Shown: positions 1 through 64,000 of the stretch, piece after piece
How positions within the stretch are numbered: the stretch's first letter is position 1
Layout: every line of letters begins with the position of its first letter
Assembly (NCBI RefSeq): GCF_011297335.1
Contig: NZ_JAAOTJ010000008.1
Location: 62,001-126,000 of the forward strand
Direction: 5' to 3'
Source of the DNA: Catellatospora methionotrophica
GTDB taxonomy: Bacteria; Actinomycetota; Actinomycetes; Mycobacteriales; Micromonosporaceae
DNA: 64,000 nt
Made by a program: the position numbers and the translations under genes
Notes under the pieces: model-generated
Database searches by the model: none
Seen by the model: only the letters and a program-made list of their open reading frames with translations
Told to the model about the DNA's origin: nothing

Positions 1-99
1 CCCGTGCCGCCGCAGCGTCGCGGCGAGGGCCTCCAGCCCGGTCTTGTCCCACACGCTGATCAGCGCGCGTCGAATGGGCTTGCGCTCATCCGTGGTCAT
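1..99 (-). CDS. purH: Bifunctional IMP cyclohydrolase/AICAR transformylase PurH, N-terminal fragment
   Basis: This is the first 33 codons of purH; the rest lies beyond the left edge. The translation begins MTTDERKPIRRALISVWDKT, and the LISVWDKTGLE stretch is the opening beta-strand of the MGS-like IMP cyclohydrolase domain. PurH carries out the last two steps of de novo IMP synthesis in the cytosol. The ATG at 97-99 is preceded on the minus strand by a GCGAGGAG ribosome-binding repeat. purN lies just upstream on the same strand, the conserved actinobacterial purN-purH order. Identity rests on a short stretch plus synteny. Confidence 0.85.
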   Translation of the reverse strand, partial: MTTDERKPIRRALISVWDKTGLEALAATLRRHG

Positions 100-198
100 G
101 CCTTCTCCTCGCTCCGCTCGGGCGGCATGAGTCGCTGGCGCACGCGCCAGGCTCGCCCATGCCTCTCCTCGCTACGTTCAGGGCCGGCCTGAGCCGCC
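97..198. repeat. Tandem pair of GAGCGNAGCGAGGAG ribosome-binding repeats before purH
   Basis: Read on the minus strand, two copies occur: GAACGTAGCGAGGAGAGGC at 158-180 and GAGCGGAGCGAGGAGAAGGC at 97-121. Each is followed directly by ATG. Only the second is the purH start; the first may be a dead duplicate. The flank CCTGAGCCGCC recurs beside the copy at 22,376-22,400, so the repeated unit is longer than the Shine-Dalgarno alone. Confidence 0.7.
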
Positions 199-265
199 GG
201 CCCCGTGGTCGGCTCGTCGTACTCGGTCCCGCCGTCCCGGCCGTGGCGGCGCGGGAGGCGGCCGT

Positions 266-874
266 TCAGCCGACGATCACTCTTCTGCCGTCGACGGTCC
301 AGCCGTGGCGGGCCATCCGGCCGACGTAGTCCACGAGCTGTCCGCGCTCGGCGTCCTTGATGCGCTCGGAGAGGGTGTCCTCGGTGTCGTCGTCGAGCAC
401 CGGCACCGCGACCTGCGCGATGATCGGCCCGGTGTCCACCCCGCCGTCGACGAAGTGCAGGGTCGCTCCGGCGAGCTTCACGCCGTACGCGACGGCGTCG
501 CGGGGGCCGTGCATGCCGGGGAAGGCGGGCAGCAGCGCGTTGTGGGTGTTGACATAGCGTCCGCCGAACCGGTCCAGGAACGTCTTACCCACCAGCTTGA
601 GGAAGCCCGCGCCGATCACCAGGTCGGGACGCTGCGCCGCGGTCAGGTCGGTGAACGTTTCGTCCCACTCCTGCCGGGTAGCGAAGTCCGGGACCCGGGC
701 GACGAAGGTGGGCACTCCCGCAGCCTCGGCACGGGCCAGACCCGCGATGCCGTGGCGGTCCGCGCCGACGCCGACGACGGTCGCCCCGTATGCGGGGTCG
801 GCGCAGGCATCGAGCAGGGCTTGGAGGTTGGTACCGGAACCGGAGACCAGGACGACGAGGCGAGCGGTCACCAC
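266..874 (-). CDS. purN: Phosphoribosylglycinamide formyltransferase PurN
   Basis: A 202-residue GAR transformylase that transfers formyl from 10-formyl-THF to GAR in purine synthesis. The N-terminal VVLVSGSGTNLQALL segment is the phosphate-binding start of the family. The catalytic Asn-x-His is N109/H111 in VNTHNALLPAFPG, and the catalytic Asp is D147 in GVDTGP. The usual NIHPSLLP motif is here NTHNALLP, as in several actinobacterial enzymes. Length is normal. It lies upstream of purH on the same strand, with perM further upstream, which matches the M. tuberculosis perM-purN-purH order. Confidence 0.95.
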   Translation of the reverse strand: MVTARLVVLVSGSGTNLQALLDACADPAYGATVVGVGADRHGIAGLARAEAAGVPTFVARVPDFATRQEWDETFTDLTAAQRPDLVIGAGFLKLVGKTFLDRFGGRYVNTHNALLPAFPGMHGPRDAVAYGVKLAGATLHFVDGGVDTGPIIAQVAVPVLDDDTEDTLSERIKDAERGQLVDYVGRMARHGWTVDGRRVIVG

Positions 875-1060
875 TGCACCCTATCGGGCAGGCCACGCGC
901 TGCTCGCGCCGGGTACGACGCGTACTTACGGCGTTTTGCCCGACAAACTCGCAAATAAAGTAGATATTGGGCGAAGAACTGCATTCCAGAACGTGCCGAC
1001 CCACCCGGCCAGCCGGGTGCCGTTCACCCAGCACGCTCTGCCGAACGCGAGGAGCCGATC

Positions 1061-2089
1061 TTGACGCAACCGCCTACGCCACCGGAGACGCCGGAGGAGC
1101 CGCCGTCCTGGCCGCCGAAGCCGCCGTCGCGCGAGGACCAGCCGTCCGCGCCGCCCTCGCCGGATGTGCCGCCGCCGCCCAGCGAACCGGTCCCCTCGCC
1201 TCCCGAGGGCACCGGCTGGCACCCCGAGCCGGTGTCCCCCGCCGACGAGCCGCCCACCGTCGCGGAAAAGGCCGCCCTGCCGGAACCGCCCAGCGCGCCC
1301 GAGCCCCCCAGCCTGCCGGAACCGGCCACCCTCCCGGAAGCATCCAGCCTGCCGGAGCCGCCGACCGAGCCTGTCGCGCCCCCGGCCGCCCCCGGCACCG
1401 CGGGCGGCGTCTGGCCCGCGCCGCCGAGCAGCCCGGAGCCGCCGAGCAGTGTGGACAACCCGTTCAACCCGCCACCCGCGCCGGAGTTCCCGCCGGTCGT
1501 GGTCAGCGAACCGGCGACACCGCCACCGCTGCCGACCCCACCGTCCGGCCCGCTGCCGGGGACGAGCACCCCCACGCCGCCGGGCTGGCCCGAGCCCTCG
1601 GAGCAGTCGTACCCGGCGGCGGCACCGCCTCCCCCGCCGGTCGCGCCACCGCCCATGCCCGATCCCTACGGCTCGGGCGGCGGCACCGTCTACACCTCGG
1701 GCGGCACCGCGCTGCCGCCACCGCCGCCGCCTCCGCCGATCGGCGGTCCGCCGCCGCCTCCTCCGCCGCTGGGTCCCGCGCAGGGCACCGTGTACCAGCG
1801 GGCGGGCGGGCAGAACAATCTGCTCGGCTGGATCGGACTGGCCTTCGGCATCATCGGCACCGGGTGCTGCTGCTGCCCCTGGCTCAACGGCGCCCCGTTC
1901 ATCGGCGGGATTCCGGCGGTCATCCTCGGCGCGATGCACCTCAACAAGGTGAAGAAGGGCGCGGCGTCCATGTCGTGGGTCGGCTGGGTCGCCATCGCGC
2001 TCGGCGTCATCGCCATGATCGCCGCGATCTGCGGTATCGCGACCGGCTGGCAGGACCGTATCTACGACCAGTACCAGCAGTTCAACTGA
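1061..2089 (+). CDS. Proline-rich membrane protein with C-terminal DUF4190-like two-helix domain
   Basis: A 342-residue protein. Residues 1 to about 235 are low-complexity Pro/Glu/Ser/Ala with many PPP runs. The last ~85 residues hold two hydrophobic helices (NLLGWIGLAFGIIG and SWVGWVAIALGVIAMI) of DUF4190 type, with a TGCCCCPW cysteine cluster at the end of the first. It starts at TTG 1061, six bases after GAGGAG. Its place between perM/purN and sucCD is that of the proline-rich membrane protein Rv0954 in M. tuberculosis. The long polyproline tract should need EF-P. Function unknown; an envelope or division role is inferred only from position. Confidence 0.8.
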   Translation: MTQPPTPPETPEEPPSWPPKPPSREDQPSAPPSPDVPPPPSEPVPSPPEGTGWHPEPVSPADEPPTVAEKAALPEPPSAPEPPSLPEPATLPEASSLPEPPTEPVAPPAAPGTAGGVWPAPPSSPEPPSSVDNPFNPPPAPEFPPVVVSEPATPPPLPTPPSGPLPGTSTPTPPGWPEPSEQSYPAAAPPPPPVAPPPMPDPYGSGGGTVYTSGGTALPPPPPPPPIGGPPPPPPPLGPAQGTVYQRAGGQNNLLGWIGLAFGIIGTGCCCCPWLNGAPFIGGIPAVILGAMHLNKVKKGAASMSWVGWVAIALGVIAMIAAICGIATGWQDRIYDQYQQFN

Positions 2090-2100
2090 GCACTAAAGCC

Positions 2101-2138
2101 GACTGGTGGGACAGCTGATATCAGCTGTCCCACCAGTC
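2101..2138. terminator. Perfect 38-nt palindrome after the proline-rich gene
   Basis: GACTGGTGGGACAGCTGA is followed by TA and its exact reverse complement, giving an 18-bp stem that starts 12 bases after the stop at 2089. There is no T-run, so it could act as a terminator or an mRNA 3'-end stabiliser. Confidence 0.7.
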
Positions 2139-2223
2139 ACATCCGTCACAACTTGCTATTAGACTCCGCACGTTTGGCAACGGCTCACTCCGAGCCACCA
2201 CCCCAACACCCCTGGAGTCTGGC

Positions 2224-2514
2224 ATGACCTACGGTTCCCAGCAGCCGCAGCCGCAGATCGACAACAACCTGACGATGTCGATCGTCTCGATCTTCCTGTT
2301 CTGGCCGCTGGCCATCCCGGCCATCATCAACGCCAACAAGGTCAACCCGCTGCTGCAGTCGGGCGACTACGCGGGCGCCCAGGCCGCCGCGGCCGAGTCC
2401 AAGAAGTGGTCGAAGCTCGCCCTCATCATCGGCGGCGTCGCCTGGGCACTCAGCTGCGTCTGCTGCGTTCTGCAGGTGTTCGTGTTCAGCGCCAACGGCG
2501 CCGCGGGCATGTGA
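2224..2514 (+). CDS. Small CD225/dispanin-type two-helix membrane protein
   Basis: A 96-residue protein. Residues 12-40 (NNLTMSIVSIFLFWPLAIPA) form the first membrane segment, followed by an INANKVNPLLQSGDYAGAQAAA loop and a second helix ending in LSCVCCVLQVFVF. The P-A-I-I-N-A-x-K-V-x(6)-G-D-x-x-x-A pattern is typical of the CD225/dispanin family, whose bacterial members have unknown roles. A cysteine cluster sits in the second helix. It starts at ATG 2224 after CTGGAGTCTGGC and ends 8 bases from the convergent perM stop. Confidence 0.8.
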   Translation: MTYGSQQPQPQIDNNLTMSIVSIFLFWPLAIPAIINANKVNPLLQSGDYAGAQAAAAESKKWSKLALIIGGVAWALSCVCCVLQVFVFSANGAAGM

Positions 2515-2521
2515 TCAGCCG

Positions 2522-4345
2522 TTACTGCACCAGCTGACGGGCGGTCCGCACGGCGGGCCGCCCGTCGGTCTCTTTCCGCACTCCCCGCACCGCCCAGAAC
2601 CCGGCCACCCCGAGCAGGCCGCCCAGCGACACCACCAGCGCCGCCATCGCCGCGACCTGCCACACCACCGGTCCGGTACGCACCGGTCCGGTCACCGGCA
2701 GCGCTCCGCCCGACGCGTACGCCGCGACGGCCAGCAGCACACCGGCCACCACTCCCGCGGTCAGCGCCGAGCCGCTCAGGCGCAGCCACCGCGGCTCAGG
2801 GGTGAGCACGTCACCGAGCCGGGTCCGGCGTGGACGCAGCCGCCGCCGTGCCATCAGCACCGCCGCCGCCACGCCGCCGAGCAGCGGCAGCACCGTGAGC
2901 AGCCAGCCCAGGCCCTGCAGCGGGCCGGTCGGCACCCCGGCGAACACCGGCAGGCCGGTCATCGGCAGGGTGCCCGCGGCGAATCCGGGACCCAGCAGGT
3001 AGGACGCCGCCCAGATGGCGAAGTTCGGCCCGTACACCAGGCTCAGCAGGACCAGCCCGGCCTGGCCGAGGACCCCGGTGGAGAACCCGGCGAGGTCGTG
3101 GGTGGCTCGCGTGCCGTTCATCGCCACCGCGAGGCCCACCGCGCCCGCGCCGACCGCCAGCACCAGCAGCACCGCGACCACACCGGCCCGGATACCGTCA
3201 CGCAGCAGCACCGGCGTGTGCCGGGCCAGCCGGCGCAGCACCCCGCCGCTGCGCAGCACCCCGACCGCCGCGCCGACCGCGCCCAGCGCCAGCAGGTGCA
3301 GCCCGGCCCGCCACGGGGTCACGAACAGTCCCGGCCCGTCGGCGAGCACTGCGGCGAGCACGCCGAAGCAGCCGTACACCAGTGCCACGGCCAGCGTGCC
3401 CAGCACCGCGTGCCGGATCGAGCCGCTGCCCTGCGCCCCCATCGCCCGGGTCGTGTGCACCCCGGCGCGGTTGATCCGCCACAGCGCGAAGGCGGTGAGC
3501 GCCAGCGGGGCCAGTTCCATCGTGCCGAGCTGCCCGTTGACTCCCACCGTGACGGGCACGCCGTGCCCGAGCAGCCAGCCGGCCAGCACCAGGCGCAGCG
3601 ACAGTCCCCAGTCGACGGCTCCCTCGGCGGCCCGCGCGGCCACGGTCAGCAGCATCAGCGGGCCGAGCACCAGCAGCGTCGCCCAGCTCGTGTTGACCAG
3701 GGCCGCCACCGGCAGCGGCGCGCCGCGCGGCCGCAGCGAGCCGGCCGGGCGTCCGCGCGGCAGCAGCACGGTGTCCATGGTGGCGATATCGTCGTCCAGC
3801 GGCTCCCGCGGCACGGGCCGGGTCACGTCGATCTTGACCGTCTCCCGTGCCGCCAGCTGCGCCAGGTCGATCTTCACGGTCTCCCGCGCCGCCAGCTGCG
3901 TCAGATCGATCTTGACGGTGTCGCGGGTGGCCAGCGCCGCGTCATCCGCGAGTCCACCGGCGTCCGCGCCAGCCTCGCCGCTGCCACGCGAGTCCGGGTC
4001 GGCCTCGTCAGCACCGCGCCGCGGGTCGCCGTCGGCATCGTGGCCGCCGCGCGTGTCCGGGTCGGCATCGGCGGCACCGCGCTGCGTGTCGCCGTCGGCA
4101 TCGTGGCCGCGGCGCCTGTCCGGGGCGACGGCGGTGTCCGTTTCGGCATCGGCGTCCGGCGTGTCGCGGGCCGTGTCCGGCGTGGCGGCTTCGTGTTCGG
4201 ACGGATCCGGGCCGGCTGCGCGGGGCTCCGGCGCGGCCGGCCGCGCGGCGTCCACCGACGACCGCGAATACGCGTCCGGACCCTCGCCGGGCGCAGCGCG
4301 CCGCAGCTCAGGCTGCACGCCGAGGGACTCACCTTGCTCCGTCAT
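2522..4345 (-). CDS. perM: PerM-like DUF6350 polytopic membrane protein with repeat-rich N-terminus
   Basis: A 607-residue protein. The first ~190 residues are acidic and repetitive: Asp/Gly/Arg-rich DADGD units, then three tandem copies of a 13-residue RETVKIDLAQLAA-type unit. The rest contains about eleven hydrophobic segments with GHGVPVTVGVNGQLGTMELAPLA and YGPNFAIWAASYLLGPGF blocks characteristic of the actinobacterial DUF6350 family. The M. tuberculosis member PerM (Rv0955) stabilises divisome components and is also directly upstream of purN. The symbol is assigned by family and synteny; the N-terminal repeats look lineage-specific. Confidence 0.8.
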   Translation of the reverse strand: MTEQGESLGVQPELRRAAPGEGPDAYSRSSVDAARPAAPEPRAAGPDPSEHEAATPDTARDTPDADAETDTAVAPDRRRGHDADGDTQRGAADADPDTRGGHDADGDPRRGADEADPDSRGSGEAGADAGGLADDAALATRDTVKIDLTQLAARETVKIDLAQLAARETVKIDVTRPVPREPLDDDIATMDTVLLPRGRPAGSLRPRGAPLPVAALVNTSWATLLVLGPLMLLTVAARAAEGAVDWGLSLRLVLAGWLLGHGVPVTVGVNGQLGTMELAPLALTAFALWRINRAGVHTTRAMGAQGSGSIRHAVLGTLAVALVYGCFGVLAAVLADGPGLFVTPWRAGLHLLALGAVGAAVGVLRSGGVLRRLARHTPVLLRDGIRAGVVAVLLVLAVGAGAVGLAVAMNGTRATHDLAGFSTGVLGQAGLVLLSLVYGPNFAIWAASYLLGPGFAAGTLPMTGLPVFAGVPTGPLQGLGWLLTVLPLLGGVAAAVLMARRRLRPRRTRLGDVLTPEPRWLRLSGSALTAGVVAGVLLAVAAYASGGALPVTGPVRTGPVVWQVAAMAALVVSLGGLLGVAGFWAVRGVRKETDGRPAVRTARQLVQ

Positions 4346-4469
4346 CAGGCGCTACCTAACCACAAACGAGCCGGGTTGACTATGAACCCTACCCCGTGGC
4401 CATTTCGACCCGATATGCGACTTAGGAGGGATACGCTGCGAACAAGGTCGTTCATCGAGGAGGCTTGCC

Positions 4470-4808
4470 GTGACCTACAACCCGCCACCGCCCTCAGTGC
4501 CGCCCCCGCCACCACCGCCACCGGTGCCGCCACCGCCGCCGGGACCGCCGCCCTACGGATCGCCGTCGGGCATGCCGGCGCGCGGCGGCGACAAGGTGAC
4601 GCTGTACGGCGTGCTCGGCATCGTGCTGGGTATCTGCTGCTGCGGCCTCATCGGCCTGATCCTGGGCTGGCTGTCGGTTCAGGAGGCGAAGAAGGTCGGC
4701 AAGAAGCCGACACTCGGTTACATCGCGATGGCCCTCGGCGTCATCGGCATCATCTGGAACGTCATCTACGGCATCCGCTACGCCAGCGGCGGGATGAAGT
4801 TCAACTGA
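4470..4808 (+). CDS. Short polyproline DUF4190-like membrane protein
   Basis: A 112-residue protein. Residues 3-28 are almost all proline with a YG end, then two hydrophobic helices (LYGVLGIVLGICCCGLIGLI and GYIAMALGVIGIIWNVI) joined by a basic QEAKKVGKK loop. The first helix contains CCC. GTG 4470 is the start, preceded by GAGGAGG with 6-base spacing. It is paralogous to the next gene, 23 bases downstream, and to the C-terminus of the protein at 1061-2089. Function unknown. Confidence 0.85.
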   Translation: MTYNPPPPSVPPPPPPPPVPPPPPGPPPYGSPSGMPARGGDKVTLYGVLGIVLGICCCGLIGLILGWLSVQEAKKVGKKPTLGYIAMALGVIGIIWNVIYGIRYASGGMKFN

Positions 4809-4831
4809 ACTAGTCGGGATAGGGGAAACCC

Positions 4832-5212
4832 ATGACGAACGACCCGTTGCCGCCGTACGAGCCGCCACCGGTGACGCCGCCACCGTCACCGCCGCCGCTC
4901 AACCCGCCACCGCCGCCACCGCCCCCACCGCCGCCGTACGGCGCGGTGCCCGGCCCGAGCGGCGGCAAGGACCTGGTGCTGATCTACGGCATCATCGGCA
5001 TCGTCACCGCCGTGGCTTGCTGCGCGCCGCTGGGCATCCTGTTCGGCTGGCTGTCCATGAAGGAGGCGCGCGAGCGCGGCGGCGACCAGACGCTGGGCAA
5101 GGTCGCCTTCTGGCTCGGCATCGTGTTCACCGCGCTGCAGGTGATCGGCGTGATCCTGGCCTGCGCCGCGGGCGCGTTCAGCGGCAGCATGTCCAACCAC
5201 CGCGGCTACTGA
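4832..5212 (+). CDS. Short polyproline DUF4190-like membrane protein, paralogue of the preceding gene
   Basis: A 126-residue protein with a polyproline N-terminus (residues 7-38) and two membrane helices: LIYGIIGIVTAVACCAPLGI and GKVAFWLGIVFTALQVIGVI. The loop MKEARERGGDQT matches the QEAKKVGKKPT loop of its neighbour. A CC pair again sits in helix 1. It starts at ATG 4832 after a GGGGAAACCC leader. The pair is probably co-transcribed and ends at the hairpin at 5224-5262. Function unknown. Confidence 0.85.
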   Translation: MTNDPLPPYEPPPVTPPPSPPPLNPPPPPPPPPPPYGAVPGPSGGKDLVLIYGIIGIVTAVACCAPLGILFGWLSMKEARERGGDQTLGKVAFWLGIVFTALQVIGVILACAAGAFSGSMSNHRGY

Positions 5213-5223
5213 ACCGCAGACGA

Positions 5224-5262
5224 CGGTGGGCGTCCCTCCCGAGCCGGGAGAAACGCCCACCG
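5224..5262. terminator. Convergent terminator hairpin between the DUF4190 pair and sucD
   Basis: CGGTGGGCGT pairs with ACGCCCACCG, with an inner CTCCCG/CGGGAG helix, and is followed on the plus strand by TTTCG. It lies between convergent stops at 5212 and 5280 and may serve both. Confidence 0.7.
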
Positions 5263-5279
5263 TTTCGTACGCGTACGAC

Positions 5280-6167
5280 TCAGCGGCCGGACATGACCTC
5301 GCGCATCAGCCGCGCGGTCTCCGACGGCGTCTTGCCGACCTTGACCCCGGCCGCCTCCAGCGCCGCCTTCTTGGCGTCGGCGGTGCCGGACGAGCCCGAG
5401 ATGATCGCGCCCGCGTGGCCCATGGTCTTGCCGGGCGGGGCGGTGAAGCCGGCGATGTAGCCGACGACCGGCTTGGTCACGTGGGCCTTGATGAACTCGG
5501 CCGCGCGCTCCTCGGCGTCGCCGCCGATCTCACCGATCATCACGATGGCCTCGGTCTCCGGGTCGTCCTGGAAGGCCGCGAGCGCGTCGATGTGGGTGGT
5601 GCCGATGATCGGGTCGCCGCCGATGCCCACGGCGGTCGAGAAGCCGATGTCGCGCAGCTCGTACATGAGCTGGTAGGTCAGTGTGCCGGACTTCGACACC
5701 AGGCCGATGCGGCCCGAGCCGGCGATGTCGGCGGGGATGATGCCCGCGTTGCTCGCGCCGGGGGACGCGACGCCGGGGCAGTTCGGCCCGATGATCCGGG
5801 TCTTGTTGCCCGTCTCCACCGCGTGGGCCCAGAAGGCGGCGGTGTCGTGCACCGGCACGCCCTCGGTGATCACGACGGCCAGGCCGATGCCCGCGTCGAT
5901 CGCCTCGACGACGGCGTCCTTGGTGTACGCCGGCGGCACGAAGATGACCGTGACGTCAGCGCCGGTCTCCTTCATCGCGTCGGCGACCGAGCCGAACACC
6001 GGCACCTCAGTGCCGTCGAAGTCGACCGAGGTGCCCGCCTTGCGCGGGTTGACGCCGCCCACGATCTGGGTGCCCGCGGCCAGCATGCGCCGGGTGTGCT
6101 TGGAGCCCTCTGAGCCGGTCATGCCCTGAACGATGACCTTGGAGTCCTTGGTGAGCCAGATAGCCAT
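5280..6167 (-). CDS. sucD: Succinyl-CoA synthetase alpha subunit
   Basis: A 295-residue alpha subunit of the TCA-cycle enzyme that converts succinyl-CoA to succinate with nucleotide phosphorylation. The CoA-binding Rossmann start is [18 protein letters not shown]. The phosphohistidine is H251 in [10 protein letters not shown], and [13 protein letters not shown] is the second conserved loop. Length is normal. It starts 7 bases after sucC ends, so the two are one operon, in the standard sucC-sucD order. Confidence 0.97.
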
Positions 6168-6174
6168 TGTCAGA

Positions 6175-7353
6175 TCACTTCCCAGCCGCAGCGAGCTCGG
6201 CGGCGCGCTCGGCGGCGCCGTCCATGGTGTCCACCCGCTGCACGAGCGGGTTGTTCGCGCTGTCGAGGATCGCGCGACCGGCCTCGGCGTTGTTGCCGTC
6301 GAGGCGTACGACCAGGGGCTTGGTCACGGTCTCGCCGCGACCCTCCAGCATGGCCAGGGCCTGCACGATGCCGTTGGCGACCGCGTCGCACGCGGTGATG
6401 CCGCCGAAGACGTTGACGAACACGCTCTTCACGGCCGGGTCCGACAGCACGATCTCCAGACCGTTCGCCATGACCTCCGCGGACGCGCCGCCGCCGATGT
6501 CGAGGAAGTTCGCGGGCTTGACCCCGCCGAACTGCTCACCGGCGTACGCGACCACGTCCAGGGTGGACATGACCAGGCCCGCGCCGTTGCCGATGATGCC
6601 GACCTCGCCGTCGAGCTTGACGTAGTTGAGGTCCTTGGCCTTGGCGGCCTGCTCCAGCGGGTCGACCGCGGCCTTGTCCTCGAGCGCCTCGTGGTCGGCG
6701 TGGCGGAAGCCGGCATTCTCGTCCAGCGTCACCTTCGCGTCCAGGCACAGCACCTTGCCGGAGCTGATCTTCGCGAGCGGGTTGACCTCGACCAGGGTCG
6801 CGTCCTCGGCCCGGAAGGTCTGCCACAGCTTGATGGCGATGTCCACGACCTGGTCGGCGACCTCGGCCGGGAAGTGCCCGGCGGTGACGATCTCGCGGGC
6901 CAGCGCCTCGTCGACGCCACGGTTGGCGTCGATCGCGATCTTCGCGACCTTCTCCGGGTCCGTCTCGGCCACGGTCTCGATCTCCATGCCGCCGGCGACG
7001 CTGGCGATGCACAGGAAGGTGCGGTTCGCCCGGTCCAGCAGGTAGGAGAAGTAGTACTCCTCGACGATGTCGGCGGTCTCGGCCAGCATCACCTTGTGGA
7101 CCGTGTGGCCCTTGATGTCCATGCCGAGGATGTCGTTCGCGCGGTCGTACGCCTCGGTCGCGTCGGCGGCGAGCTTCACGCCACCGGCCTTGCCGCGGCC
7201 GCCGACCTTAACCTGCGCCTTGACGACGACCCGGCCGCCCAGCCGCTCGGCGATCGCGCGGGCCTCCTCCGGGGTCTCGGCGACGCCACCGGCGAGCACG
7301 GGCAGACCGTGCTTTTCGAAGACATCGCGCCCCTGGTACTCGTACAGGTCCAC
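6175..7353 (-). CDS. sucC: Succinyl-CoA synthetase beta subunit
   Basis: A 392-residue beta subunit with an N-terminal ATP-grasp domain ([19 protein letters not shown], then [18 protein letters not shown] for nucleotide) and a C-terminal CoA-ligase domain with [12 protein letters not shown] and [10 protein letters not shown]. It forms the heteromeric TCA-cycle enzyme with SucD. The start is GTG 7353, with GAAGAGG at 6-base spacing. The upstream 445 bases hold the candidate RNA described separately. Confidence 0.97.
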
Positions 7354-7489
7354 CGATACCTCTTCGTGTCCAGCCCATGGCGTCGCGGGCTGGACGCCCG
7401 CTGCGACGCGTAGGGACCACTGCCCATCCTCCGCTGGCTGGGCCTTCCGCGCAGCCTAACGGTCGGTCAGCGCAACGTATCGGCACGAC

Positions 7490-7730
7490 CGCCCGGTGTG
7501 CCCAACTGCACACCACTCAGGAACCCGTCACTCTTTTCGGTGACCCGGCGAGAGGCCGTAACCCCGGCCGCGGGGCCTCGTTGAGTCTGATGTCAGAGAG
7601 CTGAGGCCGGAACGGCTGAGGCAGGAAGACACAAACGGCCGATGCCCTGTCGGTCGAGGGGTGGCGGCGGGGCATCGTGCATAGAGGAGCCGGACGTGTG
7701 AGGGGTGCGTCCGGCTCCTCCCTTTTTGCG
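7490..7730 (+). ncRNA. Candidate structured RNA ending at a plus-strand intrinsic terminator
   Basis: No credible plus-strand gene occupies 7354-7798, yet a plus-strand terminator ends at 7727. The preceding sequence forms successive hairpins on that strand: GGTGTGC/GCACACC near 7495-7514, GTCAC/GTGAC near 7528-7544, GAGGCC/GGCCTC near 7553-7580 and GATGCCC/GGGCATC near 7640-7675. It does not match tmRNA, RNase P RNA, SRP RNA or a cobalamin riboswitch as far as I can judge. The 5' end is a guess. This is inferred from hairpins plus terminator only. Confidence 0.4.
7684..7727 (+). terminator. Intrinsic terminator on the plus strand with no plus-strand gene
   Basis: GAGGAGCCGGAC (684-695) pairs exactly with GTCCGGCTCCTC (709-720) and is followed by CC and five T. 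The T-run exists only on the plus strand. Both flanking genes are on the minus strand, so it appears to end an unannotated transcript. Confidence 0.75.
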
Positions 7731-7744
7731 TATACACAGAAGAA

Positions 7745-7777
7745 CGCACCCCCGAGCCGGTCCGGCGCGGGGGTGCG
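7745..7777 (-). terminator. Terminator of the B12-binding protein gene
   Basis: CGCACCCCCG and CGGGGGTGCG form a 10-bp stem just downstream of the stop at 7799. On the minus strand it is followed by TTCTTCTGTG, a moderately T-rich tail. Confidence 0.6.
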
Positions 7778-7798
7778 AAGGTATTCGGGGGTATGAGG

Positions 7799-8206
7799 TC
7801 AGGCAGGCTGTGCGGTGGCCACATTGGCCCGCACCCAGTCCACGATCGCGTGCGTGGTCGCGCCCGGCGTGAACACCTTGGCCACTCCCAGCCGCTCCAG
7901 CTCCGGGATGTCCGCGTCGGGGATGATGCCGCCGCCGAACACCACCATGTCGCCCGCGCCGCGCTCGCGCAGCAGTTCGACCACCCGGGGGAACAGGGTC
8001 ATGTGCGCGCCGGACAGCACGGACAGGCCGACCGCGTCGGCGTCCTCCTGGATCGCGGTCTCCACGATCTGCTCCGCGGTCTGGTGCAGGCCGGTGTAGA
8101 TGACCTCCATACCCGCGTCGCGCAGGGCTCTGGCCACCACCTTCGCGCCGCGGTCGTGCCCGTCGAGCCCAGGCTTGGCGACGACCACGCGAATACGAGT
8201 GCCCAT
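7799..8206 (-). CDS. Stand-alone cobalamin (B12)-binding domain protein, methylmalonyl-CoA mutase C-terminal type
   Basis: A 135-residue single B12-binding domain. The base-off/His-on motif DxHxxG is D15-G-H17-D-R-G20, followed by the SVLSG and FGGGIIP loops of the corrinoid-mutase family. It closely resembles the C-terminal domain of methylmalonyl-CoA mutase and the small subunit of isobutyryl-CoA mutase, so it probably supplies B12 to a separately encoded catalytic subunit; none is in this window. ATG 8206 is used. Its position next to sucCD (succinyl-CoA entry) is suggestive but not proof. Confidence 0.85.
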
Positions 8207-8557
8207 CAGTGCTCACCTCTCCGCCGTACTGACCTGAACGAACGGTAACCCACCGGCGGGTGGTCACCGCCAGCGGTCCAGCGGTCTCAGTCTGCGACAC
8301 CTATATATACGCGCTGCCCCGCGCGTCGCTACGCTCCGTAGGTATCGCATTTATGGACAAATAACGGCGCTATCGGGCAACTCGGGCCGGACAGTCGCAC
8401 TCATAGCGAAGAGATGCGGTTCAGGAGCTTGTGCCTACCCCTACGGGTTGGTTAAGTTGTGCCAGCGCCAACCAGAAACAACGAAATCTGTGCCATCCAA
8501 AAGTGGGTGACAGAGCGTCGCAGCAAGCCGCGGCGCCACCGATGACGGAGGCTGTAC
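8207..8557. other. Divergent intergenic region with an A/T-rich core
   Basis: No gene is seen in these 351 bases. The A/T-rich core CCTATATATACGCG (about 8301-8314) and CATTTATGGACAAATAACG (about 8348-8366) stands out in GC-rich surroundings and probably holds the promoters of the B12 gene and the M23 gene. GGTTGG/CCAACC near 8450-8476 can form a hairpin in the M23 leader. I could not match the leader to the ydaO (c-di-AMP) riboswitch often found before actinobacterial cell-wall hydrolases. Confidence 0.5.
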
Positions 8558-9265
8558 GTGCAATACAGGCCAACACTGTTACGGGAGGGTGACCGCTACC
8601 GCGGCCGCCGACGGGCTCCCGCCCCGCCCCGGAGCAGATACCTCGCCGTAGTCACGACCGCTTTCGTAGGCGCAGGAGTCGTCGCCTTCGGTGCCGGAGC
8701 CGGCATCCACGACGCGAAGACCGACGCACTCGTCGGCGACACCGCGACCTCCGAGCTCAGCAGCGCCCGCCTCGAGGCCGCCGACCGGGCCGGCCGCGGC
8801 GAGGACCGCTCGCTGTCCACCTCGATCGCGCAGTCCCCGAACGCCTGGGTCCTGCCGGCCCACGACTACCGCCTGACCTCCCTGTTCGGTCAGCGCTGGG
8901 GCAAGGCACACAAGGGCGTCGACATCGCGGTGCCCGAGGGCACGCCCGTCGCCGCGATGCACGAGGGCGTCGTGGTGCTGTCGCGCTACAACGGCGGCTA
9001 CGGCTACGAGGTGGTCATCGATCACGGCAACAACCTCAAGACCGTCTACGGCCACAACAGCCGCCTGCTGCTCAAAGAGGGCACCCGGGTCAAGGCGGGC
9101 GACATCATCGCCATCTCCGGCAGCACCGGCCACTCCACCGGCCCGCACATCCACCTCGAGATCCACGTCAACGACATCGCGGTGAACCCCATCGCGTGGT
9201 TCAAGACGCACGGCGTCGACCTCGAATTGGAGATCGAACAGGCCTACGACGGCTCGGTGAGCTGA
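8558..9265 (+). CDS. M23 (LytM-type) peptidase, membrane-anchored or secreted
   Basis: A 235-residue protein: basic N-terminus, one hydrophobic helix (YLAVVTTAFVGAGVVAFGAG), a ~60-residue linker, then an M23 domain from about residue 95. The zinc ligands are visible in HKGVD (HxxxD) and HIHLEIH (HxH). The LFGQRWG motif is shared with the next gene. GTG 8558 follows GGAGG at 6-base spacing. It should cut peptidoglycan crosslinks outside the membrane. It corresponds by position to Rv0950c, and the locus holds two tandem paralogues. Confidence 0.9.
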   Translation: MQYRPTLLREGDRYRGRRRAPAPPRSRYLAVVTTAFVGAGVVAFGAGAGIHDAKTDALVGDTATSELSSARLEAADRAGRGEDRSLSTSIAQSPNAWVLPAHDYRLTSLFGQRWGKAHKGVDIAVPEGTPVAAMHEGVVVLSRYNGGYGYEVVIDHGNNLKTVYGHNSRLLLKEGTRVKAGDIIAISGSTGHSTGPHIHLEIHVNDIAVNPIAWFKTHGVDLELEIEQAYDGSVS

Positions 9266-9276
9266 TTTCCTTCGCG

Positions 9277-9310
9277 AAGCCGCCCGGTCTCACCAGACCA
9301 GGGCGGCTTT
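9277..9310 (+). terminator. Intrinsic terminator of the first M23 gene
   Basis: AAGCCGCCC-GGTCT pairs with AGACC-(A)-GGGCGGCTT, followed by TTTG. It lies 12 bases after the stop at 9265. Confidence 0.75.
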
Positions 9311-9539
9311 GTCGTATTCGGGAGCTCGTAGGGGTGGCCCCGGTCACCGGATTCGGGTGGCACAGGTCACCCGACCCTGACAGGACTCAGGGTAGGCCTA
9401 GGTACGTAAAGGGGACATAACTCCGGCGTGCTACCTGCCCGGGTGTCCGTTCCGGCGCGGAGCCGGGCTGGCCATACCTGCTTTGACCAGGCAACATAGC
9501 TCGAGCCCGTGTCAACGTAGACCCGGAGGTTCCCACCTC

Positions 9540-10340
9540 ATGCAAGGCAGCAGTACCGAACTCCTCAAGGCAGCCCGCGCCAAGTACGACGTCGTCAGTG
9601 ACAAGATCCGAAGCGGCCTCCGCGGCCGCTCGCGTCATGTCGTGGCCGTCGCGGCTCTGGCCGGCATCGCGTCTGTAGGCCTGGTCGCAGCCAACATCGA
9701 CAACGGACCCACCGAGGTCACCCCCGTGGCGGCGACGTCCACGGTCAGCCGGGAGGCGGCCGCCGAACGCGCCGACCGCTCGGCCCGCACCACGGCGAAG
9801 ACCCAGGTCGCCGTACCCAAGGCGGCGCCGAAGGCCAAGGCCGTCGCGCCGAAGGCGGCCCAGCCCGCGCAGAGCAAGGCGAAGGCCGGCACCTCGGTGC
9901 CCAAGGCCGCGCCGAAGGCCGCCGCGCCGGTCAAGGTCCGCCCCACCTGGGGCAGCCCCATGCCGGGCGCGCAGGTCACCTCCTGCTTCGGTCAGCGCTG
10001 GGGCGTCCTGCACGCCGGCGTCGACCTCGCCGAGCCCGCCGGCACCCCGATCCGCGCGGTCGGTCCCGGCACCGTGTTCAGCAGTGGCTGGGCCTACAGC
10101 GGCTACGGCATCTCCGTGGTCGTCGACCACGGCGACGGCTACTTCACCCACTACGCCCACATGAGCCGCGACGCGGTCAAGGTCGGCCAGAAGGTGAAGG
10201 CCGGCGACCTGCTCGGCTACGAAGGCTCCACCGGTGACTCCACCGGCCCCCACCTGCACTTCGAGGTGCACAAGGGCATGTGGAACCAGATCGAGCCCAG
10301 CGCGTGGCTCAAGGCCCGCGGCGTCCCGATCAGCTGCTGA
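9540..10340 (+). CDS. Second M23 (LytM-type) peptidase with Lys/Ala/Pro-rich linker
   Basis: A 266-residue protein from ATG 9540, which has GGAGG 10 bases upstream; an ATG 57 bases earlier lacks a good site. Residues 33-53 form a hydrophobic segment. A linker of about 65 residues made of KAAPKA repeats follows, then an M23 domain with TSCFGQRWGVLHAGVDLAEP (HxxxD) and GPHLHFEVH (HxH). The Lys/Ala linker probably spans or binds the cell wall. It is a tandem paralogue of the 8558 gene, with its own 275-base leader and terminator, so the two are likely separate transcripts. Confidence 0.9.
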   Translation: MQGSSTELLKAARAKYDVVSDKIRSGLRGRSRHVVAVAALAGIASVGLVAANIDNGPTEVTPVAATSTVSREAAAERADRSARTTAKTQVAVPKAAPKAKAVAPKAAQPAQSKAKAGTSVPKAAPKAAAPVKVRPTWGSPMPGAQVTSCFGQRWGVLHAGVDLAEPAGTPIRAVGPGTVFSSGWAYSGYGISVVVDHGDGYFTHYAHMSRDAVKVGQKVKAGDLLGYEGSTGDSTGPHLHFEVHKGMWNQIEPSAWLKARGVPISC

Positions 10341-10356
10341 CCCACCTCAAGACGGA

Positions 10357-10382
10357 TGGCCCGGATCCTCGGATCCGGGCCA
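10357..10382 (+). terminator. Terminator of the second M23 gene
   Basis: TGGCCCGGATCC and GGATCCGGGCCA form a perfect 12-bp stem with a 2-base loop, 17 bases after the stop. No T-run follows. Confidence 0.65.
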
Positions 10383-10452
10383 CGTCTGTATCCGCTCACG
10401 GCGCTGACCAGCCGTCCGCTCGCGGTGATGAGCGCAGTTCGCTCACGGGGAT

Positions 10453-10513
10453 GATCGCCGTTTCGGGTCGAGAAGTCGGGTTGAACCGCACTTTCTGACC
10501 CGAAACAGCGATC
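10453..10513. repeat. Intergenic palindrome family A, copy 1
   Basis: GATCGCCGTTTCGGGTC (453-469) and GACCCGAAACAGCGATC (497-513) are inverted copies with one mismatch. The 27-base centre begins GAGAAGTCGGG. It lies between the convergent M23 and pcrA genes. Five relatives occur in the window. Confidence 0.85.
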
Positions 10514-10522
10514 AAGCGGCGG

Positions 10523-12952
10523 TCAGATCTTCTCCAGCGGCGCATGGCGCAGGACCAGCCAGAGCACCTGGTCGCCGAAGTCGACCTGGACCTGGGCCCG
10601 CGCTCCCGCGCCCTGCACGGCCAGCACGCGGCCGAGGCCGTAGCGCTGGTGGTTGACCCGGTCACCGGCCGACAGCGACGGGGCCCCGGCCAGGTCGCTC
10701 GCCGTGGCCAGCTTGCTCGGGTCGATGCCGATCTTGCTGGCCAGCGCCGCCGCCCGGGCGGTGTTGCCGACGAAGGTGCCGCTCCCCCGCTCCTGCGCCC
10801 GCTCGCGGCCGCCGATGCCGCCGCCGCGCGAACCCCAGGAGGTGTACGCCCCCTCGGTGCGCTGCCAGTCGAGCAGCTCCGGCGGCAGCTCCTCCAGGAA
10901 GCGCGACGCCGGGTTGTACTGCGGCTGCCCCCACGCCGAGCGGGTCACCGCCCGCGACAGGTAGAGCCGCCGGCGGGCACGGGTGATGCCGACGTAGGCC
11001 AGCCGCCGCTCCTCCTCCAGCTCCTTGACGTCGCCCAGCGAGCGCAGGTGCGGGAAGATCCCGTCCTCCAGGCCGGTGAGGAAGACGACCGGGAACTCCA
11101 GGCCCTTGGCGGTGTGCAGGGTCATCAGGGTGACCACGCCCTGGTGCTCCGGGTCGTCGGAGGGCACCTGGTCGGCGTCGGCCACCAGTGCGACCTGCTC
11201 CAGGAAACCGGCCAGCGTCGGCGTCTCGTCGGCCGCGGCGGTGCGCTCGGCGTACTCCCTGGCCACGCTGACGAGTTCCTGCAGGTTCTCGACCCGGCCC
11301 TCGTCCTGCGGGTCCAGGCTCTCCTCCAGCTCCGAGAGCAGCCCGGACTCGGTGAGCAGCAGCTCCAGCACCTGCTCCGGCGGCGCGGTGCGGGCCAGCT
11401 CGCGCGCGGAGTCCATCATGGTCACGAACTCGCCGATCGCGTTGACGGCCCGGGACGAGATGCCCGGCGCCTCCGCGGCCCGCCGCAGCGCCGCCCCGAA
11501 CGAGACGCGGTCGCGTGCGGCCAGCGCCTCCACCACGGCCTCGGCACGGTCGCCGAGACCCCGCTTGGGCGTGTTGATGATCCGGCGCATGCTGACGGTG
11601 TCGTCCTCGTTGGACACCGCCCGCAGGTAGGCCAGCGCGTCGCGGACCTCCTTGCGTTCGTAGAAGCGCACCCCGCCGACGACCTTGTAGGGCAGGCCGA
11701 GCCGGATGAAGATGTCCTCGAACACCCGGGACTGGGCGTTGGTGCGGTAGAACACCGCCACGTCGCCGGGCCGGGCGGACTCGGCGTCGGTGAGCCGGTC
11801 GATCTCACGGGCCACCCAGTCGGCCTCGTTGTGCTCGTTGTCGGCGACGTAGCCGACGATCTGCTCGCCCGCGCCCTGGTCGCTCCACAGCCGCTTGGGC
11901 TTGCGGTCGCTGTTGCGGTCGATGACCGCGTTCGCGGCGGACAGGATGGTCTGCGTGGAGCGGTAGTTCTGCTCCAGCAGGATGGTGCGCGCCTGCGGGT
12001 AGTCGCGCTCGAACTCCAGGATGTTGCGGATCGTCGCACCGCGGAACGCGTAGATCGACTGGTCGGCGTCACCGACCACGCACAGCTCGCCCGTATCGCC
12101 GACCAGCTCCTTGACCAGCGTGTACTGCGCGTGGTTGGTGTCCTGGTACTCGTCGACCAGGACGTGCCGGAAGCGGCGCCGGTACTTCTCCGTCACCTCG
12201 GGCTTGGCCTGCAGCAGATGCACCGTGCGCATGATGATGTCGTCGAAGTCGAGCGCGTGTGCCTGCTGCAGGCGCTGCTGGTAGAGCGTGTACGCCTCGC
12301 CCAGCACCCGCTCGGCGGGCCCGTGCGGGCTGAACGCCTCGGGGTCGACCAGCTCGTTCTTCAGGTTCGACACCTGCGCGGCCAGGCTGCGCGGCGGGTA
12401 TCGTTTGGGATCCAGGTCGAGCTCGCGCGAGACCAGCTGCATCAGCCGGCGCGAATCGTCCGCGTCGTAGATCGAGAAGGTCGACTTGAGGCCCGCGTGC
12501 TCGTGCTCGGCTCGCAGAATGCGCAGGCAGGCGGAGTGGAACGTGGAAACCCACATCATCCGGGCCCGGTTGCCGACCTGATGGGCGACCCGTTCCCGCA
12601 GCTCACCGGCGGCCTTGTTGGTGAACGTGATGGCCAGCACCTCGCCGGGGTGCACCCCGCGGGCGGCCAGCAGGTAGGCGATGCGCTGGGTCAGCACCCG
12701 GGTCTTGCCGGAGCCCGCGCCCGCGACGATCAGCAGGGGCGAGCCCTCGTGGGTCACCGCCGCCCGCTGGGGCTCGTTGAGGCCCTCCAGGAGCGCCGCC
12801 ACGCGCGGGCCGGACTCGGTGGGGGCACGGTCACCCGGGGACGCCCAGGAGCCGCCGGAGGCCTTCTCGGCGGGCGGTTTCGCGGTGGCGGGCCTGCCCC
12901 CGGGCGTCGTCTCGGACGGCGTCATCTCGGGGAGATCGAAGAGCGATTGCAT
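10523..12952 (-). CDS. pcrA: ATP-dependent UvrD/PcrA-type DNA helicase
   Basis: An 809-residue SF1A helicase for repair and replication restart. Motif I is IVAGAGSGKTRVLTQRIAYL near residue 75, motif II is VLVDEYQDTN, motif III is VVGDADQSIYAFRGA, and motifs V-VI include MTLHTAKGLEFPVVFL and YVGITRARRRLYLSRA. The C-terminal ~60 residues (AGDRVNHQRYGLGRVLAVQG) form the Tudor-like RNA-polymerase-binding domain typical of PcrA/UvrD1. The ~55 N-terminal residues are a flexible leader. It matches uvrD1 (Rv0949) in position beside the M23 and chorismate mutase genes. Confidence 0.96.
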   Translation of the reverse strand: MQSLFDLPEMTPSETTPGGRPATAKPPAEKASGGSWASPGDRAPTESGPRVAALLEGLNEPQRAAVTHEGSPLLIVAGAGSGKTRVLTQRIAYLLAARGVHPGEVLAITFTNKAAGELRERVAHQVGNRARMMWVSTFHSACLRILRAEHEHAGLKSTFSIYDADDSRRLMQLVSRELDLDPKRYPPRSLAAQVSNLKNELVDPEAFSPHGPAERVLGEAYTLYQQRLQQAHALDFDDIIMRTVHLLQAKPEVTEKYRRRFRHVLVDEYQDTNHAQYTLVKELVGDTGELCVVGDADQSIYAFRGATIRNILEFERDYPQARTILLEQNYRSTQTILSAANAVIDRNSDRKPKRLWSDQGAGEQIVGYVADNEHNEADWVAREIDRLTDAESARPGDVAVFYRTNAQSRVFEDIFIRLGLPYKVVGGVRFYERKEVRDALAYLRAVSNEDDTVSMRRIINTPKRGLGDRAEAVVEALAARDRVSFGAALRRAAEAPGISSRAVNAIGEFVTMMDSARELARTAPPEQVLELLLTESGLLSELEESLDPQDEGRVENLQELVSVAREYAERTAAADETPTLAGFLEQVALVADADQVPSDDPEHQGVVTLMTLHTAKGLEFPVVFLTGLEDGIFPHLRSLGDVKELEEERRLAYVGITRARRRLYLSRAVTRSAWGQPQYNPASRFLEELPPELLDWQRTEGAYTSWGSRGGGIGGRERAQERGSGTFVGNTARAAALASKIGIDPSKLATASDLAGAPSLSAGDRVNHQRYGLGRVLAVQGAGARAQVQVDFGDQVLWLVLRHAPLEKI

Positions 12953-13094
12953 CGTCTGGAGAGTCTATGCGCCCCCTCCGACATCGACCCAGCCCGCCAC
13001 CGGTGAGCGTGAAACCGGACCGTAGCGAGAAGGTCGTGCAGGTGTCACCGATGGGCGGTGGCGCGGCGGAAACGCATACGCAAGGATGCCTTCA

Positions 13095-13100
13095 TAAAAT
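13095..13100 (+). promoter_or_regulatory. Possible -10 element of the 5'-nucleotidase gene
   Basis: TAAAAT fits the actinobacterial TANNNT -10 and lies in a short A/T-rich patch (CTTCATAAAATCATC) about 41 bases before the ATG at 13142. No clear -35 is visible. Confidence 0.35.
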
Positions 13101-13141
13101 CATCGCGCACCCCCGCGCGATGCCGACTCTGGAGGCCCCCC

Positions 13142-14986
13142 ATGAATCACCCCCGTTCTCGGGGCTGGGCAGGCAAGGTGCGGCACCTGGCGCTACCGGC
13201 GCTGGCCCTGGCCGTCGTCGCGACGATCCCGTTGAGCAGCGGTTCGAGCGCATCCTCGGCCCCGGCGTGGACACCCCTCTCGCCGGTGTCGGTCAACATG
13301 GCCGCGGCGGCTCCGGCCGGCCACGCGGCGTACGGCAACCTGCTCGCGTTCAACGACTTCCACGGCGCGATCGACGCGCCGACCGGCAGCGGCGCGGCGG
13401 TGCTGGGCACCCCCGCGGGCGGTGTCGAATACCTGGCGCACTGGGTCAAGAAGCTGCGTGCCGAGGGCGAGGCGGCCGGACAGGACGTCGTCACCGTCGG
13501 CGCGGGCGACATGATCGGCGCGACGCCACTGGTCAGCGCGGCGTTCCACGACGAGCCCACCATCGAGCTGCTCAGCGAGCTGGGCCTGGACGTCACCTCG
13601 GTCGGCAACCACGAGTTCGACGAGGGCGTCACCGAGCTCAAGCGGATGCAGCACGGCGGCTGCCACCCGGTCGACGGCTGCTTCGCCGGCGACGGCTTCG
13701 ACGGCGCGGCGTTCCAGTATCTCGCCGCGAACGTCACCGACAAGCGCACCAAGCTGCCCATCCTGCCGCCGGTCGACGTGAAGATCATCGACGGCGTGCC
13801 GGTCGGTTTCATCGGCATGACGCTGGAGGGCACCCCCGGCATCGTCAACCCGGCGGGCATCACCACGGTCGACTTCCGCGACGAGGTCGAGACGGCGAAC
13901 CTGTGGAGCAGCCTGCTCCGCCTGCTCGGCGTCAAGGCGCAGGTGCTGCTGCTGCACGAGGGCGGCCAGCAGGGCGCCACCGGCAACATCTCCACCTGTG
14001 ACGGCTTCACCGGCGTGATCTCCCCGATCGTGGCCGGGCTGCGCGACGAGATCGGCGTCGTGGTCTCCGGCCACACCCACCGCTTCTACTCGTGCTCGCT
14101 GCCCAACAAGTCGGGCAAGCCCGTCGTGGTCACCAGCGCCGGCACCAATGGCCAGCTGGTCACCGACATCACGCTGAACATGGACCGCCGCAGCCGCACC
14201 TTCACCTCGATCGAGGCGCACAACGTCGTCGTCGAGAACGGCGTACGCAACGCCGACGGCACCTGGCAGACCACCGCACCGGGCGTGTTCGTGCGCAACC
14301 CCGCGCTGGCCGACCCGGCCGCCAAGGCGATCGCGGACAAGTACCGCACCGCCGTGGCGCCGCTGGCCAACCGGGTCGTCGGCAGTGTCACCGCCGACAT
14401 CGTGCGCGACGCCCAGCCCAGCGGGGAGAGCCCGCTCGGCGACGTCATCGCCGACGCCCAGCTGGCCTGGACCGCCTCGGCCGGGGCACAGCTCGCGCTG
14501 ATGAACCCGGGCGGCATCCGCGCCGCGATCACGTACGCCAACTCCCCCGGCGGCGAGGCGCCGGGCCAGGTGACCTACGGCGAGGCGTTCACCGTCCAGC
14601 CGTTCAACAACCTGGTGGTGACCGCGTCGCTGACCGGCGCGCAGCTCGACGCGGTGCTGGAGCAGCAGTTCGCCGGCCACGCCGGGCAGAACACCACCAA
14701 GATCCTCCAGGTCTCGGCGGGCTTCACCTACTCGTACGACAGCACCCTGCCGCTGGGCAGCCGGGTCTCCGACCTGAAGCTCAACGGCACGCCGATCGAC
14801 CCGGCGGCTTCGTACAAGGTGACGACGAACGACTTCCTGGCCAACGGCGGCGACAACTTCACGGCGCTGACCGCGGGCACGGGCCGGGTCTACGCCCCCG
14901 GGTTCGACGTCGACGCCCTGGTGGCGCACCTGGCCACCGGCCCGATCACCCCGGGACCGGCCAACCGCATCACCAAGCTCGGCTGA
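13142..14986 (+). CDS. Secreted 5'-nucleotidase/UDP-sugar hydrolase family metallophosphatase
   Basis: A 614-residue protein from ATG 13142, which has TGGAGG at 6-base spacing; a start 84 bases upstream would bury the signal peptide. Residues 1 to ~42 form a Sec signal (RHLALPALALAVVATIPLSS, SSA/APA-type cleavage). The metallophosphatase domain shows FNDFHG, GAGDMIG, VGNHEFDEG and VSGHTHRFYSC. The C-terminal 5'-nucleotidase domain begins around ERVVGSVTAD-like sequence and includes ALMNPGGIRA and NDFLANGGDNF. It probably recovers phosphate and nucleosides from external nucleotides. No cell-wall anchor is seen. Confidence 0.93.
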   Translation: MNHPRSRGWAGKVRHLALPALALAVVATIPLSSGSSASSAPAWTPLSPVSVNMAAAAPAGHAAYGNLLAFNDFHGAIDAPTGSGAAVLGTPAGGVEYLAHWVKKLRAEGEAAGQDVVTVGAGDMIGATPLVSAAFHDEPTIELLSELGLDVTSVGNHEFDEGVTELKRMQHGGCHPVDGCFAGDGFDGAAFQYLAANVTDKRTKLPILPPVDVKIIDGVPVGFIGMTLEGTPGIVNPAGITTVDFRDEVETANLWSSLLRLLGVKAQVLLLHEGGQQGATGNISTCDGFTGVISPIVAGLRDEIGVVVSGHTHRFYSCSLPNKSGKPVVVTSAGTNGQLVTDITLNMDRRSRTFTSIEAHNVVVENGVRNADGTWQTTAPGVFVRNPALADPAAKAIADKYRTAVAPLANRVVGSVTADIVRDAQPSGESPLGDVIADAQLAWTASAGAQLALMNPGGIRAAITYANSPGGEAPGQVTYGEAFTVQPFNNLVVTASLTGAQLDAVLEQQFAGHAGQNTTKILQVSAGFTYSYDSTLPLGSRVSDLKLNGTPIDPAASYKVTTNDFLANGGDNFTALTAGTGRVYAPGFDVDALVAHLATGPITPGPANRITKLG

Positions 14987-15031
14987 CCCACCGCACCGAT
15001 AGATCGAGGTCTCACATGATGGTCGACGTGC

Positions 15032-15059
15032 TTGCACCGCGAGGTATCCATGGCATACT
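15032..15059 (+). promoter_or_regulatory. Putative promoter of the aroQ leader transcript
   Basis: TTGCAC (15032-15037), a 16-base spacer and CATACT (15054-15059) resemble sigma-70-type boxes. Seven bases after the -10 is the GTG of the leader ORF (15067), so the leader would be leaderless, a common arrangement in actinobacteria. An in-frame ATG at 15016 preceded by GAGGT is the alternative if transcription starts earlier. Confidence 0.5.
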
Positions 15060-15066
15060 TGGCAAC

Positions 15067-15132
15067 GTGATCAACCAGGCGTTCTACTTTACCTATGGCA
15101 CCGGGAACCCGGCAGTCGTAGGTCGTGCCTGA
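15067..15132 (+). CDS. Phe/Tyr-rich leader peptide of the chorismate mutase gene
   Basis: A 21-codon ORF, GTG start, TGA stop, beginning MINQAFYFTYGTG. Four of five consecutive codons are aromatic (TTC TAC TTT ACC TAT). The stop codon lies in the loop of a hairpin formed by AGGTCGTGC and GCAC-AGA-GACCT (about 15119-15144), and a 14-bp terminator follows at 15148-15180 before aroQ. This is the layout of ribosome-mediated transcription attenuation, with aromatic amino acids as the signal for an enzyme on the Phe/Tyr branch. It is inferred from sequence; I know of no proof for this gene. Confidence 0.7.
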   Translation: MINQAFYFTYGTGNPAVVGRA

Positions 15133-15147
15133 GCACAGAGACCTCAC

Positions 15148-15180
15148 GAAAGCCCCGGGCTCCCAGAGCCCGGGGCTTTC
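15148..15180 (+). terminator. Attenuator-type intrinsic terminator before aroQ
   Basis: GAAAGCCCCGGGCT (148-161) pairs exactly with AGCCCGGGGCTTTC (167-180) around a 5-base loop, followed by GCCTTTG. It sits 50 bases before the aroQ start. The ACCCGG segment inside the leader ORF (about 15107-15112) could pair with the CCGGG of the terminator arm to give an alternative fold. Confidence 0.75.
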
Positions 15181-15229
15181 GCCTTTGTCCCGGCCACTGG
15201 TGAGCGACAATCCCACTGAGGAGTCCCAC

Positions 15230-15514
15230 ATGAGCGCCATCGCCCACGAGACCGGCAGTACGACGCCCGAGGCGGCCACGGAGATCACGTCCATGCGTGA
15301 GCGCATAGACCAGATCGACGCCGCACTGATCGCACTGTGGAAGGAGCGTGCCGCGATCTCGCAGCAGGTCGGCAAGACCCGTGTCGCGTCCGGCGGCACC
15401 CGCCTGGTGCTCAGCCGCGAGCGCGAGATCATGGACCGCTTCCGCGCCGAACTCGGCCCCGACGGCACCCAACTCGCCCTGCTCATCCTCCGCGCCGGCC
15501 GCGGCCCCCTCTGA
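15230..15514 (+). CDS. aroQ: AroQ-type chorismate mutase
   Basis: A 94-residue intracellular chorismate mutase converting chorismate to prephenate. The helical AroQ pattern is clear: MRERIDQIDAALIALWKERA (R23, R40), GKTRVASGGTRLVLSRERE (K49, R51, R58), then LGPDGTQLALLILRAGRGPL. The ASGGTRLV insert and the GRGxL tail match the short M. tuberculosis enzyme Rv0948c, which has low activity alone and is activated by DAHP synthase through its C-terminus; the same is likely here. ATG 15230 follows GAGGAG with a 7-base spacer. Expression is probably controlled by the upstream leader and attenuator. Confidence 0.93.
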   Translation: MSAIAHETGSTTPEAATEITSMRERIDQIDAALIALWKERAAISQQVGKTRVASGGTRLVLSREREIMDRFRAELGPDGTQLALLILRAGRGPL

Positions 15515-15540
15515 CCCACCCAGCCCACCCACCCCACCCG

Positions 15541-15609
15541 TGCCGCAACTCTTAAAGAGTCGCGCCTTCAGCAAGCCCGGATGACCGCGACTCTTTAAGA
15601 GTTGCGGCA
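15541..15609. repeat. Intergenic palindrome family C, copy 1 (24-bp arms)
   Basis: TGCCGCAACTCTTAAAGAGTCGCG begins at 15541 (24 nt) and its perfect reverse complement ends at 15609, with a 21-base centre. Each arm is itself an imperfect palindrome (CGCAACTCTTNAAGAGTNGCG). It lies between convergent aroQ and the peptide-transporter operon. A half-size relative is at 48594-48614. Confidence 0.85.
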
Positions 15610-15777
15610 GGTGGGGGGGCTGGCCGGACGGGCGGCGGGGGCGGGCGGGGCAGGAGGGGGCACATGCACAGGGCACCGCCCGCTATGCGGACGGTGCCCT
15701 GCTCTATGTTGACCCGGTGGCGGGCGGTCCGGCCGGAGGCTCAACCCCACCTGACCGTTCGCCACCGGGAGACACTC

Positions 15778-16788
15778 CTACCCTGCCGCGTGCACCACGT
15801 CCCGCTCCTGCGCGAAGTGGCATGCGCTCGGGTGTCCCGAGGTGGGACGGATCTGCAGCAGCGGCTCCTCCACCGAGCAGATCTCCTGTGCCTTCCAGCA
15901 CCGGGTGCGGAAACGGCAGCCCGACGGCGGGTTGGCCGGCGACGGGACGTCGCCCTCCAGCCGGATGACCGCCTTGCGCTGCCGCGCCGTGGGGTCCGGC
16001 ACCGGCACCGCGGACAGCAGAGCCTGCGTGTACGGGTGCGTCGGCCGGACGTAGATGTCGTCGTCGGTACCGACCTCGACCATCTTCCCGAGGTACATCA
16101 CGCCGACGCGGTCGGCGATGTGGCGCACCACCGACAGGTCGTGGGCGATGAAGATGTACGACAGGTTGAAATCGGTCTGCAGCTGGTCGAGCAGGTTCAT
16201 CACCTGAGCCTGGATCGACACGTCGAGTGCCGACACGGGCTCGTCGCAGACGATGACCTCGGGCTTGAGAGCCAGCGCGCGGGCGATGCCGATGCGCTGG
16301 CGCTGGCCGCCGGAGAACTGGTGCGGGTACCGGTTGATGTGCTCGGGGTTGAGACCGACCACGTCGAGCAGTTCCTGCACCTTGCGCCGCCGCTCGCCCT
16401 TGGGCGCGACCTCGGGGTGGATCTCGTACGGCTCCCCGACGATGTCGCCCACGGTCATCCGCGGGTTGAGCGAGGTGTACGGGTCCTGCATGACGAGCTG
16501 GATGTTGCGGCGCAGCCGGCGCTGATCGGCCGGGTTGAGCCGCAGCACGTCCCGCCCCTGGTAGCGCACCTCGCCCGAGGTGGGCTTCTCCAGGTTCATC
16601 AGCAGCTTGGCCAGCGTCGACTTGCCGCAGCCCGACTCGCCGACGATGCCCAGGGTCTCGCCCTTGTGCAGGTCGAGCGATACGCCGTCGACCGCCTTGA
16701 TCTGCCCGATGGTGCGCTTGAAGAGGATGCCCTGGCGGATCGGGAAGTGCTTGACCAGGTCACGTACTTCGAGGATCACTTCACTCAC
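15778..16788 (-). CDS. Dipeptide/oligopeptide ABC transporter ATPase, OppF/DppF type
   Basis: A 336-residue cytosolic ATPase of a peptide importer. Walker A is GIVGESGCGKSTLAKLLM, the signature is FSGGQRQRIGIARAL, and Walker B is VIVCDEPVSALDVS. The C-terminal oligo_HPY segment includes HPYTQALLSAVPVPDP and GCRFRTRCWKAQEICS with the CxxRCxxAxxxC cysteines that often bind an Fe-S cluster in this family. It overlaps the upstream ATPase gene by 8 bases. Substrate (dipeptide, oligopeptide or other) cannot be told from sequence. Confidence 0.92.
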   Translation of the reverse strand: MSEVILEVRDLVKHFPIRQGILFKRTIGQIKAVDGVSLDLHKGETLGIVGESGCGKSTLAKLLMNLEKPTSGEVRYQGRDVLRLNPADQRRLRRNIQLVMQDPYTSLNPRMTVGDIVGEPYEIHPEVAPKGERRRKVQELLDVVGLNPEHINRYPHQFSGGQRQRIGIARALALKPEVIVCDEPVSALDVSIQAQVMNLLDQLQTDFNLSYIFIAHDLSVVRHIADRVGVMYLGKMVEVGTDDDIYVRPTHPYTQALLSAVPVPDPTARQRKAVIRLEGDVPSPANPPSGCRFRTRCWKAQEICSVEEPLLQIRPTSGHPSACHFAQERDVVHAAG

Positions 16789-17818
16789 GGCCGTACAGCT
16801 CCTCTGCGAAGTGACAGGCGCTGGACCGGACGCCGCCGAGCTCGACCAGCGCCGGGCGCTGGGTCAAGCAGATGTCGCGCGCCATCGTGCACCGCGGGTG
16901 GAACGCGCAGCCCGAGGGGATGCGCAGCAGGTTGGGCGGCAGGCCCTTGATGGTGTTGAGCTCCTGGCCCTTGAGGTCCAGGCGCGGCAGCGAGTCCAGC
17001 AGGGCCAGCGTGTACGGGTGGCAGGGCTTGCCGTACAGCGCGTGCACGTCGGCCTGCTCCACGATCCGGCCCGCGTACATGACCGCGATCCGGTCCGCGA
17101 CGTCGGCGACCACGCCGAGGTCGTGGGTGATCAGGATCATGCCCATGTTCCGGTCGCGGCGGATCTCCGCCAGCAGGTCCATGATCTGGGCCTGCACCGT
17201 CACGTCGAGCGCCGTGGTGGGCTCGTCCGCGATCAGCACCTCGGGGTCCAGCGCCAGCGCCATGGCGATCATGACGCGCTGGCGCATGCCGCCGGAGAAC
17301 TGGTGCGGGTAGTCCCGCAGGCGAGCACTCGCCGCCGGGATCTTGACCAGGTCCAGCAGCTCCGCGGCGCGCTTGTACCCGTCGGCCCGGCTCATGCCCC
17401 GCCGCTTGCGGAACAGCTCGGCGATCTGGAACCCGACCGTGAAGACCGGGTTCAGGGCCGAGAGCGCGTCCTGGAACACCATCGCGATGCCCTCGCCGCG
17501 GACCAGCCGTCGCTCGTCCTTGCCCATGGTGAGCAGGTCCTTGCCACGGAAGCGGATCGCGCCGTCCGTGACGAAGCCCGGCGGGGTGTCGAGGATGCCC
17601 ATGATGGTCTGCGCCGTGACGCTCTTGCCGGACCCGGACTCGCCGAGCACGGCCAGCGTCTCACCGGCGTCCACGTGGTACGACACGCCGTTGATGACCT
17701 TGGCGATGCCGTCCCGGGTGCGGAACTCGACGTGCAGGTTGTCCACTTCGAGCAGATGGCCGGCGGAGCGGCCGTCGACGCCCAGCACGGGCGCCGTTTT
17801 CACCTTGATGTCGCTCAC
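16781..17818 (-). CDS. Dipeptide/oligopeptide ABC transporter ATPase, OppD/DppD type
   Basis: A 345-residue partner ATPase. Walker A is [20 protein letters not shown], the signature is [15 protein letters not shown], and Walker B is [14 protein letters not shown]. The oligo_HPY tail has [15 protein letters not shown] and [16 protein letters not shown] with conserved cysteines. OppD and OppF form an asymmetric ATPase pair under the two permeases. It starts at 17818, 8 bases after the permease gene ends, so translation is probably coupled. Confidence 0.92.
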
Positions 17819-17826
17819 GTCGCCTC

Positions 17827-18807
17827 CTAACGCAGCTTCGGGTCGAGGGCGTCGCGCACGGCATCACCGAGCATGACGAAGCTGAGCACCGCGATGGCGA
17901 GGAAAGCGGCAGGGAAGGCCATCATGTACGGCGCGGCCTCCATGTACTGCCGGCTGTCGCCGATCATGATGCCCCAGGAGACGACCGGCTGACGCAGGCC
18001 GACACCGAGGAAGGACAGGGTCGCCTCGGCGCCGATGTACGCGCCCAGCGTGATCGTGCCGACCACCACCATCGGCGCGACGGCGTTGGGCAGCACGTGC
18101 CGGAAGATGATCCGGCCCGGCCGGGCGCCCAGCGCCTGTGCGGCGTGCACGAAGTCCAGCTGCTTGGTCGACAGCACGGCCGCTCGCATGATGCGGGCGA
18201 ACGACGGCCAGCCGAGCATGATGAACGTGACGATCACGAGGGTGGTGATGCGGACGGCGCTCGGGCTGCTCTGCACCGGGGCGAAGGTCGACAGGATGAC
18301 CAGCGCGCCGAGCACGAACGGCAGACCCAGGAAGATGTCGCCGAACCGCGCCAGCAGCGAGTCCGTCCAGCCGCCCAGGTAGCCGCTCAGGATGCCGAAG
18401 AACCCGCCGAGCAGCATGTTGCCGAGCACCGCGGACAGGCCGACCACGATCGAGGCGCGGGCGCCGTAGATCGTGCGGGAGTAGATGTCCGCGCCCTGCA
18501 GGTCGTATCCGAACTGCCCGCCCTTGCCGAACTGGAACCACGCCCCGAAGTCGGGCGGCGTCAGGCTCTTGTTCAGGTCCGCCGCGTTCGGGCTCACCGA
18601 ACTGAACAGCGAGGGGAACGCGGCCATCAGCACGAAGATCGTGATCATGATCGCGGAGATCACGAACAGGGGCTTGCGCCGCAGCTCGTACCACGCGTCA
18701 GTCCACAGACTGCGGGGCTTGTCCTTGCGCGGAGGCTCGGCGGCTGCCGGGGTCGTCGGCAGCACGGCGGCCTCGGCCGTGGCGGTGGCCACTTCCGGGC
18801 TACTCAT
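17827..18807 (-). CDS. Peptide ABC transporter permease, DppC/OppC type
   Basis: A 326-residue inner-membrane permease with an N-terminal cytoplasmic extension, an OppC_N helix (PLFVISAIMITIFVLMAAFP) and five further membrane segments. The EAA loop for ATPase docking is seen around FVHAAQALGARPGRIIFRHVLPNA. TLSFLGVGLRQPVVSWG is a typical DppC C-terminal motif. It overlaps the DppB-type gene by 8 bases (ATG of this gene inside the end of the other). Confidence 0.92.
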   Translation of the reverse strand: MSSPEVATATAEAAVLPTTPAAAEPPRKDKPRSLWTDAWYELRRKPLFVISAIMITIFVLMAAFPSLFSSVSPNAADLNKSLTPPDFGAWFQFGKGGQFGYDLQGADIYSRTIYGARASIVVGLSAVLGNMLLGGFFGILSGYLGGWTDSLLARFGDIFLGLPFVLGALVILSTFAPVQSSPSAVRITTLVIVTFIMLGWPSFARIMRAAVLSTKQLDFVHAAQALGARPGRIIFRHVLPNAVAPMVVVGTITLGAYIGAEATLSFLGVGLRQPVVSWGIMIGDSRQYMEAAPYMMAFPAAFLAIAVLSFVMLGDAVRDALDPKLR

Positions 18808-19708
18808 AGCGGATCCTCGGGTCCAGGACCCCGTACAGAAGGTCGACTAGCAGGTTGACGATGAGGTAGACGAGCACCAGGATCGCCACGATCGAGACGA
18901 CGATGCCCGACTCCCGCCGGGCGATGGCCCCGAACAGCAGGCCGCCGATGCCGCGGATGTTGAAGATGCCCTCGGTGACGATCGCGCCGCCCATCAGGGC
19001 GCCGAGGTCGAGGCCCAGCCAGGTGACCACGGGGATCATCGAGTTGCGCAGCAGGTGCACGCCGGTCACGCGACCGGGCGCGAGGCCCTTGGCGACCGCG
19101 GTCCGGACGTAGTCCGCGCGGCGGTTCTCGACGATGTTCACTCGGGTCAGTCGCGTGATGTACGCCAGCGATCCGCTGCCCAGGATGAGTCCCGGGATGA
19201 TCAGCTCGGTCCAGGGCGCCTCCGGCGACACCGAGGCGAGGCCGAACGCGTAGCGGGCGACGATGCCGATCACGAAGATCGGGACGGCGATGAGGACCAG
19301 GGTCGAGACCAGCACCAGGTTGTCGAGGAAGCTGCCCCGGCGAAGACCGGTGAGCACACCCGCGGTGATGCCGATCAGGGCTTCCGCCAGGACGGCGACC
19401 ACTGCCAGCTTCATCGAGATCGGGAACGCCTGCGCGAGCAGGTCGCCGATCTCCAGCCCGTTGAACGTCTGGCCGAAGTTCCCGGTGGCGAGGTTCTTCA
19501 GGTAGTTCAGGTACTGCAACGGAAGCGGGTCGTTGAGACCGAACTTCTCCGTCATGTAGTTGACGTAAGCCGGCGGACAGGCCTTCTCGCCACAGCGGCC
19601 TGCGAACGGGTCACCTGGTAGTCCCCACACCAGGAACCAGATGAGAAAGGTGGTGCCGATGAACACAGGGATCGCCTGCAGCAACCGGCGGAGGGCATAT
19701 CGCCCCAT
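18800..19708 (-). CDS. Peptide ABC transporter permease, DppB/OppB type
   Basis: A 302-residue permease with about six membrane helices. It opens with MGRYALRRLLQAIPVFIGTT, the usual DppB N-terminus, and the EAA loop is DYVRTAVAKGLAPGRVTGVHLLRNS. A GEKACPPAY insert with a cysteine pair follows the first helix, on the outer face. It is the second gene of the importer operon, 137 bases after the binding-protein gene, with a hairpin between them that may lower its expression. Confidence 0.92.
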   Translation of the reverse strand: MGRYALRRLLQAIPVFIGTTFLIWFLVWGLPGDPFAGRCGEKACPPAYVNYMTEKFGLNDPLPLQYLNYLKNLATGNFGQTFNGLEIGDLLAQAFPISMKLAVVAVLAEALIGITAGVLTGLRRGSFLDNLVLVSTLVLIAVPIFVIGIVARYAFGLASVSPEAPWTELIIPGLILGSGSLAYITRLTRVNIVENRRADYVRTAVAKGLAPGRVTGVHLLRNSMIPVVTWLGLDLGALMGGAIVTEGIFNIRGIGGLLFGAIARRESGIVVSIVAILVLVYLIVNLLVDLLYGVLDPRIRYE

Positions 19709-19790
19709 GACTACTCCTCACTGAGCCTCGCCGAGATAGGGCCGACCCCGCACGCCACGACGTCACCGCCGTGGCATGGGGGTCGGACCA

Positions 19791-19826
19791 CCGGCGTGCC
19801 GCGCCCGCGAGGGCCCGGCACGCCGG
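19791..19826 (-). terminator. Hairpin between the solute-binding protein and permease genes
   Basis: CCGGCGTGCCG and CGGCACGCCGG form an 11-bp stem extended by GCCC/GGGC. It sits 20 bases after the binding-protein stop on the minus strand. Such hairpins often cause partial termination and protect the 3' end, so that binding protein is made in excess over the membrane parts. Confidence 0.65.
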
Positions 19827-19845
19827 TTCATATCCGGTGCCTAGC

Positions 19846-21480
19846 TCACTTGACCGTGACGGTGGCCAGGTCCAGCTCGCCGAAGGTGTTGATGGTGACG
19901 GTCTGCAGCTTCGCGGACCACACCGTCTGCTGCGAACCGTGCCACAGCGGGATGGTCGGCATGAGCGCCGGCAGCATCGCCTCCGCGTCCTGGTACAGCT
20001 TCTGCGCGGCCTGGAGGTCGGCGGTGCCGTCGGCCTCCTTCAGCTTGGCGTCGAAGGCGGCGTCGGAGAACTTGCCGTCGTTGGACGACGCACCCGTCTT
20101 GAGCAGCGGGTTCAGCCAGTTCTCGATGTGCGGGTAGTCAGCCTGCCAGCCGGCGCGGGACATGCCCGTCATCTTCTGGGTGGTGACCAGGGTGCGGAAC
20201 TCACCGAAGGTCGGGAACGGCTTGCCCACACACGGCACACCCAGAGCGGTCTGGATGCTGTTGCAGACGGCGTCGACCCACGGCTTGTGCGAGGCGTCAC
20301 CGTTGTAGGCGATGGAGAGCTCGGCCGGCTTGGTGGTCGCCGAGTCGAACAGGGCCTTGGCCTTGGCGGCGTCGAAGGTGCAGTACTCGCCACACGAGCC
20401 GTCCTTGTAGCCGGCCATGTTCGGGTTGACCCAGCCGTTCATCGGGATGCGCGTGTTGTTGAAGATCTTCTCGACGATCAGCTTGCGGTCGATCGCCATC
20501 GAGATCGCCTGGCGGACCTTCGGGTCGTTGTAACCCGGCAGCCAGGTCGGCATCGCGAGGAAGGAGGACGACGACACCGGCTTGTTGCTGTTCGCCGACG
20601 GGAAGTCCGCCTTGTACAGGTCACCGATGATCTTCGCCTGCGGGATCTGCTGCTGGAAGTCGATCGTGCCGTTCTTGACGTCCTCGTAGGACGCGGCGTC
20701 GTCGGAGTAGACGCGGAACGTGACGTCCTTGACCTTCGGCTTGTCCGCGCCCTGGTACTCGTCGAAACGGGTGACCTTGAGCTCGGTGTTCTTGGTCCAG
20801 CCGTTCATCTTGAACGGGCCGTTGCCGATCGGGTTCGCACCGAAGGCGTCGGGGTTCGTGAAGAACACGTCCGGCAGCGGCATGAACGCCGAGTAACCGA
20901 CCTTGATCGGCCACAGGTTCGACGGGCCGCTCAGGGTCACCTCGAACGTGGTGTCGTCGACGACCTTGAGGCCGTCCATCTTGTCCTTGGCCGGCTTCGG
21001 GGCCTCCTTCGGGCCATCCTCGTCCGGGTCGACGCTGGTGACGTCGCCGTAACCCTTGATGTCACCGAAGAAGGTGCCGTTGATCATGCCGTTCGGCGTG
21101 TAGGCGGCGTAGTTCCACGCGTCCACGTAGTTCTTCGCGGTGACCGGGGTGCCGTCGTGCCACTTCCAGCCCGACTTGAGCTTGACGGTCCAGGTGGTGC
21201 CACCGTCAGCGGAGGTGATCGAGTCGGCGTTGGCCATCTCGGTCTTGGCGTCCGTCGCAGCGTAGTTCGTCAGACCCGTGAACAGGGCGTCGATGACCAC
21301 GCCGCCGCCGGTCTCCGACGTCGCCGCCGGGATCAGCTTGTTCTGCGGCTCGGTCCAGCTCATGATGAACGAACCGTCAGTCGGGGTGGCGGGCGGAGCG
21401 GGCTCGCTGGTGCAGCCGGCCGCGGCCAGGGCGACAGCGGTCAGACCGACTGCCACCTTCCATGGGGTGTTCCCACGCAT
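19846..21480 (-). CDS. Peptide ABC transporter solute-binding lipoprotein (SBP family 5)
   Basis: A 544-residue extracytoplasmic lipoprotein. The signal peptide ends in ALAAAGC, a lipobox with the lipidated Cys near residue 23. The family-5 core shows ALFTGLTNYAATDAK, LKSGWKWHDGTPVTAKNYVDAWN and IGNGPFKMNGWTKN. VRQAISMAIDRKLIVEKIF is the family-5 helix. It is first in a five-gene importer operon, starting at ATG 21480 with GAGGAGG at 7-base spacing. Ligand is unknown. Confidence 0.93.
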   Translation of the reverse strand: MRGNTPWKVAVGLTAVALAAAGCTSEPAPPATPTDGSFIMSWTEPQNKLIPAATSETGGGVVIDALFTGLTNYAATDAKTEMANADSITSADGGTTWTVKLKSGWKWHDGTPVTAKNYVDAWNYAAYTPNGMINGTFFGDIKGYGDVTSVDPDEDGPKEAPKPAKDKMDGLKVVDDTTFEVTLSGPSNLWPIKVGYSAFMPLPDVFFTNPDAFGANPIGNGPFKMNGWTKNTELKVTRFDEYQGADKPKVKDVTFRVYSDDAASYEDVKNGTIDFQQQIPQAKIIGDLYKADFPSANSNKPVSSSSFLAMPTWLPGYNDPKVRQAISMAIDRKLIVEKIFNNTRIPMNGWVNPNMAGYKDGSCGEYCTFDAAKAKALFDSATTKPAELSIAYNGDASHKPWVDAVCNSIQTALGVPCVGKPFPTFGEFRTLVTTQKMTGMSRAGWQADYPHIENWLNPLLKTGASSNDGKFSDAAFDAKLKEADGTADLQAAQKLYQDAEAMLPALMPTIPLWHGSQQTVWSAKLQTVTINTFGELDLATVTVK

Positions 21481-21730
21481 GCGTGTGCCTCCTCAGGCGC
21501 TCACGAGGGGGTGTGAGGTGGCCACACTTTCGCACCTCGCGAGCACGCGCCGGAAGGGCCTGATACCAACCCGTTACCGATACGGGACGACGCCGATATC
21601 CCGTCAAGAAATCTTTCACATCTCGGCGTAGCTTTTTGACCTGCGGATTTAGTGCTGGTCAGCGGGCTAGTTGATCGAGGAACGAAACACGATGGTAACT
21701 GGCATCCCAGCCTATGGGCGATACCGAGAG

Positions 21731-22378
21731 TTACACGAGGCGTCTATCTGCGGCCCAACGCGACAATTCATACCTGTTGGACATCTGCAGCTTACGCAGC
21801 ACATTGGACACGTGGGTCTCCACCGTCTTGATGGAGATGAACAGCTCCTTGGCGATCTCCTTGTACGCGTACCCCCGGGCCAGCAGCCGCAGGACCTCGC
21901 GCTCCCGGTTGGTCAGCTGATCCAGTTCGGGGTCGGCCACCGGGGCGTCCGGGCGCGCGGCGAAGGCGTCCAGCACGAAACCGGCCAGCCGGGGTGAGAA
22001 GACGGCGTCGCCGTCGGCCACCCGCCGGATCGCGTCCACCAGATCGTCCGGGGAGATCGTCTTCGTGACGTAGCCGCGGGCGCCCGCCCGGATCAGGCCG
22101 ATCACGTCCTCGGCGGCGTCGGAGACCGACAGCGCCAGGAAACGCACCTGCGGCTGGGTCTTGCGTACGGCGTCGAGCACCGCGCGGCCACCGCCGTCGG
22201 GCATGTGCACGTCCAGCAGCACCACGTCCGGGACCACCGAGCCGATCATCGAGATCGCCTGGGCCACCGTCGCCGCCTCGCCGACCACGTCGACGTGCGC
22301 CCCCAGTTCGGCCCGCACGCCCGCCCGGAACATCCCGTGGTCGTCGACCAGGAACACCCGCAACCGCTGCTCGCTCAT
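21731..22378 (-). CDS. NarL/LuxR-family response regulator
   Basis: A 215-residue response regulator. The receiver domain (1 to ~125) has acidic D12/D13, phospho-acceptor D56 in LLDVHMPDGGG and K106 in GYVTKTISP. The C-terminal LuxR helix-turn-helix is LTNREREVLRLLARGYAYKEI onward (155-215). It is encoded just downstream of a PspC-domain histidine kinase and is almost certainly its partner. The start lies within a GAGCGAAGCGAGGAG repeat that gives the ribosome-binding site. Targets probably include the divergent PspC genes (inference). Confidence 0.93.
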   Translation of the reverse strand: MSEQRLRVFLVDDHGMFRAGVRAELGAHVDVVGEAATVAQAISMIGSVVPDVVLLDVHMPDGGGRAVLDAVRKTQPQVRFLALSVSDAAEDVIGLIRAGARGYVTKTISPDDLVDAIRRVADGDAVFSPRLAGFVLDAFAARPDAPVADPELDQLTNREREVLRLLARGYAYKEIAKELFISIKTVETHVSNVLRKLQMSNRYELSRWAADRRLV

Positions 22379-22475
22379 GCCCGCTCCTCGCTTCGCTCGT
22401 CACGTGCCTGAGCCGCCCCGTGCCACATGATTCCCTCGCTGCGCTCGCTCATGCCCGCTCCTCGCTGCCCATACC
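22376..22475. repeat. GAGCGNAGCGAGGAG repeats between kinase and regulator genes
   Basis: On the minus strand GCAGCGAGGAGCGGGCATG and GAGCGCAGCGAGGG occur at 22433-22468, and GAGCGAAGCGAGGAGCGGGC at 22376-22400 directly before the regulator ATG. The first unit also ends in an ATG, giving an out-of-place start. The CCTGAGCCGCC flank matches the copy upstream of purH. Confidence 0.65.
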
Positions 22476-22486
22476 CGTCACCGCGC

Positions 22487-23734
22487 TCACGCCGGCGTCT
22501 CCTTCGGCTCCTTCGGCGAGGTGACCGTCATGGTCAGCCTCACCTCGGTGCCCTCGCCGACCTCGCTGCGGATCTCCGCGTGGCCGCCGTGCCGCGACAT
22601 GCGCCCGATGATCGAACCACGGACACCGTGCCGGCGCTCCTCGACCGTGTTCAGGTCGAACCCGGCACCACGGTCGCGGACGAACACGCTCAGCATCGTC
22701 GGCTCCGCCTCGGCGTACAACGACACGGTCTTGACCTTGGCGTGGCGGGCCGCGTTGACCAGGGCCTCGCGGGCCGCCGCGACGATGGCCGCCACCTTGT
22801 CGTCGACCGTGCGGTCACCGACCACCACCGCCTCCACCGCGATGCCGTAGGTGTCCTCCACCTCGGCGGCGGCCTGCTGGAGCGCCGCCGCGAAGTGCTC
22901 GGTCGGCGAACCGGTCGGCTGGTAGAGCCAGGTGCGCAGGCTGCGTTCCTGGCCCCGGGCGATGCGCTGCACCGCGACCGGGTCGGCGGCGTTGCGCTGG
23001 ATCAGCGCCAGCGTGTGCAGCACCTGGTCGTGCACCATCGCGGCGAGCTCGGCGCGCTCCTGCTCGCGGATGCGGCCCTCGCGCTCGGCGCGCAGCGCGG
23101 TCAGCGTCCGCCACAGCACCGGCGCCGCCACCAGGCCCACCCCGGCGAGCGCCACCAGCGCGAACGCGATCGCCCGCCACATGTCGGCCCAGGAGACGTT
23201 GGCGACCGGGGAATAGAGGAAGACCAGCCCGAGGATGCCGACCGCGACCAGCACCCCACCGGCCAGGAAGCGCAGCAGGTAGATCCGGCGGTCCCCGTCG
23301 GAGATGGCGGCCAGCCAGGGCGCCGACGGCGACTCGTCGGACCAGCGCTGGCGGCGGTCCGGGTCGCTCTGGTGCCAGATGATGCCCGCGCCGACCGCGA
23401 CCAGGGCGACCAGCCAGCCGACGGTCATCCCGATCCCGCCGTTGCGGTTGATCAAGGTGCTGACCGTCATCAGCGCCAGCCCGGCCAGCACGAACGGGGC
23501 CAGCCGCAGCAGCGAGCGGGGCCGCACCTCGCCCGGCCCGGCGGGCAGCACGGCCCAGAAGGCGGCGTACAGCAGCGCGCCCAGCCCGTTGATCGGCAGC
23601 AGCAGCACGAAGGCGATCCGGATCAGCGTCGGTGACAGCCGTACGTTCGCGGCGATGCCCCCGGCCACCCCGGCGACCAGGCGGTCGGAGCGGGAGCGGG
23701 TCAGGCGGGGGAACTCGGGCACGGAGGGCTGCAC
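22487..23734 (-). CDS. PspC-domain sensor histidine kinase
   Basis: A 415-residue membrane kinase. Residues ~10-75 are a PspC domain (RSRSDRLVAGVAGGIAANVRLSPTLIRIAFVLL). Four or five further membrane segments follow, then a HisKA_3-type dimerisation helix with H in AAMVHDQVLHTLALIQRNA, and an HATPase_c domain (EALVNAARHAKVKTVSL, FVRDRGAGFDL). It probably senses envelope stress and phosphorylates the regulator at 21731-22378. GTG 23734 starts translation. It is divergent from a second PspC-domain gene at 23871. Confidence 0.92.
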   Translation of the reverse strand: MQPSVPEFPRLTRSRSDRLVAGVAGGIAANVRLSPTLIRIAFVLLLPINGLGALLYAAFWAVLPAGPGEVRPRSLLRLAPFVLAGLALMTVSTLINRNGGIGMTVGWLVALVAVGAGIIWHQSDPDRRQRWSDESPSAPWLAAISDGDRRIYLLRFLAGGVLVAVGILGLVFLYSPVANVSWADMWRAIAFALVALAGVGLVAAPVLWRTLTALRAEREGRIREQERAELAAMVHDQVLHTLALIQRNAADPVAVQRIARGQERSLRTWLYQPTGSPTEHFAAALQQAAAEVEDTYGIAVEAVVVGDRTVDDKVAAIVAAAREALVNAARHAKVKTVSLYAEAEPTMLSVFVRDRGAGFDLNTVEERRHGVRGSIIGRMSRHGGHAEIRSEVGEGTEVRLTMTVTSPKEPKETPA

Positions 23735-23870
23735 AGGGTCGATGGTTTCACGAGGTGGGGGCCGTCGCCCACGGGTGAGGCCCCGGAGATGGGCCGCCGC
23801 ACATTCTCAGGGTCCGCTCAGGGTCGCCGCCTGAGGCAGGTAAGGCCTGCTCAGCGGGAATATCGACAGC

Positions 23871-25241
23871 ATGAGCGATGAGACCCCGACGCCTGGCGGC
23901 GCGGCGCCCTCCGGGCAGGCCCCGCCCGCGGCGCAGGCTCCACCCCCACCCCAGGGCGAGCCCGCCTCCCCCTATGTCTCCTGGGCGGCGCCGTACGGCC
24001 TGATCCGGCCGCGCCACGGCCGTTACCTGGCCGGCGTGTGCGGCGCGCTGGGCCGCGCCACCAAGACCGACCCGCTGCTGTGGCGGGTGCTGATCGGCGT
24101 GCTGTCCGTGTTCGGCGTGGGCGTCGTCATCTACCTGGCGGCGTGGCTGCTCACCCCGGCTGAGGGCGACAGCTCCTCGCCGGTCGAGGCGCTGTTCGGC
24201 CGCGGCTACTCGGGCACCTCGTCCACGCTGACGCTGGTCATCGGCGTACTCACGGTGATCCTGATCGGGGCGGTGACCAACAGCTTCGAGGTCGCCGTGA
24301 TCGCCGCCATCGGGCTGGTCATCGCCGCCCTGGTGGTGAGCCGCAACACCGCGGGCGGCACCGGCCACCTGCCGCGCAGCAGGCCCGGCGCGACCTACCT
24401 GCCCCCGGACTACGCCGCGCCGCACCCCGGCCAGCCGACTCCGGCCTACTCCGCGGTCCCGGCCGCCTACTCGTCGGTCCCGGCCGCCGCACCGGCACCG
24501 TCGACGGTGACCATGCCTGTCCCGCCGGTCGAGTCCACCGGCTACCGGCCGCCGTTCGCCCCCCACGGGCCGTTCGTCCCGGCGACCCCGCCGCCGCCCC
24601 CGCCGCCCCCGCTCAAGGCCCCCAAGCCGAAGCGGGAGCCGTCCCGGCTCGGCCGCCTGATCTTCGGGCTGACCATGGTCGTGCTCGGCGGCGTGGCGAT
24701 GATCGACATGACGGGCGTATCCGTGCCCGGCAGTACCTACGTCGCCGCCGCGCTGGCCGTCGTGGGCCTCGGCCTGGTCATCGGCGCCTGGTTCGGCCGG
24801 GCCCGCGGCTGGATCCTCATCGGCCTCGTACTCGCCCTGGCGCTGCCGATGGCGGCCGCGAGCGGCGACTGGAGCCGCGAGCGCACCCAGGCCGGCAGCG
24901 TGACCTGGCTGCCGACCTCGCTGGAGGAACTGCACGACCGGTACGAGCACCGCTTCGGCGAGGCCACCCTCGACCTGACCGGCCTCGACCTGACCGGACA
25001 GGACGTGCAGGTGACCGCGCAGATCACCGGCGGCCAGTTCACGATCATCGTGCCGCCGAACGTCGACGTCACGGTCGACACGGAGGTCAACCTCGCCGAC
25101 GCCGACGTCTTCGGCCGCAACATCAGCGGGGCTGGCCGGAATGACACCCAGATCAGCCTCGGCGACGACGGCAAGGCGGGCCCCGGCAAGCTCCACCTCA
25201 TCCTCGACGTCAACCTCGGTCACGCGGAGGTAATCCGGTGA
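23871..25241 (+). CDS. PspC-domain membrane protein with LiaF-like C-terminal domain
   Basis: A 456-residue protein: Pro/Ala-rich head, PspC domain at about 43-105 (GLIRPRHGRYLAGVCGALGR), extra helices, a Pro-rich linker with polyproline near residue 240, a cluster of three or four helices, and a C-terminal beta-rich domain (ATLDLTGLDLTGQDVQVTAQ) resembling the cell-wall-active-antibiotic-response domain of LiaF. With the divergent kinase and regulator it forms a LiaFSR/Psp-like envelope stress module. Its C-terminal domain is likely extracytoplasmic or a kinase-inhibiting part; which is unknown. Confidence 0.88.
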   Translation: MSDETPTPGGAAPSGQAPPAAQAPPPPQGEPASPYVSWAAPYGLIRPRHGRYLAGVCGALGRATKTDPLLWRVLIGVLSVFGVGVVIYLAAWLLTPAEGDSSSPVEALFGRGYSGTSSTLTLVIGVLTVILIGAVTNSFEVAVIAAIGLVIAALVVSRNTAGGTGHLPRSRPGATYLPPDYAAPHPGQPTPAYSAVPAAYSSVPAAAPAPSTVTMPVPPVESTGYRPPFAPHGPFVPATPPPPPPPPLKAPKPKREPSRLGRLIFGLTMVVLGGVAMIDMTGVSVPGSTYVAAALAVVGLGLVIGAWFGRARGWILIGLVLALALPMAAASGDWSRERTQAGSVTWLPTSLEELHDRYEHRFGEATLDLTGLDLTGQDVQVTAQITGGQFTIIVPPNVDVTVDTEVNLADADVFGRNISGAGRNDTQISLGDDGKAGPGKLHLILDVNLGHAEVIR

Positions 25242-25501
25242 AGAACCACCGCACCGACTCGGTCTCGTTGTTCTTCGGTCTCATCTTCCTGCTGGTGGCG
25301 GGTGCCTTCCTGGCCCGGCGCGTGATCAACGTGGACCTGCCCCCGCTGGGCTGGTTCATCGCCGGTGGACTGATCATCCTGGGCGTGCTGGCCGTGCTCG
25401 GGGCGCTGTCGCCCCGGCGCTCCGGCGACCCGGCCCCGGTCGAGCCCGCCCCGGAGAAGGCCGAAACCATTGTCGAAGCCGAGCCTGAGCGGGTCGACTG
25501 A
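25238..25501 (+). CDS. Small two-helix membrane protein of the PspC module
   Basis: An 87-residue protein with hydrophobic helices at about 8-25 (SVSLFFGLIFLLVAGAFLA) and 34-54 (LGWFIAGGLIILGVLAVLGA) and an acidic C-terminal tail. Its GTG overlaps the stop of the preceding gene (GTGA), so they are translationally coupled. It resembles the short LiaI/DUF5668-type membrane proteins found beside LiaF-like proteins, though I cannot place it in a named family with certainty. Confidence 0.8.
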   Translation: MKNHRTDSVSLFFGLIFLLVAGAFLARRVINVDLPPLGWFIAGGLIILGVLAVLGALSPRRSGDPAPVEPAPEKAETIVEAEPERVD

Positions 25502-25516
25502 GCGTCGACTCACCCC

Positions 25517-25556
25517 GAGCGCCCCTCACCGCGCGAGCCCGCGGTGGGGGGCGCTC
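25517..25556 (+). terminator. Terminator of the PspC operon
   Basis: GAGCGCCCCTCACCGCG pairs with CGCGGTGGGGGGCGCTC (one T-G wobble), a 17-bp stem 16 bases after the stop. It separates the PspC operon from psd and argues against a psd start at 25558. Confidence 0.75.
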
Positions 25557-25605
25557 TATGCTGACCGGTGAACCACCGGTCGACGACGACGAGGAGCAAC
25601 CTCAG

Positions 25606-26862
25606 ATGAGCCACCACCCGACCGATCGTCCCGGCACCCCGGCGCTGGGCCCGCTCGGCCAGATCCGCATCGGCGACCGCGCCGCCCGCACCCTGACCAC
25701 CGAGCTGGCCCGCCACGCCGGTCCCAAGACGGCCCTGCTGGTCGGCGCATCGGCGGACTCGCTGGTGCTGGCCGAGGCGCTGGACGCGCTGCTGCCCGGT
25801 GACCAGCTCACCGTGGTCGCGGCCGACGCGACCGTCGCGGGTCACCTGGCCACCCTGGGCAGCTTCCTCGCCGAGCGGGTCAAGGTCGTCGACGACCTCG
25901 CCGCCGCCGAGGCCGCCGAGCTGGTCATCGTCGCCGAGCCGGTGGTCGGCTCCGGCGAGGAGGCCCGCAACACCGTCGAGCAGCTGAGCAAGTACGTCGC
26001 CGAGGGCGGCCTGCTGATCATCGCGGCGGTCGCGCTGCCCGGCCTGTCCGGCGGGGCCACCGACGAGCTCGACCGCATCGCCGCCCGCCAGGGCGTCGGC
26101 TCCGACCTGGTGCTGCGCAACACCCCGCCGGTACGCGTACACCGCCTGCGCTTCACCGACGTCGACCCGGCCGTGGCCGGCAAGCTCGGCCCCGCGTTCC
26201 GCCCGTCCAGCGTGCCGCTCTACGGCACGATGAACATCGACTCCAACGGCGTCGCGGCGGCCGGTATCGCGCTCGGCGCGGCCGCGTTCCTCAAGGCCAC
26301 CCGCCCGAAGTCGAAGGCGTGGGTGCTGCCCGCGCTGCTCGCCGCCCCGGTGGCCGCGTTCTTCCGCGACCCCGAGCGCGAGGTGCCCGCCGACCCGACC
26401 GCGGTCGTCGCCTCGGCCGACGGCCGGGTCCTCAGCGTGGAGCACATCTACGACGAGCGCTTCGCCGACGAGGAGTTCCTGCGCATCGCGGTGTTCCTGT
26501 CCGTGCTCGACGTGCACGTCAACCGGGCCCCGGTGGCCGGCAAGGTCGTCGACTACTTCGTCGAGGACGGCGGGTACGCCAACGCGATGAAGCCCGAGGC
26601 CGAGCACAACGTGGCGGCGTACACCGTACTGGAGACGCCGGACCGCAACCGGGTCGTGGTCGCCCAGCGCACCGGCCTGATCGCCCGCCGCATCGTGCAG
26701 CGGGCCCCGATCGGCGCGCTGCTGGCCAAGGGCGAGCGGTTCGGCCTGATCCGCTTCGGCTCCCGCACCGACGTCTACCTGCCCGCCGACAAGGCCGAGG
26801 CCCTGGTCGCCCCCGGCGACCGCGTCTCCGGCGGCTCCACGGTCATCGCCCGCCTGCGCTGA
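25606..26862 (+). CDS. psd: Phosphatidylserine decarboxylase with N-terminal Rossmann/methyltransferase-like domain
   Basis: A 418-residue protein from ATG 25606 (GAGGAGC at 8-10 bases). Residues ~20-200 look like a Rossmann fold (TALLVGASADSLVLAEALD, QLTVVAADATVAG, GGLLIIAAVALP). Residues 215-250 give membrane-associating helices. The decarboxylase core (250-418) has RDPEREVP, SADGRVLSVEH, LSVLDVHVNRAPVAG and the self-cleavage site GGST at 409-412, which yields a pyruvoyl group on S411. It makes phosphatidylethanolamine from PssA product, and pssA lies convergent downstream. The N-terminal domain is not part of ordinary Psd. Confidence 0.9.
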   Translation: MSHHPTDRPGTPALGPLGQIRIGDRAARTLTTELARHAGPKTALLVGASADSLVLAEALDALLPGDQLTVVAADATVAGHLATLGSFLAERVKVVDDLAAAEAAELVIVAEPVVGSGEEARNTVEQLSKYVAEGGLLIIAAVALPGLSGGATDELDRIAARQGVGSDLVLRNTPPVRVHRLRFTDVDPAVAGKLGPAFRPSSVPLYGTMNIDSNGVAAAGIALGAAAFLKATRPKSKAWVLPALLAAPVAAFFRDPEREVPADPTAVVASADGRVLSVEHIYDERFADEEFLRIAVFLSVLDVHVNRAPVAGKVVDYFVEDGGYANAMKPEAEHNVAAYTVLETPDRNRVVVAQRTGLIARRIVQRAPIGALLAKGERFGLIRFGSRTDVYLPADKAEALVAPGDRVSGGSTVIARLR

Positions 26863-26877
26863 CCTCACCTGTCTCCC

Positions 26878-26924
26878 CGGACCGGGGCCAGCCGCACCAC
26901 GCGGCGCGGCCCCGGTCCGTTTTT
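26878..26924 (+). terminator. Intrinsic terminator of psd
   Basis: CGGACCGGGGCC (878-889) and GGCCCCGGTCCG (908-919) pair exactly and are followed by five T, a textbook plus-strand terminator 15 bases after the stop. Confidence 0.9.
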
Positions 26925-26991
26925 CATAGACGCTGGCCTATTACATCGACTGTACGTAGATCAAACTCGATGTAATAGGCCAGCGTCTATG
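26925..26991. repeat. Intergenic palindrome family B, copy 1
   Basis: A 25-bp perfect inverted repeat whose left arm starts CATAGACGCTGGCCTATTAC (925-949) and whose right arm ends at 991, around a 17-base centre containing ACGTAGATCA. It begins 1 base after the psd terminator T-run, so it is not needed for psd termination. The other copy is at 54443-54507, with the same 24-bp arms. Confidence 0.9.
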
Positions 26992-27000
26992 GCGAGCGGG

Positions 27001-27060
27001 GTGCGGCACGGCCGAGCGTGGTCCGGCACGGCCGAGCGGGTGCAGCACGGCCGGGCGAAG
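27001..27060. repeat. Three 20-bp tandem repeats (GGCACGGCCGAGC type)
   Basis: Units begin at 27001, 27021 and 27041: GTGCGGCACGGCCGAGCGTG, GTCCGGCACGGCCGAGCGGG, TGCAGCACGGCCGGGCGAAG. They lie between palindrome B and the pssA terminator. No coding role seen. Confidence 0.75.
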
Positions 27061-27078
27061 GCCGGCGGGAAGCACCCG

Positions 27079-27127
27079 CACACAGAGCGCCGCCCCGGTC
27101 CACTGGACCGGGGCGGCGCTCTGTGTG
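27079..27127 (-). terminator. 24-bp perfect hairpin after pssA
   Basis: The arm starting CACACAGAGCGCCGCC (079-102) and its exact reverse complement (104-127) surround one base. It lies 12 bases past the pssA stop and is likely its terminator, possibly acting in both directions. Confidence 0.8.
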
Positions 27128-27138
27128 GATCTGAGACG

Positions 27139-28131
27139 TCAGGCGATGCGGGCGGCCGTCTTGCGCTGGCGGGCCCAGATGACCGGGCCGCTGAGCAGGT
27201 AGACCAGCACCAGCAGGCCGAAGGTGATCTGCGTGTTCCAGACCAGGCCGACCAGCGGCAGCAGGAACAGCGTCGGCGGCAGCTTGACCACCTTCGCGAG
27301 CTTGGCGTACGGGAAGCTGGAGACCATCGCGATGGCCAGCAGCACCACCCCGAACACCATCGCACCGGCCGGCAGCGCGCTGCCCATCGTGGTCTTCAGC
27401 AGCACGGTCACCGCCAGCACGGTCGCCGCCATGGTGGTCGGCACGCCGCAGAAGAAGCGGCCGTCCTTCGGCGAGACGTTGAACCGGGCCAGCCGGACCG
27501 CCGCGCAGCACGCGACCATGGCGCAGGCCACGATCAGCACCGGTGTCGGCACCGTGCCCTGCAGCGTGGCGAACACGACGACGGGAGCGGCGATGCCGAA
27601 CGACGTCATGTCGCCCAGCGAGTCCATCTGCACGCCGAACGGGCTGGCCACGCCGAACTTGCGGGCCAGGGCGCCGTCGAGGCCGTCGAAGGTGATGCAG
27701 GCCAGCAGGCACAGTGCCCCGTACATGGGGGCACGGCCGTCGGGGCGGCCGAGGATCGCGAGGAAGATCGCGGTCATGCCGAGCAGCAGGCTGCTCAGGG
27801 TGCAGGCCTGTACGAGGGCGAACTTGATGCGGCGGTCGAGCGTGCGCTCGCCCGGCAGCAGCGGGATCGTGGTCGGGGTCGTCTGCTCCACCGGCTCGGC
27901 CGTGGCGGCCTTCTCGATGGCGCGCAGTTCGACCGGGTCAAGGCCAGGCAGCGCGGTGCTCGTCGCAACGGAGTGATCAGCCTTACGCAGGCGGCCCACC
28001 GGCACCAGCAGCATCTGCCGGGCGAAGGAGCCACCGGCACGCAAGCGGCCGGTCAGGCGGCCCGCAGGTCGCGGGCTGTCCGTCAAGCGACGCCGACGCC
28101 ATAAGGCTCTCGGCACGTGTCGTCCCTCCAT
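27139..28131 (-). CDS. pssA: CDP-diacylglycerol-serine O-phosphatidyltransferase
   Basis: A 330-residue membrane enzyme that makes phosphatidylserine from CDP-DAG and serine. The CDP-alcohol phosphotransferase motif DGxxARx8Gx3Dx3D is at D152-G-A-L-A-R157, G166, D170 and D174. About seven membrane helices follow residue 105. The ~95-residue basic N-terminus is longer than usual; I chose ATG 28131 because AAAGGAACC lies upstream, but a later start would still leave the whole domain. It supplies substrate to Psd encoded convergently at 25606-26862. Confidence 0.9.
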   Translation of the reverse strand: MEGRHVPRALWRRRRLTDSPRPAGRLTGRLRAGGSFARQMLLVPVGRLRKADHSVATSTALPGLDPVELRAIEKAATAEPVEQTTPTTIPLLPGERTLDRRIKFALVQACTLSSLLLGMTAIFLAILGRPDGRAPMYGALCLLACITFDGLDGALARKFGVASPFGVQMDSLGDMTSFGIAAPVVVFATLQGTVPTPVLIVACAMVACCAAVRLARFNVSPKDGRFFCGVPTTMAATVLAVTVLLKTTMGSALPAGAMVFGVVLLAIAMVSSFPYAKLAKVVKLPPTLFLLPLVGLVWNTQITFGLLVLVYLLSGPVIWARQRKTAARIA

Positions 28132-28336
28132 ACCGGTTTCGGTTCCTTTCCGCCGCCTCAGCGGACCGACCGGCTTTTGCGGCCTACACCATCGCACACG
28201 TCCGCGTGCCTTGGCGATACCCGACGCGATCTTCGCGCGCCGTCCCTGCTGACGGGGGCAATCGGCCCTTCGGAGGGCATGAGCGCTCCGGGGGCTGTTC
28301 GTCTTGTCAGCGTCTGAGTCTACCCGACAGCGGCAA

Positions 28337-29269
28337 TCAGGAAATATGTCGCAATTCTCGGTTAGCCGACTCCGTCAGGGGAATTCCGGCCAGCTCAGCG
28401 CGGGTGAACCAGCGCGCCTGCGCGGTCGACCCGCCTACCGCCTCGGTGACGGACGGCACTGTGGGCTCCGGCACCACCACCCGGTACACGGCGCGGACCA
28501 CGTGCCAGTCGTAGGGCTCGCCCTCGGGGCCCATCGCGGCGGGGTTGTGGGTCGAGTTGACCCGGATCAGCTCGGTCACCTCGCCGACCTGGCCCGACTC
28601 CTCGAAGACCTCGCGGACCAGGCCGATCGACGGGGTCTCGCCGAAGTCGGTGCCGCCGCCGGGCAGGTGCCACCGGCCCGCGCCGGGGTAGTTCGGCGCG
28701 ATCAGCGACAGCAGCACCCGACCGGCCGGGTCGGTGACCACGCCGTACGCCCCGAAGCGGGCGACCTTGCGCGCGCCGCCCAGGTCGCGGCCGTCCGGGC
28801 CCATCTCCCCCGCCTCGTCGGGCCGGGCGGGGCGCTGCCCGCTGGCCGGGCCGGTGGCGTCCAGGCCGAGCGTGCGGGCCGCGAACGGGATCAGCTCCAG
28901 CGTGTCCAGGCGCGACGGCTCGACCCAGGCGGGCAGGTCGGAGGTGCCGTCGGCCTCGACGGTCAGTTCGCCGCCGGTGATCGTCATGTCGTAGATGATC
29001 CGGTCGTGGTGCAGCAGCACCCCGCGCCACGGGAACTCGACGAGATCGGAGCTGACCTCGCGCAGGCCCGCGATCCGGGCGGTCAGCCCGGTCTCCTCAC
29101 GGAACTCGCGGACCACGGCCGCCGCCGGGTCCTCACCGTGCTCCAGGCCGCCGCCGGGCAGGAACCACACGCCCGGGAAGTTGGACCGGGCCGACGAGCG
29201 GACCAGCAGCAGCCGGCCCTGCTCGTCGTGCGCTATGCCGTAGGCCCCGATACGCCGCCGCTTCTCCAT
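28337..29269 (-). CDS. Tandem double-Nudix hydrolase
   Basis: A 310-residue protein with two Nudix domains. The first (about 1-135) has GGGLEHGEDPAAAVVREF then REETGL, and the second (about 165-300) has GGGTDFGETPSIGLVREV then FEESGQ; both fit the GX5EX7REUXEEXGU box. Each domain could hydrolyse a nucleoside diphosphate linked to another moiety, but substrate is unknown. The start uses an AGCGAGGAGC repeat as ribosome-binding site. The next gene upstream is a paralogue of the same two-domain layout. Confidence 0.88.
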   Translation of the reverse strand: MEKRRRIGAYGIAHDEQGRLLLVRSSARSNFPGVWFLPGGGLEHGEDPAAAVVREFREETGLTARIAGLREVSSDLVEFPWRGVLLHHDRIIYDMTITGGELTVEADGTSDLPAWVEPSRLDTLELIPFAARTLGLDATGPASGQRPARPDEAGEMGPDGRDLGGARKVARFGAYGVVTDPAGRVLLSLIAPNYPGAGRWHLPGGGTDFGETPSIGLVREVFEESGQVGEVTELIRVNSTHNPAAMGPEGEPYDWHVVRAVYRVVVPEPTVPSVTEAVGGSTAQARWFTRAELAGIPLTESANRELRHIS

Positions 29270-29375
29270 GCCCGCTCCTCGCTGCGGCGGGGGGCACGAG
29301 CACCGTGAACCGCTCGCCCCGCCCGCTCACCACGACAGGCTATCGGGCGGCCGTGACCCGGCCGCCCTCCGGCGG

Positions 29376-30335
29376 TCAGGCAGGCGGCTCCGTCAACAGG
29401 GCCGCCTTCAGGGCTTCGGCGGTGACCTCGGTGACGTCCTCGGGACCGAGCCCGACCAGTTCGTCCTTGGTGACCCAGCGGGCCTCGGCGGTGGAGCCGC
29501 CGACGTCGTACACCTTGGGCTGGGTGGCCCGGTCGACGCGGACCCGGTAGAAGGCCCGCACGCCGTGCCAGTCGATGGGGTAGCCCTCCGGGCCCAGCGA
29601 GGCCGGGTCACGGTGGCTGGCCACCCCGAGCAGTTCGCCGAGCCGCCCGCGCTGGCCGGTCTCCTCGACCAGTTCGCGGATCAGGGCGACGCCGGGCTGC
29701 TCGCCGTAGTCGGTGCCGCCGCCGGGCAGGTGCCACTTGCCCGCGCCGGGATAGTTGGCCGCGATCCGGGTCAGCAGCACCCGCTGCAGCCGGTCGGTGA
29801 CCACGGCGTACGCCGCGAAGCGCTGCGCGCGGTGCAGCCCGTCCGGGCCCGGCGCGGCGAAGAAGGACGGGAAGTCGGGCACCTCGTCGGGCAGCAGGTC
29901 GATCGCCGCCTCCGTGATGCCCAGCGCGCCCGCCGTGAAGGGCCGCAGCGGCAGCTTCGCCGCCTCGTCGGGACTGAGCCAGCGCACCAGGTCGGTGGGC
30001 TGGTCGACGCGCTCGCGCAGCGCGCCGCCGCGGACCCGGGCCGCGTAGATCACCCGGTCGGTGTGGATGGTGACGCCGCGGTGCGGCAGCGCCCGCATGT
30101 CGGCCAGGACGTCGCGCAGGCCGGTCACGGCCACGCTCAACCCGGTCTCTGCGGCGGTCTCCCTGACGACGGTGTCATTGGGATGCTCGCCGTGGTCCAC
30201 TGCCCCGCCAGGCAGGGACCATACGCCCGGCGTACCGGACCTCATGGAGGCGCGGACCAGAAGCACCTGGTCGGCCTCGTTGGTGATGACGGCGTAGGCG
30301 GCGATCCGCCGCAACGGCTCCAGCGCGGTGGTCAC
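29376..30335 (-). CDS. Tandem double-Nudix hydrolase, paralogue with altered first Nudix box
   Basis: A 319-residue protein with two Nudix domains aligned with those of 28337-29269. The second box (GGGTDYGEQPGVALIREL, VEETGQ) is intact. The first reads GGAVDHGEHPNDTVVRET then AAETGL, so the first Glu of the REUXEE metal-binding pair is Ala and this domain may bind but not hydrolyse. The shared YDWHxVRAxYRV and STAEARW segments show recent duplication. Starts at GTG 30335. Substrate unknown. Confidence 0.87.
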   Translation of the reverse strand: MTTALEPLRRIAAYAVITNEADQVLLVRASMRSGTPGVWSLPGGAVDHGEHPNDTVVRETAAETGLSVAVTGLRDVLADMRALPHRGVTIHTDRVIYAARVRGGALRERVDQPTDLVRWLSPDEAAKLPLRPFTAGALGITEAAIDLLPDEVPDFPSFFAAPGPDGLHRAQRFAAYAVVTDRLQRVLLTRIAANYPGAGKWHLPGGGTDYGEQPGVALIRELVEETGQRGRLGELLGVASHRDPASLGPEGYPIDWHGVRAFYRVRVDRATQPKVYDVGGSTAEARWVTKDELVGLGPEDVTEVTAEALKAALLTEPPA

Positions 30336-30452
30336 GAGTAACCATTCTCCCCCGGCAAGAAGATCACGACAAGATGTCCGATTTTACGATCATGTTTCCA
30401 CCGAAATGAAATGGTTTGAACCAGCCGTTCGGCCTACCCCAGAAGTGATCAA

Positions 30453-30479
30453 AGGCCCCACCCGGTGAGGGTGGGGCCT
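30453..30479 (-). terminator. Terminator of guaA
   Basis: AGGCCCCACCC and GGGTGGGGCCT form an 11-bp stem 21 bases beyond the guaA stop on the minus strand, followed by TTGATCACTTC. Confidence 0.75.
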
Positions 30480-30499
30480 CGATCAGCCGATAGCGGGAT

Positions 30500-32053
<1,554 letters not shown>

Positions 32054-32080
32054 GACGTCAATCTTAGGGTGCGACGCAGG

Positions 32081-32842
32081 TCACCCCACGTAGTGGACCC
32101 CGTCCGGGTACGGGTACGGGTTGGGCTTGCAGCCCTGCAGCTCCTTGGTCTGCTGCTGCATCACCGGGGCGAGCCTGCCCTTGCCGGGGCAGTTGACGTG
32201 CCCGTGCCCGAGGAAGTGACCGACCTCATGGTTGATGACCATGTTGCGGTACACGTCCATGTCGGTGAACCCGTCCGCGCCGTTCGCCCAGCGCCGCAGG
32301 TTGATCACGACGTTGTCGCCGTACCGGCAGGAGAAGATGCCGTTGGTCTGCAGCCCCGCCTTGGCGCAGAGCCGGTCCGTGGTGCCCGGCGTGGACAGCA
32401 TGATCTTGAAGTGCGCCGACGCTCCCGAAGCGACCCGCTGGAAACGCCACTTTCCCGACGCGATCCAGCTGTGCTCGTCGGACAGCACCTGCTCGACCAC
32501 GGCCGCGAACCCGTCCGCGTCGAACGCCGTGATGCCCTCCTCCACCTGCACCTGGTATCGCCGCAGGCTGCCGGCGTCGCCGACCACCGGCGAGCTGCCC
32601 CCGGCAGTGGTGAAGGTGCCCTCGCCACGCTCCAGCACGGTGGCGTTCTTCGTCGGCTTCGGCGACGGCCCCTGCGACGGGGACGGCGACGGCTCGACCG
32701 ACGGCTCCGCCGACGCCATCGGCCGCGGCGACGCGGCCTCATGGAACGCGGGCTGTTCGGGCTGCTCGGTGGTGCCACACCCGGTCAGCGCCAGTGCCAG
32801 CACCGCGACCGTCGTCATACGAGCGGCGAAGATCCTCCCCAT
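32081..32842 (-). CDS. Lipoprotein with DUF3152 metzincin-like zinc peptidase domain
   Basis: A 253-residue lipoprotein from ATG 32842, with AAGGTG 6 bases upstream. The signal peptide ends in LALTGC (lipobox), followed by a Ser/Pro/Lys-rich linker to residue ~70. The C-terminal DUF3152 domain contains NHEVGHFLGHGHVNCPG, which fits the extended zinc motif HExxHxxGxxH, and CSKAG/CRYGD cysteines. A zinc protease activity is likely from the motif but unproven for the family. It sits between guaA and the GMC oxidoreductase. Confidence 0.85.
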   Translation of the reverse strand: MGRIFAARMTTVAVLALALTGCGTTEQPEQPAFHEAASPRPMASAEPSVEPSPSPSQGPSPKPTKNATVLERGEGTFTTAGGSSPVVGDAGSLRRYQVQVEEGITAFDADGFAAVVEQVLSDEHSWIASGKWRFQRVASGASAHFKIMLSTPGTTDRLCAKAGLQTNGIFSCRYGDNVVINLRRWANGADGFTDMDVYRNMVINHEVGHFLGHGHVNCPGKGRLAPVMQQQTKELQGCKPNPYPYPDGVHYVG

Positions 32843-32877
32843 GGCGATCACCTTATGCGGGCGGGCGGTCCCCGTGG

Positions 32878-34527
32878 TCACGCCTCGGTGATTTTGCGGT
32901 ACGGCTCGCCGAGCGCCGGCCGGAGATCCCGCTGCCCCTTCACCGGCCACGCCGCGAAGGCCCGCTCGGCCTGCGCGGTGATCGTCAGCGACGGGTTCAC
33001 GCCCAGGTTCGCCGCGACCGCCGCGCCGTCGGCGACATGCAGCCCCGGATGCCCGAACACCCGCTGGTACGGGTCGACGACCCCGTGCTCGGCGTCCGCG
33101 CCGATCACCGCCCCGCCGAGGATGTGCGCGGTCAGCGGGATGTCCAGCACCTCCGGCAGCGCCCCGCCGGGCAGCCCGCCGATCTCCTCCGCCAGCAGCC
33201 GTACCGCCTCGTTGCCCGCCGGGATCCAGGTCGGATTCGGCGCACCGTGGCCCTGCGTCGAACGCAGCCCGCCACGCCGCAGCCGCACCGTCAGCGAGTT
33301 GTCCGCCGACTGCATGACCAGCGCGATGATGGTCCGGTTGGACCAGTCCCGCACCGACATCGCCCGCACGTACGCGAACGGCCACCGGAACATCGCCTTC
33401 GCCCAGCGCCGCCCCCGCCCCGGCCCGCCGTCGGTCAGCGCCGACTGCAGCAGCCCCATGGCGTTCGAGCCCCTGCCGTAGCGCACCGGCTCGATGTGGG
33501 TCCGCTCGTCCGGGTGGAACGAACTCGTGATCGCCACGCCCTCGGTGTACCGCAGCCCCTGCCTGCGGGCCTGCCCCGGCAGCACGGTAGCGCCGACCAG
33601 CGACTCGGAGTTGGTCCGGGTCAGCGCCCCGACCCGGTCCGACAGGTGCGGCAGGTCGCCGGAGGCCTTCATGGCGTGCAGCAGCCGCTGCGTGCCCAGC
33701 GCCCCCGCCGCGAACACCACCTGCCCGGCCTCGATCACCCCGCCGCCCGCCGCCCTGCGCCGCCGCCCGAACCGCGCCCCGGTCCGGGCCAGCTCGACCC
33801 GGTAGCCGCCGCCCTCGACCGGCTTCACCGCGGTGACCGTCGACATCGGCAGGATCTGCGCCCCGGCCCGCTCGGCCAGCCACAGGTAGTTCTTGACCAG
33901 GGTGTTCTTCGCGTTGTGGCGGCAGCCGGTCATGCACTCGCCGCAGTGCAGGCAGCCCGCCCGCTCGGGGCCTTCGCCGTCGAAGTACGGGTCGGGCACG
34001 GACTGGCCGGGCATGCCGAGGAAGACGCCGACCGGGGTGGGGTGGAACGTGTCGGCGACGCCCATTCGCTCGGCGACCTTGCGCATCGCCTCGTCGGCGG
34101 GCGTCGTGCGGTCGTAGACGGTCACGCCGAGCATCCGCTCCGCCGTGTCGTAGTGCGGGGCCAGCTCGGCCTTCCAGTCGGCGATGTCGCGCCACTGCGG
34201 GTCGCGGTAGAACGCGTCCAGGGGGCGGTACAGGGTGTTCGCGTACACCAGCGAGCCGCCGCCGACACCCGCCCCGGACAGCACCAGCACGCCCGCGCCG
34301 TCGTGGCCCCTGTCCGGCCGCAGCAGGGTGATCCGCTGAATGCCGTAGCAGCCCAGCGCCGGAGCCCACAGGAAACGCCGCACCCGCCAGCTCGTCTTCG
34401 GGAAGTCGGCGTCGGCGAACCGGCGCCCCGCCTCCAGCACGGCCACCGAGTAACCCTTCTCGGCCAGCCGCAGCGCCGCCACACTCCCACCGAACCCGGA
34501 GCCGATCACCACCACGTCGAACCGCAT
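32878..34527 (-). CDS. GMC-family FAD oxidoreductase, cholesterol-oxidase-like
   Basis: A 549-residue FAD enzyme. The dinucleotide fold is VVVIGSGFGGSVAALRLAEK, with VLSGAGVGGGSLVYANTLY next. A Cys-rich motif CLHCGECMTGC (CxxCxxCxxxC) followed by RHNAKNTL sits near residue 200, as in M. tuberculosis ChoD. The C-terminus has AHILGGAVIGAD and NLGVNPSLTITAQAER. ChoD (Rv3409c) is also beside guaB3/guaB2 in M. tuberculosis. Whether the substrate is a sterol is doubtful outside sterol degraders; the Cys motif suggests an Fe-S cluster. Confidence 0.88.
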   Translation of the reverse strand: MRFDVVVIGSGFGGSVAALRLAEKGYSVAVLEAGRRFADADFPKTSWRVRRFLWAPALGCYGIQRITLLRPDRGHDGAGVLVLSGAGVGGGSLVYANTLYRPLDAFYRDPQWRDIADWKAELAPHYDTAERMLGVTVYDRTTPADEAMRKVAERMGVADTFHPTPVGVFLGMPGQSVPDPYFDGEGPERAGCLHCGECMTGCRHNAKNTLVKNYLWLAERAGAQILPMSTVTAVKPVEGGGYRVELARTGARFGRRRRAAGGGVIEAGQVVFAAGALGTQRLLHAMKASGDLPHLSDRVGALTRTNSESLVGATVLPGQARRQGLRYTEGVAITSSFHPDERTHIEPVRYGRGSNAMGLLQSALTDGGPGRGRRWAKAMFRWPFAYVRAMSVRDWSNRTIIALVMQSADNSLTVRLRRGGLRSTQGHGAPNPTWIPAGNEAVRLLAEEIGGLPGGALPEVLDIPLTAHILGGAVIGADAEHGVVDPYQRVFGHPGLHVADGAAVAANLGVNPSLTITAQAERAFAAWPVKGQRDLRPALGEPYRKITEA

Positions 34528-34621
34528 GCCGAGATTATTACCGGCCAGTTAACTTCCGGAAAGCCCTCACCCCGCCCCACCCGCCACCGGCCCGCTCCCC
34601 CGTCCCTGTCCCGCCTGCGCA

Positions 34622-34684
34622 AGATCGCCGTTTGCGGTCAGAACCTGCGGTTAGACCCAAGTTTCTGACCTCAAACGGCGATCT
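34622..34684. repeat. Intergenic palindrome family A, copy 2
   Basis: AGATCGCCGTTTGCGGTCAG starts at 34622 and its inverse TGACCTCAAACGGCGATCT ends at 34684; 22-bp arms with one mismatch. Centre CCTGCGGTTAGACCC is close to those of copies 3 and 4. It lies between the divergent GMC gene and the XRE regulator gene. Confidence 0.85.
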
Positions 34685-34704
34685 CCACGGCGCGGCGGGG
34701 GCTG

Positions 34705-35460
34705 TCAGGTGGCTGGGGGGCGGTTGTGGCGGTCCATGGCAGCCTTGTTGGTGGAGGCCTCCTGGAAGACCAGTTCCCAGGGACCGGTGTTGACGTCCAT
34801 CTCCTTACCGAAACCGACCCACCTGCCCGCCATCCGCCGCCCCGTCGGCTCGACGAGCAGCTGGATCGCGCCGTGGTAGCGGGCCCCGCAGTAGTAGCCG
34901 TCGGCCGCCGTCTGCTCCACCCAGGTTCCGGTGACCACGTTGCCGTCCACCGTGAGGTCCATGGTCAACGGGGAGTCCGACGACCCCGGCAGGCTGCGCA
35001 CCGTGAGCCGGTCGCCGTGCTGCAACACCACCACGTGGTGAAGTCCGGTGAAGGTGCCGTCGCGACCACTGGAGTGGTACTCATACCGGCTGAGCCAGAT
35101 GCCGGAGTGGTTCGCCCCGGACGCCGCCGATGCGCGCGGCAGGTTTGGCAAGGCCTGCGCCGGGATCGTGGCACCCGTCGCCACGTCGCCCGCGGCGCCG
35201 TCGGCGACGAGCGGGTTCGGCACGGCGAGGGAGAAGCCCAGGGCACTGATCGGAAGCCCGGTCACCACCTCCAGTGCGCGGGCGTACGTCGGCCGGGGCG
35301 TGACGATCACCCCCGCCTCCCAGCGCTGGACCAGCCGCTTGTTGGCGTCGTTGGGCACCCCGGCGCGCTGCCCCGCGTCACGGATCGCGCGTGCGAAGTC
35401 GTCCTGGCTCATGAGCATGCCCATGCGCACGGCACGCAGTGTCGCGTTAGGAGCGGTCAT
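34705..35460 (-). CDS. XRE-family helix-turn-helix regulator with C-terminal sensing domain
   Basis: A 251-residue protein. The N-terminal ~75 residues form an XRE-type helix-turn-helix (MGMLMSQDDFARAIRDAGQ, then NKRLVQRWEAG). A linker and a beta-rich domain follow (SGIWLSRYEYHSSGRDGTF, VDGNVVTGTWVEQT, GAIQLLVEPTGRRMAGRWVG), probably for ligand or protein binding. It is divergent from a 70-residue Cys-containing protein starting 106 bases away, a usual arrangement for actinobacterial XRE/small-protein pairs. Target and ligand unknown. Confidence 0.8.
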   Translation of the reverse strand: MTAPNATLRAVRMGMLMSQDDFARAIRDAGQRAGVPNDANKRLVQRWEAGVIVTPRPTYARALEVVTGLPISALGFSLAVPNPLVADGAAGDVATGATIPAQALPNLPRASAASGANHSGIWLSRYEYHSSGRDGTFTGLHHVVVLQHGDRLTVRSLPGSSDSPLTMDLTVDGNVVTGTWVEQTAADGYYCGARYHGAIQLLVEPTGRRMAGRWVGFGKEMDVNTGPWELVFQEASTNKAAMDRHNRPPAT

Positions 35461-35565
35461 GCCGACACGATACGCCGAAGACGCCGAAATGACGCCCTAC
35501 ATGTCATCGGATCGACGCCCCCACGGACGCCGCGTGACGCATCCGGCCCGCCATACCGTGCTCGC

Positions 35566-35778
35566 ATGGACACCCCGCTGGCTGAAACGGAGTTCCTCAG
35601 GAATGCCGAGGCCCAGGCCGCCTACGGGCACTACCTGCTCGGGGTGCATCGTCGCGACGGGACGGGCTGCTGCACATCGTGCGGTCGCCCTCACCCCTGC
35701 GACCGGCGCGTGCACGGCGGGCGGCTCGTCGTCCACTACCAGGATTGGGGCGGCGCTCGTCGCCATACCCCCGGTTGA
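35566..35778 (+). CDS. Small Cys-rich protein divergent from the XRE regulator
   Basis: A 70-residue ORF from ATG 35566. It contains GTGCCTSCGRPHPCDRR, a CxxCGRxxPC knuckle of the kind found in many small actinobacterial proteins, and may bind zinc. The ending LVVHYQDWGGARRHTPG is unremarkable. No strong ribosome-binding site is visible. It is kept because of the conserved-looking motif and the divergent pairing; it could be a spurious ORF. Confidence 0.5.
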   Translation: MDTPLAETEFLRNAEAQAAYGHYLLGVHRRDGTGCCTSCGRPHPCDRRVHGGRLVVHYQDWGGARRHTPG

Positions 35779-35855
35779 GACCCGGGCGCGGGTGGCGCCC
35801 ATGGCTCGCACCCCGGATCCCACCCGCGCCCGTCCCACCCGCCCTCTGACACCGA

Positions 35856-35920
35856 AAGATCGCTGTCTCTGGTCGAAACCTGGGGTCAGACCTGAGGTTT
35901 CGACCAGAGACAGCGATCTT
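35856..35920. repeat. Intergenic palindrome family A, copy 3 (perfect 26-bp arms)
   Basis: Left arm AAGATCGCTGTCTCTGGTCG onward (856-881) and its exact reverse complement (895-920) enclose 13 bases. It lies between the convergent small Cys protein gene and the M1 peptidase gene, and is the least degraded family A member. Confidence 0.9.
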
Positions 35921-35944
35921 GCCCGCGCCCCACGGCGCGCAGGG

Positions 35945-37375
35945 TCACTGGGCCGGGCGGCCGGTTTCGTAGAGCCACTTCTGGAAGAAGTCGGTGAGAG
36001 GCTGGGCGCTGATGCGTTCGGCGAGGGCGATGAACTCGGCGGTGTTGGCGTTGCCGTCGCGCTGCTCGGCGGCCCAGGTCTTCAGGATGGTGAAGAACTT
36101 GTCGTCACCGACGAGTTTGCGCAGCGCGTGCAGGGTCATGCCGCCGCGGTCGTAGACGCTGCCGGAGAAGATGTTGTCCGCGCCGGGCGAGCCGGGGGCG
36201 ATGTCCCAGATCCGGTCGCCGGGGTTGCGGTAGCGGGAGTCGAACTCCTCCTGGATCGTCGACACGCCGATCTTCTCGCCCCACATCCACTGGGCGTACG
36301 TCGCGAAGCCCTCGTTGAGCCAGATGTGCTCCCAGCGGTCCACCGACACGCTGTCACCGAACCACTGGTGGGCCAGCTCGTGCGCGACCACGACGGTGTT
36401 CTGGCCACGGCTCCAGAAGGCGTCGGAGTAGACCGGCCGGGTCTGCGTCTCCAGGGCGTAGCGCACCCGCTCGTCGTCGATGACGATGCCGCCGTACGCG
36501 TCGAACGGGTACGGCCCGAAGTACTGCTCCAGGAAGTCGGTGATCGTGGTGGTCTGCGCCATGGCCTCGTCGACATCGCCCTTGGGCAGCGTGTTGGCGA
36601 CCGCGGTCAGCACCGGCTTGCCCTTGTGCACGCCTTCGACGGTGCGGTAGTCGCCGATCACGAAGGTGGCCAGGTAGGGGGCCATCGGCGAGGTGACCTT
36701 CCAGCGCCAGCTGGTCCAGCCGTTCGCGGTGGACTTGCCGTCGAGCAGGCCGTTGCTGATGGCGTCGAGGTCACCGGGCACGGTCAGCTCGATGGCGTAC
36801 AGCGCCTTGTCCTTGGGGTGGTCGTTGACCGGGAACCAGGTGGTCGCCGACTCGGGCTCGCCGATGGTGAACGCGCCGTCGGGAGTGGTCAGGAAGCCGG
36901 TGACGCCGAGGTCGGGCGCGGTGATCGCCGTGGGCACGCCGCCGTAGCTGACCACGGTGACGAACTGCTTGCCGGACGCGATCGGGGCGACCGGCGTGAT
37001 GATCAGCTCGTCGCCCTGCCGGGTCGAGGTGGCCGCCGCGCCCTCGACGGTGATCTTGTCGACGACGAGGCCGTGCAGGTCCAGATGGAACTTCGACAGG
37101 TCGGTGGTGGCGGTGGCGGTCACCGTCGCGACGCCCGCGAGCTTGTCGGTCGCCGGATCATATTTGATCTTCAGGTCGTACGCGGAGACGTCGTAACCGC
37201 CGTTGCCGTAGCCCGGAAAGTAAGGATCCCCGGCCCCGGCGAGGTTGACCGGCGCGGCCACCGGTTCGGGGAACCGGTCCTGCGCACCGGTGAACAGGGG
37301 ACGGGTCGGTCCCGAGCAGCCGGCCAGCAGCGTGGCCGTCACCACCGCCGCCGCGACCCACGTACGCCTGACCAT
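35945..37375 (-). CDS. M1-family zinc aminopeptidase lipoprotein
   Basis: A 476-residue lipoprotein; the signal peptide ends LLAGC with the lipid Cys at residue 20. The zinc site is H332-E-L-A-H336 with the third ligand E355 in LNEGFATY, the HExxHx18E spacing of gluzincins. The substrate-side motif is YALETQTRP rather than GAMEN, as in other short bacterial M1 enzymes. It lacks the large C-terminal helical domain of PepN. It should trim peptides at the outer face of the membrane. Confidence 0.93.
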   Translation of the reverse strand: MVRRTWVAAAVVTATLLAGCSGPTRPLFTGAQDRFPEPVAAPVNLAGAGDPYFPGYGNGGYDVSAYDLKIKYDPATDKLAGVATVTATATTDLSKFHLDLHGLVVDKITVEGAAATSTRQGDELIITPVAPIASGKQFVTVVSYGGVPTAITAPDLGVTGFLTTPDGAFTIGEPESATTWFPVNDHPKDKALYAIELTVPGDLDAISNGLLDGKSTANGWTSWRWKVTSPMAPYLATFVIGDYRTVEGVHKGKPVLTAVANTLPKGDVDEAMAQTTTITDFLEQYFGPYPFDAYGGIVIDDERVRYALETQTRPVYSDAFWSRGQNTVVVAHELAHQWFGDSVSVDRWEHIWLNEGFATYAQWMWGEKIGVSTIQEEFDSRYRNPGDRIWDIAPGSPGADNIFSGSVYDRGGMTLHALRKLVGDDKFFTILKTWAAEQRDGNANTAEFIALAERISAQPLTDFFQKWLYETGRPAQ

Positions 37376-37450
37376 GCGACCTCCCGCCGTAGAGCCTCCA
37401 CCCTAACGGGCACCGCCGACCCTCGACGGCGACTCGGCACTCAAGCAGCA

Positions 37451-37493
37451 CGAAGCCCCGCCTGGCTGCACGAACGGCAGCGGCGGGGCTTCG
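37451..37493 (-). terminator. Terminator of guaB3
   Basis: CGAAGCCCCGCC and GGCGGGGCTTCG form a 12-bp stem with an inner GCTGC/GCAGC helix, 18 bases past the guaB3 stop. Confidence 0.8.
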
Positions 37494-37510
37494 GGTGAAC
37501 CGACGAGGGC

Positions 37511-38644
37511 TCAGTTGTCGAGCAGCAGGCCGACCTTCTGGAACTCCTTCAGGTCGCGGTAGCCGCACTTGGCCATCGCCCGCTTGAGGCCGCCGAACAG
37601 GTTCAGCAGGCCGTCGGGGTCGGTCGCCGGGCCGTACAGCAGCTGCTCCAGCGAGCCGAGCGGCTCGGCGGTCAGCCCGATCGAGCCGCGCGGCAGCTTC
37701 GGGTGGCTGGCCGACGGGTGCCACCACAGGCCGTTGCCGGGCATGCCCTCGGCCAGCGACAGCGGCGCGCCGAGCATGACCGCGTCCGCGCCGCAGCCCA
37801 GCGCCTTGGCGATGTCGCCGGAGGTGTGCACGTCGCCGTCGGCGATCAGGTGCACGTACCGGCCGCCGGTCTCGTCGAGGTAGTCCCGGCGGGCGGCGGC
37901 CGCGTCGGCGATCGCGCTGGCCATCGGCACCCGGATGCCGAGCACGGCGTCGCTGGTGGTCAGGTGGTCCGCGCCGATGCCGACGATGACGCCCGCCGCG
38001 CCGGTGCGCATCAGGTGCAGCGCCGTCTGGTAGTTGGTGCAGCCGCCGACGATGACCGGCAGGTCCAGGTCGGCGATGAACTCCTTGAGGTTCAGCGGCT
38101 CGTCCACCGTGGAGACGTGCTCCGCCGACACGATGGTGCCCTGGATGACCAGCAGGTCCACGCCGGAGTCGAGGATGACCGGGGCCAGCGCGAGGGTGTG
38201 CTGCGGGGACACCCGCACCGCCACGGTGACGTTGCCGTCGCCCGCAAGGGCGCGCATCTCGCGTACCCGCTCGGCGATCAGTTCGGGCTTGATCGGCTCG
38301 GCGGCGTACAGCTGCTGCAGCCGGGCGGTCAGGTTCTCCTCGTCACCGGCCTCGGCCAGCGCTTCGAGCTGCTTGCGCGGGTCCTCGTAGCGGGTCCACA
38401 GGCCCTCGACGTTGAGCACGCCCAGCCCGCCGAGCCGGCCCAGCGCGACGGCGCTGGCCGGGCTCATGATCGCGTCGGACGGGTGCGCCACGCAGGGGAT
38501 GCCGAACTTGTACGCGTCGAGCTGCCAGTTCGTCGAGACGTCGTCCACATCGCGGGTACGCCGGGTGGGCACGATCGCGATGTCATCCAGGTGGTACCCG
38601 CGCTGGGCGGTCTTGCCCATGCCGATCTCGACGATGTCACGCAC
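37511..38644 (-). CDS. guaB3: GuaB3-family IMP dehydrogenase-like protein
   Basis: A 377-residue TIM-barrel protein of the GuaB3 (IMP dehydrogenase-related) family, without CBS domains. It opens with VEIGMGKTAQRGYHLDDIAIVPTRRTRD and has VIVGGCTNYQTALHLMRTGA and GDVHTSGDIAKALGCGADAVMLG. Members from some bacteria have GMP reductase activity; the exact reaction here is not certain. It lies 39 bases after guaB2 on the same strand, the universal actinobacterial order. Confidence 0.93.
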   Translation of the reverse strand: MRDIVEIGMGKTAQRGYHLDDIAIVPTRRTRDVDDVSTNWQLDAYKFGIPCVAHPSDAIMSPASAVALGRLGGLGVLNVEGLWTRYEDPRKQLEALAEAGDEENLTARLQQLYAAEPIKPELIAERVREMRALAGDGNVTVAVRVSPQHTLALAPVILDSGVDLLVIQGTIVSAEHVSTVDEPLNLKEFIADLDLPVIVGGCTNYQTALHLMRTGAAGVIVGIGADHLTTSDAVLGIRVPMASAIADAAAARRDYLDETGGRYVHLIADGDVHTSGDIAKALGCGADAVMLGAPLSLAEGMPGNGLWWHPSASHPKLPRGSIGLTAEPLGSLEQLLYGPATDPDGLLNLFGGLKRAMAKCGYRDLKEFQKVGLLLDN

Positions 38645-38683
38645 AGTGGATCCTCTCCGCGGTTCTCTTCAGCATCGCAGACG

Positions 38684-40342
<1,659 letters not shown>

Positions 40343-40404
40343 TCATGGAGCGCTGTCGCTGACGCGCGGGGGGACTCATGCCCCCGCTGCCGCGCTCAGG
40401 GGTC

Positions 40405-40410
40405 TAACGT
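40405..40410 (+). promoter_or_regulatory. -10 box for a leaderless DUF5319 transcript
   Basis: TAACGT fits TANNNT and lies exactly 6 bases before the GTG at 40417, the spacing seen for leaderless actinobacterial genes. Confidence 0.5.
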
Positions 40411-40416
40411 GAAGGG

Positions 40417-40797
40417 GTGCAGCACGACGAGCCCATTGATCCCTTCCACGGGGACCCGACCGACCCCACGGCGGGTCTGGACGACCCCGAGGGCGACGCG
40501 TACGGCGAGCTCTCGACCTCCGAGCGCGCCGACCTGCTCGCCGACCTCGCCGAGCTCGAGGTCTACCAGGTGCTGCTCTCCCCCAAGGGCATCCGCGGCC
40601 TCGTGGTGGACTGCGAGGACTGTCGTGAGCCGCACTACTTCGACTGGGACCTGCTCCGGGGCAACCTGCGCCACCTGCTCGACTCCGGCCGCCCCCGGGT
40701 CCACGAGCCCGCCTACGATCCCGACCCGGACCACTACGTGACCTGGGAGTACGCCCGCGGCTACGCCGACGCCGTGGACGACATGGTCGAGGAGTAG
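40417..40797 (+). CDS. DUF5319 family protein
   Basis: A 126-residue acidic soluble protein. LSPKGIRGLVVDCEDCREPHYFDWDLLRGNLRHLL is the conserved DUF5319 core, with a CxxC pair (DCEDCREPH) that may bind metal. It matches Rv3412 of M. tuberculosis by sequence character and by place next to guaB2. The -10 box 6 bases before the GTG suggests a leaderless mRNA. Function unknown. Confidence 0.85.
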   Translation: MQHDEPIDPFHGDPTDPTAGLDDPEGDAYGELSTSERADLLADLAELEVYQVLLSPKGIRGLVVDCEDCREPHYFDWDLLRGNLRHLLDSGRPRVHEPAYDPDPDHYVTWEYARGYADAVDDMVEE

Positions 40798-40811
40798 GCC
40801 GCCTGACGTGC

Positions 40812-40847
40812 ACGAGGCCGCGCCCGGATTGCCGGGCGCGGCCTCGT
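40812..40847. terminator. 16-bp hairpin between DUF5319 and the LuxR gene
   Basis: ACGAGGCCGCGCCCGG and CCGGGCGCGGCCTCGT pair perfectly around ATTG. It lies between convergent stops at 40797 and 40877 and can serve both. Confidence 0.8.
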
Positions 40848-40876
40848 CGTGTCTGGGGTGGGAGTGCGGTAGGGGG

Positions 40877-41662
40877 TCAGAAGACCAGTCCGGCGCGGAA
40901 TCCCGCGGCGACCGCGTGGGCCCGGTCACGCGCGCCGAGCTTGCGGAACAGCCGCCGGGCGTGGGTCTTCACGGTGTCCTCGGAGACGAACAGGTCGCGG
41001 CCGATCTCGGCGTTGCTCTGCCCGTCGGCCATGCCGCGCAGCACCTGCAGCTCCCGTTCGGTCAGGGTGACCGATCGGGCCGGGCGCACCACGCCACCGG
41101 GCTGCGCCTCCCCCGGCAGGTCACCACGCTGGGCGGGCACCACCGCCGACGGCACGGAGCCGGGGCTGCGGTTGGCGTACGGCACCGACATGCCCGGTCC
41201 GGCGGGAGGCATCGCCCGGCCTGCCGGTGCGCCCCGCGCCGCGCCTGCCATCACCCCGGTCACGGCCGGGCGGATCGCGTCGGCGGTACGGGTGGCGGGC
41301 CTGCTGACCAGCAGCAGCGCCTTGGCGGCGGTGCTGACCGGATCAGGATCGGTGCCGCCGATGAGCCCTCTGGCACCGGCCCGGATGGCGGCCTGCGCGG
41401 CGGCGGGCTCCTCCGGGCCGAACAGCACCAGCTGGGCGTGTGGCACCGCGGTCATCACCTTTCGGGTGAATCCCACGGTATCGGGCCGAGTGAGCGCGGT
41501 GTCGGCCAGCACGATCCCGGCCGGGAACGCGGCGAGCTGCGCTATCGCTTCGGCGGCGCTGGTCACGGTACGCACTCCCGCGGCCACCCCCAGTCGCTCG
41601 GCACACGAGGCGATGGTCGCGGCCGCCGCGGCGGTGCGGACGCATACGAGAACGGTCTGCAC
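40877..41662 (-). CDS. BldM-like LuxR-family regulator with atypical receiver domain
   Basis: A 261-residue protein from GTG 41662, which has GAGAGGGGG 6 bases upstream. The output domain LTERELQVLRGMADGQSNAE through KTHARRLFRKLGARDRAHAV is very close to BldM of Streptomyces. The N-terminal ~115 residues look like a receiver (TVLVCVRTAAAAATIASC, IVLADTALTRPD), but the acidic pair after strand 1 is missing and no normal phospho-Asp set is evident. A Pro/Gly/Ala linker of ~60 residues joins the halves. In S. coelicolor bldM adjoins whiD, and here the adjacent divergent gene is a WhiD-type gene. Confidence 0.82.
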   Translation of the reverse strand: MQTVLVCVRTAAAAATIASCAERLGVAAGVRTVTSAAEAIAQLAAFPAGIVLADTALTRPDTVGFTRKVMTAVPHAQLVLFGPEEPAAAQAAIRAGARGLIGGTDPDPVSTAAKALLLVSRPATRTADAIRPAVTGVMAGAARGAPAGRAMPPAGPGMSVPYANRSPGSVPSAVVPAQRGDLPGEAQPGGVVRPARSVTLTERELQVLRGMADGQSNAEIGRDLFVSEDTVKTHARRLFRKLGARDRAHAVAAGFRAGLVF

Positions 41663-41862
41663 GGTGATCCCCCTCTCTCCTGCGAAGAAGACCACGAGAC
41701 ACCCAGATCATTACGCACTTTCCGGGGATTCCGTCGAAATCTCGGTCCAGCACTACCTGATCATCCACTGGATGGCGACAAGCGGACGTACGCGGAGTAA
41801 CGTGCTGACGTTGCCTAAATCTCTTCGCTTGAACTCAAGCCTCCCATCCCCTAGGAGGTCAG

Positions 41863-42228
41863 ATGGCTCACTTCCGCAGACTTCCCGGTCCGATAGCCGA
41901 CGTTTGGGACTGGCAGCATCACGGCGCGTGCAAAGGCCGTGACAGCCTGCAGTTCTTCCACCCCGATGGTGAAAGAGGCTCATCTAGGGGCCGTCGCGAG
42001 AACGCGGCGAAACAGGTGTGCGGCCGCTGTCCGGTGCGATCCGAATGCGCCGCGCATGCGCTCACCACCCGCGAGCCATACGGCGTATGGGGCGGGTTCA
42101 CGGAGAACGAAAGACACCAGTTGTTGCAACTGGGCTGGCGCGAATGCGCCGACCGGCGCGGTGACCGCGTCGACGTGCAGCGGCTCGAAGCTCGCCTGTC
42201 CGACGACGTCAGCGCGCCTGCACGCTGA
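41863..42228 (+). CDS. whiB3: WhiB-family Fe-S transcription factor, WhiB3/WhiD type
   Basis: A 121-residue WhiB protein. Cluster ligands are C23, C53, C56 and C62 (C23...CGRCPVRSEC), followed by the GVWGG turn at 74-78. LPGPIADVWDWQHHGACKGR and FFHPDGERG are nearly those of M. tuberculosis WhiB3 and Streptomyces WhiD. WhiB3 (Rv3416) also lies beside groEL1, and whiD lies beside bldM. It likely binds sigma factor and senses redox or nitric oxide state. ATG 41863 follows AGGAGG at 7-base spacing. Its last 20 bases overlap the end of the convergent gene. Confidence 0.92.
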   Translation: MAHFRRLPGPIADVWDWQHHGACKGRDSLQFFHPDGERGSSRGRRENAAKQVCGRCPVRSECAAHALTTREPYGVWGGFTENERHQLLQLGWRECADRRGDRVDVQRLEARLSDDVSAPAR

Positions 42229-43744
42229 TCGTGTGCCAGCCCGTCGCCCCGTCCGGAACCGGATCGGCACGATCCTCCGTCTGCACCTGACCGGTGGTGT
42301 CCGCCGCGCGCACGGCGAGCGTGTGCTCGCCCGGCGCGGCGTCCCAGCGGAAACTCCACTGCCGCCAGGTGTCCGGTGACACGGTTCCGGCCAGGTCGGC
42401 GGGCTGCCACGGGCCGTCGTCGACGCGTACCTCCACCGCGGTAACCCCACGGTGCTGGGCCCACGCGACCCCGGCCACGGTGACCGCGCCCGCGGTGACC
42501 GCACCGCCCTCGCGCGGCGTGTCGATCCGCGACTCGGTCTTGATCGGCCCCTGCGCCGACCAGCCCCGGCGCACCCAGTACGCGTCGAAGTCGGCGAAGG
42601 CGCTCAGCTCCAGTTCGGTGACCCACTTGGTGGCGCTGACGTAGCCGTACAGGCCGGGCACGACCATGCGTACCGGGAAGCCGTGCTCGACCGGCAGCGG
42701 CTCGCCGTTCATCGCCACCGCCAGCATCGCGTCGCGGCCGTCGCGCAGCGCCGCGGTGGGCGTGCCGCAGGTCCAGCCGTCCACCGAACGGCTGACCACC
42801 TGGTCCGCGCCGTCCAGCGGCCCCGCCTCGTCCAGCAGGTCCTTCAGCGGTACGCCGAGCCAGCGGGCGTTGCCGATGAGGTCGCCGCCGACCTCGTTGG
42901 AGACACAGGCCAGCGTCACGTACCGCTCGATCATGGGACGGGCCAGCAACTGCTCGAAGTTCAGCGTGATGGGCCGGGCCACCCGGCCGTGGATGCGCAA
43001 CTGCCAGGTCGCCGGATCGACCTGCGGCACGACCAGCGCCGTGTCGATGCGGTAGAAGTCGCCGTTCGGCGTCACGTACTCCGCCAGGCCCGCCACCGGC
43101 GGGTCGACCGTGCCCGGCAGCGCGGGCGCGGGGCTCGCGGGCCGCGGCAGCGTGATCGCCTCGCGAGCCTGCTGCACGTCCTTACGGGAGGCCAGCGCCC
43201 GCCCGACGTAACCGGAGACCAGTGCCACGCCGAACCCGGCCACGCTCAGCCGCAGGAAACGCCGCCGCCCCGCCGCACGGGAGGTGGCGGTGGCCGGGCT
43301 GTCAGGCAGCTCCTCGACACGGGCGGCCACGTCCAGCAGCGCGCCCAGCACCCCCACCGCGGCAGCCGCGCCGACCGCGGCGGGCAGGAACGCCAGAGCG
43401 CCCGCATTCGGGCGGCTCAGCGCCGCAGCGGCCCCGATCAGCCCGAACAACCCGATCCCGGCCAGTCCCCAGCGGAAGTCACGCCGCGCGGCCAGCCCCA
43501 CCAGCGCCGCGAAGACCGTGAGCAGCAGCGTCGTGCCGACCAGCAGGGCAACCTTGTCGTACACCCCGAAGACGCTGATCGCCGCGGCCTTGACCGGCTC
43601 CGGCACCAGGTCGATCACCGCGCCGCCGACCGCGATCAGCGGCGCGCTGCGCGGCCCCGTCCACACCGCGACCAGTTCGCCCAGCCCCACGGCCACCGCC
43701 GCCGAGGCCACGCCCGCCACCATCGCCCGCCCACGACTCACCAC
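42209..43744 (-). CDS. Polytopic membrane-anchored molybdopterin oxidoreductase, sulfite-oxidase family
   Basis: A 511-residue protein with four N-terminal membrane helices (residues ~8-138), an internal twin-arginine motif R160-R-R-F-L-R-L, a fifth helix (168-185) and then an extracytoplasmic Moco domain. The Moco ligand is C280 in YVTLACVSNEVGGDL; GFPVRMVVPGLYGYVSATKWV is the typical family segment; a C-terminal dimerisation domain follows. This is the layout of actinobacterial proteins inserted by Sec with the final helix sent by Tat. Substrate unknown. It is convergent with, and overlaps by 20 bases, the WhiB gene. Confidence 0.88.
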   Translation of the reverse strand: MVSRGRAMVAGVASAAVAVGLGELVAVWTGPRSAPLIAVGGAVIDLVPEPVKAAAISVFGVYDKVALLVGTTLLLTVFAALVGLAARRDFRWGLAGIGLFGLIGAAAALSRPNAGALAFLPAAVGAAAAVGVLGALLDVAARVEELPDSPATATSRAAGRRRFLRLSVAGFGVALVSGYVGRALASRKDVQQAREAITLPRPASPAPALPGTVDPPVAGLAEYVTPNGDFYRIDTALVVPQVDPATWQLRIHGRVARPITLNFEQLLARPMIERYVTLACVSNEVGGDLIGNARWLGVPLKDLLDEAGPLDGADQVVSRSVDGWTCGTPTAALRDGRDAMLAVAMNGEPLPVEHGFPVRMVVPGLYGYVSATKWVTELELSAFADFDAYWVRRGWSAQGPIKTESRIDTPREGGAVTAGAVTVAGVAWAQHRGVTAVEVRVDDGPWQPADLAGTVSPDTWRQWSFRWDAAPGEHTLAVRAADTTGQVQTEDRADPVPDGATGWHTISVQAR

Positions 43745-43874
43745 GCCTGCCAGTCTCCCCCCACCCCCGCACCACGACCATCACCCAACCCCTTACCGAT
43801 GCCTTACCGATGCACCCGCCCGGCAGACGTCCCGGCCCGAGTTCGACGGATACGCAGCCCCAAGGACGGAAAGG

Positions 43875-43912
43875 CGACAGCGGGCCCCGGCCGGAGCCGG
43901 GACCCGCTGTCG
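43875..43912 (-). terminator. Terminator of groES-groEL1
   Basis: CGACAGCGGGCCCCGG and CCGGGACCCGCTGTCG form a 16-bp stem with one mismatch, 15 bases beyond the groEL stop. Confidence 0.8.
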
Positions 43913-43926
43913 TCAGCTGTTCAGGC

Positions 43927-45582
<1,656 letters not shown>

Positions 45583-45593
45583 TTAAACGTCAC

Positions 45594-45631
45594 GATGCCC
45601 CGGCTCACCCTCGCGGGCGGGCCGGGGCATC
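45594..45631 (-). other. Hairpin in the groES-groEL1 spacer
   Basis: GATGCCCCGGC and GCCGGGGCATC form an 11-bp stem in the 65-base spacer. It could be a processing or partial-termination site that adjusts the GroES:GroEL ratio. No T-run on the transcribed strand. Confidence 0.55.
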
Positions 45632-45638
45632 GCACGGA

Positions 45639-45947
45639 TCACTTCTCGACGACCGCGAGGACGTCGCGGGCGGAGAGCAGCAGGTACTCCTCGCCGGCGT
45701 ACTTGACCTCGGTGCCGCCGTACTTCGAGTAGATGACCTTGTCACCCACCTTGACGTCCACCGGGATGCGGGTGCCCTTGTCGTCGACGCGGCCGGGGCC
45801 GACAGCGAGGACGGTGCCCTCCTGCGGCTTCTCCTTGGCGGTGTCGGGGATCACGAGGCCCGACGCGGTGGTGGTCTCAGCCTCGTTCGCCTGGACCAGG
45901 ATCCGGTCCTCGAGCGGCTTGATCGCAACCTTCGTCGCGGTAGTCAC
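45639..45947 (-). CDS. groES: Co-chaperonin GroES
   Basis: A 102-residue Hsp10. [23 protein letters not shown] contains the mobile loop, and [22 protein letters not shown] and [19 protein letters not shown] complete the family pattern. I prefer GTG 45947 (AGGAGGG 8 bases upstream) over ATG 45953, where the spacing would be only 2 bases. It caps the GroEL1 ring. Two CIRCE elements and a promoter lie 130-200 bases upstream. Confidence 0.96.
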
Positions 45948-46074
45948 GAGCATACCCTCCTGGGGTATAGCCCCGGGTTCTCGCGGCACGAGCCCCGGGT
46001 GTTGTCTTCTGGTCAAGTCTTCGCCCGAACGCAGCCGTCGTCGCGGGTGTCGGCGTCGCCGGGCGGGTCATGCG

Positions 46075-46101
46075 TTAGCACTCAGCATGGCAGGGTGCTA
46101 A
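46075..46101 (-). promoter_or_regulatory. CIRCE operator 1 (HrcA site) of groES-groEL1
   Basis: TTAGCACTC, 9 bases, GGGTGCTAA: one mismatch to the consensus TTAGCACTC-N9-GAGTGCTAA. It lies just downstream of the -10 region, a position where HrcA would block initiation. Confidence 0.88.
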
Positions 46102-46107
46102 CTCCGA

Positions 46108-46136
46108 ACATTATGCCGCGTCTAGCACTCAGTCAA
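46108..46136 (-). promoter_or_regulatory. Promoter of groES-groEL1
   Basis: On the minus strand TTGACT (-35, plus coordinates 46131-46136) is followed after 15-17 bases by the overlapping -10 candidates CATAAT and TAATGT (46108-46115). The -35 box lies in the spacer of CIRCE 2, and CIRCE 1 lies at the start region. Confidence 0.7.
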
Positions 46137-46148
46137 GGAGAGTGCCAG
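46122..46148 (-). promoter_or_regulatory. CIRCE operator 2 of groES-groEL1
   Basis: CTAGCACTC, 9 bases, GAGTGCCAG: three mismatches to the consensus, all in the outer positions. It encloses the -35 box. The two operators are spaced 47 bases start to start. Confidence 0.75.
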
Positions 46149-46291
46149 CCGCCACTAGGTGAATTATCCGATTCACCAGGTGTCCGACCCCCAACGAGGG
46201 CGCGTGTCGCTGTGACATCACCGACCCGACCCCACCCTCCGAGCGCCCTCAGCGGCTGCCACAAGTGCCCGCCGACCACGCACACCCACGG

Positions 46292-46356
46292 AAGATCACT
46301 GTTTCGGGTCAGAACCTGCGGCCTGACCGCGGAAATTGACCGCAAACAGCGATCTT
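46292..46356. repeat. Intergenic palindrome family A, copy 4
   Basis: AAGATCACTGTTTCGGGTCA (292-311) and TGACCGCAAACAGCGATCTT (337-356) are imperfect inverse copies. Centre begins GAACCTGCGGCCTGACC. It lies in the 320-base divergent region between CIRCE 2 and the methyltransferase gene; apart from this repeat I see nothing else there. Confidence 0.8.
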
Positions 46357-46469
46357 GCCCGTCCCGGAGCGCCCGGGCACAGAGCTCACCGCTGCGGGCG
46401 GCGCCGACGGACCGGAGCGGGGGCGGGACGTGGTCGGGGCAGGGTCGGGGGCGCTGCCAGAATGGGGCC

Positions 46470-47639
46470 GTGGATCTCGATCAGCTGGCGCGGCTGCGTA
46501 CCCCCGAGGGGGTCGCGGCGCTGGACCTGGCAGGCGAGTTGGCTGGGAGCGACGAGCTCGCCGCCGCCTCGGCGCTGCGGGCTCGCGGCGTGCCGCCCGA
46601 CCTGGCCGCCGCCGCCCTGACCCAGATCGCGCTGCGCGGCCGGGCCGCCGCCAAGTTCGGCGCGGACGCCGGGCGCGTCTTCCTCACCCGCGCCGGGCTG
46701 GAGCAGGCCACCCGCGAGATCGTCGCGACCCGCCGCGCGGCCCGGCTACGCGCCGCAGGGTCGACGGCCCTGGCCGACCTCGGCTGCGGCCTCGGCTCCG
46801 ACCTGCGCGCCGTCGCCGCCACAGGCATCCGGGCGTACGGCGTCGAAGCCGACCCGCTGACCGCCGCCTGCGCCGCCCTCAACGCCCCCGACGCGACCGT
46901 GACCTGCGGCGACGCTCAGGAATTCGACCTGAGCCAGGTCGACGCCGTGTTCTGCGACCCGGCCCGCCGCAGCGGCGGCCGGCGCGTGTTCCGCCCCGAG
47001 GACTACTCGCCGCCCTGGGACTGGGTCGTCTCCCTGCCCCAGCGCGTGCCGCACACGGTGCTCAAACTCGCCCCCGGCATCGACCAGGCGCTGCTGCCCC
47101 CCGGCTGCGAGCTGGAACTGGTCTCCGTCGACGGCGACGTGGTCGAGGCTGCGGCCTGGTGCGGCCCCCTGGCGACCACGCCGCGCCGGGCGACGGTGTT
47201 CCGCGACGGCGTACCGCACGAACTCACCGGCACCGGTGAGCAGACTGCCCCGGTCGCCCCGCCCGGCCGCTACGTCACCGATCCCGACGGCGCGGTCGTC
47301 CGCGCCCACCTGGTCGCCGAGTTCGCCGCGACCCACGGCGGCTGGCTCGCCGACTCCCACATCGCCTACATCTGGTCCGACACGCCCATCGTCTCCCCGT
47401 TCGGCCGCTGCTTCGCCGTCGACGAACTACTCCCGTTCTCCCTCAAGCGCCTGCGCGCCACCCTCCGCGACCGACAAGTCGGCCGCCTCGAGATCCTCAA
47501 ACGCGGCAGCGCCCTCGACGTCGAACAACTCCGCCGCGACCTGCGCCTCTCCGGCCCCCACCCCGCCTCCCTCCTCCTCACCCGCACCGCCGCCGCCCCC
47601 CTCGCCATCCTCGCCACCCCGGTCCCGCCACCGGGTTGA
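46470..47639 (+). CDS. Class I SAM methyltransferase with THUMP-like domain
   Basis: A 389-residue protein. Residues ~95-190 are a Rossmann methyltransferase: LADLGCGLGSDLRAVAATGI (SAM motif I), VEADPLTAACAALNAP and DAVFCDPARRSGGRRVF, with DPAR as the motif IV. The C-terminal ~95 residues (SPFGRCFAVDELLPFSLKRL onward, GRLEILKRGSALD) match the THUMP-like domain, suggesting an RNA substrate. GTG 46470 gives a start at the family N-terminus DLDQLARLRTPEG; no strong ribosome-binding site is seen. Exact target unknown. Confidence 0.87.
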   Translation: MDLDQLARLRTPEGVAALDLAGELAGSDELAAASALRARGVPPDLAAAALTQIALRGRAAAKFGADAGRVFLTRAGLEQATREIVATRRAARLRAAGSTALADLGCGLGSDLRAVAATGIRAYGVEADPLTAACAALNAPDATVTCGDAQEFDLSQVDAVFCDPARRSGGRRVFRPEDYSPPWDWVVSLPQRVPHTVLKLAPGIDQALLPPGCELELVSVDGDVVEAAAWCGPLATTPRRATVFRDGVPHELTGTGEQTAPVAPPGRYVTDPDGAVVRAHLVAEFAATHGGWLADSHIAYIWSDTPIVSPFGRCFAVDELLPFSLKRLRATLRDRQVGRLEILKRGSALDVEQLRRDLRLSGPHPASLLLTRTAAAPLAILATPVPPPG

Positions 47640-47760
47640 TCATGAACTTATGGACGTGTTCGACGGCGTGTCCCTACCCCGGCACCGTGATCACCGGAGC
47701 GCCCCGCGCCGCTGTCGGCGCGGCCCGCCCCGTCGATCGGCGGGGCGGTAGCATCGCGGC

Positions 47761-48240
47761 GTGGCCAGCCAGGGGACTCCCGCGACAGCACTGCTCACGA
47801 AGCAGAAGGTGAAGCACACGCTGCACTCGTACGAGGTCTCGCCCGACTCCCCCAACTACGGCGCGCTGGTCGCCGACGCGATCGGGGCCGACCCGGCACG
47901 GGTGTTCAAGACACTGGTCACCGAGGTCGACGGCGCGCTGACCGTCGCCGTGGTGCCGGTGACCGGCGAGATCGACCTGAAGGCCCTCGCCGCGGCGGCG
48001 GGCGGCAAGAAAGCGGCGATGGCCGACCGCGACCTGGCCGAGAAGACCACCGGATACGTCCGCGGCGGCATCAGCCCACTCGGCCAGCGCAAACGCCTCC
48101 CCACGGTGATCGACCAGTCGGCCCTCGACGGCGACCTGATCTACGTCTCCGCAGGCAAGCGCGGCCTCCAACTCCGCCTCGCCCCCGCCGACCTGGTCCG
48201 CCTCACCTCAGCCACCCTCGCCCCCATAGCCCGCCCCTAA
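47761..48240 (+). CDS. ybaK: Cys-tRNA(Pro)/Cys-tRNA(Cys) deacylase YbaK
   Basis: A 159-residue trans-editing deacylase. It begins ATALLTKQKVKHTLHSYEVSP, then GADPARVFKTLVTEVDG, with the conserved catalytic Lys region of the YbaK/ProX fold (RVFKTL), VVPVTGEIDLKALAAAAG, and GYVRGGISPLGQRKRLPTVID, which is the GGxSPxGxKKxxP motif. It removes Cys mis-charged on tRNA-Pro. GTG 47761 is used. The upstream gap of 121 bases has no clear signals. Confidence 0.92.
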   Translation: MASQGTPATALLTKQKVKHTLHSYEVSPDSPNYGALVADAIGADPARVFKTLVTEVDGALTVAVVPVTGEIDLKALAAAAGGKKAAMADRDLAEKTTGYVRGGISPLGQRKRLPTVIDQSALDGDLIYVSAGKRGLQLRLAPADLVRLTSATLAPIARP

Positions 48241-48300
48241 CCCCGCCACCCCCGCCGCGACTCCCAGCCCCTCCCCGCGCGCGCCCCATCACCGCACCCG

Positions 48301-48400
48301 CGTGCGCGGCTAGCGCGGCCCTCGCCGTGCGCGGCTAGCGCTGCCCTCGCCGTGCGCGGCTAGCGCTGCCCCACCGTGCGCGGCTTAGCGCGGCGCTCGC
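48301..48400. repeat. Four 25-bp tandem repeats (CGTGCGCGGCTAGCGC type)
   Basis: Units start at 48301, 48326, 48351 and 48375. Each contains GCGCGGCTAGCGC, itself partly palindromic around GCTAGC. Unit lengths are 25, 25, 24 and 26 bases. Confidence 0.85.
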
Positions 48401-48405
48401 CTTCG

Positions 48406-48514
48406 TCGAAGATCGCCGCTCCTGTCGAAGATCGCCGTTTCGTGCCGAAACCTGCGGTGGAGCCAGACTTTTTGACCCGAAACAGCGATCTCCCTGACCC
48501 GAAACAGCGATCTC
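48406..48514. repeat. Intergenic palindrome family A, copy 5 (duplicated arms)
   Basis: The left-arm unit TCGAAGATCGCCG occurs twice (48406 and 48425), and the right-arm unit TGACCCGAAACAGCGATCTC occurs twice (48473 and 48495). The result looks like one element nested in or partly duplicated with another. Confidence 0.8.
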
Positions 48515-48593
48515 GACCCGACCGCCCTTCGGCCGACCCCGCCGTCTCCGTCACATTCCGTTACAAGTAGCGGCTACCAGGGCAGCCTGAAGG

Positions 48594-48614
48594 CGCAACT
48601 CCTTAAGAGTTGCG
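48594..48614. repeat. Intergenic palindrome family C, copy 2 (single unit)
   Basis: CGCAACTC-CTTAA-GAGTTGCG is a 21-base palindrome that equals one arm of the larger element at 15541-15609. Confidence 0.7.
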
Positions 48615-48854
48615 ACAGGGGGACGGGCCGCGTCGGGCTCGGAGCGGCGAGGCGGGTTGGGGACTGTCGGCTGGATCACGTTGATCTTGTGGGGCGGTTG
48701 TCCAATTGCCGGGATTGGGTGTGTCGTGCCCGTGATTTGCGCAAGATCGGCGCTTCGGGAAAGGGCAGCGAGCGGGCGGGTTACGGGGACGTTGCTGAAT
48801 TGTTATTGCCAACAACAAACCTTGGGCTTGCGCGTTTGCATTTGTTGCGCATAC

Positions 48855-48869
48855 GTTGTCGCACACAAC
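48855..48869 (+). promoter_or_regulatory. Possible operator of the sugar-transporter operon
   Basis: GTTGT-CGCAC-ACAAC is an inverted repeat in a region full of TTGTT/AACAA motifs about 130 bases before the binding-protein gene. A ROK-family repressor is encoded in the same cluster and is the natural candidate to bind here. Inferred only from symmetry and context. Confidence 0.4.
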
Positions 48870-48996
48870 AAAACCCCGTGTGACCGGCCTCACGCACTGA
48901 TGAACGCTGTTGGACTCGCCTGGAACCGGAACCCGGCGGGGCCGCCCGCACCACCTGAATACTCATACCCCTGAATCCGAGAGGATTTGAGCAACG

Positions 48997-50082
48997 ATGC
49001 GCAAAGGGATCCTGGCTGTAGCCATGACCGGCCTGATGGCCGTCAGCGGCTTGGCCGCCTGTGCGGAAGACACCGAGCCCGGCGACGCGAAGACGCCGTT
49101 CATCGGCGTCATCCTGCCGGACAGCAAGTCCTCGGCCCGCTGGGAGACCGCGGACCGCAAGTACCTGAAGGAGGCGTTCGAGAAGGCGGGTGTCAAGTAC
49201 GACATCCAGAACGCCCAGGACGACAAGACCGCGTTCCAGAGCATCGCGGACCAGATGATCACCAAGGGCGTCACCGTCCTGGTCATCGTCAACCTCGACT
49301 CCGGCACCGGCAAGGCCGTGCTGGACAAGGCTGCGGCGCAGGGCATTCCGACGATCGACTACGACCGGCTCACGCTGGGCGGCAACGCGAAGTACTACGT
49401 GTCCTTCGACAACGTCGCGGTCGGTCGCCTGCAGGGTGAGGGCCTGGTCAAGTGCCTCACCGAGAAGGGCGCCAAGACCCCGGCCATCGCGCAGCTGAAC
49501 GGCTCGCCGACGGACAACAACGCGACCCTCTTCAAGGAGGGCGGCGTGTCGGTGCTGAAGCCGAAGTACGACGCCAAGGAGTACACCCTGGCTGCCGACC
49601 AGCCCGTGCCGGGCTGGGACAACGCGCAGGGCGGCGTGATCTTCGAGCAGATGCTGACCCAGGCGAACGGCAAGATCGACGGCGTGCTCGCGGCGAACGA
49701 CGGCCTCGGCAACGCGGCGATCTCCGTGCTGAAGAAGAACAAGCTCAACGGCAAGGTCCCGGTCACCGGCCAGGACGCCACCGTGCAGGGCCTGCAGAAC
49801 ATCCTCCTCGGCGACCAGTGCATGACCGTGTACAAGGCCGTCAAGAAGGAGGCCGACGCGACCGCCGAGCTGGCGATCGCCCTGGCCAAGGGTGAGACCA
49901 AGACCGTCTCGCAGACCACCAAGGACTCGGAGACCGGCAAGGACGTTCCCTCGGTCCTGCTGGAGCCGCAGGCGATCTACTTCAACAACGTGAAGGACGT
50001 CGTCACCGACGGCTACGTCACCAAGGCGGAGCTGTGCACCGCCGACTTCGCGGCCAAGTGCACCGAGGCCGGCATCAGCTGA
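48997..50082 (+). CDS. Sugar ABC transporter substrate-binding lipoprotein, XylF-like
   Basis: A 361-residue periplasmic-binding-protein family 4 lipoprotein; the signal ends GLAAC. The fold is shown by PFIGVILPDSKSSARWETAD, IADQMITKGVTVLVIVNLDS, GIPTIDYDRLTLGG and VLAANDGLGNAAISVLKKN. The YDR and AANDG segments are close to D-xylose-binding XylF. It is the first gene of a CUT2-type importer operon, starting at ATG 48997 after GAGAGGATTTGAGC. Xylose is likely but ribose or another pentose cannot be ruled out. Confidence 0.88.
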   Translation: MRKGILAVAMTGLMAVSGLAACAEDTEPGDAKTPFIGVILPDSKSSARWETADRKYLKEAFEKAGVKYDIQNAQDDKTAFQSIADQMITKGVTVLVIVNLDSGTGKAVLDKAAAQGIPTIDYDRLTLGGNAKYYVSFDNVAVGRLQGEGLVKCLTEKGAKTPAIAQLNGSPTDNNATLFKEGGVSVLKPKYDAKEYTLAADQPVPGWDNAQGGVIFEQMLTQANGKIDGVLAANDGLGNAAISVLKKNKLNGKVPVTGQDATVQGLQNILLGDQCMTVYKAVKKEADATAELAIALAKGETKTVSQTTKDSETGKDVPSVLLEPQAIYFNNVKDVVTDGYVTKAELCTADFAAKCTEAGIS

Positions 50083-50102
50083 CCTGCGTGCTCAACCAGA
50101 AT

Positions 50103-50139
50103 GTGGTCCCTGGGGGTCGCAAGGCACCCCGGGGACCAC
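50103..50139 (+). terminator. Hairpin after the sugar-binding protein gene
   Basis: GTGGTCCC and GGGACCAC with an inner GGGG/CCCC form a strong stem 20 bases after the stop and 42 bases before the ATPase start. No T-run. It probably reduces read-through so that binding protein is in excess. Confidence 0.65.
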
Positions 50140-50180
50140 GTCTGTGGAACAGGCAGTAACCCCTCGAACGGAGCGCCCGG

Positions 50181-50951
50181 ATGGGAACCCCTCTACTCGA
50201 ACTGCGTGGGATCAACAAGAGCTTCGGCCCGGTGCAGGTGCTGCGGGACGTCGCCTTCCAGGTCCACCCAGGCGAGGTAACCGCACTCGTCGGCGACAAC
50301 GGCGCCGGCAAGTCAACGCTGGTCAAGTGCATCGGCGGGATCTACCCCAGCGACTCGGGCGAATACCTGATGGAGGGTAAGCCCGTCCACGTGCACAACC
50401 CCCGCGACGCCGCGAGCCACGGCGTCGAGATCGTCTACCAGGACCTCGCTCTCTGCGACAACCTGGACATCGTCCAGAACATGTTCCTGGGCCGCGAGAA
50501 GAAGAGCGGCATGATCCTCGACGAGCCGACGATGGAGCAGCTCGCCCAGCAGACGCTGGCCAGCCTGTCCGTGCGTACCGTCAAATCGGTGCGCCAGCAG
50601 GTGTCGAGCCTGTCCGGCGGCCAGCGGCAGACCGTGGCCATCGCCAAGGCCGTGCTCTGGAACAGCAAGCTGGTCATCCTCGACGAGCCCACCGCGGCCC
50701 TGGGCGTGGCGCAGACCCAGCAGGTGCTGGAGCTGGTCCGCCGCCTGGCTGACAACGGTCTGGCCGTTGTACTGATCTCCCACAACATGAACGACGTGTT
50801 CGCTGTCTCCGACCGGATCGCGATGCTCTACCTGGGCCGGATGGCAGCCCAGGTGAAGACGTCGGACGTCACCCACTCGCAGGTGGTCGAGCTGATCACC
50901 TCTGGCCGCAGCGGCACGCTGGGTCTCGCCGAGGAAGGAGCCGCAGCGTGA
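50181..50951 (+). CDS. Sugar ABC transporter ATPase, single-domain CUT2 type
   Basis: A 256-residue ATPase. Walker A is LVGDNGAGKSTLVKCIGG, the signature is VSSLSGGQRQTVAIAKA, and Walker B is LVILDEPTAALGVAQ. CUT2 ATPases such as XylG/RbsA normally have two fused nucleotide-binding domains (~500 residues); this one has a single complete domain and would work as a homodimer, as in some fructose/pentose-type importers. Its stop overlaps the permease GTG start by 4 bases. It powers import with the next gene. Confidence 0.88.
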   Translation: MGTPLLELRGINKSFGPVQVLRDVAFQVHPGEVTALVGDNGAGKSTLVKCIGGIYPSDSGEYLMEGKPVHVHNPRDAASHGVEIVYQDLALCDNLDIVQNMFLGREKKSGMILDEPTMEQLAQQTLASLSVRTVKSVRQQVSSLSGGQRQTVAIAKAVLWNSKLVILDEPTAALGVAQTQQVLELVRRLADNGLAVVLISHNMNDVFAVSDRIAMLYLGRMAAQVKTSDVTHSQVVELITSGRSGTLGLAEEGAAA

Positions 50952-52213
50952 GCGCGACCACCACGAACCCCTTCAAGACGGGGCAGAAGATCGCCGTTCC
51001 CGCCAAGGACGACGGCGGCCTCTGGGGCTACCTGCGCAACTACGGACAGCGGGTACGCGGCGGCGACATGGGCGCCCTGCCCGCGGTGCTCGGCCTGATC
51101 GTGCTGTCGATCATCTTCTCGGTGGCCCGGCCGTCCTTCTTCACCCCGGCGAACTTCGCCAACCTGCTCACCCAGGCCGGTCCGATCGTCGTCATCGGCA
51201 TGGGCCTGGTCTTCGTACTGCTGCTCGGGGAGATCGACCTGAGCGCGGGCTTCGCCTCCGGCGTCTGCGCCGCGGTGCTCGCGATCCTGCTGACCACGCA
51301 CGGCTACCCCTGGTACGTCGGGGTGGCCGCGGCGATCGTCACGGGTGTCGTGATCGGCCTGCTGCTGGGCTTCCTGGTGGCCAAGGTCGGCATCCCCTCC
51401 TTCGTGGTCACCCTGGCCGCGTTCCTGGGTTTCCAGGGCGTGGTGCTGTGGCTGCTCGACGAGGGCACCAACATCTCGGTCCGCAACGACGTCATCATCT
51501 CGCTGGAGAACGAGTACATGCCGCCGCTGGTCGGCTGGGCCCTGGCCGCGCTGATGGTGCTCGGCTTCGCCGCCACGCAGCTGATCCAGCAGCGCAACCG
51601 CCGCCGCCGTGGGCTGCCCGTGCTGCTGTGGCAGGTCGTCGCGTTCCGTGTGGTGGGCCTCGCGGTGCTGGTCGGCATCGCGGTCGCGGTGCTGAACGAG
51701 GAGCGCAGCCGCAACGCGCTGTTCTCGCTCAAGGGCGTGCCGATCGTGGTGCCCGTCGTCGGCGTGCTCCTGCTGCTGTGGACGTTCGTACTGCGCCGCA
51801 CCGCGTTCGGCCGCCACATCTACGCCGTCGGCGGCAACCGTGAGGCGGCCCGCCGCGCCGGTATCGCGGTGGACCGCATCCGCATCTCCGCGTTCGTCAT
51901 CTGCTCGGCGATGGCGGCGGTCGGCGGCATCCTGGCGGCCAGCATGGCGCGCTCCGTCGACCCGAACACCGGCGGCTCGAACGTGCTGCTGTACGCGGTC
52001 GCCGCGGCCGTCATCGGCGGCACCAGCCTCTTCGGCGGCAAGGGCCGTGTGCTCGACGCCGTGCTGGGCGGCCTGGTGATCACGATGATCATCAACGGCA
52101 TGGGCCTGGTCGGCTGGAGCTCGGCGTACAAGTACGTTGCCACCGGCATCGTGCTCCTGCTGGCGGCGAGCGTCGACGCCTTCTCGCGGCGCCGTGCGGC
52201 CGCGAGCAGCTGA
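50948..52213 (+). CDS. Sugar ABC transporter permease, XylH-like
   Basis: A 421-residue BPD_transp_2 permease with about ten to twelve membrane helices. LLTQAGPIVVIGMGLVFVLL, GEIDLSAGFASGVCAAVLAI and FGRHIYAVGGNREAARRAGI are family signatures; the last is the cytoplasmic ATPase-docking loop. The length and the central RNRRRRGLPVLLWQ loop fit XylH more than RbsC. GTG 50948 overlaps the ATPase gene (GTGA). It forms the homodimeric channel. Confidence 0.9.
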   Translation: MSATTTNPFKTGQKIAVPAKDDGGLWGYLRNYGQRVRGGDMGALPAVLGLIVLSIIFSVARPSFFTPANFANLLTQAGPIVVIGMGLVFVLLLGEIDLSAGFASGVCAAVLAILLTTHGYPWYVGVAAAIVTGVVIGLLLGFLVAKVGIPSFVVTLAAFLGFQGVVLWLLDEGTNISVRNDVIISLENEYMPPLVGWALAALMVLGFAATQLIQQRNRRRRGLPVLLWQVVAFRVVGLAVLVGIAVAVLNEERSRNALFSLKGVPIVVPVVGVLLLLWTFVLRRTAFGRHIYAVGGNREAARRAGIAVDRIRISAFVICSAMAAVGGILAASMARSVDPNTGGSNVLLYAVAAAVIGGTSLFGGKGRVLDAVLGGLVITMIINGMGLVGWSSAYKYVATGIVLLLAASVDAFSRRRAAASS

Positions 52214-52241
52214 CCGACGTACGCCTGTCAACGGGAGAATC

Positions 52242-53417
52242 ATGCGAGCGGGACCGAGCCAGGAGGAGATCCGGCGGCAGAACCTCGGCGCGTTGCTGCG
52301 GTTCGTGCACGTACGCGGCTCCATCTCCCGCGCCGAGCTCACCTCGGAACTCGGTCTCAACCGCTCCACCATCGGCGCCCTCACCGCTGACCTGGCCGCT
52401 GTCGGCCTGGTCAGCGAGGAGGCGCCGCGGGAGACCGGCCGCGCCGGCCGCCCGTCGCTGGTGGTGCGCCCGTCCTCGGAACTGGTCTACGCCTACGCCG
52501 CGAGCGTGGAGGTGGACCGGGTCCGGGTGGCGCGGGTCGGGCTGGGCGGCGTCATCCTCGATCAGCGGGAGGCGCCGCGCCCGCGCGGCGAGGCCATCGA
52601 GGCGGTACGCCCGGTCGCCGAGTTCGTCGCGCAGATGGCCGAGAACGTCAAGCCGCAGGCCCGCTGCATCGGGGCCGGTATCGCCGTGTGCGGGCTGGTC
52701 CGCCGCGAGGACGGCCTGGTCCGCCTCGGGCCGCATCTGGGCTGGCTGGACGAGCCGCTCGGGCACGCGCTGCAGGACCGGCTGCCCGACCTGCTACCGC
52801 AGGTCGCCGTCGGCAACGTGGCGGACCTGTGCGCGCTGGCCGAGCACACCCGCGGTGTCGCGGTGGGCTGCGACAACATCATCTACATGTACGGCGACGT
52901 CGGCGTCGGCGCGGGCATCATCGCGGGCGGTCGCCGGGTCACCGGGCACGGCGGCTACGGCGGCGAGGTCGGCCACATGGTCGTCAACCCGCACGGCCGC
53001 CCCTGCGGCTGCGGCTCCCGGGGCTGCTGGGAGACCGAGATCGGCGAGCACGCGCTGCTGCACGCCGCGGGCCGCGACACCGCCCTGGGCAACGCGGCCG
53101 TGCTGGCCGTGGTCGAGGCCGCCGCCCGTGGCGACGCGACCGCGCAGATGGCGGTGCGCCAGGTCGGCGACTGGCTCGGCTTCGGCGTGGCGAACCTGGT
53201 CAACATCTTCAACCCGGAGCTGGTCATCTTCGGCGGCACCCTGCGCGACGTGTACCTGGCCGCCGCGGCGCAGGTGCGCAGCCGCCTGAACAGCATCGGC
53301 CTGCCCGCCACCCGCGAGCACGTCCGGCTGCGCACACCCAAGCTGGGCGGGGACGCCGCGCTGCTGGGCGCGGCGGAACTCGCCTTCGAGCAGTTGCTGG
53401 CCGACCCGCTCGGGTGA
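52242..53417 (+). CDS. ROK-family transcriptional regulator (XylR/NagC type)
   Basis: A 391-residue repressor. The N-terminal winged helix is RAELTSELGLNRSTIGALTAD. The sugar-kinase-like ROK domain has GDVGVGAGIIAGG, GYGGEVGHMVVNPHGRPCGC and the zinc/structural motif CGCGSRGCWE. ATG 52242 is preceded by ACGGGAG. It lies 28 bases after the permease gene and probably regulates the operon in response to imported sugar. The ATP-binding segment is not evident, as is usual for ROK repressors. Confidence 0.92.
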   Translation: MRAGPSQEEIRRQNLGALLRFVHVRGSISRAELTSELGLNRSTIGALTADLAAVGLVSEEAPRETGRAGRPSLVVRPSSELVYAYAASVEVDRVRVARVGLGGVILDQREAPRPRGEAIEAVRPVAEFVAQMAENVKPQARCIGAGIAVCGLVRREDGLVRLGPHLGWLDEPLGHALQDRLPDLLPQVAVGNVADLCALAEHTRGVAVGCDNIIYMYGDVGVGAGIIAGGRRVTGHGGYGGEVGHMVVNPHGRPCGCGSRGCWETEIGEHALLHAAGRDTALGNAAVLAVVEAAARGDATAQMAVRQVGDWLGFGVANLVNIFNPELVIFGGTLRDVYLAAAAQVRSRLNSIGLPATREHVRLRTPKLGGDAALLGAAELAFEQLLADPLG

Positions 53418-53453
53418 ATACCGGCCGGTAGCCCGAGCCATCCAGCACAATGG

Positions 53454-54446
53454 ATGGTCGTGCCGGTCACTCTCCCACCCCGCCGCCTGCCCGGCCTCGC
53501 CGACGCGCCCCACGCGATCCCGTACCAGGGCAGCAAGCGCCGGCTCGCGCACGCGATCGTGCCGCTGCTCCCGCCCGACACCGCACGGCTGCTGGAGCCG
53601 TTCGCCGGGTCGGCCGCCGTCGCCATCGCCGCCCGGCACCTGCGCATCGGCGAGACCGCCGAGATCAGCGACGTGAACGAGCCGCTGATGCGGCTGTGGC
53701 AGCGGGTGCTGGCCGAGCCGCTGGCGCTGGCCGCCGACTACGAGCGGCTGTGGCACGAGCAGCTGACCGACCCGAAGGCGTACTACGACGCGGTGCGCAC
53801 CCGTTTCAACGAGACCCACGAGCCGCACTGCCTGCTCTACCTGCTCGCCCGCTGCGTCAAGGCGGCGGTGCGCTACAACCGCGAGGGCGGCTTCAACCAG
53901 GGCCCCGACCGGCGGCGGCTGGGCGCGCGCCCCGACGCGATGCGGCTCCGGCTGACCGCGACCGCCCGCGTGCTGACCGGCTGCCGCGCGTACACCGCCG
54001 ACTACGCCGACGTGCTGAGCCGGGCATGCCCTGATGACGTGGTTTACCTCGACCCGCCGTACCAGGGCGTGAGTCAGGCGCGCGACCACCGGTACATGGC
54101 CGGGATGCCGCGGGAGGCGTTCGTGGCGCGGCTGCGCGAGGCGGTCACCCGGGGGACGTCGTTCCTGCTGTCGTACGACGGGCTGTCCCGCGACGGCGAC
54201 GCCGCCGAGCGCACCTACGGCGACCCGCTCCCCACCGACCTGGGCCTGCTCCACCTGCACCTCGACGCGGGCACGTCCTCCCAGGCCACCCTCAACGGCC
54301 GCCACACCCGCACCGTCGAGTCCCTCTACCTCTCCCCCGCCCTGGCCACCCGCCTCGGCGGCCCCGCCGCCGTCCACGAGTCGCTGACCGCCCCGGTCAC
54401 CGAGCCCCGTGCCGCGCCAGCCGCTGGCACCCCCCGCCTCGAATAG
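53454..54446 (+). CDS. D12-class DNA adenine N6-methyltransferase (Dam-like)
   Basis: A 330-residue methyltransferase. The motif order is that of the D12 class: Y24-Q-G-S-K, then the SAM motif EPFAGSAAVA (48-57), YNREGGFNQG, and the catalytic D200-P-P-Y203. No restriction enzyme or partner lies nearby, so it appears orphan. It starts 36 bases after the ROK gene with no clear ribosome-binding site; GTG 53460 is an equally possible start. Palindrome B overlaps its last codons. Recognition site is unknown (GATC is only a class-based guess). Confidence 0.85.
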   Translation: MVVPVTLPPRRLPGLADAPHAIPYQGSKRRLAHAIVPLLPPDTARLLEPFAGSAAVAIAARHLRIGETAEISDVNEPLMRLWQRVLAEPLALAADYERLWHEQLTDPKAYYDAVRTRFNETHEPHCLLYLLARCVKAAVRYNREGGFNQGPDRRRLGARPDAMRLRLTATARVLTGCRAYTADYADVLSRACPDDVVYLDPPYQGVSQARDHRYMAGMPREAFVARLREAVTRGTSFLLSYDGLSRDGDAAERTYGDPLPTDLGLLHLHLDAGTSSQATLNGRHTRTVESLYLSPALATRLGGPAAVHESLTAPVTEPRAAPAAGTPRLE

Positions 54447-54507
54447 ACGCTGGCCTATTACATCGAAAAAACGTAGATCATATTCGATGTAATAGGCCAG
54501 CGTCTAT
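54443..54507. repeat. Intergenic palindrome family B, copy 2
   Basis: The arm ATAGACGCTGGCCTATTACA onward (443-466) and its exact reverse complement (484-507) enclose 17 bases with the core ACGTAGATCA. Arms are identical to those at 26926-26949 and 26967-26990. The left arm includes the methyltransferase stop codon, TAG at 54444-54446. Confidence 0.9.
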
Positions 54508-54535
54508 GGCAAACAGGCGCGACAACGGCCCCGGC

Positions 54536-56275
54536 TCAGCTCTGCCAGGAGCGCCAGAGGGCGGCGTAGGAGCCGTCGGCGGCCACCAGTTCGTCGTGCG
54601 AGCCGAGTTCGGCGATGCGGCCGTCCTCGACCACGGCCACCCGGTCCGCATCGTGCGCGGAGAACAGCCGGTGCGCGATCGCGATCACGGTTCGCCCGTC
54701 CAGCACGGCGGCCAGCGAGCGTTCGAGGTGCCGGGCCGCGCGCGGGTCGATCAGCGACGTCGCCTCGTCCAGTACGAGGGTGTGCGGGTCGGCCAGCACG
54801 AGCCGGGCCAGCGCGAGCTGCTGCGCCTGCGCGGGCGACACCTCGTGTCTTCCCCCACCGACCTCGGTGGACAGCCCCTCGGGCAGCTCGTCCACCCAGT
54901 CCAGCGCGTCGACCGCGGCCAGCGCCTCACGCAGCCGCTCCTCGGACGCGTCCGGCCGGGCCAGGGCCAGGTTGTCGCGCAGCGTGCCGACGAAGACGTG
55001 ATGCTCCTGGGTGACGAGCGCGACGTGCCCGCGCAGCTCCTCCAGGGGCAGTTCGACCAGCGGCGCGCCGCCGACGGCGACGGAGCCCGTCCGGGGCCCG
55101 TCGATCCCGGCCAGCAGCCGGCCCAGCGTCGACTTGCCCGCTCCGGACGGGCCGACCATGGCCAGCCGCTCGCCGGGCGCGATGGACAGGTCGACGCCGT
55201 GCAGCACGTCGCGGCCCGCGGTGTACGCGTACCGCACGTCGGTCGCGGTCAGCCGCTCGGAGTCGGGGCGTACGCCGGTGGCCTGGCGGTCGTCGGCGAT
55301 CTCGGCCACGCCGAGCAGCCGGGCCAGCGACGTCGCGCCGACCTGCAGCTCGTCGGCCCAGCCGAGGAGCCGGTCGATCGGCTCGATGAGCTGCTGCACG
55401 TAGAACACGGCCGTGACGACCAGCGCCAGCGGCACCCAGCCCTTGATGTAGAACCAGCCGCCCAGCAGCAGCGTCGCCGCCACGGGCAGGGTGAAGCCGA
55501 GGTCGACGACCGGCCAGAAGAATGTGCGCAGCCGCAGTGTGCCCCGCTCGGCGTGGTACTGCTCGCGCAGGTCGTGGTCGGTGCGGGCGATGCGGCGGCC
55601 GCCGGTGCGCAGCGCCTCGGTGGTGCGCGCGCCGTCGAAGGTCTCCGTGAGCCCGTCGATGACCTCGGATGAGGCGGCGTTCTCGCGCAGGTAGGCCTTG
55701 GGCGCTCGGCGCAGGTACCAGCGCGCGCCGCCGACGATGATGGGCGCGCCGACCAGGCACGGCAGCGCCAGCAGCGGCGACAGCCAGACCAGTGCCGCGC
55801 CCGTCAGGACGAGCGTGACCAGGGCGATCAGCGTCTCCGGTACGCCGCGGCGCATGCTGTGCGACAGCTGTGCGACATCCCGGCTGGTACGCGTGACGAG
55901 GTCGCCGGTGCCCGCCCGCTCGACGGTGGACAGCGGGATGGCCAGCACCCGGTCGACGAACTCCTCGCGCAGCTCGGCCAGCACCCGTTCGCCCAGCGTC
56001 GCCGACGCGAACGCGGCGAACCGCGTCAGCACGGCCTGCACCAGCACGAACGTCACCAGCGCGAGGGCGATGCCGTCGACGGTCGACAGCGTCATCCCGT
56101 TGCCGATGCCGCCGATCAGCCGCCCGAGCAGGTACGGCGTGACGAGGCCGGACAGCGCGGCGAAGCCGTGCAGCACCACGACGCGGGCGAGCGCCCCGGT
56201 GTGCCGTCGTACCAGCTGCCGGGCATACCGGCGCACCGCGGCCGCGTCCGCGACCGGCAACTGCACCCTGCTCAT
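54536..56275 (-). CDS. ABC exporter subunit with intact ATP-binding motifs but degenerate signature
   Basis: A 579-residue half-transporter: six membrane helices (residues ~25-305) and a nucleotide-binding domain. Walker A GPSGAGKST (375-383), Walker B TLVLDE (499-504) and the switch His H535 (AIAHRL) are normal. The signature is VSPAQ (479-483) instead of LSGGQ. Its ATG overlaps the stop of the upstream partner gene by 4 bases, so the two form a heterodimer. Paired with the partner's good signature, this subunit supplies the single competent ATP site. Cargo unknown. Confidence 0.9.
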   Translation of the reverse strand: MSRVQLPVADAAAVRRYARQLVRRHTGALARVVVLHGFAALSGLVTPYLLGRLIGGIGNGMTLSTVDGIALALVTFVLVQAVLTRFAAFASATLGERVLAELREEFVDRVLAIPLSTVERAGTGDLVTRTSRDVAQLSHSMRRGVPETLIALVTLVLTGAALVWLSPLLALPCLVGAPIIVGGARWYLRRAPKAYLRENAASSEVIDGLTETFDGARTTEALRTGGRRIARTDHDLREQYHAERGTLRLRTFFWPVVDLGFTLPVAATLLLGGWFYIKGWVPLALVVTAVFYVQQLIEPIDRLLGWADELQVGATSLARLLGVAEIADDRQATGVRPDSERLTATDVRYAYTAGRDVLHGVDLSIAPGERLAMVGPSGAGKSTLGRLLAGIDGPRTGSVAVGGAPLVELPLEELRGHVALVTQEHHVFVGTLRDNLALARPDASEERLREALAAVDALDWVDELPEGLSTEVGGGRHEVSPAQAQQLALARLVLADPHTLVLDEATSLIDPRAARHLERSLAAVLDGRTVIAIAHRLFSAHDADRVAVVEDGRIAELGSHDELVAADGSYAALWRSWQS

Positions 56276-57984
56276 GCTGTCTCCTCGTCGACGCTGCGGG
56301 TCACCACGGCGCGGTAGCGGGGTTCGGCGGCCAGCAGCTCGCGGTGGGTGCCCTCGGCGATGACCTTGCCGTCGTCGACGAACACGACGTGGTCGGCCTG
56401 GTCCAGCAGGAGCGGGCTGGTGGCCGCGAGCAGCGTGGTCCGGCCCTGGCGGGCGGGGCCGACGCGGCGCGCGATCCGGGCCTCGGTGTGCGCGTCGACG
56501 GCGCTGGTCGGCTCGACCATGATCAGGATCGGCGCGTCGGCGAGCAGGGCGCGGGCCAGTCGCAACCTCTGCTGCTGACCGCCGGAGAACTCCCGCCCGC
56601 GCTCGGCGACGAACGAGGCGAGCCCGTCGGGCAGCGCGTCCAGGACCTCCTCGGCGCTGGCCGTACGCAGCGCCGCCAGGATCTGCTCGTTGCCGGCCGC
56701 GCCGGTGGGGTCCAGTTCCTCGCGCAGCGGCCCGCTGAACAGCCGGGCGTTGTTGTCGGCGACCAGGATGCGGGCACGCACCTCGTCGCGGGTCGCGGCG
56801 GACAGCGGCACCCCGCCCAGGGTCACCTCGCCCTCGGTGTACCGGCCGAGCCGGTCGGCGATCTCGATGGCGTCCTCGGGCCGGTCCGCGACCAGCACGG
56901 TCAGCACGCCGGGCCGCACCGACAGGCCGGACTTCACGTCCACCAGCGCGCCGTGCTCGGGCAGCGGCCGGGGCGACGCCGGGGCGGTGATCTCCGGTGC
57001 GAGCCGCAGCACCTTGAGCACCCGGCCCGCCGAGACGTGGCCGCGCGTCATCTTCTCCAGCATCTCCGCGAGTGTGCGCAGCGGCATCACCAGGAACGCG
57101 GCGTACCCGTAGAAGCTGGCCAGCTCGCCGGGCTGGATCTCGCCGCCGACCGCCAGGCGCGCGCCGAGCCAGGTGACCAGGGCCAGGAACAGTCCGGGCA
57201 TCAGCACCTGGATCGACTCCAGCAGCGAGTCGATGCGCGCCGCGCGCACCCCGGCCTCGCGCAGCTGCTGCGACTGGACCCGGTAGCGCTCGGCGAAGAC
57301 CTGCTCGCCGCCGATGCCGCGCAGCACGCGCAGCCCGGCGACGATGTCGACGGCCCGGCCGGTCAGCGCGCCCTGCTGGTCGCGATACGCCTGCTGGCGG
57401 CGGTGCAGCGGTTTGATGAGCAGGCTCACCACCGCCATCTGCACCGGCACGCCGAGCAGCACCACCAGGCCGAGCTTGACCGACGCGGTCAGCAGGATGA
57501 CGGTGACCGTGATCAGGCTGACGATCGCGGCGGAGCCGCGCGCGGTGATGTCGAGCGCGTTGCCGATGTGGCTGGTGTCGGCGGCGCCGATGGCGACGAC
57601 CTCGCCGGTGGCCATCCGCCGGGGCAGGGTCGCGCCGAGCCGGTTGGCGTGCCGGACCACGGCCTGCACGGTGCGGAAGTTCGCCGACATCCAGTTGAAG
57701 ACCGCGTTGCGGTGGCGCATGATGCCGCTGCCCGCCTGGATCAGCCCCAGCACGAGGAACGCCCCGGCCCAGCGGGCCAGGGCGGAGGTGTCCTTGGTGG
57801 TGATGCCGGCATCGATGGCCTTACCGATGACCATGGGTATCAGCGCGCCCACCAGCATCCAGGTGATGCCGAAGAACATGCCGAACGCGATGGTCCGGAA
57901 CTGGCTTCGGGCCAGCCACCACAGATACCGGGTGGCTGACCTGCTGTCGGGGGTGCCGGGATCGGCCAGAGGTAAGGAACGCAT
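56272..57984 (-). CDS. ABC exporter subunit with degenerate ATP-binding domain but intact signature
   Basis: A 570-residue half-transporter: six helices in residues ~30-300 and a nucleotide-binding domain with major losses. Where Walker A should be (about 362-378) there is LTVLVADRPEDAIEI with no GxxGxGK; Walker B is ILIMVE (486-491) with Val for Asp; the switch His is T522. The signature FSGGQQQRLRLARAL (466 on) is intact. Thus it cannot hydrolyse ATP itself but can complete the site of the 54536-56275 subunit. First gene of the pair. Confidence 0.9.
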   Translation of the reverse strand: MRSLPLADPGTPDSRSATRYLWWLARSQFRTIAFGMFFGITWMLVGALIPMVIGKAIDAGITTKDTSALARWAGAFLVLGLIQAGSGIMRHRNAVFNWMSANFRTVQAVVRHANRLGATLPRRMATGEVVAIGAADTSHIGNALDITARGSAAIVSLITVTVILLTASVKLGLVVLLGVPVQMAVVSLLIKPLHRRQQAYRDQQGALTGRAVDIVAGLRVLRGIGGEQVFAERYRVQSQQLREAGVRAARIDSLLESIQVLMPGLFLALVTWLGARLAVGGEIQPGELASFYGYAAFLVMPLRTLAEMLEKMTRGHVSAGRVLKVLRLAPEITAPASPRPLPEHGALVDVKSGLSVRPGVLTVLVADRPEDAIEIADRLGRYTEGEVTLGGVPLSAATRDEVRARILVADNNARLFSGPLREELDPTGAAGNEQILAALRTASAEEVLDALPDGLASFVAERGREFSGGQQQRLRLARALLADAPILIMVEPTSAVDAHTEARIARRVGPARQGRTTLLAATSPLLLDQADHVVFVDDGKVIAEGTHRELLAAEPRYRAVVTRSVDEETA

Positions 57985-58039
57985 AGCGGAGCCGAACTTA
58001 CTAGGCGGCCCTGCCGAACGCCACCGGTTTTCCCGGCAT

Positions 58040-58729
58040 TCAGGCAGCCAGCAGCCCCGGCAGGTCGCCCAGACGGGTGATGGTCTCCCCTTGCCAGCCC
58101 GGATCGCTGTCGGCGTGCTCGACGGTGCGCACCACCCGCATGCCCAGCGCCGCGGCGGCGGCCAGCTCGCCTCCGTGCCCGTCGCCGACGTAGACGCACT
58201 CCTGCGGCGGCACGCCCAGGTCGCCGCAGACCTTGAGGAACAGCACCGGGTCGGGCTTGGTCACGCCGAGCAGGCAGGAGAAACCCGCGACGTCGAAGCG
58301 CGGCGCGAGCGGCTGCTCCCGCCACAGCGTCACCGTCTCCGTCGAGCAGTTGGTGACCAGCCCCAGCGGGTGGCCCGCCGCACGCAGCGTGTCCAGCACC
58401 GACAGCACCGCCGCCGAGGGCCACAGCAGCTCGCGGGTGAACCGCAGCCGGGCCACCTCCGCGAAGCGCACGGCCGGGTCCGTCGGCTCGCCGCCCAGCC
58501 GGTATGCCAGCGTGCGGATCGTCTCGCCGAGCGTGCCGAACTCGCCGCGCATCCGGGCCTGCATGGTGCCCCGGAACAGGGTGGCGAACCGGGCCGGGTC
58601 CACGCCCAGCGCCGTGGCCATGCGTCGGCTGACCTCGTCGCGCTGCGCCGGTGTCCGATCCGGGATCAGCGTTTCGTAGAGGTCGAACAGGATCGCGCCC
58701 CGCCGACGCGCCCTCCGGATGTCCAGCAC
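58040..58729 (-). CDS. HAD-family hydrolase
   Basis: A 229-residue HAD hydrolase. Motif I is ILFDLYETL, with the nucleophile Asp and Tyr at +2 where phosphatases have Asp; haloacid dehalogenases also have Tyr there. Motif II is GLVTNCS, motif III is the Lys of GVTKPDP, and motif IV is CVYVGDGHGGEL. The helical cap lies at about residues 20-95. Phosphatase versus dehalogenase cannot be settled from sequence. It is separated from both neighbours by ~55 bases and shares their strand. Confidence 0.87.
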   Translation of the reverse strand: MLDIRRARRRGAILFDLYETLIPDRTPAQRDEVSRRMATALGVDPARFATLFRGTMQARMRGEFGTLGETIRTLAYRLGGEPTDPAVRFAEVARLRFTRELLWPSAAVLSVLDTLRAAGHPLGLVTNCSTETVTLWREQPLAPRFDVAGFSCLLGVTKPDPVLFLKVCGDLGVPPQECVYVGDGHGGELAAAAALGMRVVRTVEHADSDPGWQGETITRLGDLPGLLAA

Positions 58730-58788
58730 GCGCAGAGGTTACCGGAGGGTGGGACGCTCGCGGCACCTCCGCTCGGCCCCATATCGCG

Positions 58789-60408
58789 TCACGGACGTTC
58801 CGTCTCCGCCCACACCGTATGGTCCGCCTGGTCCTGCGGCGACAGGCTCTGCGGCCCGGCGAACGGGCGCAGGTAGCGGCGCTGCAGGCCGGGCACCCCG
58901 TCGGCGATCACGAAGCCCGCCTTGCGCTGCGCGGGCGCTCCGGCGCGGTGCACGTACGGCAGGGTCATGAAGTCCGCGGACAGTTCGGCGGGCGTGACCG
59001 TGGCCCGCACGTAGCCGCGCTGGCCGTTGTAGAAGCGCAGGTGCTTGTTGTGGCCCAGGAACGGGTGCGTCGCCGGGTCCGAGTCGGCGCCGTCGCCGCC
59101 CGTGGTCAGCGAGGTGCAGATCAGCTCCGAGCCGACCACCGGCGCGTGCGGGTCGGCGAAGTCGAGTTTCACGTCGGCCGCCCAGTGCGCGTGTACGTCC
59201 CCGGTGAGCACCACCGCGTTGCGGACCTTCGCGTCGAGCCAGCCCTGCACGACGCGCCGCCGCGAGGCCGCGTACCCGTCCCAGGCGTCCTGGCTCGTGC
59301 TCAGCACCGGACCGGGATCACGGTCGCGCTGTGCGAAGAACACCTGCTGGGCGAGCACGTCCCAGGTCGCGCCGCTACGCCGGAGGCCCTCCAGCAGCCA
59401 CTTCTCCTGCGCCGCGCCGAGGATCGAACGGGCCGGGTCGCTCGCCGCCGGGCAGTCCCGGTAGCCGTCGCCGCAGCCCTGGTCGTCGCGGTACTGCCGG
59501 GTGTCGAGCAGGTGGAAGGTGGCCAGCTGTCCCCAGCGCACCCGGCGGTGCAGCGGCAGCACCGTGCCGCGCGGCTGCCGGGCGTTGCGCAGCGGCATGT
59601 TCTCCCAGTACGCCCGCATCGCCGCGGTGCGCCGCCGCTCGAAACGCGGGTTCGGCCGCTCCGGCACCGGGCCTGCCCAGTTGTTGTCCACCTCGTGGTC
59701 GTCGAACACCACCGCCCACGGCGCGACCGCGTGCGCCGCCTGCAGATCCGGGTCGAGCTTGTACTGCGCGAAGCGCTGCCGGTAGTCGGCCAGCGTCTGC
59801 GTCTCCGGGCCCGCGTGGTCGCGTACGTTGCCGCTCGGCGCGTTGTAGACCCCGGCCGCGTACTCGTACACGTAGTCGCCCAGGTGCACGATCAGCTCCG
59901 GTTCGGACTCCGCGATCCGGCGGTAGCCGGTGAAGAAGCCGTGCTCGTACTGCGCGCAGGACAGGAACGCCAGCTCCAGGGACGTCGGCAGGGTGGCGCG
60001 CGACGGCGCGGTGCGGGTGCGCCCGGTGGGTGAGGTCCAGCGGTCGACGCCGAAGCGGTAGAAGTACTCGCGGCCGGGTTCCAGGCCCCGGGGCTCGACG
60101 TGCACGCTGTGCGCCCAGGACGGCTCCGCCCAGGACATGCCGGACGCGGCGAGGCGGGTGAAGTGCTCGTCGTGGGCGACCTGCCACCAGACCTCGTACG
60201 CCCGGTCGGCCATGCCCCCGAGCCCGTCCTCGGCCATCGGCGACACCGCCAGCCGGGTCCAGATCACGAACCCGTCCGGCGTCGGATCACCCGAGGCGAT
60301 CCCCAGCGTGAACGGATCGACCGCGGGCCCCTCGGCACTGGCCGGCCGCCCGAACAACCCGGCCACGACCACAGCGCCGCCGACCAGCACACCCCGCCGA
60401 GAAACCAT
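58789..60408 (-). CDS. phoD: Tat-exported PhoD-type alkaline phosphatase/phosphodiesterase
   Basis: A 539-residue protein from ATG 60408, with GGTGGGG upstream. The signal peptide has a twin-arginine motif SRRGVLVGG at residues 3-11, a hydrophobic core and ASA cleavage. The PhoD_N domain is FTLGIASGDPTPDGFVIWTRL, and the metallophosphatase domain shows FLSCAQYEHGFF, IVHLGDYVYEY, VFDDHEVDNNW and LTGDVHAHWAADVKLDF. It probably releases phosphate from phosphodiesters or teichoic acids outside the cell. No Pho box was identified. Confidence 0.93.
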   Translation of the reverse strand: MVSRRGVLVGGAVVVAGLFGRPASAEGPAVDPFTLGIASGDPTPDGFVIWTRLAVSPMAEDGLGGMADRAYEVWWQVAHDEHFTRLAASGMSWAEPSWAHSVHVEPRGLEPGREYFYRFGVDRWTSPTGRTRTAPSRATLPTSLELAFLSCAQYEHGFFTGYRRIAESEPELIVHLGDYVYEYAAGVYNAPSGNVRDHAGPETQTLADYRQRFAQYKLDPDLQAAHAVAPWAVVFDDHEVDNNWAGPVPERPNPRFERRRTAAMRAYWENMPLRNARQPRGTVLPLHRRVRWGQLATFHLLDTRQYRDDQGCGDGYRDCPAASDPARSILGAAQEKWLLEGLRRSGATWDVLAQQVFFAQRDRDPGPVLSTSQDAWDGYAASRRRVVQGWLDAKVRNAVVLTGDVHAHWAADVKLDFADPHAPVVGSELICTSLTTGGDGADSDPATHPFLGHNKHLRFYNGQRGYVRATVTPAELSADFMTLPYVHRAGAPAQRKAGFVIADGVPGLQRRYLRPFAGPQSLSPQDQADHTVWAETERP

Positions 60409-60507
60409 ACGCACCCCACCTGACCAGGGGGTGGCTCTCATCGTCGCTGCCCACCGCCCCCGCCGCGACGACGCCACGCCGCAGCCGATGGCACGCCAGC
60501 CTCTGGG

Positions 60508-60571
60508 CAAGATCGCTGTTTCAGGTCAGAAGGTGAGGTGGGACCGCAGATCTTGACACGAAACGACGATC
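60508..60571. repeat. Intergenic palindrome family A, copy 6 (degraded)
   Basis: AAGATCGCTGTTTCAGGTCA (508-527) is faced by the decayed inverse TTGACACGAAACGACGATCA (552-571). It lies between the phoD start and the small tsaD-linked gene. Confidence 0.7.
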
Positions 60572-60595
60572 ACCAGGCGAACCGCGACGCCGGGG

Positions 60596-60850
60596 TCAGC
60601 GATCGACGGGGGCGAAGTCCCAGACGTGGGGCGAGCGGGCCGCGAGGCCGTCGGGTGGGTCGGCCAGCGGGCGGGGCTCGCCGCGCCAGCGCGAGATCAC
60701 CACGACGCGCAGGTCGGTGGAGGAGAACACCTCACTCGCGATGTGCAGCGGCTCCACCTCCAGCCGTGGCACCGCCTCGTCGCACACCCACGCCAGCAGA
60801 TCCGTGAAGGTACGCGGATAGGCGCGCACCTCCCACATACGCACGATCAC
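60596..60850 (-). CDS. Small conserved hypothetical protein downstream of tsaD
   Basis: An 84-residue protein from GTG 60850, with GAGGG 7 bases upstream; it starts 27 bases after the tsaD stop. The sequence MWEVRAYPRTFTDLLAWVCD, then ASEVFSSTDLRVVVISRWRG and PHVWDFAPVDR, suggests a small alpha/beta barrel of the dimeric monooxygenase type, but I cannot assign a family firmly. Co-transcription with tsaD is likely. A longer reading in the same frame across tsaD is rejected. Confidence 0.7.
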   Translation of the reverse strand: MIVRMWEVRAYPRTFTDLLAWVCDEAVPRLEVEPLHIASEVFSSTDLRVVVISRWRGEPRPLADPPDGLAARSPHVWDFAPVDR

Positions 60851-60876
60851 GTCGTCGCCCTCAGCACCGGGCAAAG

Positions 60877-61926
60877 TTACACCCCGACGAGCGTGAGCGG
60901 CATCGCGGAGTCCGCCGCGAAGTCCAGCTTGGACGGTGTGATCCCGGCGGCGACCAGATGCGACCCGAGAGCGGCCACCATGGCCCCGTTGTCGGTGCAC
61001 AGCTTGGGCCGCGGCACCCGCACGGTGATGCCGTACTCGGCCGCGCGCTCGGCCGCCATCGCCTTGAGCCGCGAGTTCGCCGCCACACCGCCGCCGATGA
61101 CCAGGGTGTCGATGCCCTGGGTCCGGCAGGCGTCGATCGCCTTGCGGACCAGCACGTCGCAGACCGCGTGCTGGAAGCTCGCCGCCACGTCGTTGACCGG
61201 CACCGGCTCGCCCGCCCGCTCCCGCGCCTCGACCCAGCGCGCGACCGCGGTCTTCAGCCCGGAGAACGAGAAGTCGAAGCGGTGCTCGACCAGGTCCTTC
61301 GGCCCGGTCAGGCCACGCGGGAAGGTGATCGCCAGCGGGTCGCCGTCGCGGGCCGCCCGGTCGATCGGGGGGCCGCCGGGGAACGGCATGCCCAGCAGCC
61401 GAGCGACCTTGTCGAAGGCCTCGCCGGCCGCGTCGTCGATGGTCGCGCCGAGCGGGGTCACCCCACGGGTCAGGTCGTCGACCCGCAGCAGCGACGAGTG
61501 CCCGCCCGAGACCAGCAGCGCGATCGCGGGCGCCGGCAGCGGGCCGTGCTCCAGCGTGTCCACCGCGACGTGGGCCGCGAGGTGGTTCACGCCGTAGATC
61601 GGCTTCTCGGTGGCCAGCGCCAGGCCCTTGGCCCCGGCGACGCCGACCAGCAGCGCACCGGCCAGGCCGGGACCGGCGGTGACGGCGATGGCGTCGATGT
61701 CGGCCAGGGTCACCCCGGCCTCGTCCAGTGCCCGGTGCAGGGTCGGCACCAGCGCCTGCAGGTGCGCGCGGCTGGCCACCTCGGGCACCACGCCGCCGAA
61801 GCGGGCGTGCTCGTCGACGCTGGACGCCAGCGCGTCGGCCAGCAGGGTGTGCCCCCGCACGATGCCGACGCCGGTCTCGTCGCAGCTGCTCTCGATCCCC
61901 AGGACCAGGGGCTCGCTGGTGCTCAC
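60877..61926 (-). CDS. tsaD: tRNA N6-adenosine threonylcarbamoyltransferase TsaD
   Basis: A 349-residue ASKHA-fold enzyme that, with TsaB and TsaE, puts the threonylcarbamoyl group on A37 of ANN-decoding tRNAs. The start is [17 protein letters not shown], the metal-binding HxxxH is H115-L-A-A-H119, and [14 protein letters not shown] and [13 protein letters not shown] are conserved. GTG 61926 is preceded by GAGCGCAGCGAGGAG. It follows rimI and tsaB on the same strand, the conserved actinobacterial order. Confidence 0.96.
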
Positions 61927-61947
61927 GCTCTCTCCTCGCTGCGCTCA
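61924..61947 (-). repeat. GAGCGNAGCGAGGAG ribosome-binding repeat at tsaD
   Basis: On the minus strand GAGCGCAGCGAGGAGAGAGC leads directly into the tsaD GTG. The same element precedes purH, the response regulator and the first double-Nudix gene. Confidence 0.7.
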
Positions 61948-61990
61948 CCCGTTGACATGTGCCCGCCACGCCGGTCCGCGGTCGGGCCGC

Positions 61991-62431
61991 TCACGGCTCT
62001 TCCCTTCGCATCACCAGCGCGTCGGTGTTGCTGGGCTGGTAGTAACCCTTGCGGATGCCGACGACCTCGAAGCCGTACGCGGCATACAGCCGCTGCGCGG
62101 CCGCGTTGTCGGCGGCGACCTCCAGCAGCACCTGCTTGACCTGGTGACGGCGGCCCTCGGCGAGCAGCGCCTCCAGCAGTGCCCGGCCGATGCCGCGCCG
62201 CTGGGCGTCGCGGCGCACCGCGATGTTGTTGACCCAGCCCTCGCCCTGGCCGACGGCCAGCCCGGCGTAGCCGAGCACGGTGCCGTCGTCCTCGGTGGCG
62301 ATCAGGTAGTGGTGGCCGTTGGCCAGCTCGTTCCAGAACATCGCCGCGGTCCACGCCTCGGCGCCGAACAGGTCGGCCTCCATCGGCAGCAGATCCTCGA
62401 TCTGCCACCAGCGCAGGCGCTCGATCTTCAT
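61991..62431 (-). CDS. rimI: Ribosomal protein S18-alanine N-acetyltransferase RimI
   Basis: A 146-residue GNAT acetyltransferase. The acetyl-CoA loop is RRDAQRRGIGRALLEALLAE (Q/RxxGxG/A), VLLEVAADNAAAQRLYAAYGF is motif B, and GIRKGYYQPSNTDALVM is the RimI-specific end. It acetylates the N-terminus of S18 and possibly other proteins. Its ATG overlaps the tsaB stop by 4 bases, so translation is coupled. Confidence 0.93.
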   Translation of the reverse strand: MKIERLRWWQIEDLLPMEADLFGAEAWTAAMFWNELANGHHYLIATEDDGTVLGYAGLAVGQGEGWVNNIAVRRDAQRRGIGRALLEALLAEGRRHQVKQVLLEVAADNAAAQRLYAAYGFEVVGIRKGYYQPSNTDALVMRREEP

Positions 62432-63114
62432 CGTTCGCTCGCGGACAGCGCCGGTTTGCGGGCGGACGGCTCGACCGCGTCGGGGCGGCGCAGGTAGAGC
62501 GGCGTCAGCGGCTCGCTCGGCGCGCCGTCGCGCACCCGCTGGGCGGCCAGCTCGACGATCGCCGACGGGTCCGGGTAACGCAGGTCACCGGCGGGCAGGC
62601 CGAGCACGTCGGCGTACTTCGCCGCGCCCTCGCCGACGGCCGTGATCACCGCGAACCCGGCCAGCCGCGGCGCGACGTCGGCGGGCTTGTCCACGGCGGG
62701 GCCGGTCAGCGGGCTGCCGTCGGCGTACACCGCCCAGTAGACCTCGCGCCGTCGGGCGTCGGTGGCCACCAGGGCCCGGCCCGCGGTGCGCAGACCCAGC
62801 GCGTCCAGCGTGCCGACGCCGTACGCCGGAATGTTCAGGGCCATGGTGAACGACGCGGCCGTGACCAGGCCGACGCGCAGGCCGGTGAACGGGCCCGGCC
62901 CGACCCCGGCGACCACCGCGGCGAGGTCCCGGGGTTTGACCCCGGCCTCGGCCAGCAGCTCGTCGATCTGCGGAGCGAGCAGTTCGCCATGCGCGCGGCC
63001 GTCCACCGTCGCCCGCTGCGCCAGCACGGCGTGCCCGGACGGGTGGATCTCGGCCAGCGCCGCCGTCACCGCAGGCGTAGCGGTATCCAACACCAGCACC
63101 AACACGCTCCCCAC
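62428..63114 (-). CDS. tsaB: tRNA threonylcarbamoyladenosine biosynthesis protein TsaB
   Basis: A 228-residue ASKHA-fold scaffold partner of TsaD. VLVLDTATPAVTAAL is the first phosphate loop, HGELLAPQIDELL follows, and GVGPGPFTGLRVGLVTA is the TsaB signature. VATDARRREVYWAVY is also typical. GTG 63114 is chosen, but an in-frame GTG 9 bases later is equally possible. First gene of tsaB-rimI-tsaD; tsaE is not in the window. Confidence 0.94.
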   Translation of the reverse strand: MGSVLVLVLDTATPAVTAALAEIHPSGHAVLAQRATVDGRAHGELLAPQIDELLAEAGVKPRDLAAVVAGVGPGPFTGLRVGLVTAASFTMALNIPAYGVGTLDALGLRTAGRALVATDARRREVYWAVYADGSPLTGPAVDKPADVAPRLAGFAVITAVGEGAAKYADVLGLPAGDLRYPDPSAIVELAAQRVRDGAPSEPLTPLYLRRPDAVEPSARKPALSASER

Positions 63115-63272
63115 CTTACTGTGCCGCCCCGCCCGCCTTGATGATCATGAGCGTGTGGCGGGACCGGGCGGCGCGTCCCGGACCCGGCTCCATGATCGGT
63201 CCGGGCGGCATCACGTGAGACCGGGCGCGGCCCTCGGGGATCCGCCGCGTACTGCTGGGTAGGCTGGGACTC

Positions 63273-64000
63273 ATGTGGCAGGCCGACGCTCAGTCCCAGG
63301 TCGTGGTGGACCTCGACGCGATCCGTGCCAACGTGCGCACGCTGCGGTCGAGCACACCCGCCCAGGTGATGGCCGTGGTCAAGGCAGACGGCTACGGGCA
63401 CGGCATGGTCCCGGCGGCGCGGGCCGCGCTTTCCGGCGGCGCGACCTGGCTCGGTGTGTGCACCCTGGACGAGGCGCTGGGGCTGCGTGACGCGGGCCTG
63501 ACCGCGCCGGTGCTGGCCTGGCTGTGGCTGCCCGGACAGCCGGTCGGCCGGGCGATCGGATGTGACGTCGATCTCAGCGTGGCCGGGTTGTCGCAGCTCG
63601 CGGCGGTCATCGCCGGGGCGCGCGAAGCCGGGCGGGCCGCCCGGATCCACCTCAAGATCGACACCGGGCTGTCCCGTGGCGGCGCGGTCGCCCCGGAGTG
63701 GCCGCAGCTCGCCGAGTCCGCCGGCAAGGCGCAGGCCGACGGATACGTCGAGGTCATCGGCGTGTGGAGCCACTTCGCCTGCGCCGACGCCCCAGGACAC
63801 GAGACCGTCGACCGCCAGCTCGCCGGGTTCACCGACGCGCTCGACGTCGCCAAGCGGCTCGGTGTCGAGCCCCAGCTGCGCCACCTGGCCAACTCCGCGG
63901 CCACGCTCACCCGGCCCGACACCCACTTCGACCTGGTCCGCCCCGGCATCGCCACGTACGGCCTGTCGCCGCTGGACGACCCCGCCGTGCGCGCCACGCT
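63273..64000 (+). CDS. alr: Alanine racemase, N-terminal part
   Basis: About 242 residues of a PLP-dependent racemase that makes D-alanine for peptidoglycan; the window ends inside it. QVVVDLDAIRANVRTLRS is the N-terminus, the PLP lysine is K37 in AVVKADGYGHG, and HLKIDTGLSRGG, GVWSHFACAD and HLANSAATL with VRPGIATYGLSP follow in normal order. It is divergent from tsaB with 158 bases between, which must hold both promoters. In M. tuberculosis alr (Rv3423c) is also next to this tsa cluster. Confidence 0.95.
   Translation, partial: MWQADAQSQVVVDLDAIRANVRTLRSSTPAQVMAVVKADGYGHGMVPAARAALSGGATWLGVCTLDEALGLRDAGLTAPVLAWLWLPGQPVGRAIGCDVDLSVAGLSQLAAVIAGAREAGRAARIHLKIDTGLSRGGAVAPEWPQLAESAGKAQADGYVEVIGVWSHFACADAPGHETVDRQLAGFTDALDVAKRLGVEPQLRHLANSAATLTRPDTHFDLVRPGIATYGLSPLDDPAVRAT

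Follow-up and report, generated by a model that had tools for sequence, protein, structure and literature searches.

Chorismate mutase is the branch point towards phenylalanine and tyrosine. For the mycobacterial type of this enzyme, the recorded layer of control is that the protein is activated when it forms a complex with DAHP synthase (PMC4281200). The aroQ gene of Catellatospora methionotrophica, found in a stretch of 64,000 nucleotides that we refer to as the window, raises the question of whether this enzyme is also controlled at the level of its transcript. We conclude with high confidence that aroQ is controlled by a trp/phe-type ribosome-mediated transcription attenuator, which would sense charged tRNA-Phe and tRNA-Tyr from a leaderless transcript. 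This reading is based on the anatomy of the upstream region, its conservation, pairing that persists through changes on both sides of the helices, computed energies and, within the order, its near-exclusive placement before aroQ.

The aroQ gene and the leader upstream of it

All features of aroQ and its leader given here lie on the forward (+) strand of the window. The aroQ gene (15230–15514) encodes a chorismate mutase of 94 amino acids that matched PF01817 (40 bits, cut-off 27) as well as the NCBIfam models PRK07857 (111.6 bits) and TIGR01808 (85.2 bits), exceeding the cut-offs of both, and that is 98% identical to the AroQ of Catellatospora coxensis. Its Shine-Dalgarno sequence, GAGGAG, is located at 15218–15223. 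The gene appears to stand alone, and the next gene-like long ORF past it (15778–16788), which we take from its motifs to be an ABC-type ATPase, runs in the opposite direction. Right behind aroQ lies an inverted repeat (15543–15607, arms CCGCAACTCTTAAAGAGTCGCG and CGCGACTCTTTAAGAGTTGCGG) that has very similar counterparts at loci L008 and L257.

The 21-codon ORF with the codons TTC TAC TTT ACC TAT that had been predicted upstream of aroQ is present as described. It starts with GTG, spans 15067–15132 including its TGA stop codon (15130–15132) and encodes the peptide VINQAFYFTYGTGNPAVVGRA. The five control codons (Phe, Tyr, Phe, Thr, Tyr) are located at 15082–15096, within a conserved aromatic block. 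A promoter was recognized from sequence and conservation at 15032–15059, with the −35 element TTGCAC (15032–15037) and the −10 element CATACT (15054–15059) separated by a spacer of 16 nt. CATACT lies exactly 7 nt ahead of the leader GTG, the position originally proposed for it, and is conserved: in 113 leaders from the same family, the block GGCATACT was strongly conserved and TTGC weakly.

No Shine-Dalgarno sequence precedes the leader ORF in the window, and SD-like motifs ahead of the leader start were found in 0 of 189 leaders collected from many genomes. In 143 of these 189 the −10 element lay 6–7 nt from the start codon; other spacings occurred in 12, and in 34 no −10 element was found. 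The spacing and the lack of SD-like motifs support the earlier suggestion of a leaderless leader mRNA, so the leader transcript is probably leaderless and starts at or beside the GTG. We discarded the longer ORF that an in-frame ATG at 15017 would open, since the conserved promoter comes after this ATG, which should thus be absent from the leader transcript.

As the 189 leaders were chosen by a pattern that required an aromatic-like triplet before Gly, the tallies of their aromatic residues (F 382, Y 404 and W 4) are partly by construction, as is the occurrence of both F and Y directly ahead of Gly in 188 of them. The rare codon TTT makes up 266 of the 382 Phe codons in these leaders; seven long ORFs from the window, regarded as genes, use it for 1 of their 96 Phe codons. 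Phe and Tyr control codons fit an enzyme whose product is a step on the way to these two amino acids, and this codon content predicts a response to Phe and Tyr, not to Trp.

Conservation and spread of the leader

To follow the leader across genomes, aroQ relatives were gathered from genomes of the same family, order and class (252 loci minus L020, leaving 251, with 243 distinct upstream regions, a few rows of which are near-duplicates, as named loci overlap other genomes in the set). A loose rule, an ORF with at least three F, Y or W within six codons upstream of aroQ, was satisfied by 208 of the 243 regions; the rate was 7 of 243 for the reverse strand and 9.2 of 243 for dinucleotide shuffles. 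The aromatic ORF before aroQ is therefore far beyond chance. The misses include L107 and L082, which were mis-cut near contig ends; the gene at L107 does have the element according to R1, a covariance model built on the form seen in the family, and several other misses hold an element with fewer aromatics when read by eye.

The conservation profile of the 113 same-family leaders peaked at the −10 element, the start codon, the aromatic codons, the helix around the stop codon and the terminator, and was low in the spacer and the first leader codons. The parts that are kept thus include both the aromatic codons and the hairpins, which the original prediction had expected to persist while the rest drifts. 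A simpler explanation would be that the hairpin merely terminates the 5′-nucleotidase gene upstream, which lies on the same strand as aroQ and has its 3′ end at 14986, about 160 nt before the hairpin, and that the aromatic ORF arose by chance. However, promoter, ORF and pairing are conserved where the DNA farther upstream differs, and the element tracks aroQ across families (208 of 243 regions versus 7 in the control), which makes this explanation scarcely credible.

R1 found the element in 99 of 101 same-family genomes, and in 89 of 89 of good quality. R2, a broader covariance model, matched in 99 of 121 genomes of the order and placed the element before aroQ in 95 of the 109 that bear this gene, with no match at aroQ in the other 14. 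Among the best 103 listed matches in the order, the first 93 (E ≤ 2.5e-7) all shared the strand of aroQ and lay 0–500 bp ahead of it. Within the order, the element is placed near-exclusively before aroQ. In the class set, compared by eye, R2 matched before aroQ in 17 of 39 aroQ-bearing genomes and gave no match there in 22; the 17 consist of 6 from the same order and 11 from families f33 (all 7), f36, f46 and f50 (family labels are arbitrary numbers). A related stretch, TTTTATGGG, was seen by eye in some f32 genomes. The putative attenuator is kept across many actinobacterial families and, being so widespread, is probably old.

Some loci depart from this pattern. Genome G266 carries two aroQ copies (L171 and L177), each preceded by a diverged leader-like ORF with a weak R1 score. 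In family f8, loci L066, L068, L194, L203, L204 and L207 have no aromatic leader and no R2 match, and leader loss in part of this family is suggested. In the C. methionotrophica genome itself R1 gave nine matches, one of which is the aroQ leader and another overlaps it on the opposite strand. Five of the remaining seven (E 4.5e-4 and weaker) were read by eye and are plain terminators without an aromatic leader ORF. No Rfam family, T-box included, matched the window at its gathering score, and three matches below it fell at 14950–15300 (E 0.07 to 0.37).

Alternative helices and the proposed switch

The leader ends in a computed 3:4 intrinsic terminator at 15147–15181, with a 16-bp stem (15147–15162 and 15166–15181), the loop CCA and a fold energy of −36.6 kcal/mol at 30 °C, followed in the window by a short and weak U-tract (CTTTCGCC). 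The terminator and layout of the original prediction thus hold, although the stem has 16 rather than 14 bp, and the distance from stem to aroQ at 15230 is 48 nt where 50 had been given. A hairpin with a nearby T-run is present in 187 of 189 leaders (mean −27.6 kcal/mol, obtained without a control run). Past the terminator the window contains a CCGGG or CCCGG element (15189–15193). Of 178 leaders, 89 have the first copy of this element 10–14 nt beyond the 3′ arm of the terminator. In read-through RNA, where that arm is freed, the element could base-pair with it.

A hairpin over the leader stop codon, also predicted earlier, was found in the computed fold as a helix of 15116–15128 with 15133–15149 (feature span 15116–15149), whose loop holds the stop codon and which is nested in the antiterminator described below. 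In 13 of 16 families this inner helix scored better with its cognate partners than with swapped ones, and it was weaker in f8, f3 and f46. In 8 of the 113 same-family leaders the core of the helix is kept but lies in another reading frame, which indicates that the RNA rather than the peptide is conserved there.

Two further helices, missed by the original prediction although its attenuation layout stands, complete the structure. The 1:2 hairpin (15094–15120), recognized from pairing in relatives, joins TATGGC (the last Tyr codon plus Gly, 15094–15099) to GTCGTA (15115–15120). Its general form joins an NCCGTR located downstream to the last Tyr codon and Gly, and across families GGC/GCC is exchanged for GGG/CCC. 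The antiterminator, 2:3, pairs region 2 (15103–15112, the 5′ strand, GGGAACCCGG) in a fixed register with region 3 (15155–15164, the 3′ strand, CCGGGCTCCC), leaving one A–C mismatch. Region 3 consists of some of the terminator 5′ arm together with the first loop bases, so that leader codons 13–16 pair with that arm. When the window sequence itself is folded, the best structure shifts the last three 2:3 pairs to 15111–15113 with 15152–15154. In general form, ten bases from the third codon past the last Tyr (GGGAGTCCGG, CGGACTCCGG, CGGTCCGCGG) pair with a terminator arm such as CCGGGCTCCx, CCGGAGTCCx or CCGCGGTCCG, in one register.

Both helices were evaluated in three alignments. A1 contains 82 of the 113 same-family leaders, after removal of near-duplicates (more than 93% alike) and of rows without a clear CCCCG arm. 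A3 combines 59 of 76 leaders from outside the family, filtered in the same way, with six from the family (65 sequences). A2 was a first selection of 50 sequences (44 of these 59 plus the six), which left out 15 of the 59, including all from f3, f5, f11, f33, f46 and f50; A3 restores them. The 1:2 helix was paired in 98.6% of cells in A1, where no slide exceeded 58.0%, and across families in 88.7% (A2, n = 50) and 87.9% (A3, n = 65); in each alignment 0 of 500 shuffles reached as high. A3 contained 30 double-change cells for 1:2 versus 11.7 in shuffles, and among 17 families cognate 1:2 arms outscored swapped ones in 13, the exceptions being f16, f46, f9 and f32.

For 2:3, 78.6% of cells were paired in A3 versus 70.9 in shuffles (0 of 500 as high), with 57 double-change cells versus 19.3 (0 of 500), the best value of all slides; the corresponding A2 values were 80.0 versus 72.7, and 33 versus 13.7. 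As kinship among rows can beat such shuffles without any structure, slides and swaps are the stronger controls. In the fixed register, 8.96 of ten pairs formed in f1, 9.14 in f15 and 8.33 in f8, compared with 6.95, 6.70 and 5.12 when arms were swapped in from other families. The gain was slight in f4, f13, f7, f9 and f2 and absent in f16, f33, f5, f3, f46, f12, f11, f50 and f32, nine families represented mostly by few sequences. A floating register improved f16, f33 and f4, and did not improve f12, f5, f46, f11 or f9. The fixed-register test took the place of duplex energies computed in free form for region 2 and the terminator arm, which gave no cognate-versus-swapped signal within f1 and a small one outside it (−15.99 versus −14.41), because GC-rich arms pair with anything. 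RNAalifold on A1 displayed 1:2 and the terminator and not 2:3, as would be expected of a switch. Both 1:2 and 2:3 remain paired through changes on both sides.

These tests bear on two other explanations. The leader could encode a nascent-chain arrest peptide, in which residues past the aromatics affect the ribosome, possibly aided by a small-molecule co-inducer, so that the switch reads arrest and not tRNA charging. The C-terminal half of the peptide (YGYRxPVPV, GTGSPAAVGRA) does look conserved as a peptide within families. The conserved codons coincide, however, with the paired stretches of 1:2 and 2:3 and vary in step with their pairing partners, the core is in another frame in the 8 leaders mentioned above, and F and Y replace one another among the control codons; we regard an arrest peptide as very unlikely. 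Alternatively, control could operate mainly at translation or by Rho-dependent termination, with hairpins that just modulate access to the aroQ start. The weak U-tract of the window and the conserved CCGGG-like element past the terminator would agree with this, but the strong hairpin in 187 of 189 leaders and the precise 2:3 alternative favour intrinsic termination, and the aroQ Shine-Dalgarno sequence at 15218 is outside the switch. Such control appears rather improbable as the main mechanism.

The computed energies agree with a switch between 2:3 and 3:4. The composite antiterminator (−35.2 kcal/mol) and the terminator (−36.6 kcal/mol, both at 30 °C) are nearly isoenergetic and mutually exclusive. 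When bases up to 15100 were masked and the RNA ended at 15164, the antiterminator was the best fold (−35.5), and with a ribosome over the stop codon the remaining 2:3 pairing was weak (−16.9). In the complete RNA the terminator was best in each computed case, including that of a stalled ribosome, which means that antitermination must be kinetic, as in trp. Ribosome-mediated attenuation by Phe/Tyr-tRNA, as originally proposed, is thereby supported in kind by the conserved aromatic codons together with the mutually exclusive antiterminator and terminator.

The 1:2, 2:3, 3:4 logic is that of the attenuators of E. coli trp and of pheA, which encodes a bifunctional chorismate mutase-prephenate dehydratase, and the aroQ leader has it in common with them. 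For this leader we infer the start site, translation, stalling, termination and the response to Phe and Tyr as follows. Transcription would begin at the GTG or beside it, with a ribosome engaging the leader immediately. A shortage of charged tRNA-Phe or tRNA-Tyr would make the ribosome stall on the F-Y-F-x-Y codons and cover region 1, which consists of the last Tyr codon and Gly, leaving region 2 free to pair with region 3, the 5′ arm of the terminator. The composite 2:3 hairpin, nucleated by the stop-codon helix, would act as the antiterminator, and aroQ would be transcribed. With both tRNAs charged, the ribosome would reach the stop codon in the loop of the inner helix and break the antiterminator; 3:4 could then form and transcription would stop near 15181. 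Without translation, 1:2 and 3:4 would form and transcription would be expected to stop too. The attenuator thus most likely turns aroQ on when Phe or Tyr run short. The terminated leader RNA or its peptide might also act in trans on other genes, and the Sinorhizobium trp leader has such a role; as the cis architecture accounts for the conserved parts, bar the element downstream of the terminator, we rate this as highly improbable.

Related leaders before DAHP synthase and in other systems

Away from aroQ, 14 R2 matches were read, of which 10 (L261–L267, L269, L271 and L273) place an aromatic leader ORF ahead of what looks like the start of a DAHP synthase and 4 do not. The ten have Trp/Phe/Tyr leader ORFs followed by a terminator, several with a FYGYRP-like core, and their type is exemplified by MQRNFWRFYGYRPISPVACKALR, with Trp, Phe and Tyr. 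Six of them are in f31 genomes, where the R2 match lies about 300–340 bp ahead of a PF00793 domain. The protein at L264 matched PF18152 and PF00793; the other loci were judged DAHP-synthase-like by the likeness of their protein starts. Among 30 type I DAHP synthase loci listed, 18 have an upstream aromatic leader ORF (15 of these with Trp), and among 30 type II loci listed 2 pass the aromatic rule, neither of them leader-like; within these counts L281, L286, L298, L324, L326 and L334 may be mis-cut.

The C. methionotrophica genome also contains such a locus (L309, contig C13), where the leader ORF MYWRFTLALGGAGGSLR (Tyr/Trp/Phe) precedes a type I DAHP synthase (PF00793 match at 52890–53771); two hairpins come after this ORF, first a long one and then one resembling a terminator. 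Judged from its sequence, this leader is probably an attenuator of the aroR type, the counterpart of aroR-aroF in Corynebacterium glutamicum. One ancestral family of aromatic attenuators may wire the actinomycete shikimate pathway at both ends, chorismate mutase and type I DAHP synthase, with each leader's codons spelling the end products of that step and with type II, whose mycobacterial relative partners chorismate mutase, having no leader; this is a possibility that we take seriously without quite favouring it. A common ancestor of the aroQ and DAHP-synthase leader classes is a guess from their likeness.

The aroR-aroF attenuator of C. glutamicum (Neshat et al. 2014) is described in PMC11802643 and was predicted in PMC4046766. 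According to these sources, it shares with the aroQ leader an actinobacterial Phe-Tyr-Phe leader peptide before an aromatic-pathway gene and ribosome stalling (predicted here), but it controls DAHP synthase, whereas the leader in the window precedes chorismate mutase, and it is reported to answer to Phe and not to Tyr. The E. coli pheA (pheL) and trp attenuators are likewise named in PMC11802643. Unlike these, the aroQ leader is predicted to be leaderless rather than SD-led, belongs to another lineage with another sequence, uses a composite antiterminator hairpin whose inner loop holds the stop codon, and carries both Phe and Tyr codons.

Attenuators of actinobacterial trp, ilv and leu genes are of the classical leader-peptide type, several of them leaderless (Seliverstov et al. 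2005, PMC1262725, and PMC8079986), and share type and phylum with the aroQ leader. The survey of Seliverstov et al. mentions that no conserved RNA structures were seen upstream of Phe/Tyr genes in Actinobacteria. Chorismate mutase is absent from the S. lividans table of eight leaders in the available part of PMC8079986, and it does not occur in that of Naville and Gautheret 2010. Within the literature searched, beyond which lie subscription papers, supplements and preprints, no report of attenuation for actinobacterial aroQ was found.

Leaderless polycysteine attenuators also reportedly exist in mycobacteria, as Canestrari and colleagues are said to have described in 2020. They have a leaderless short ORF like that of the aroQ leader, but with cysteine codons and before other genes. 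Leader-peptide attenuation is a known kind of control, to which the actinobacterial aroQ leader would add a new case. The attenuator would place the branch-point enzyme of Phe and Tyr under transcript-level control in a phylum rich in drug producers, and its leader would offer a ready sensor and an engineering handle for the supply of aromatic precursors.
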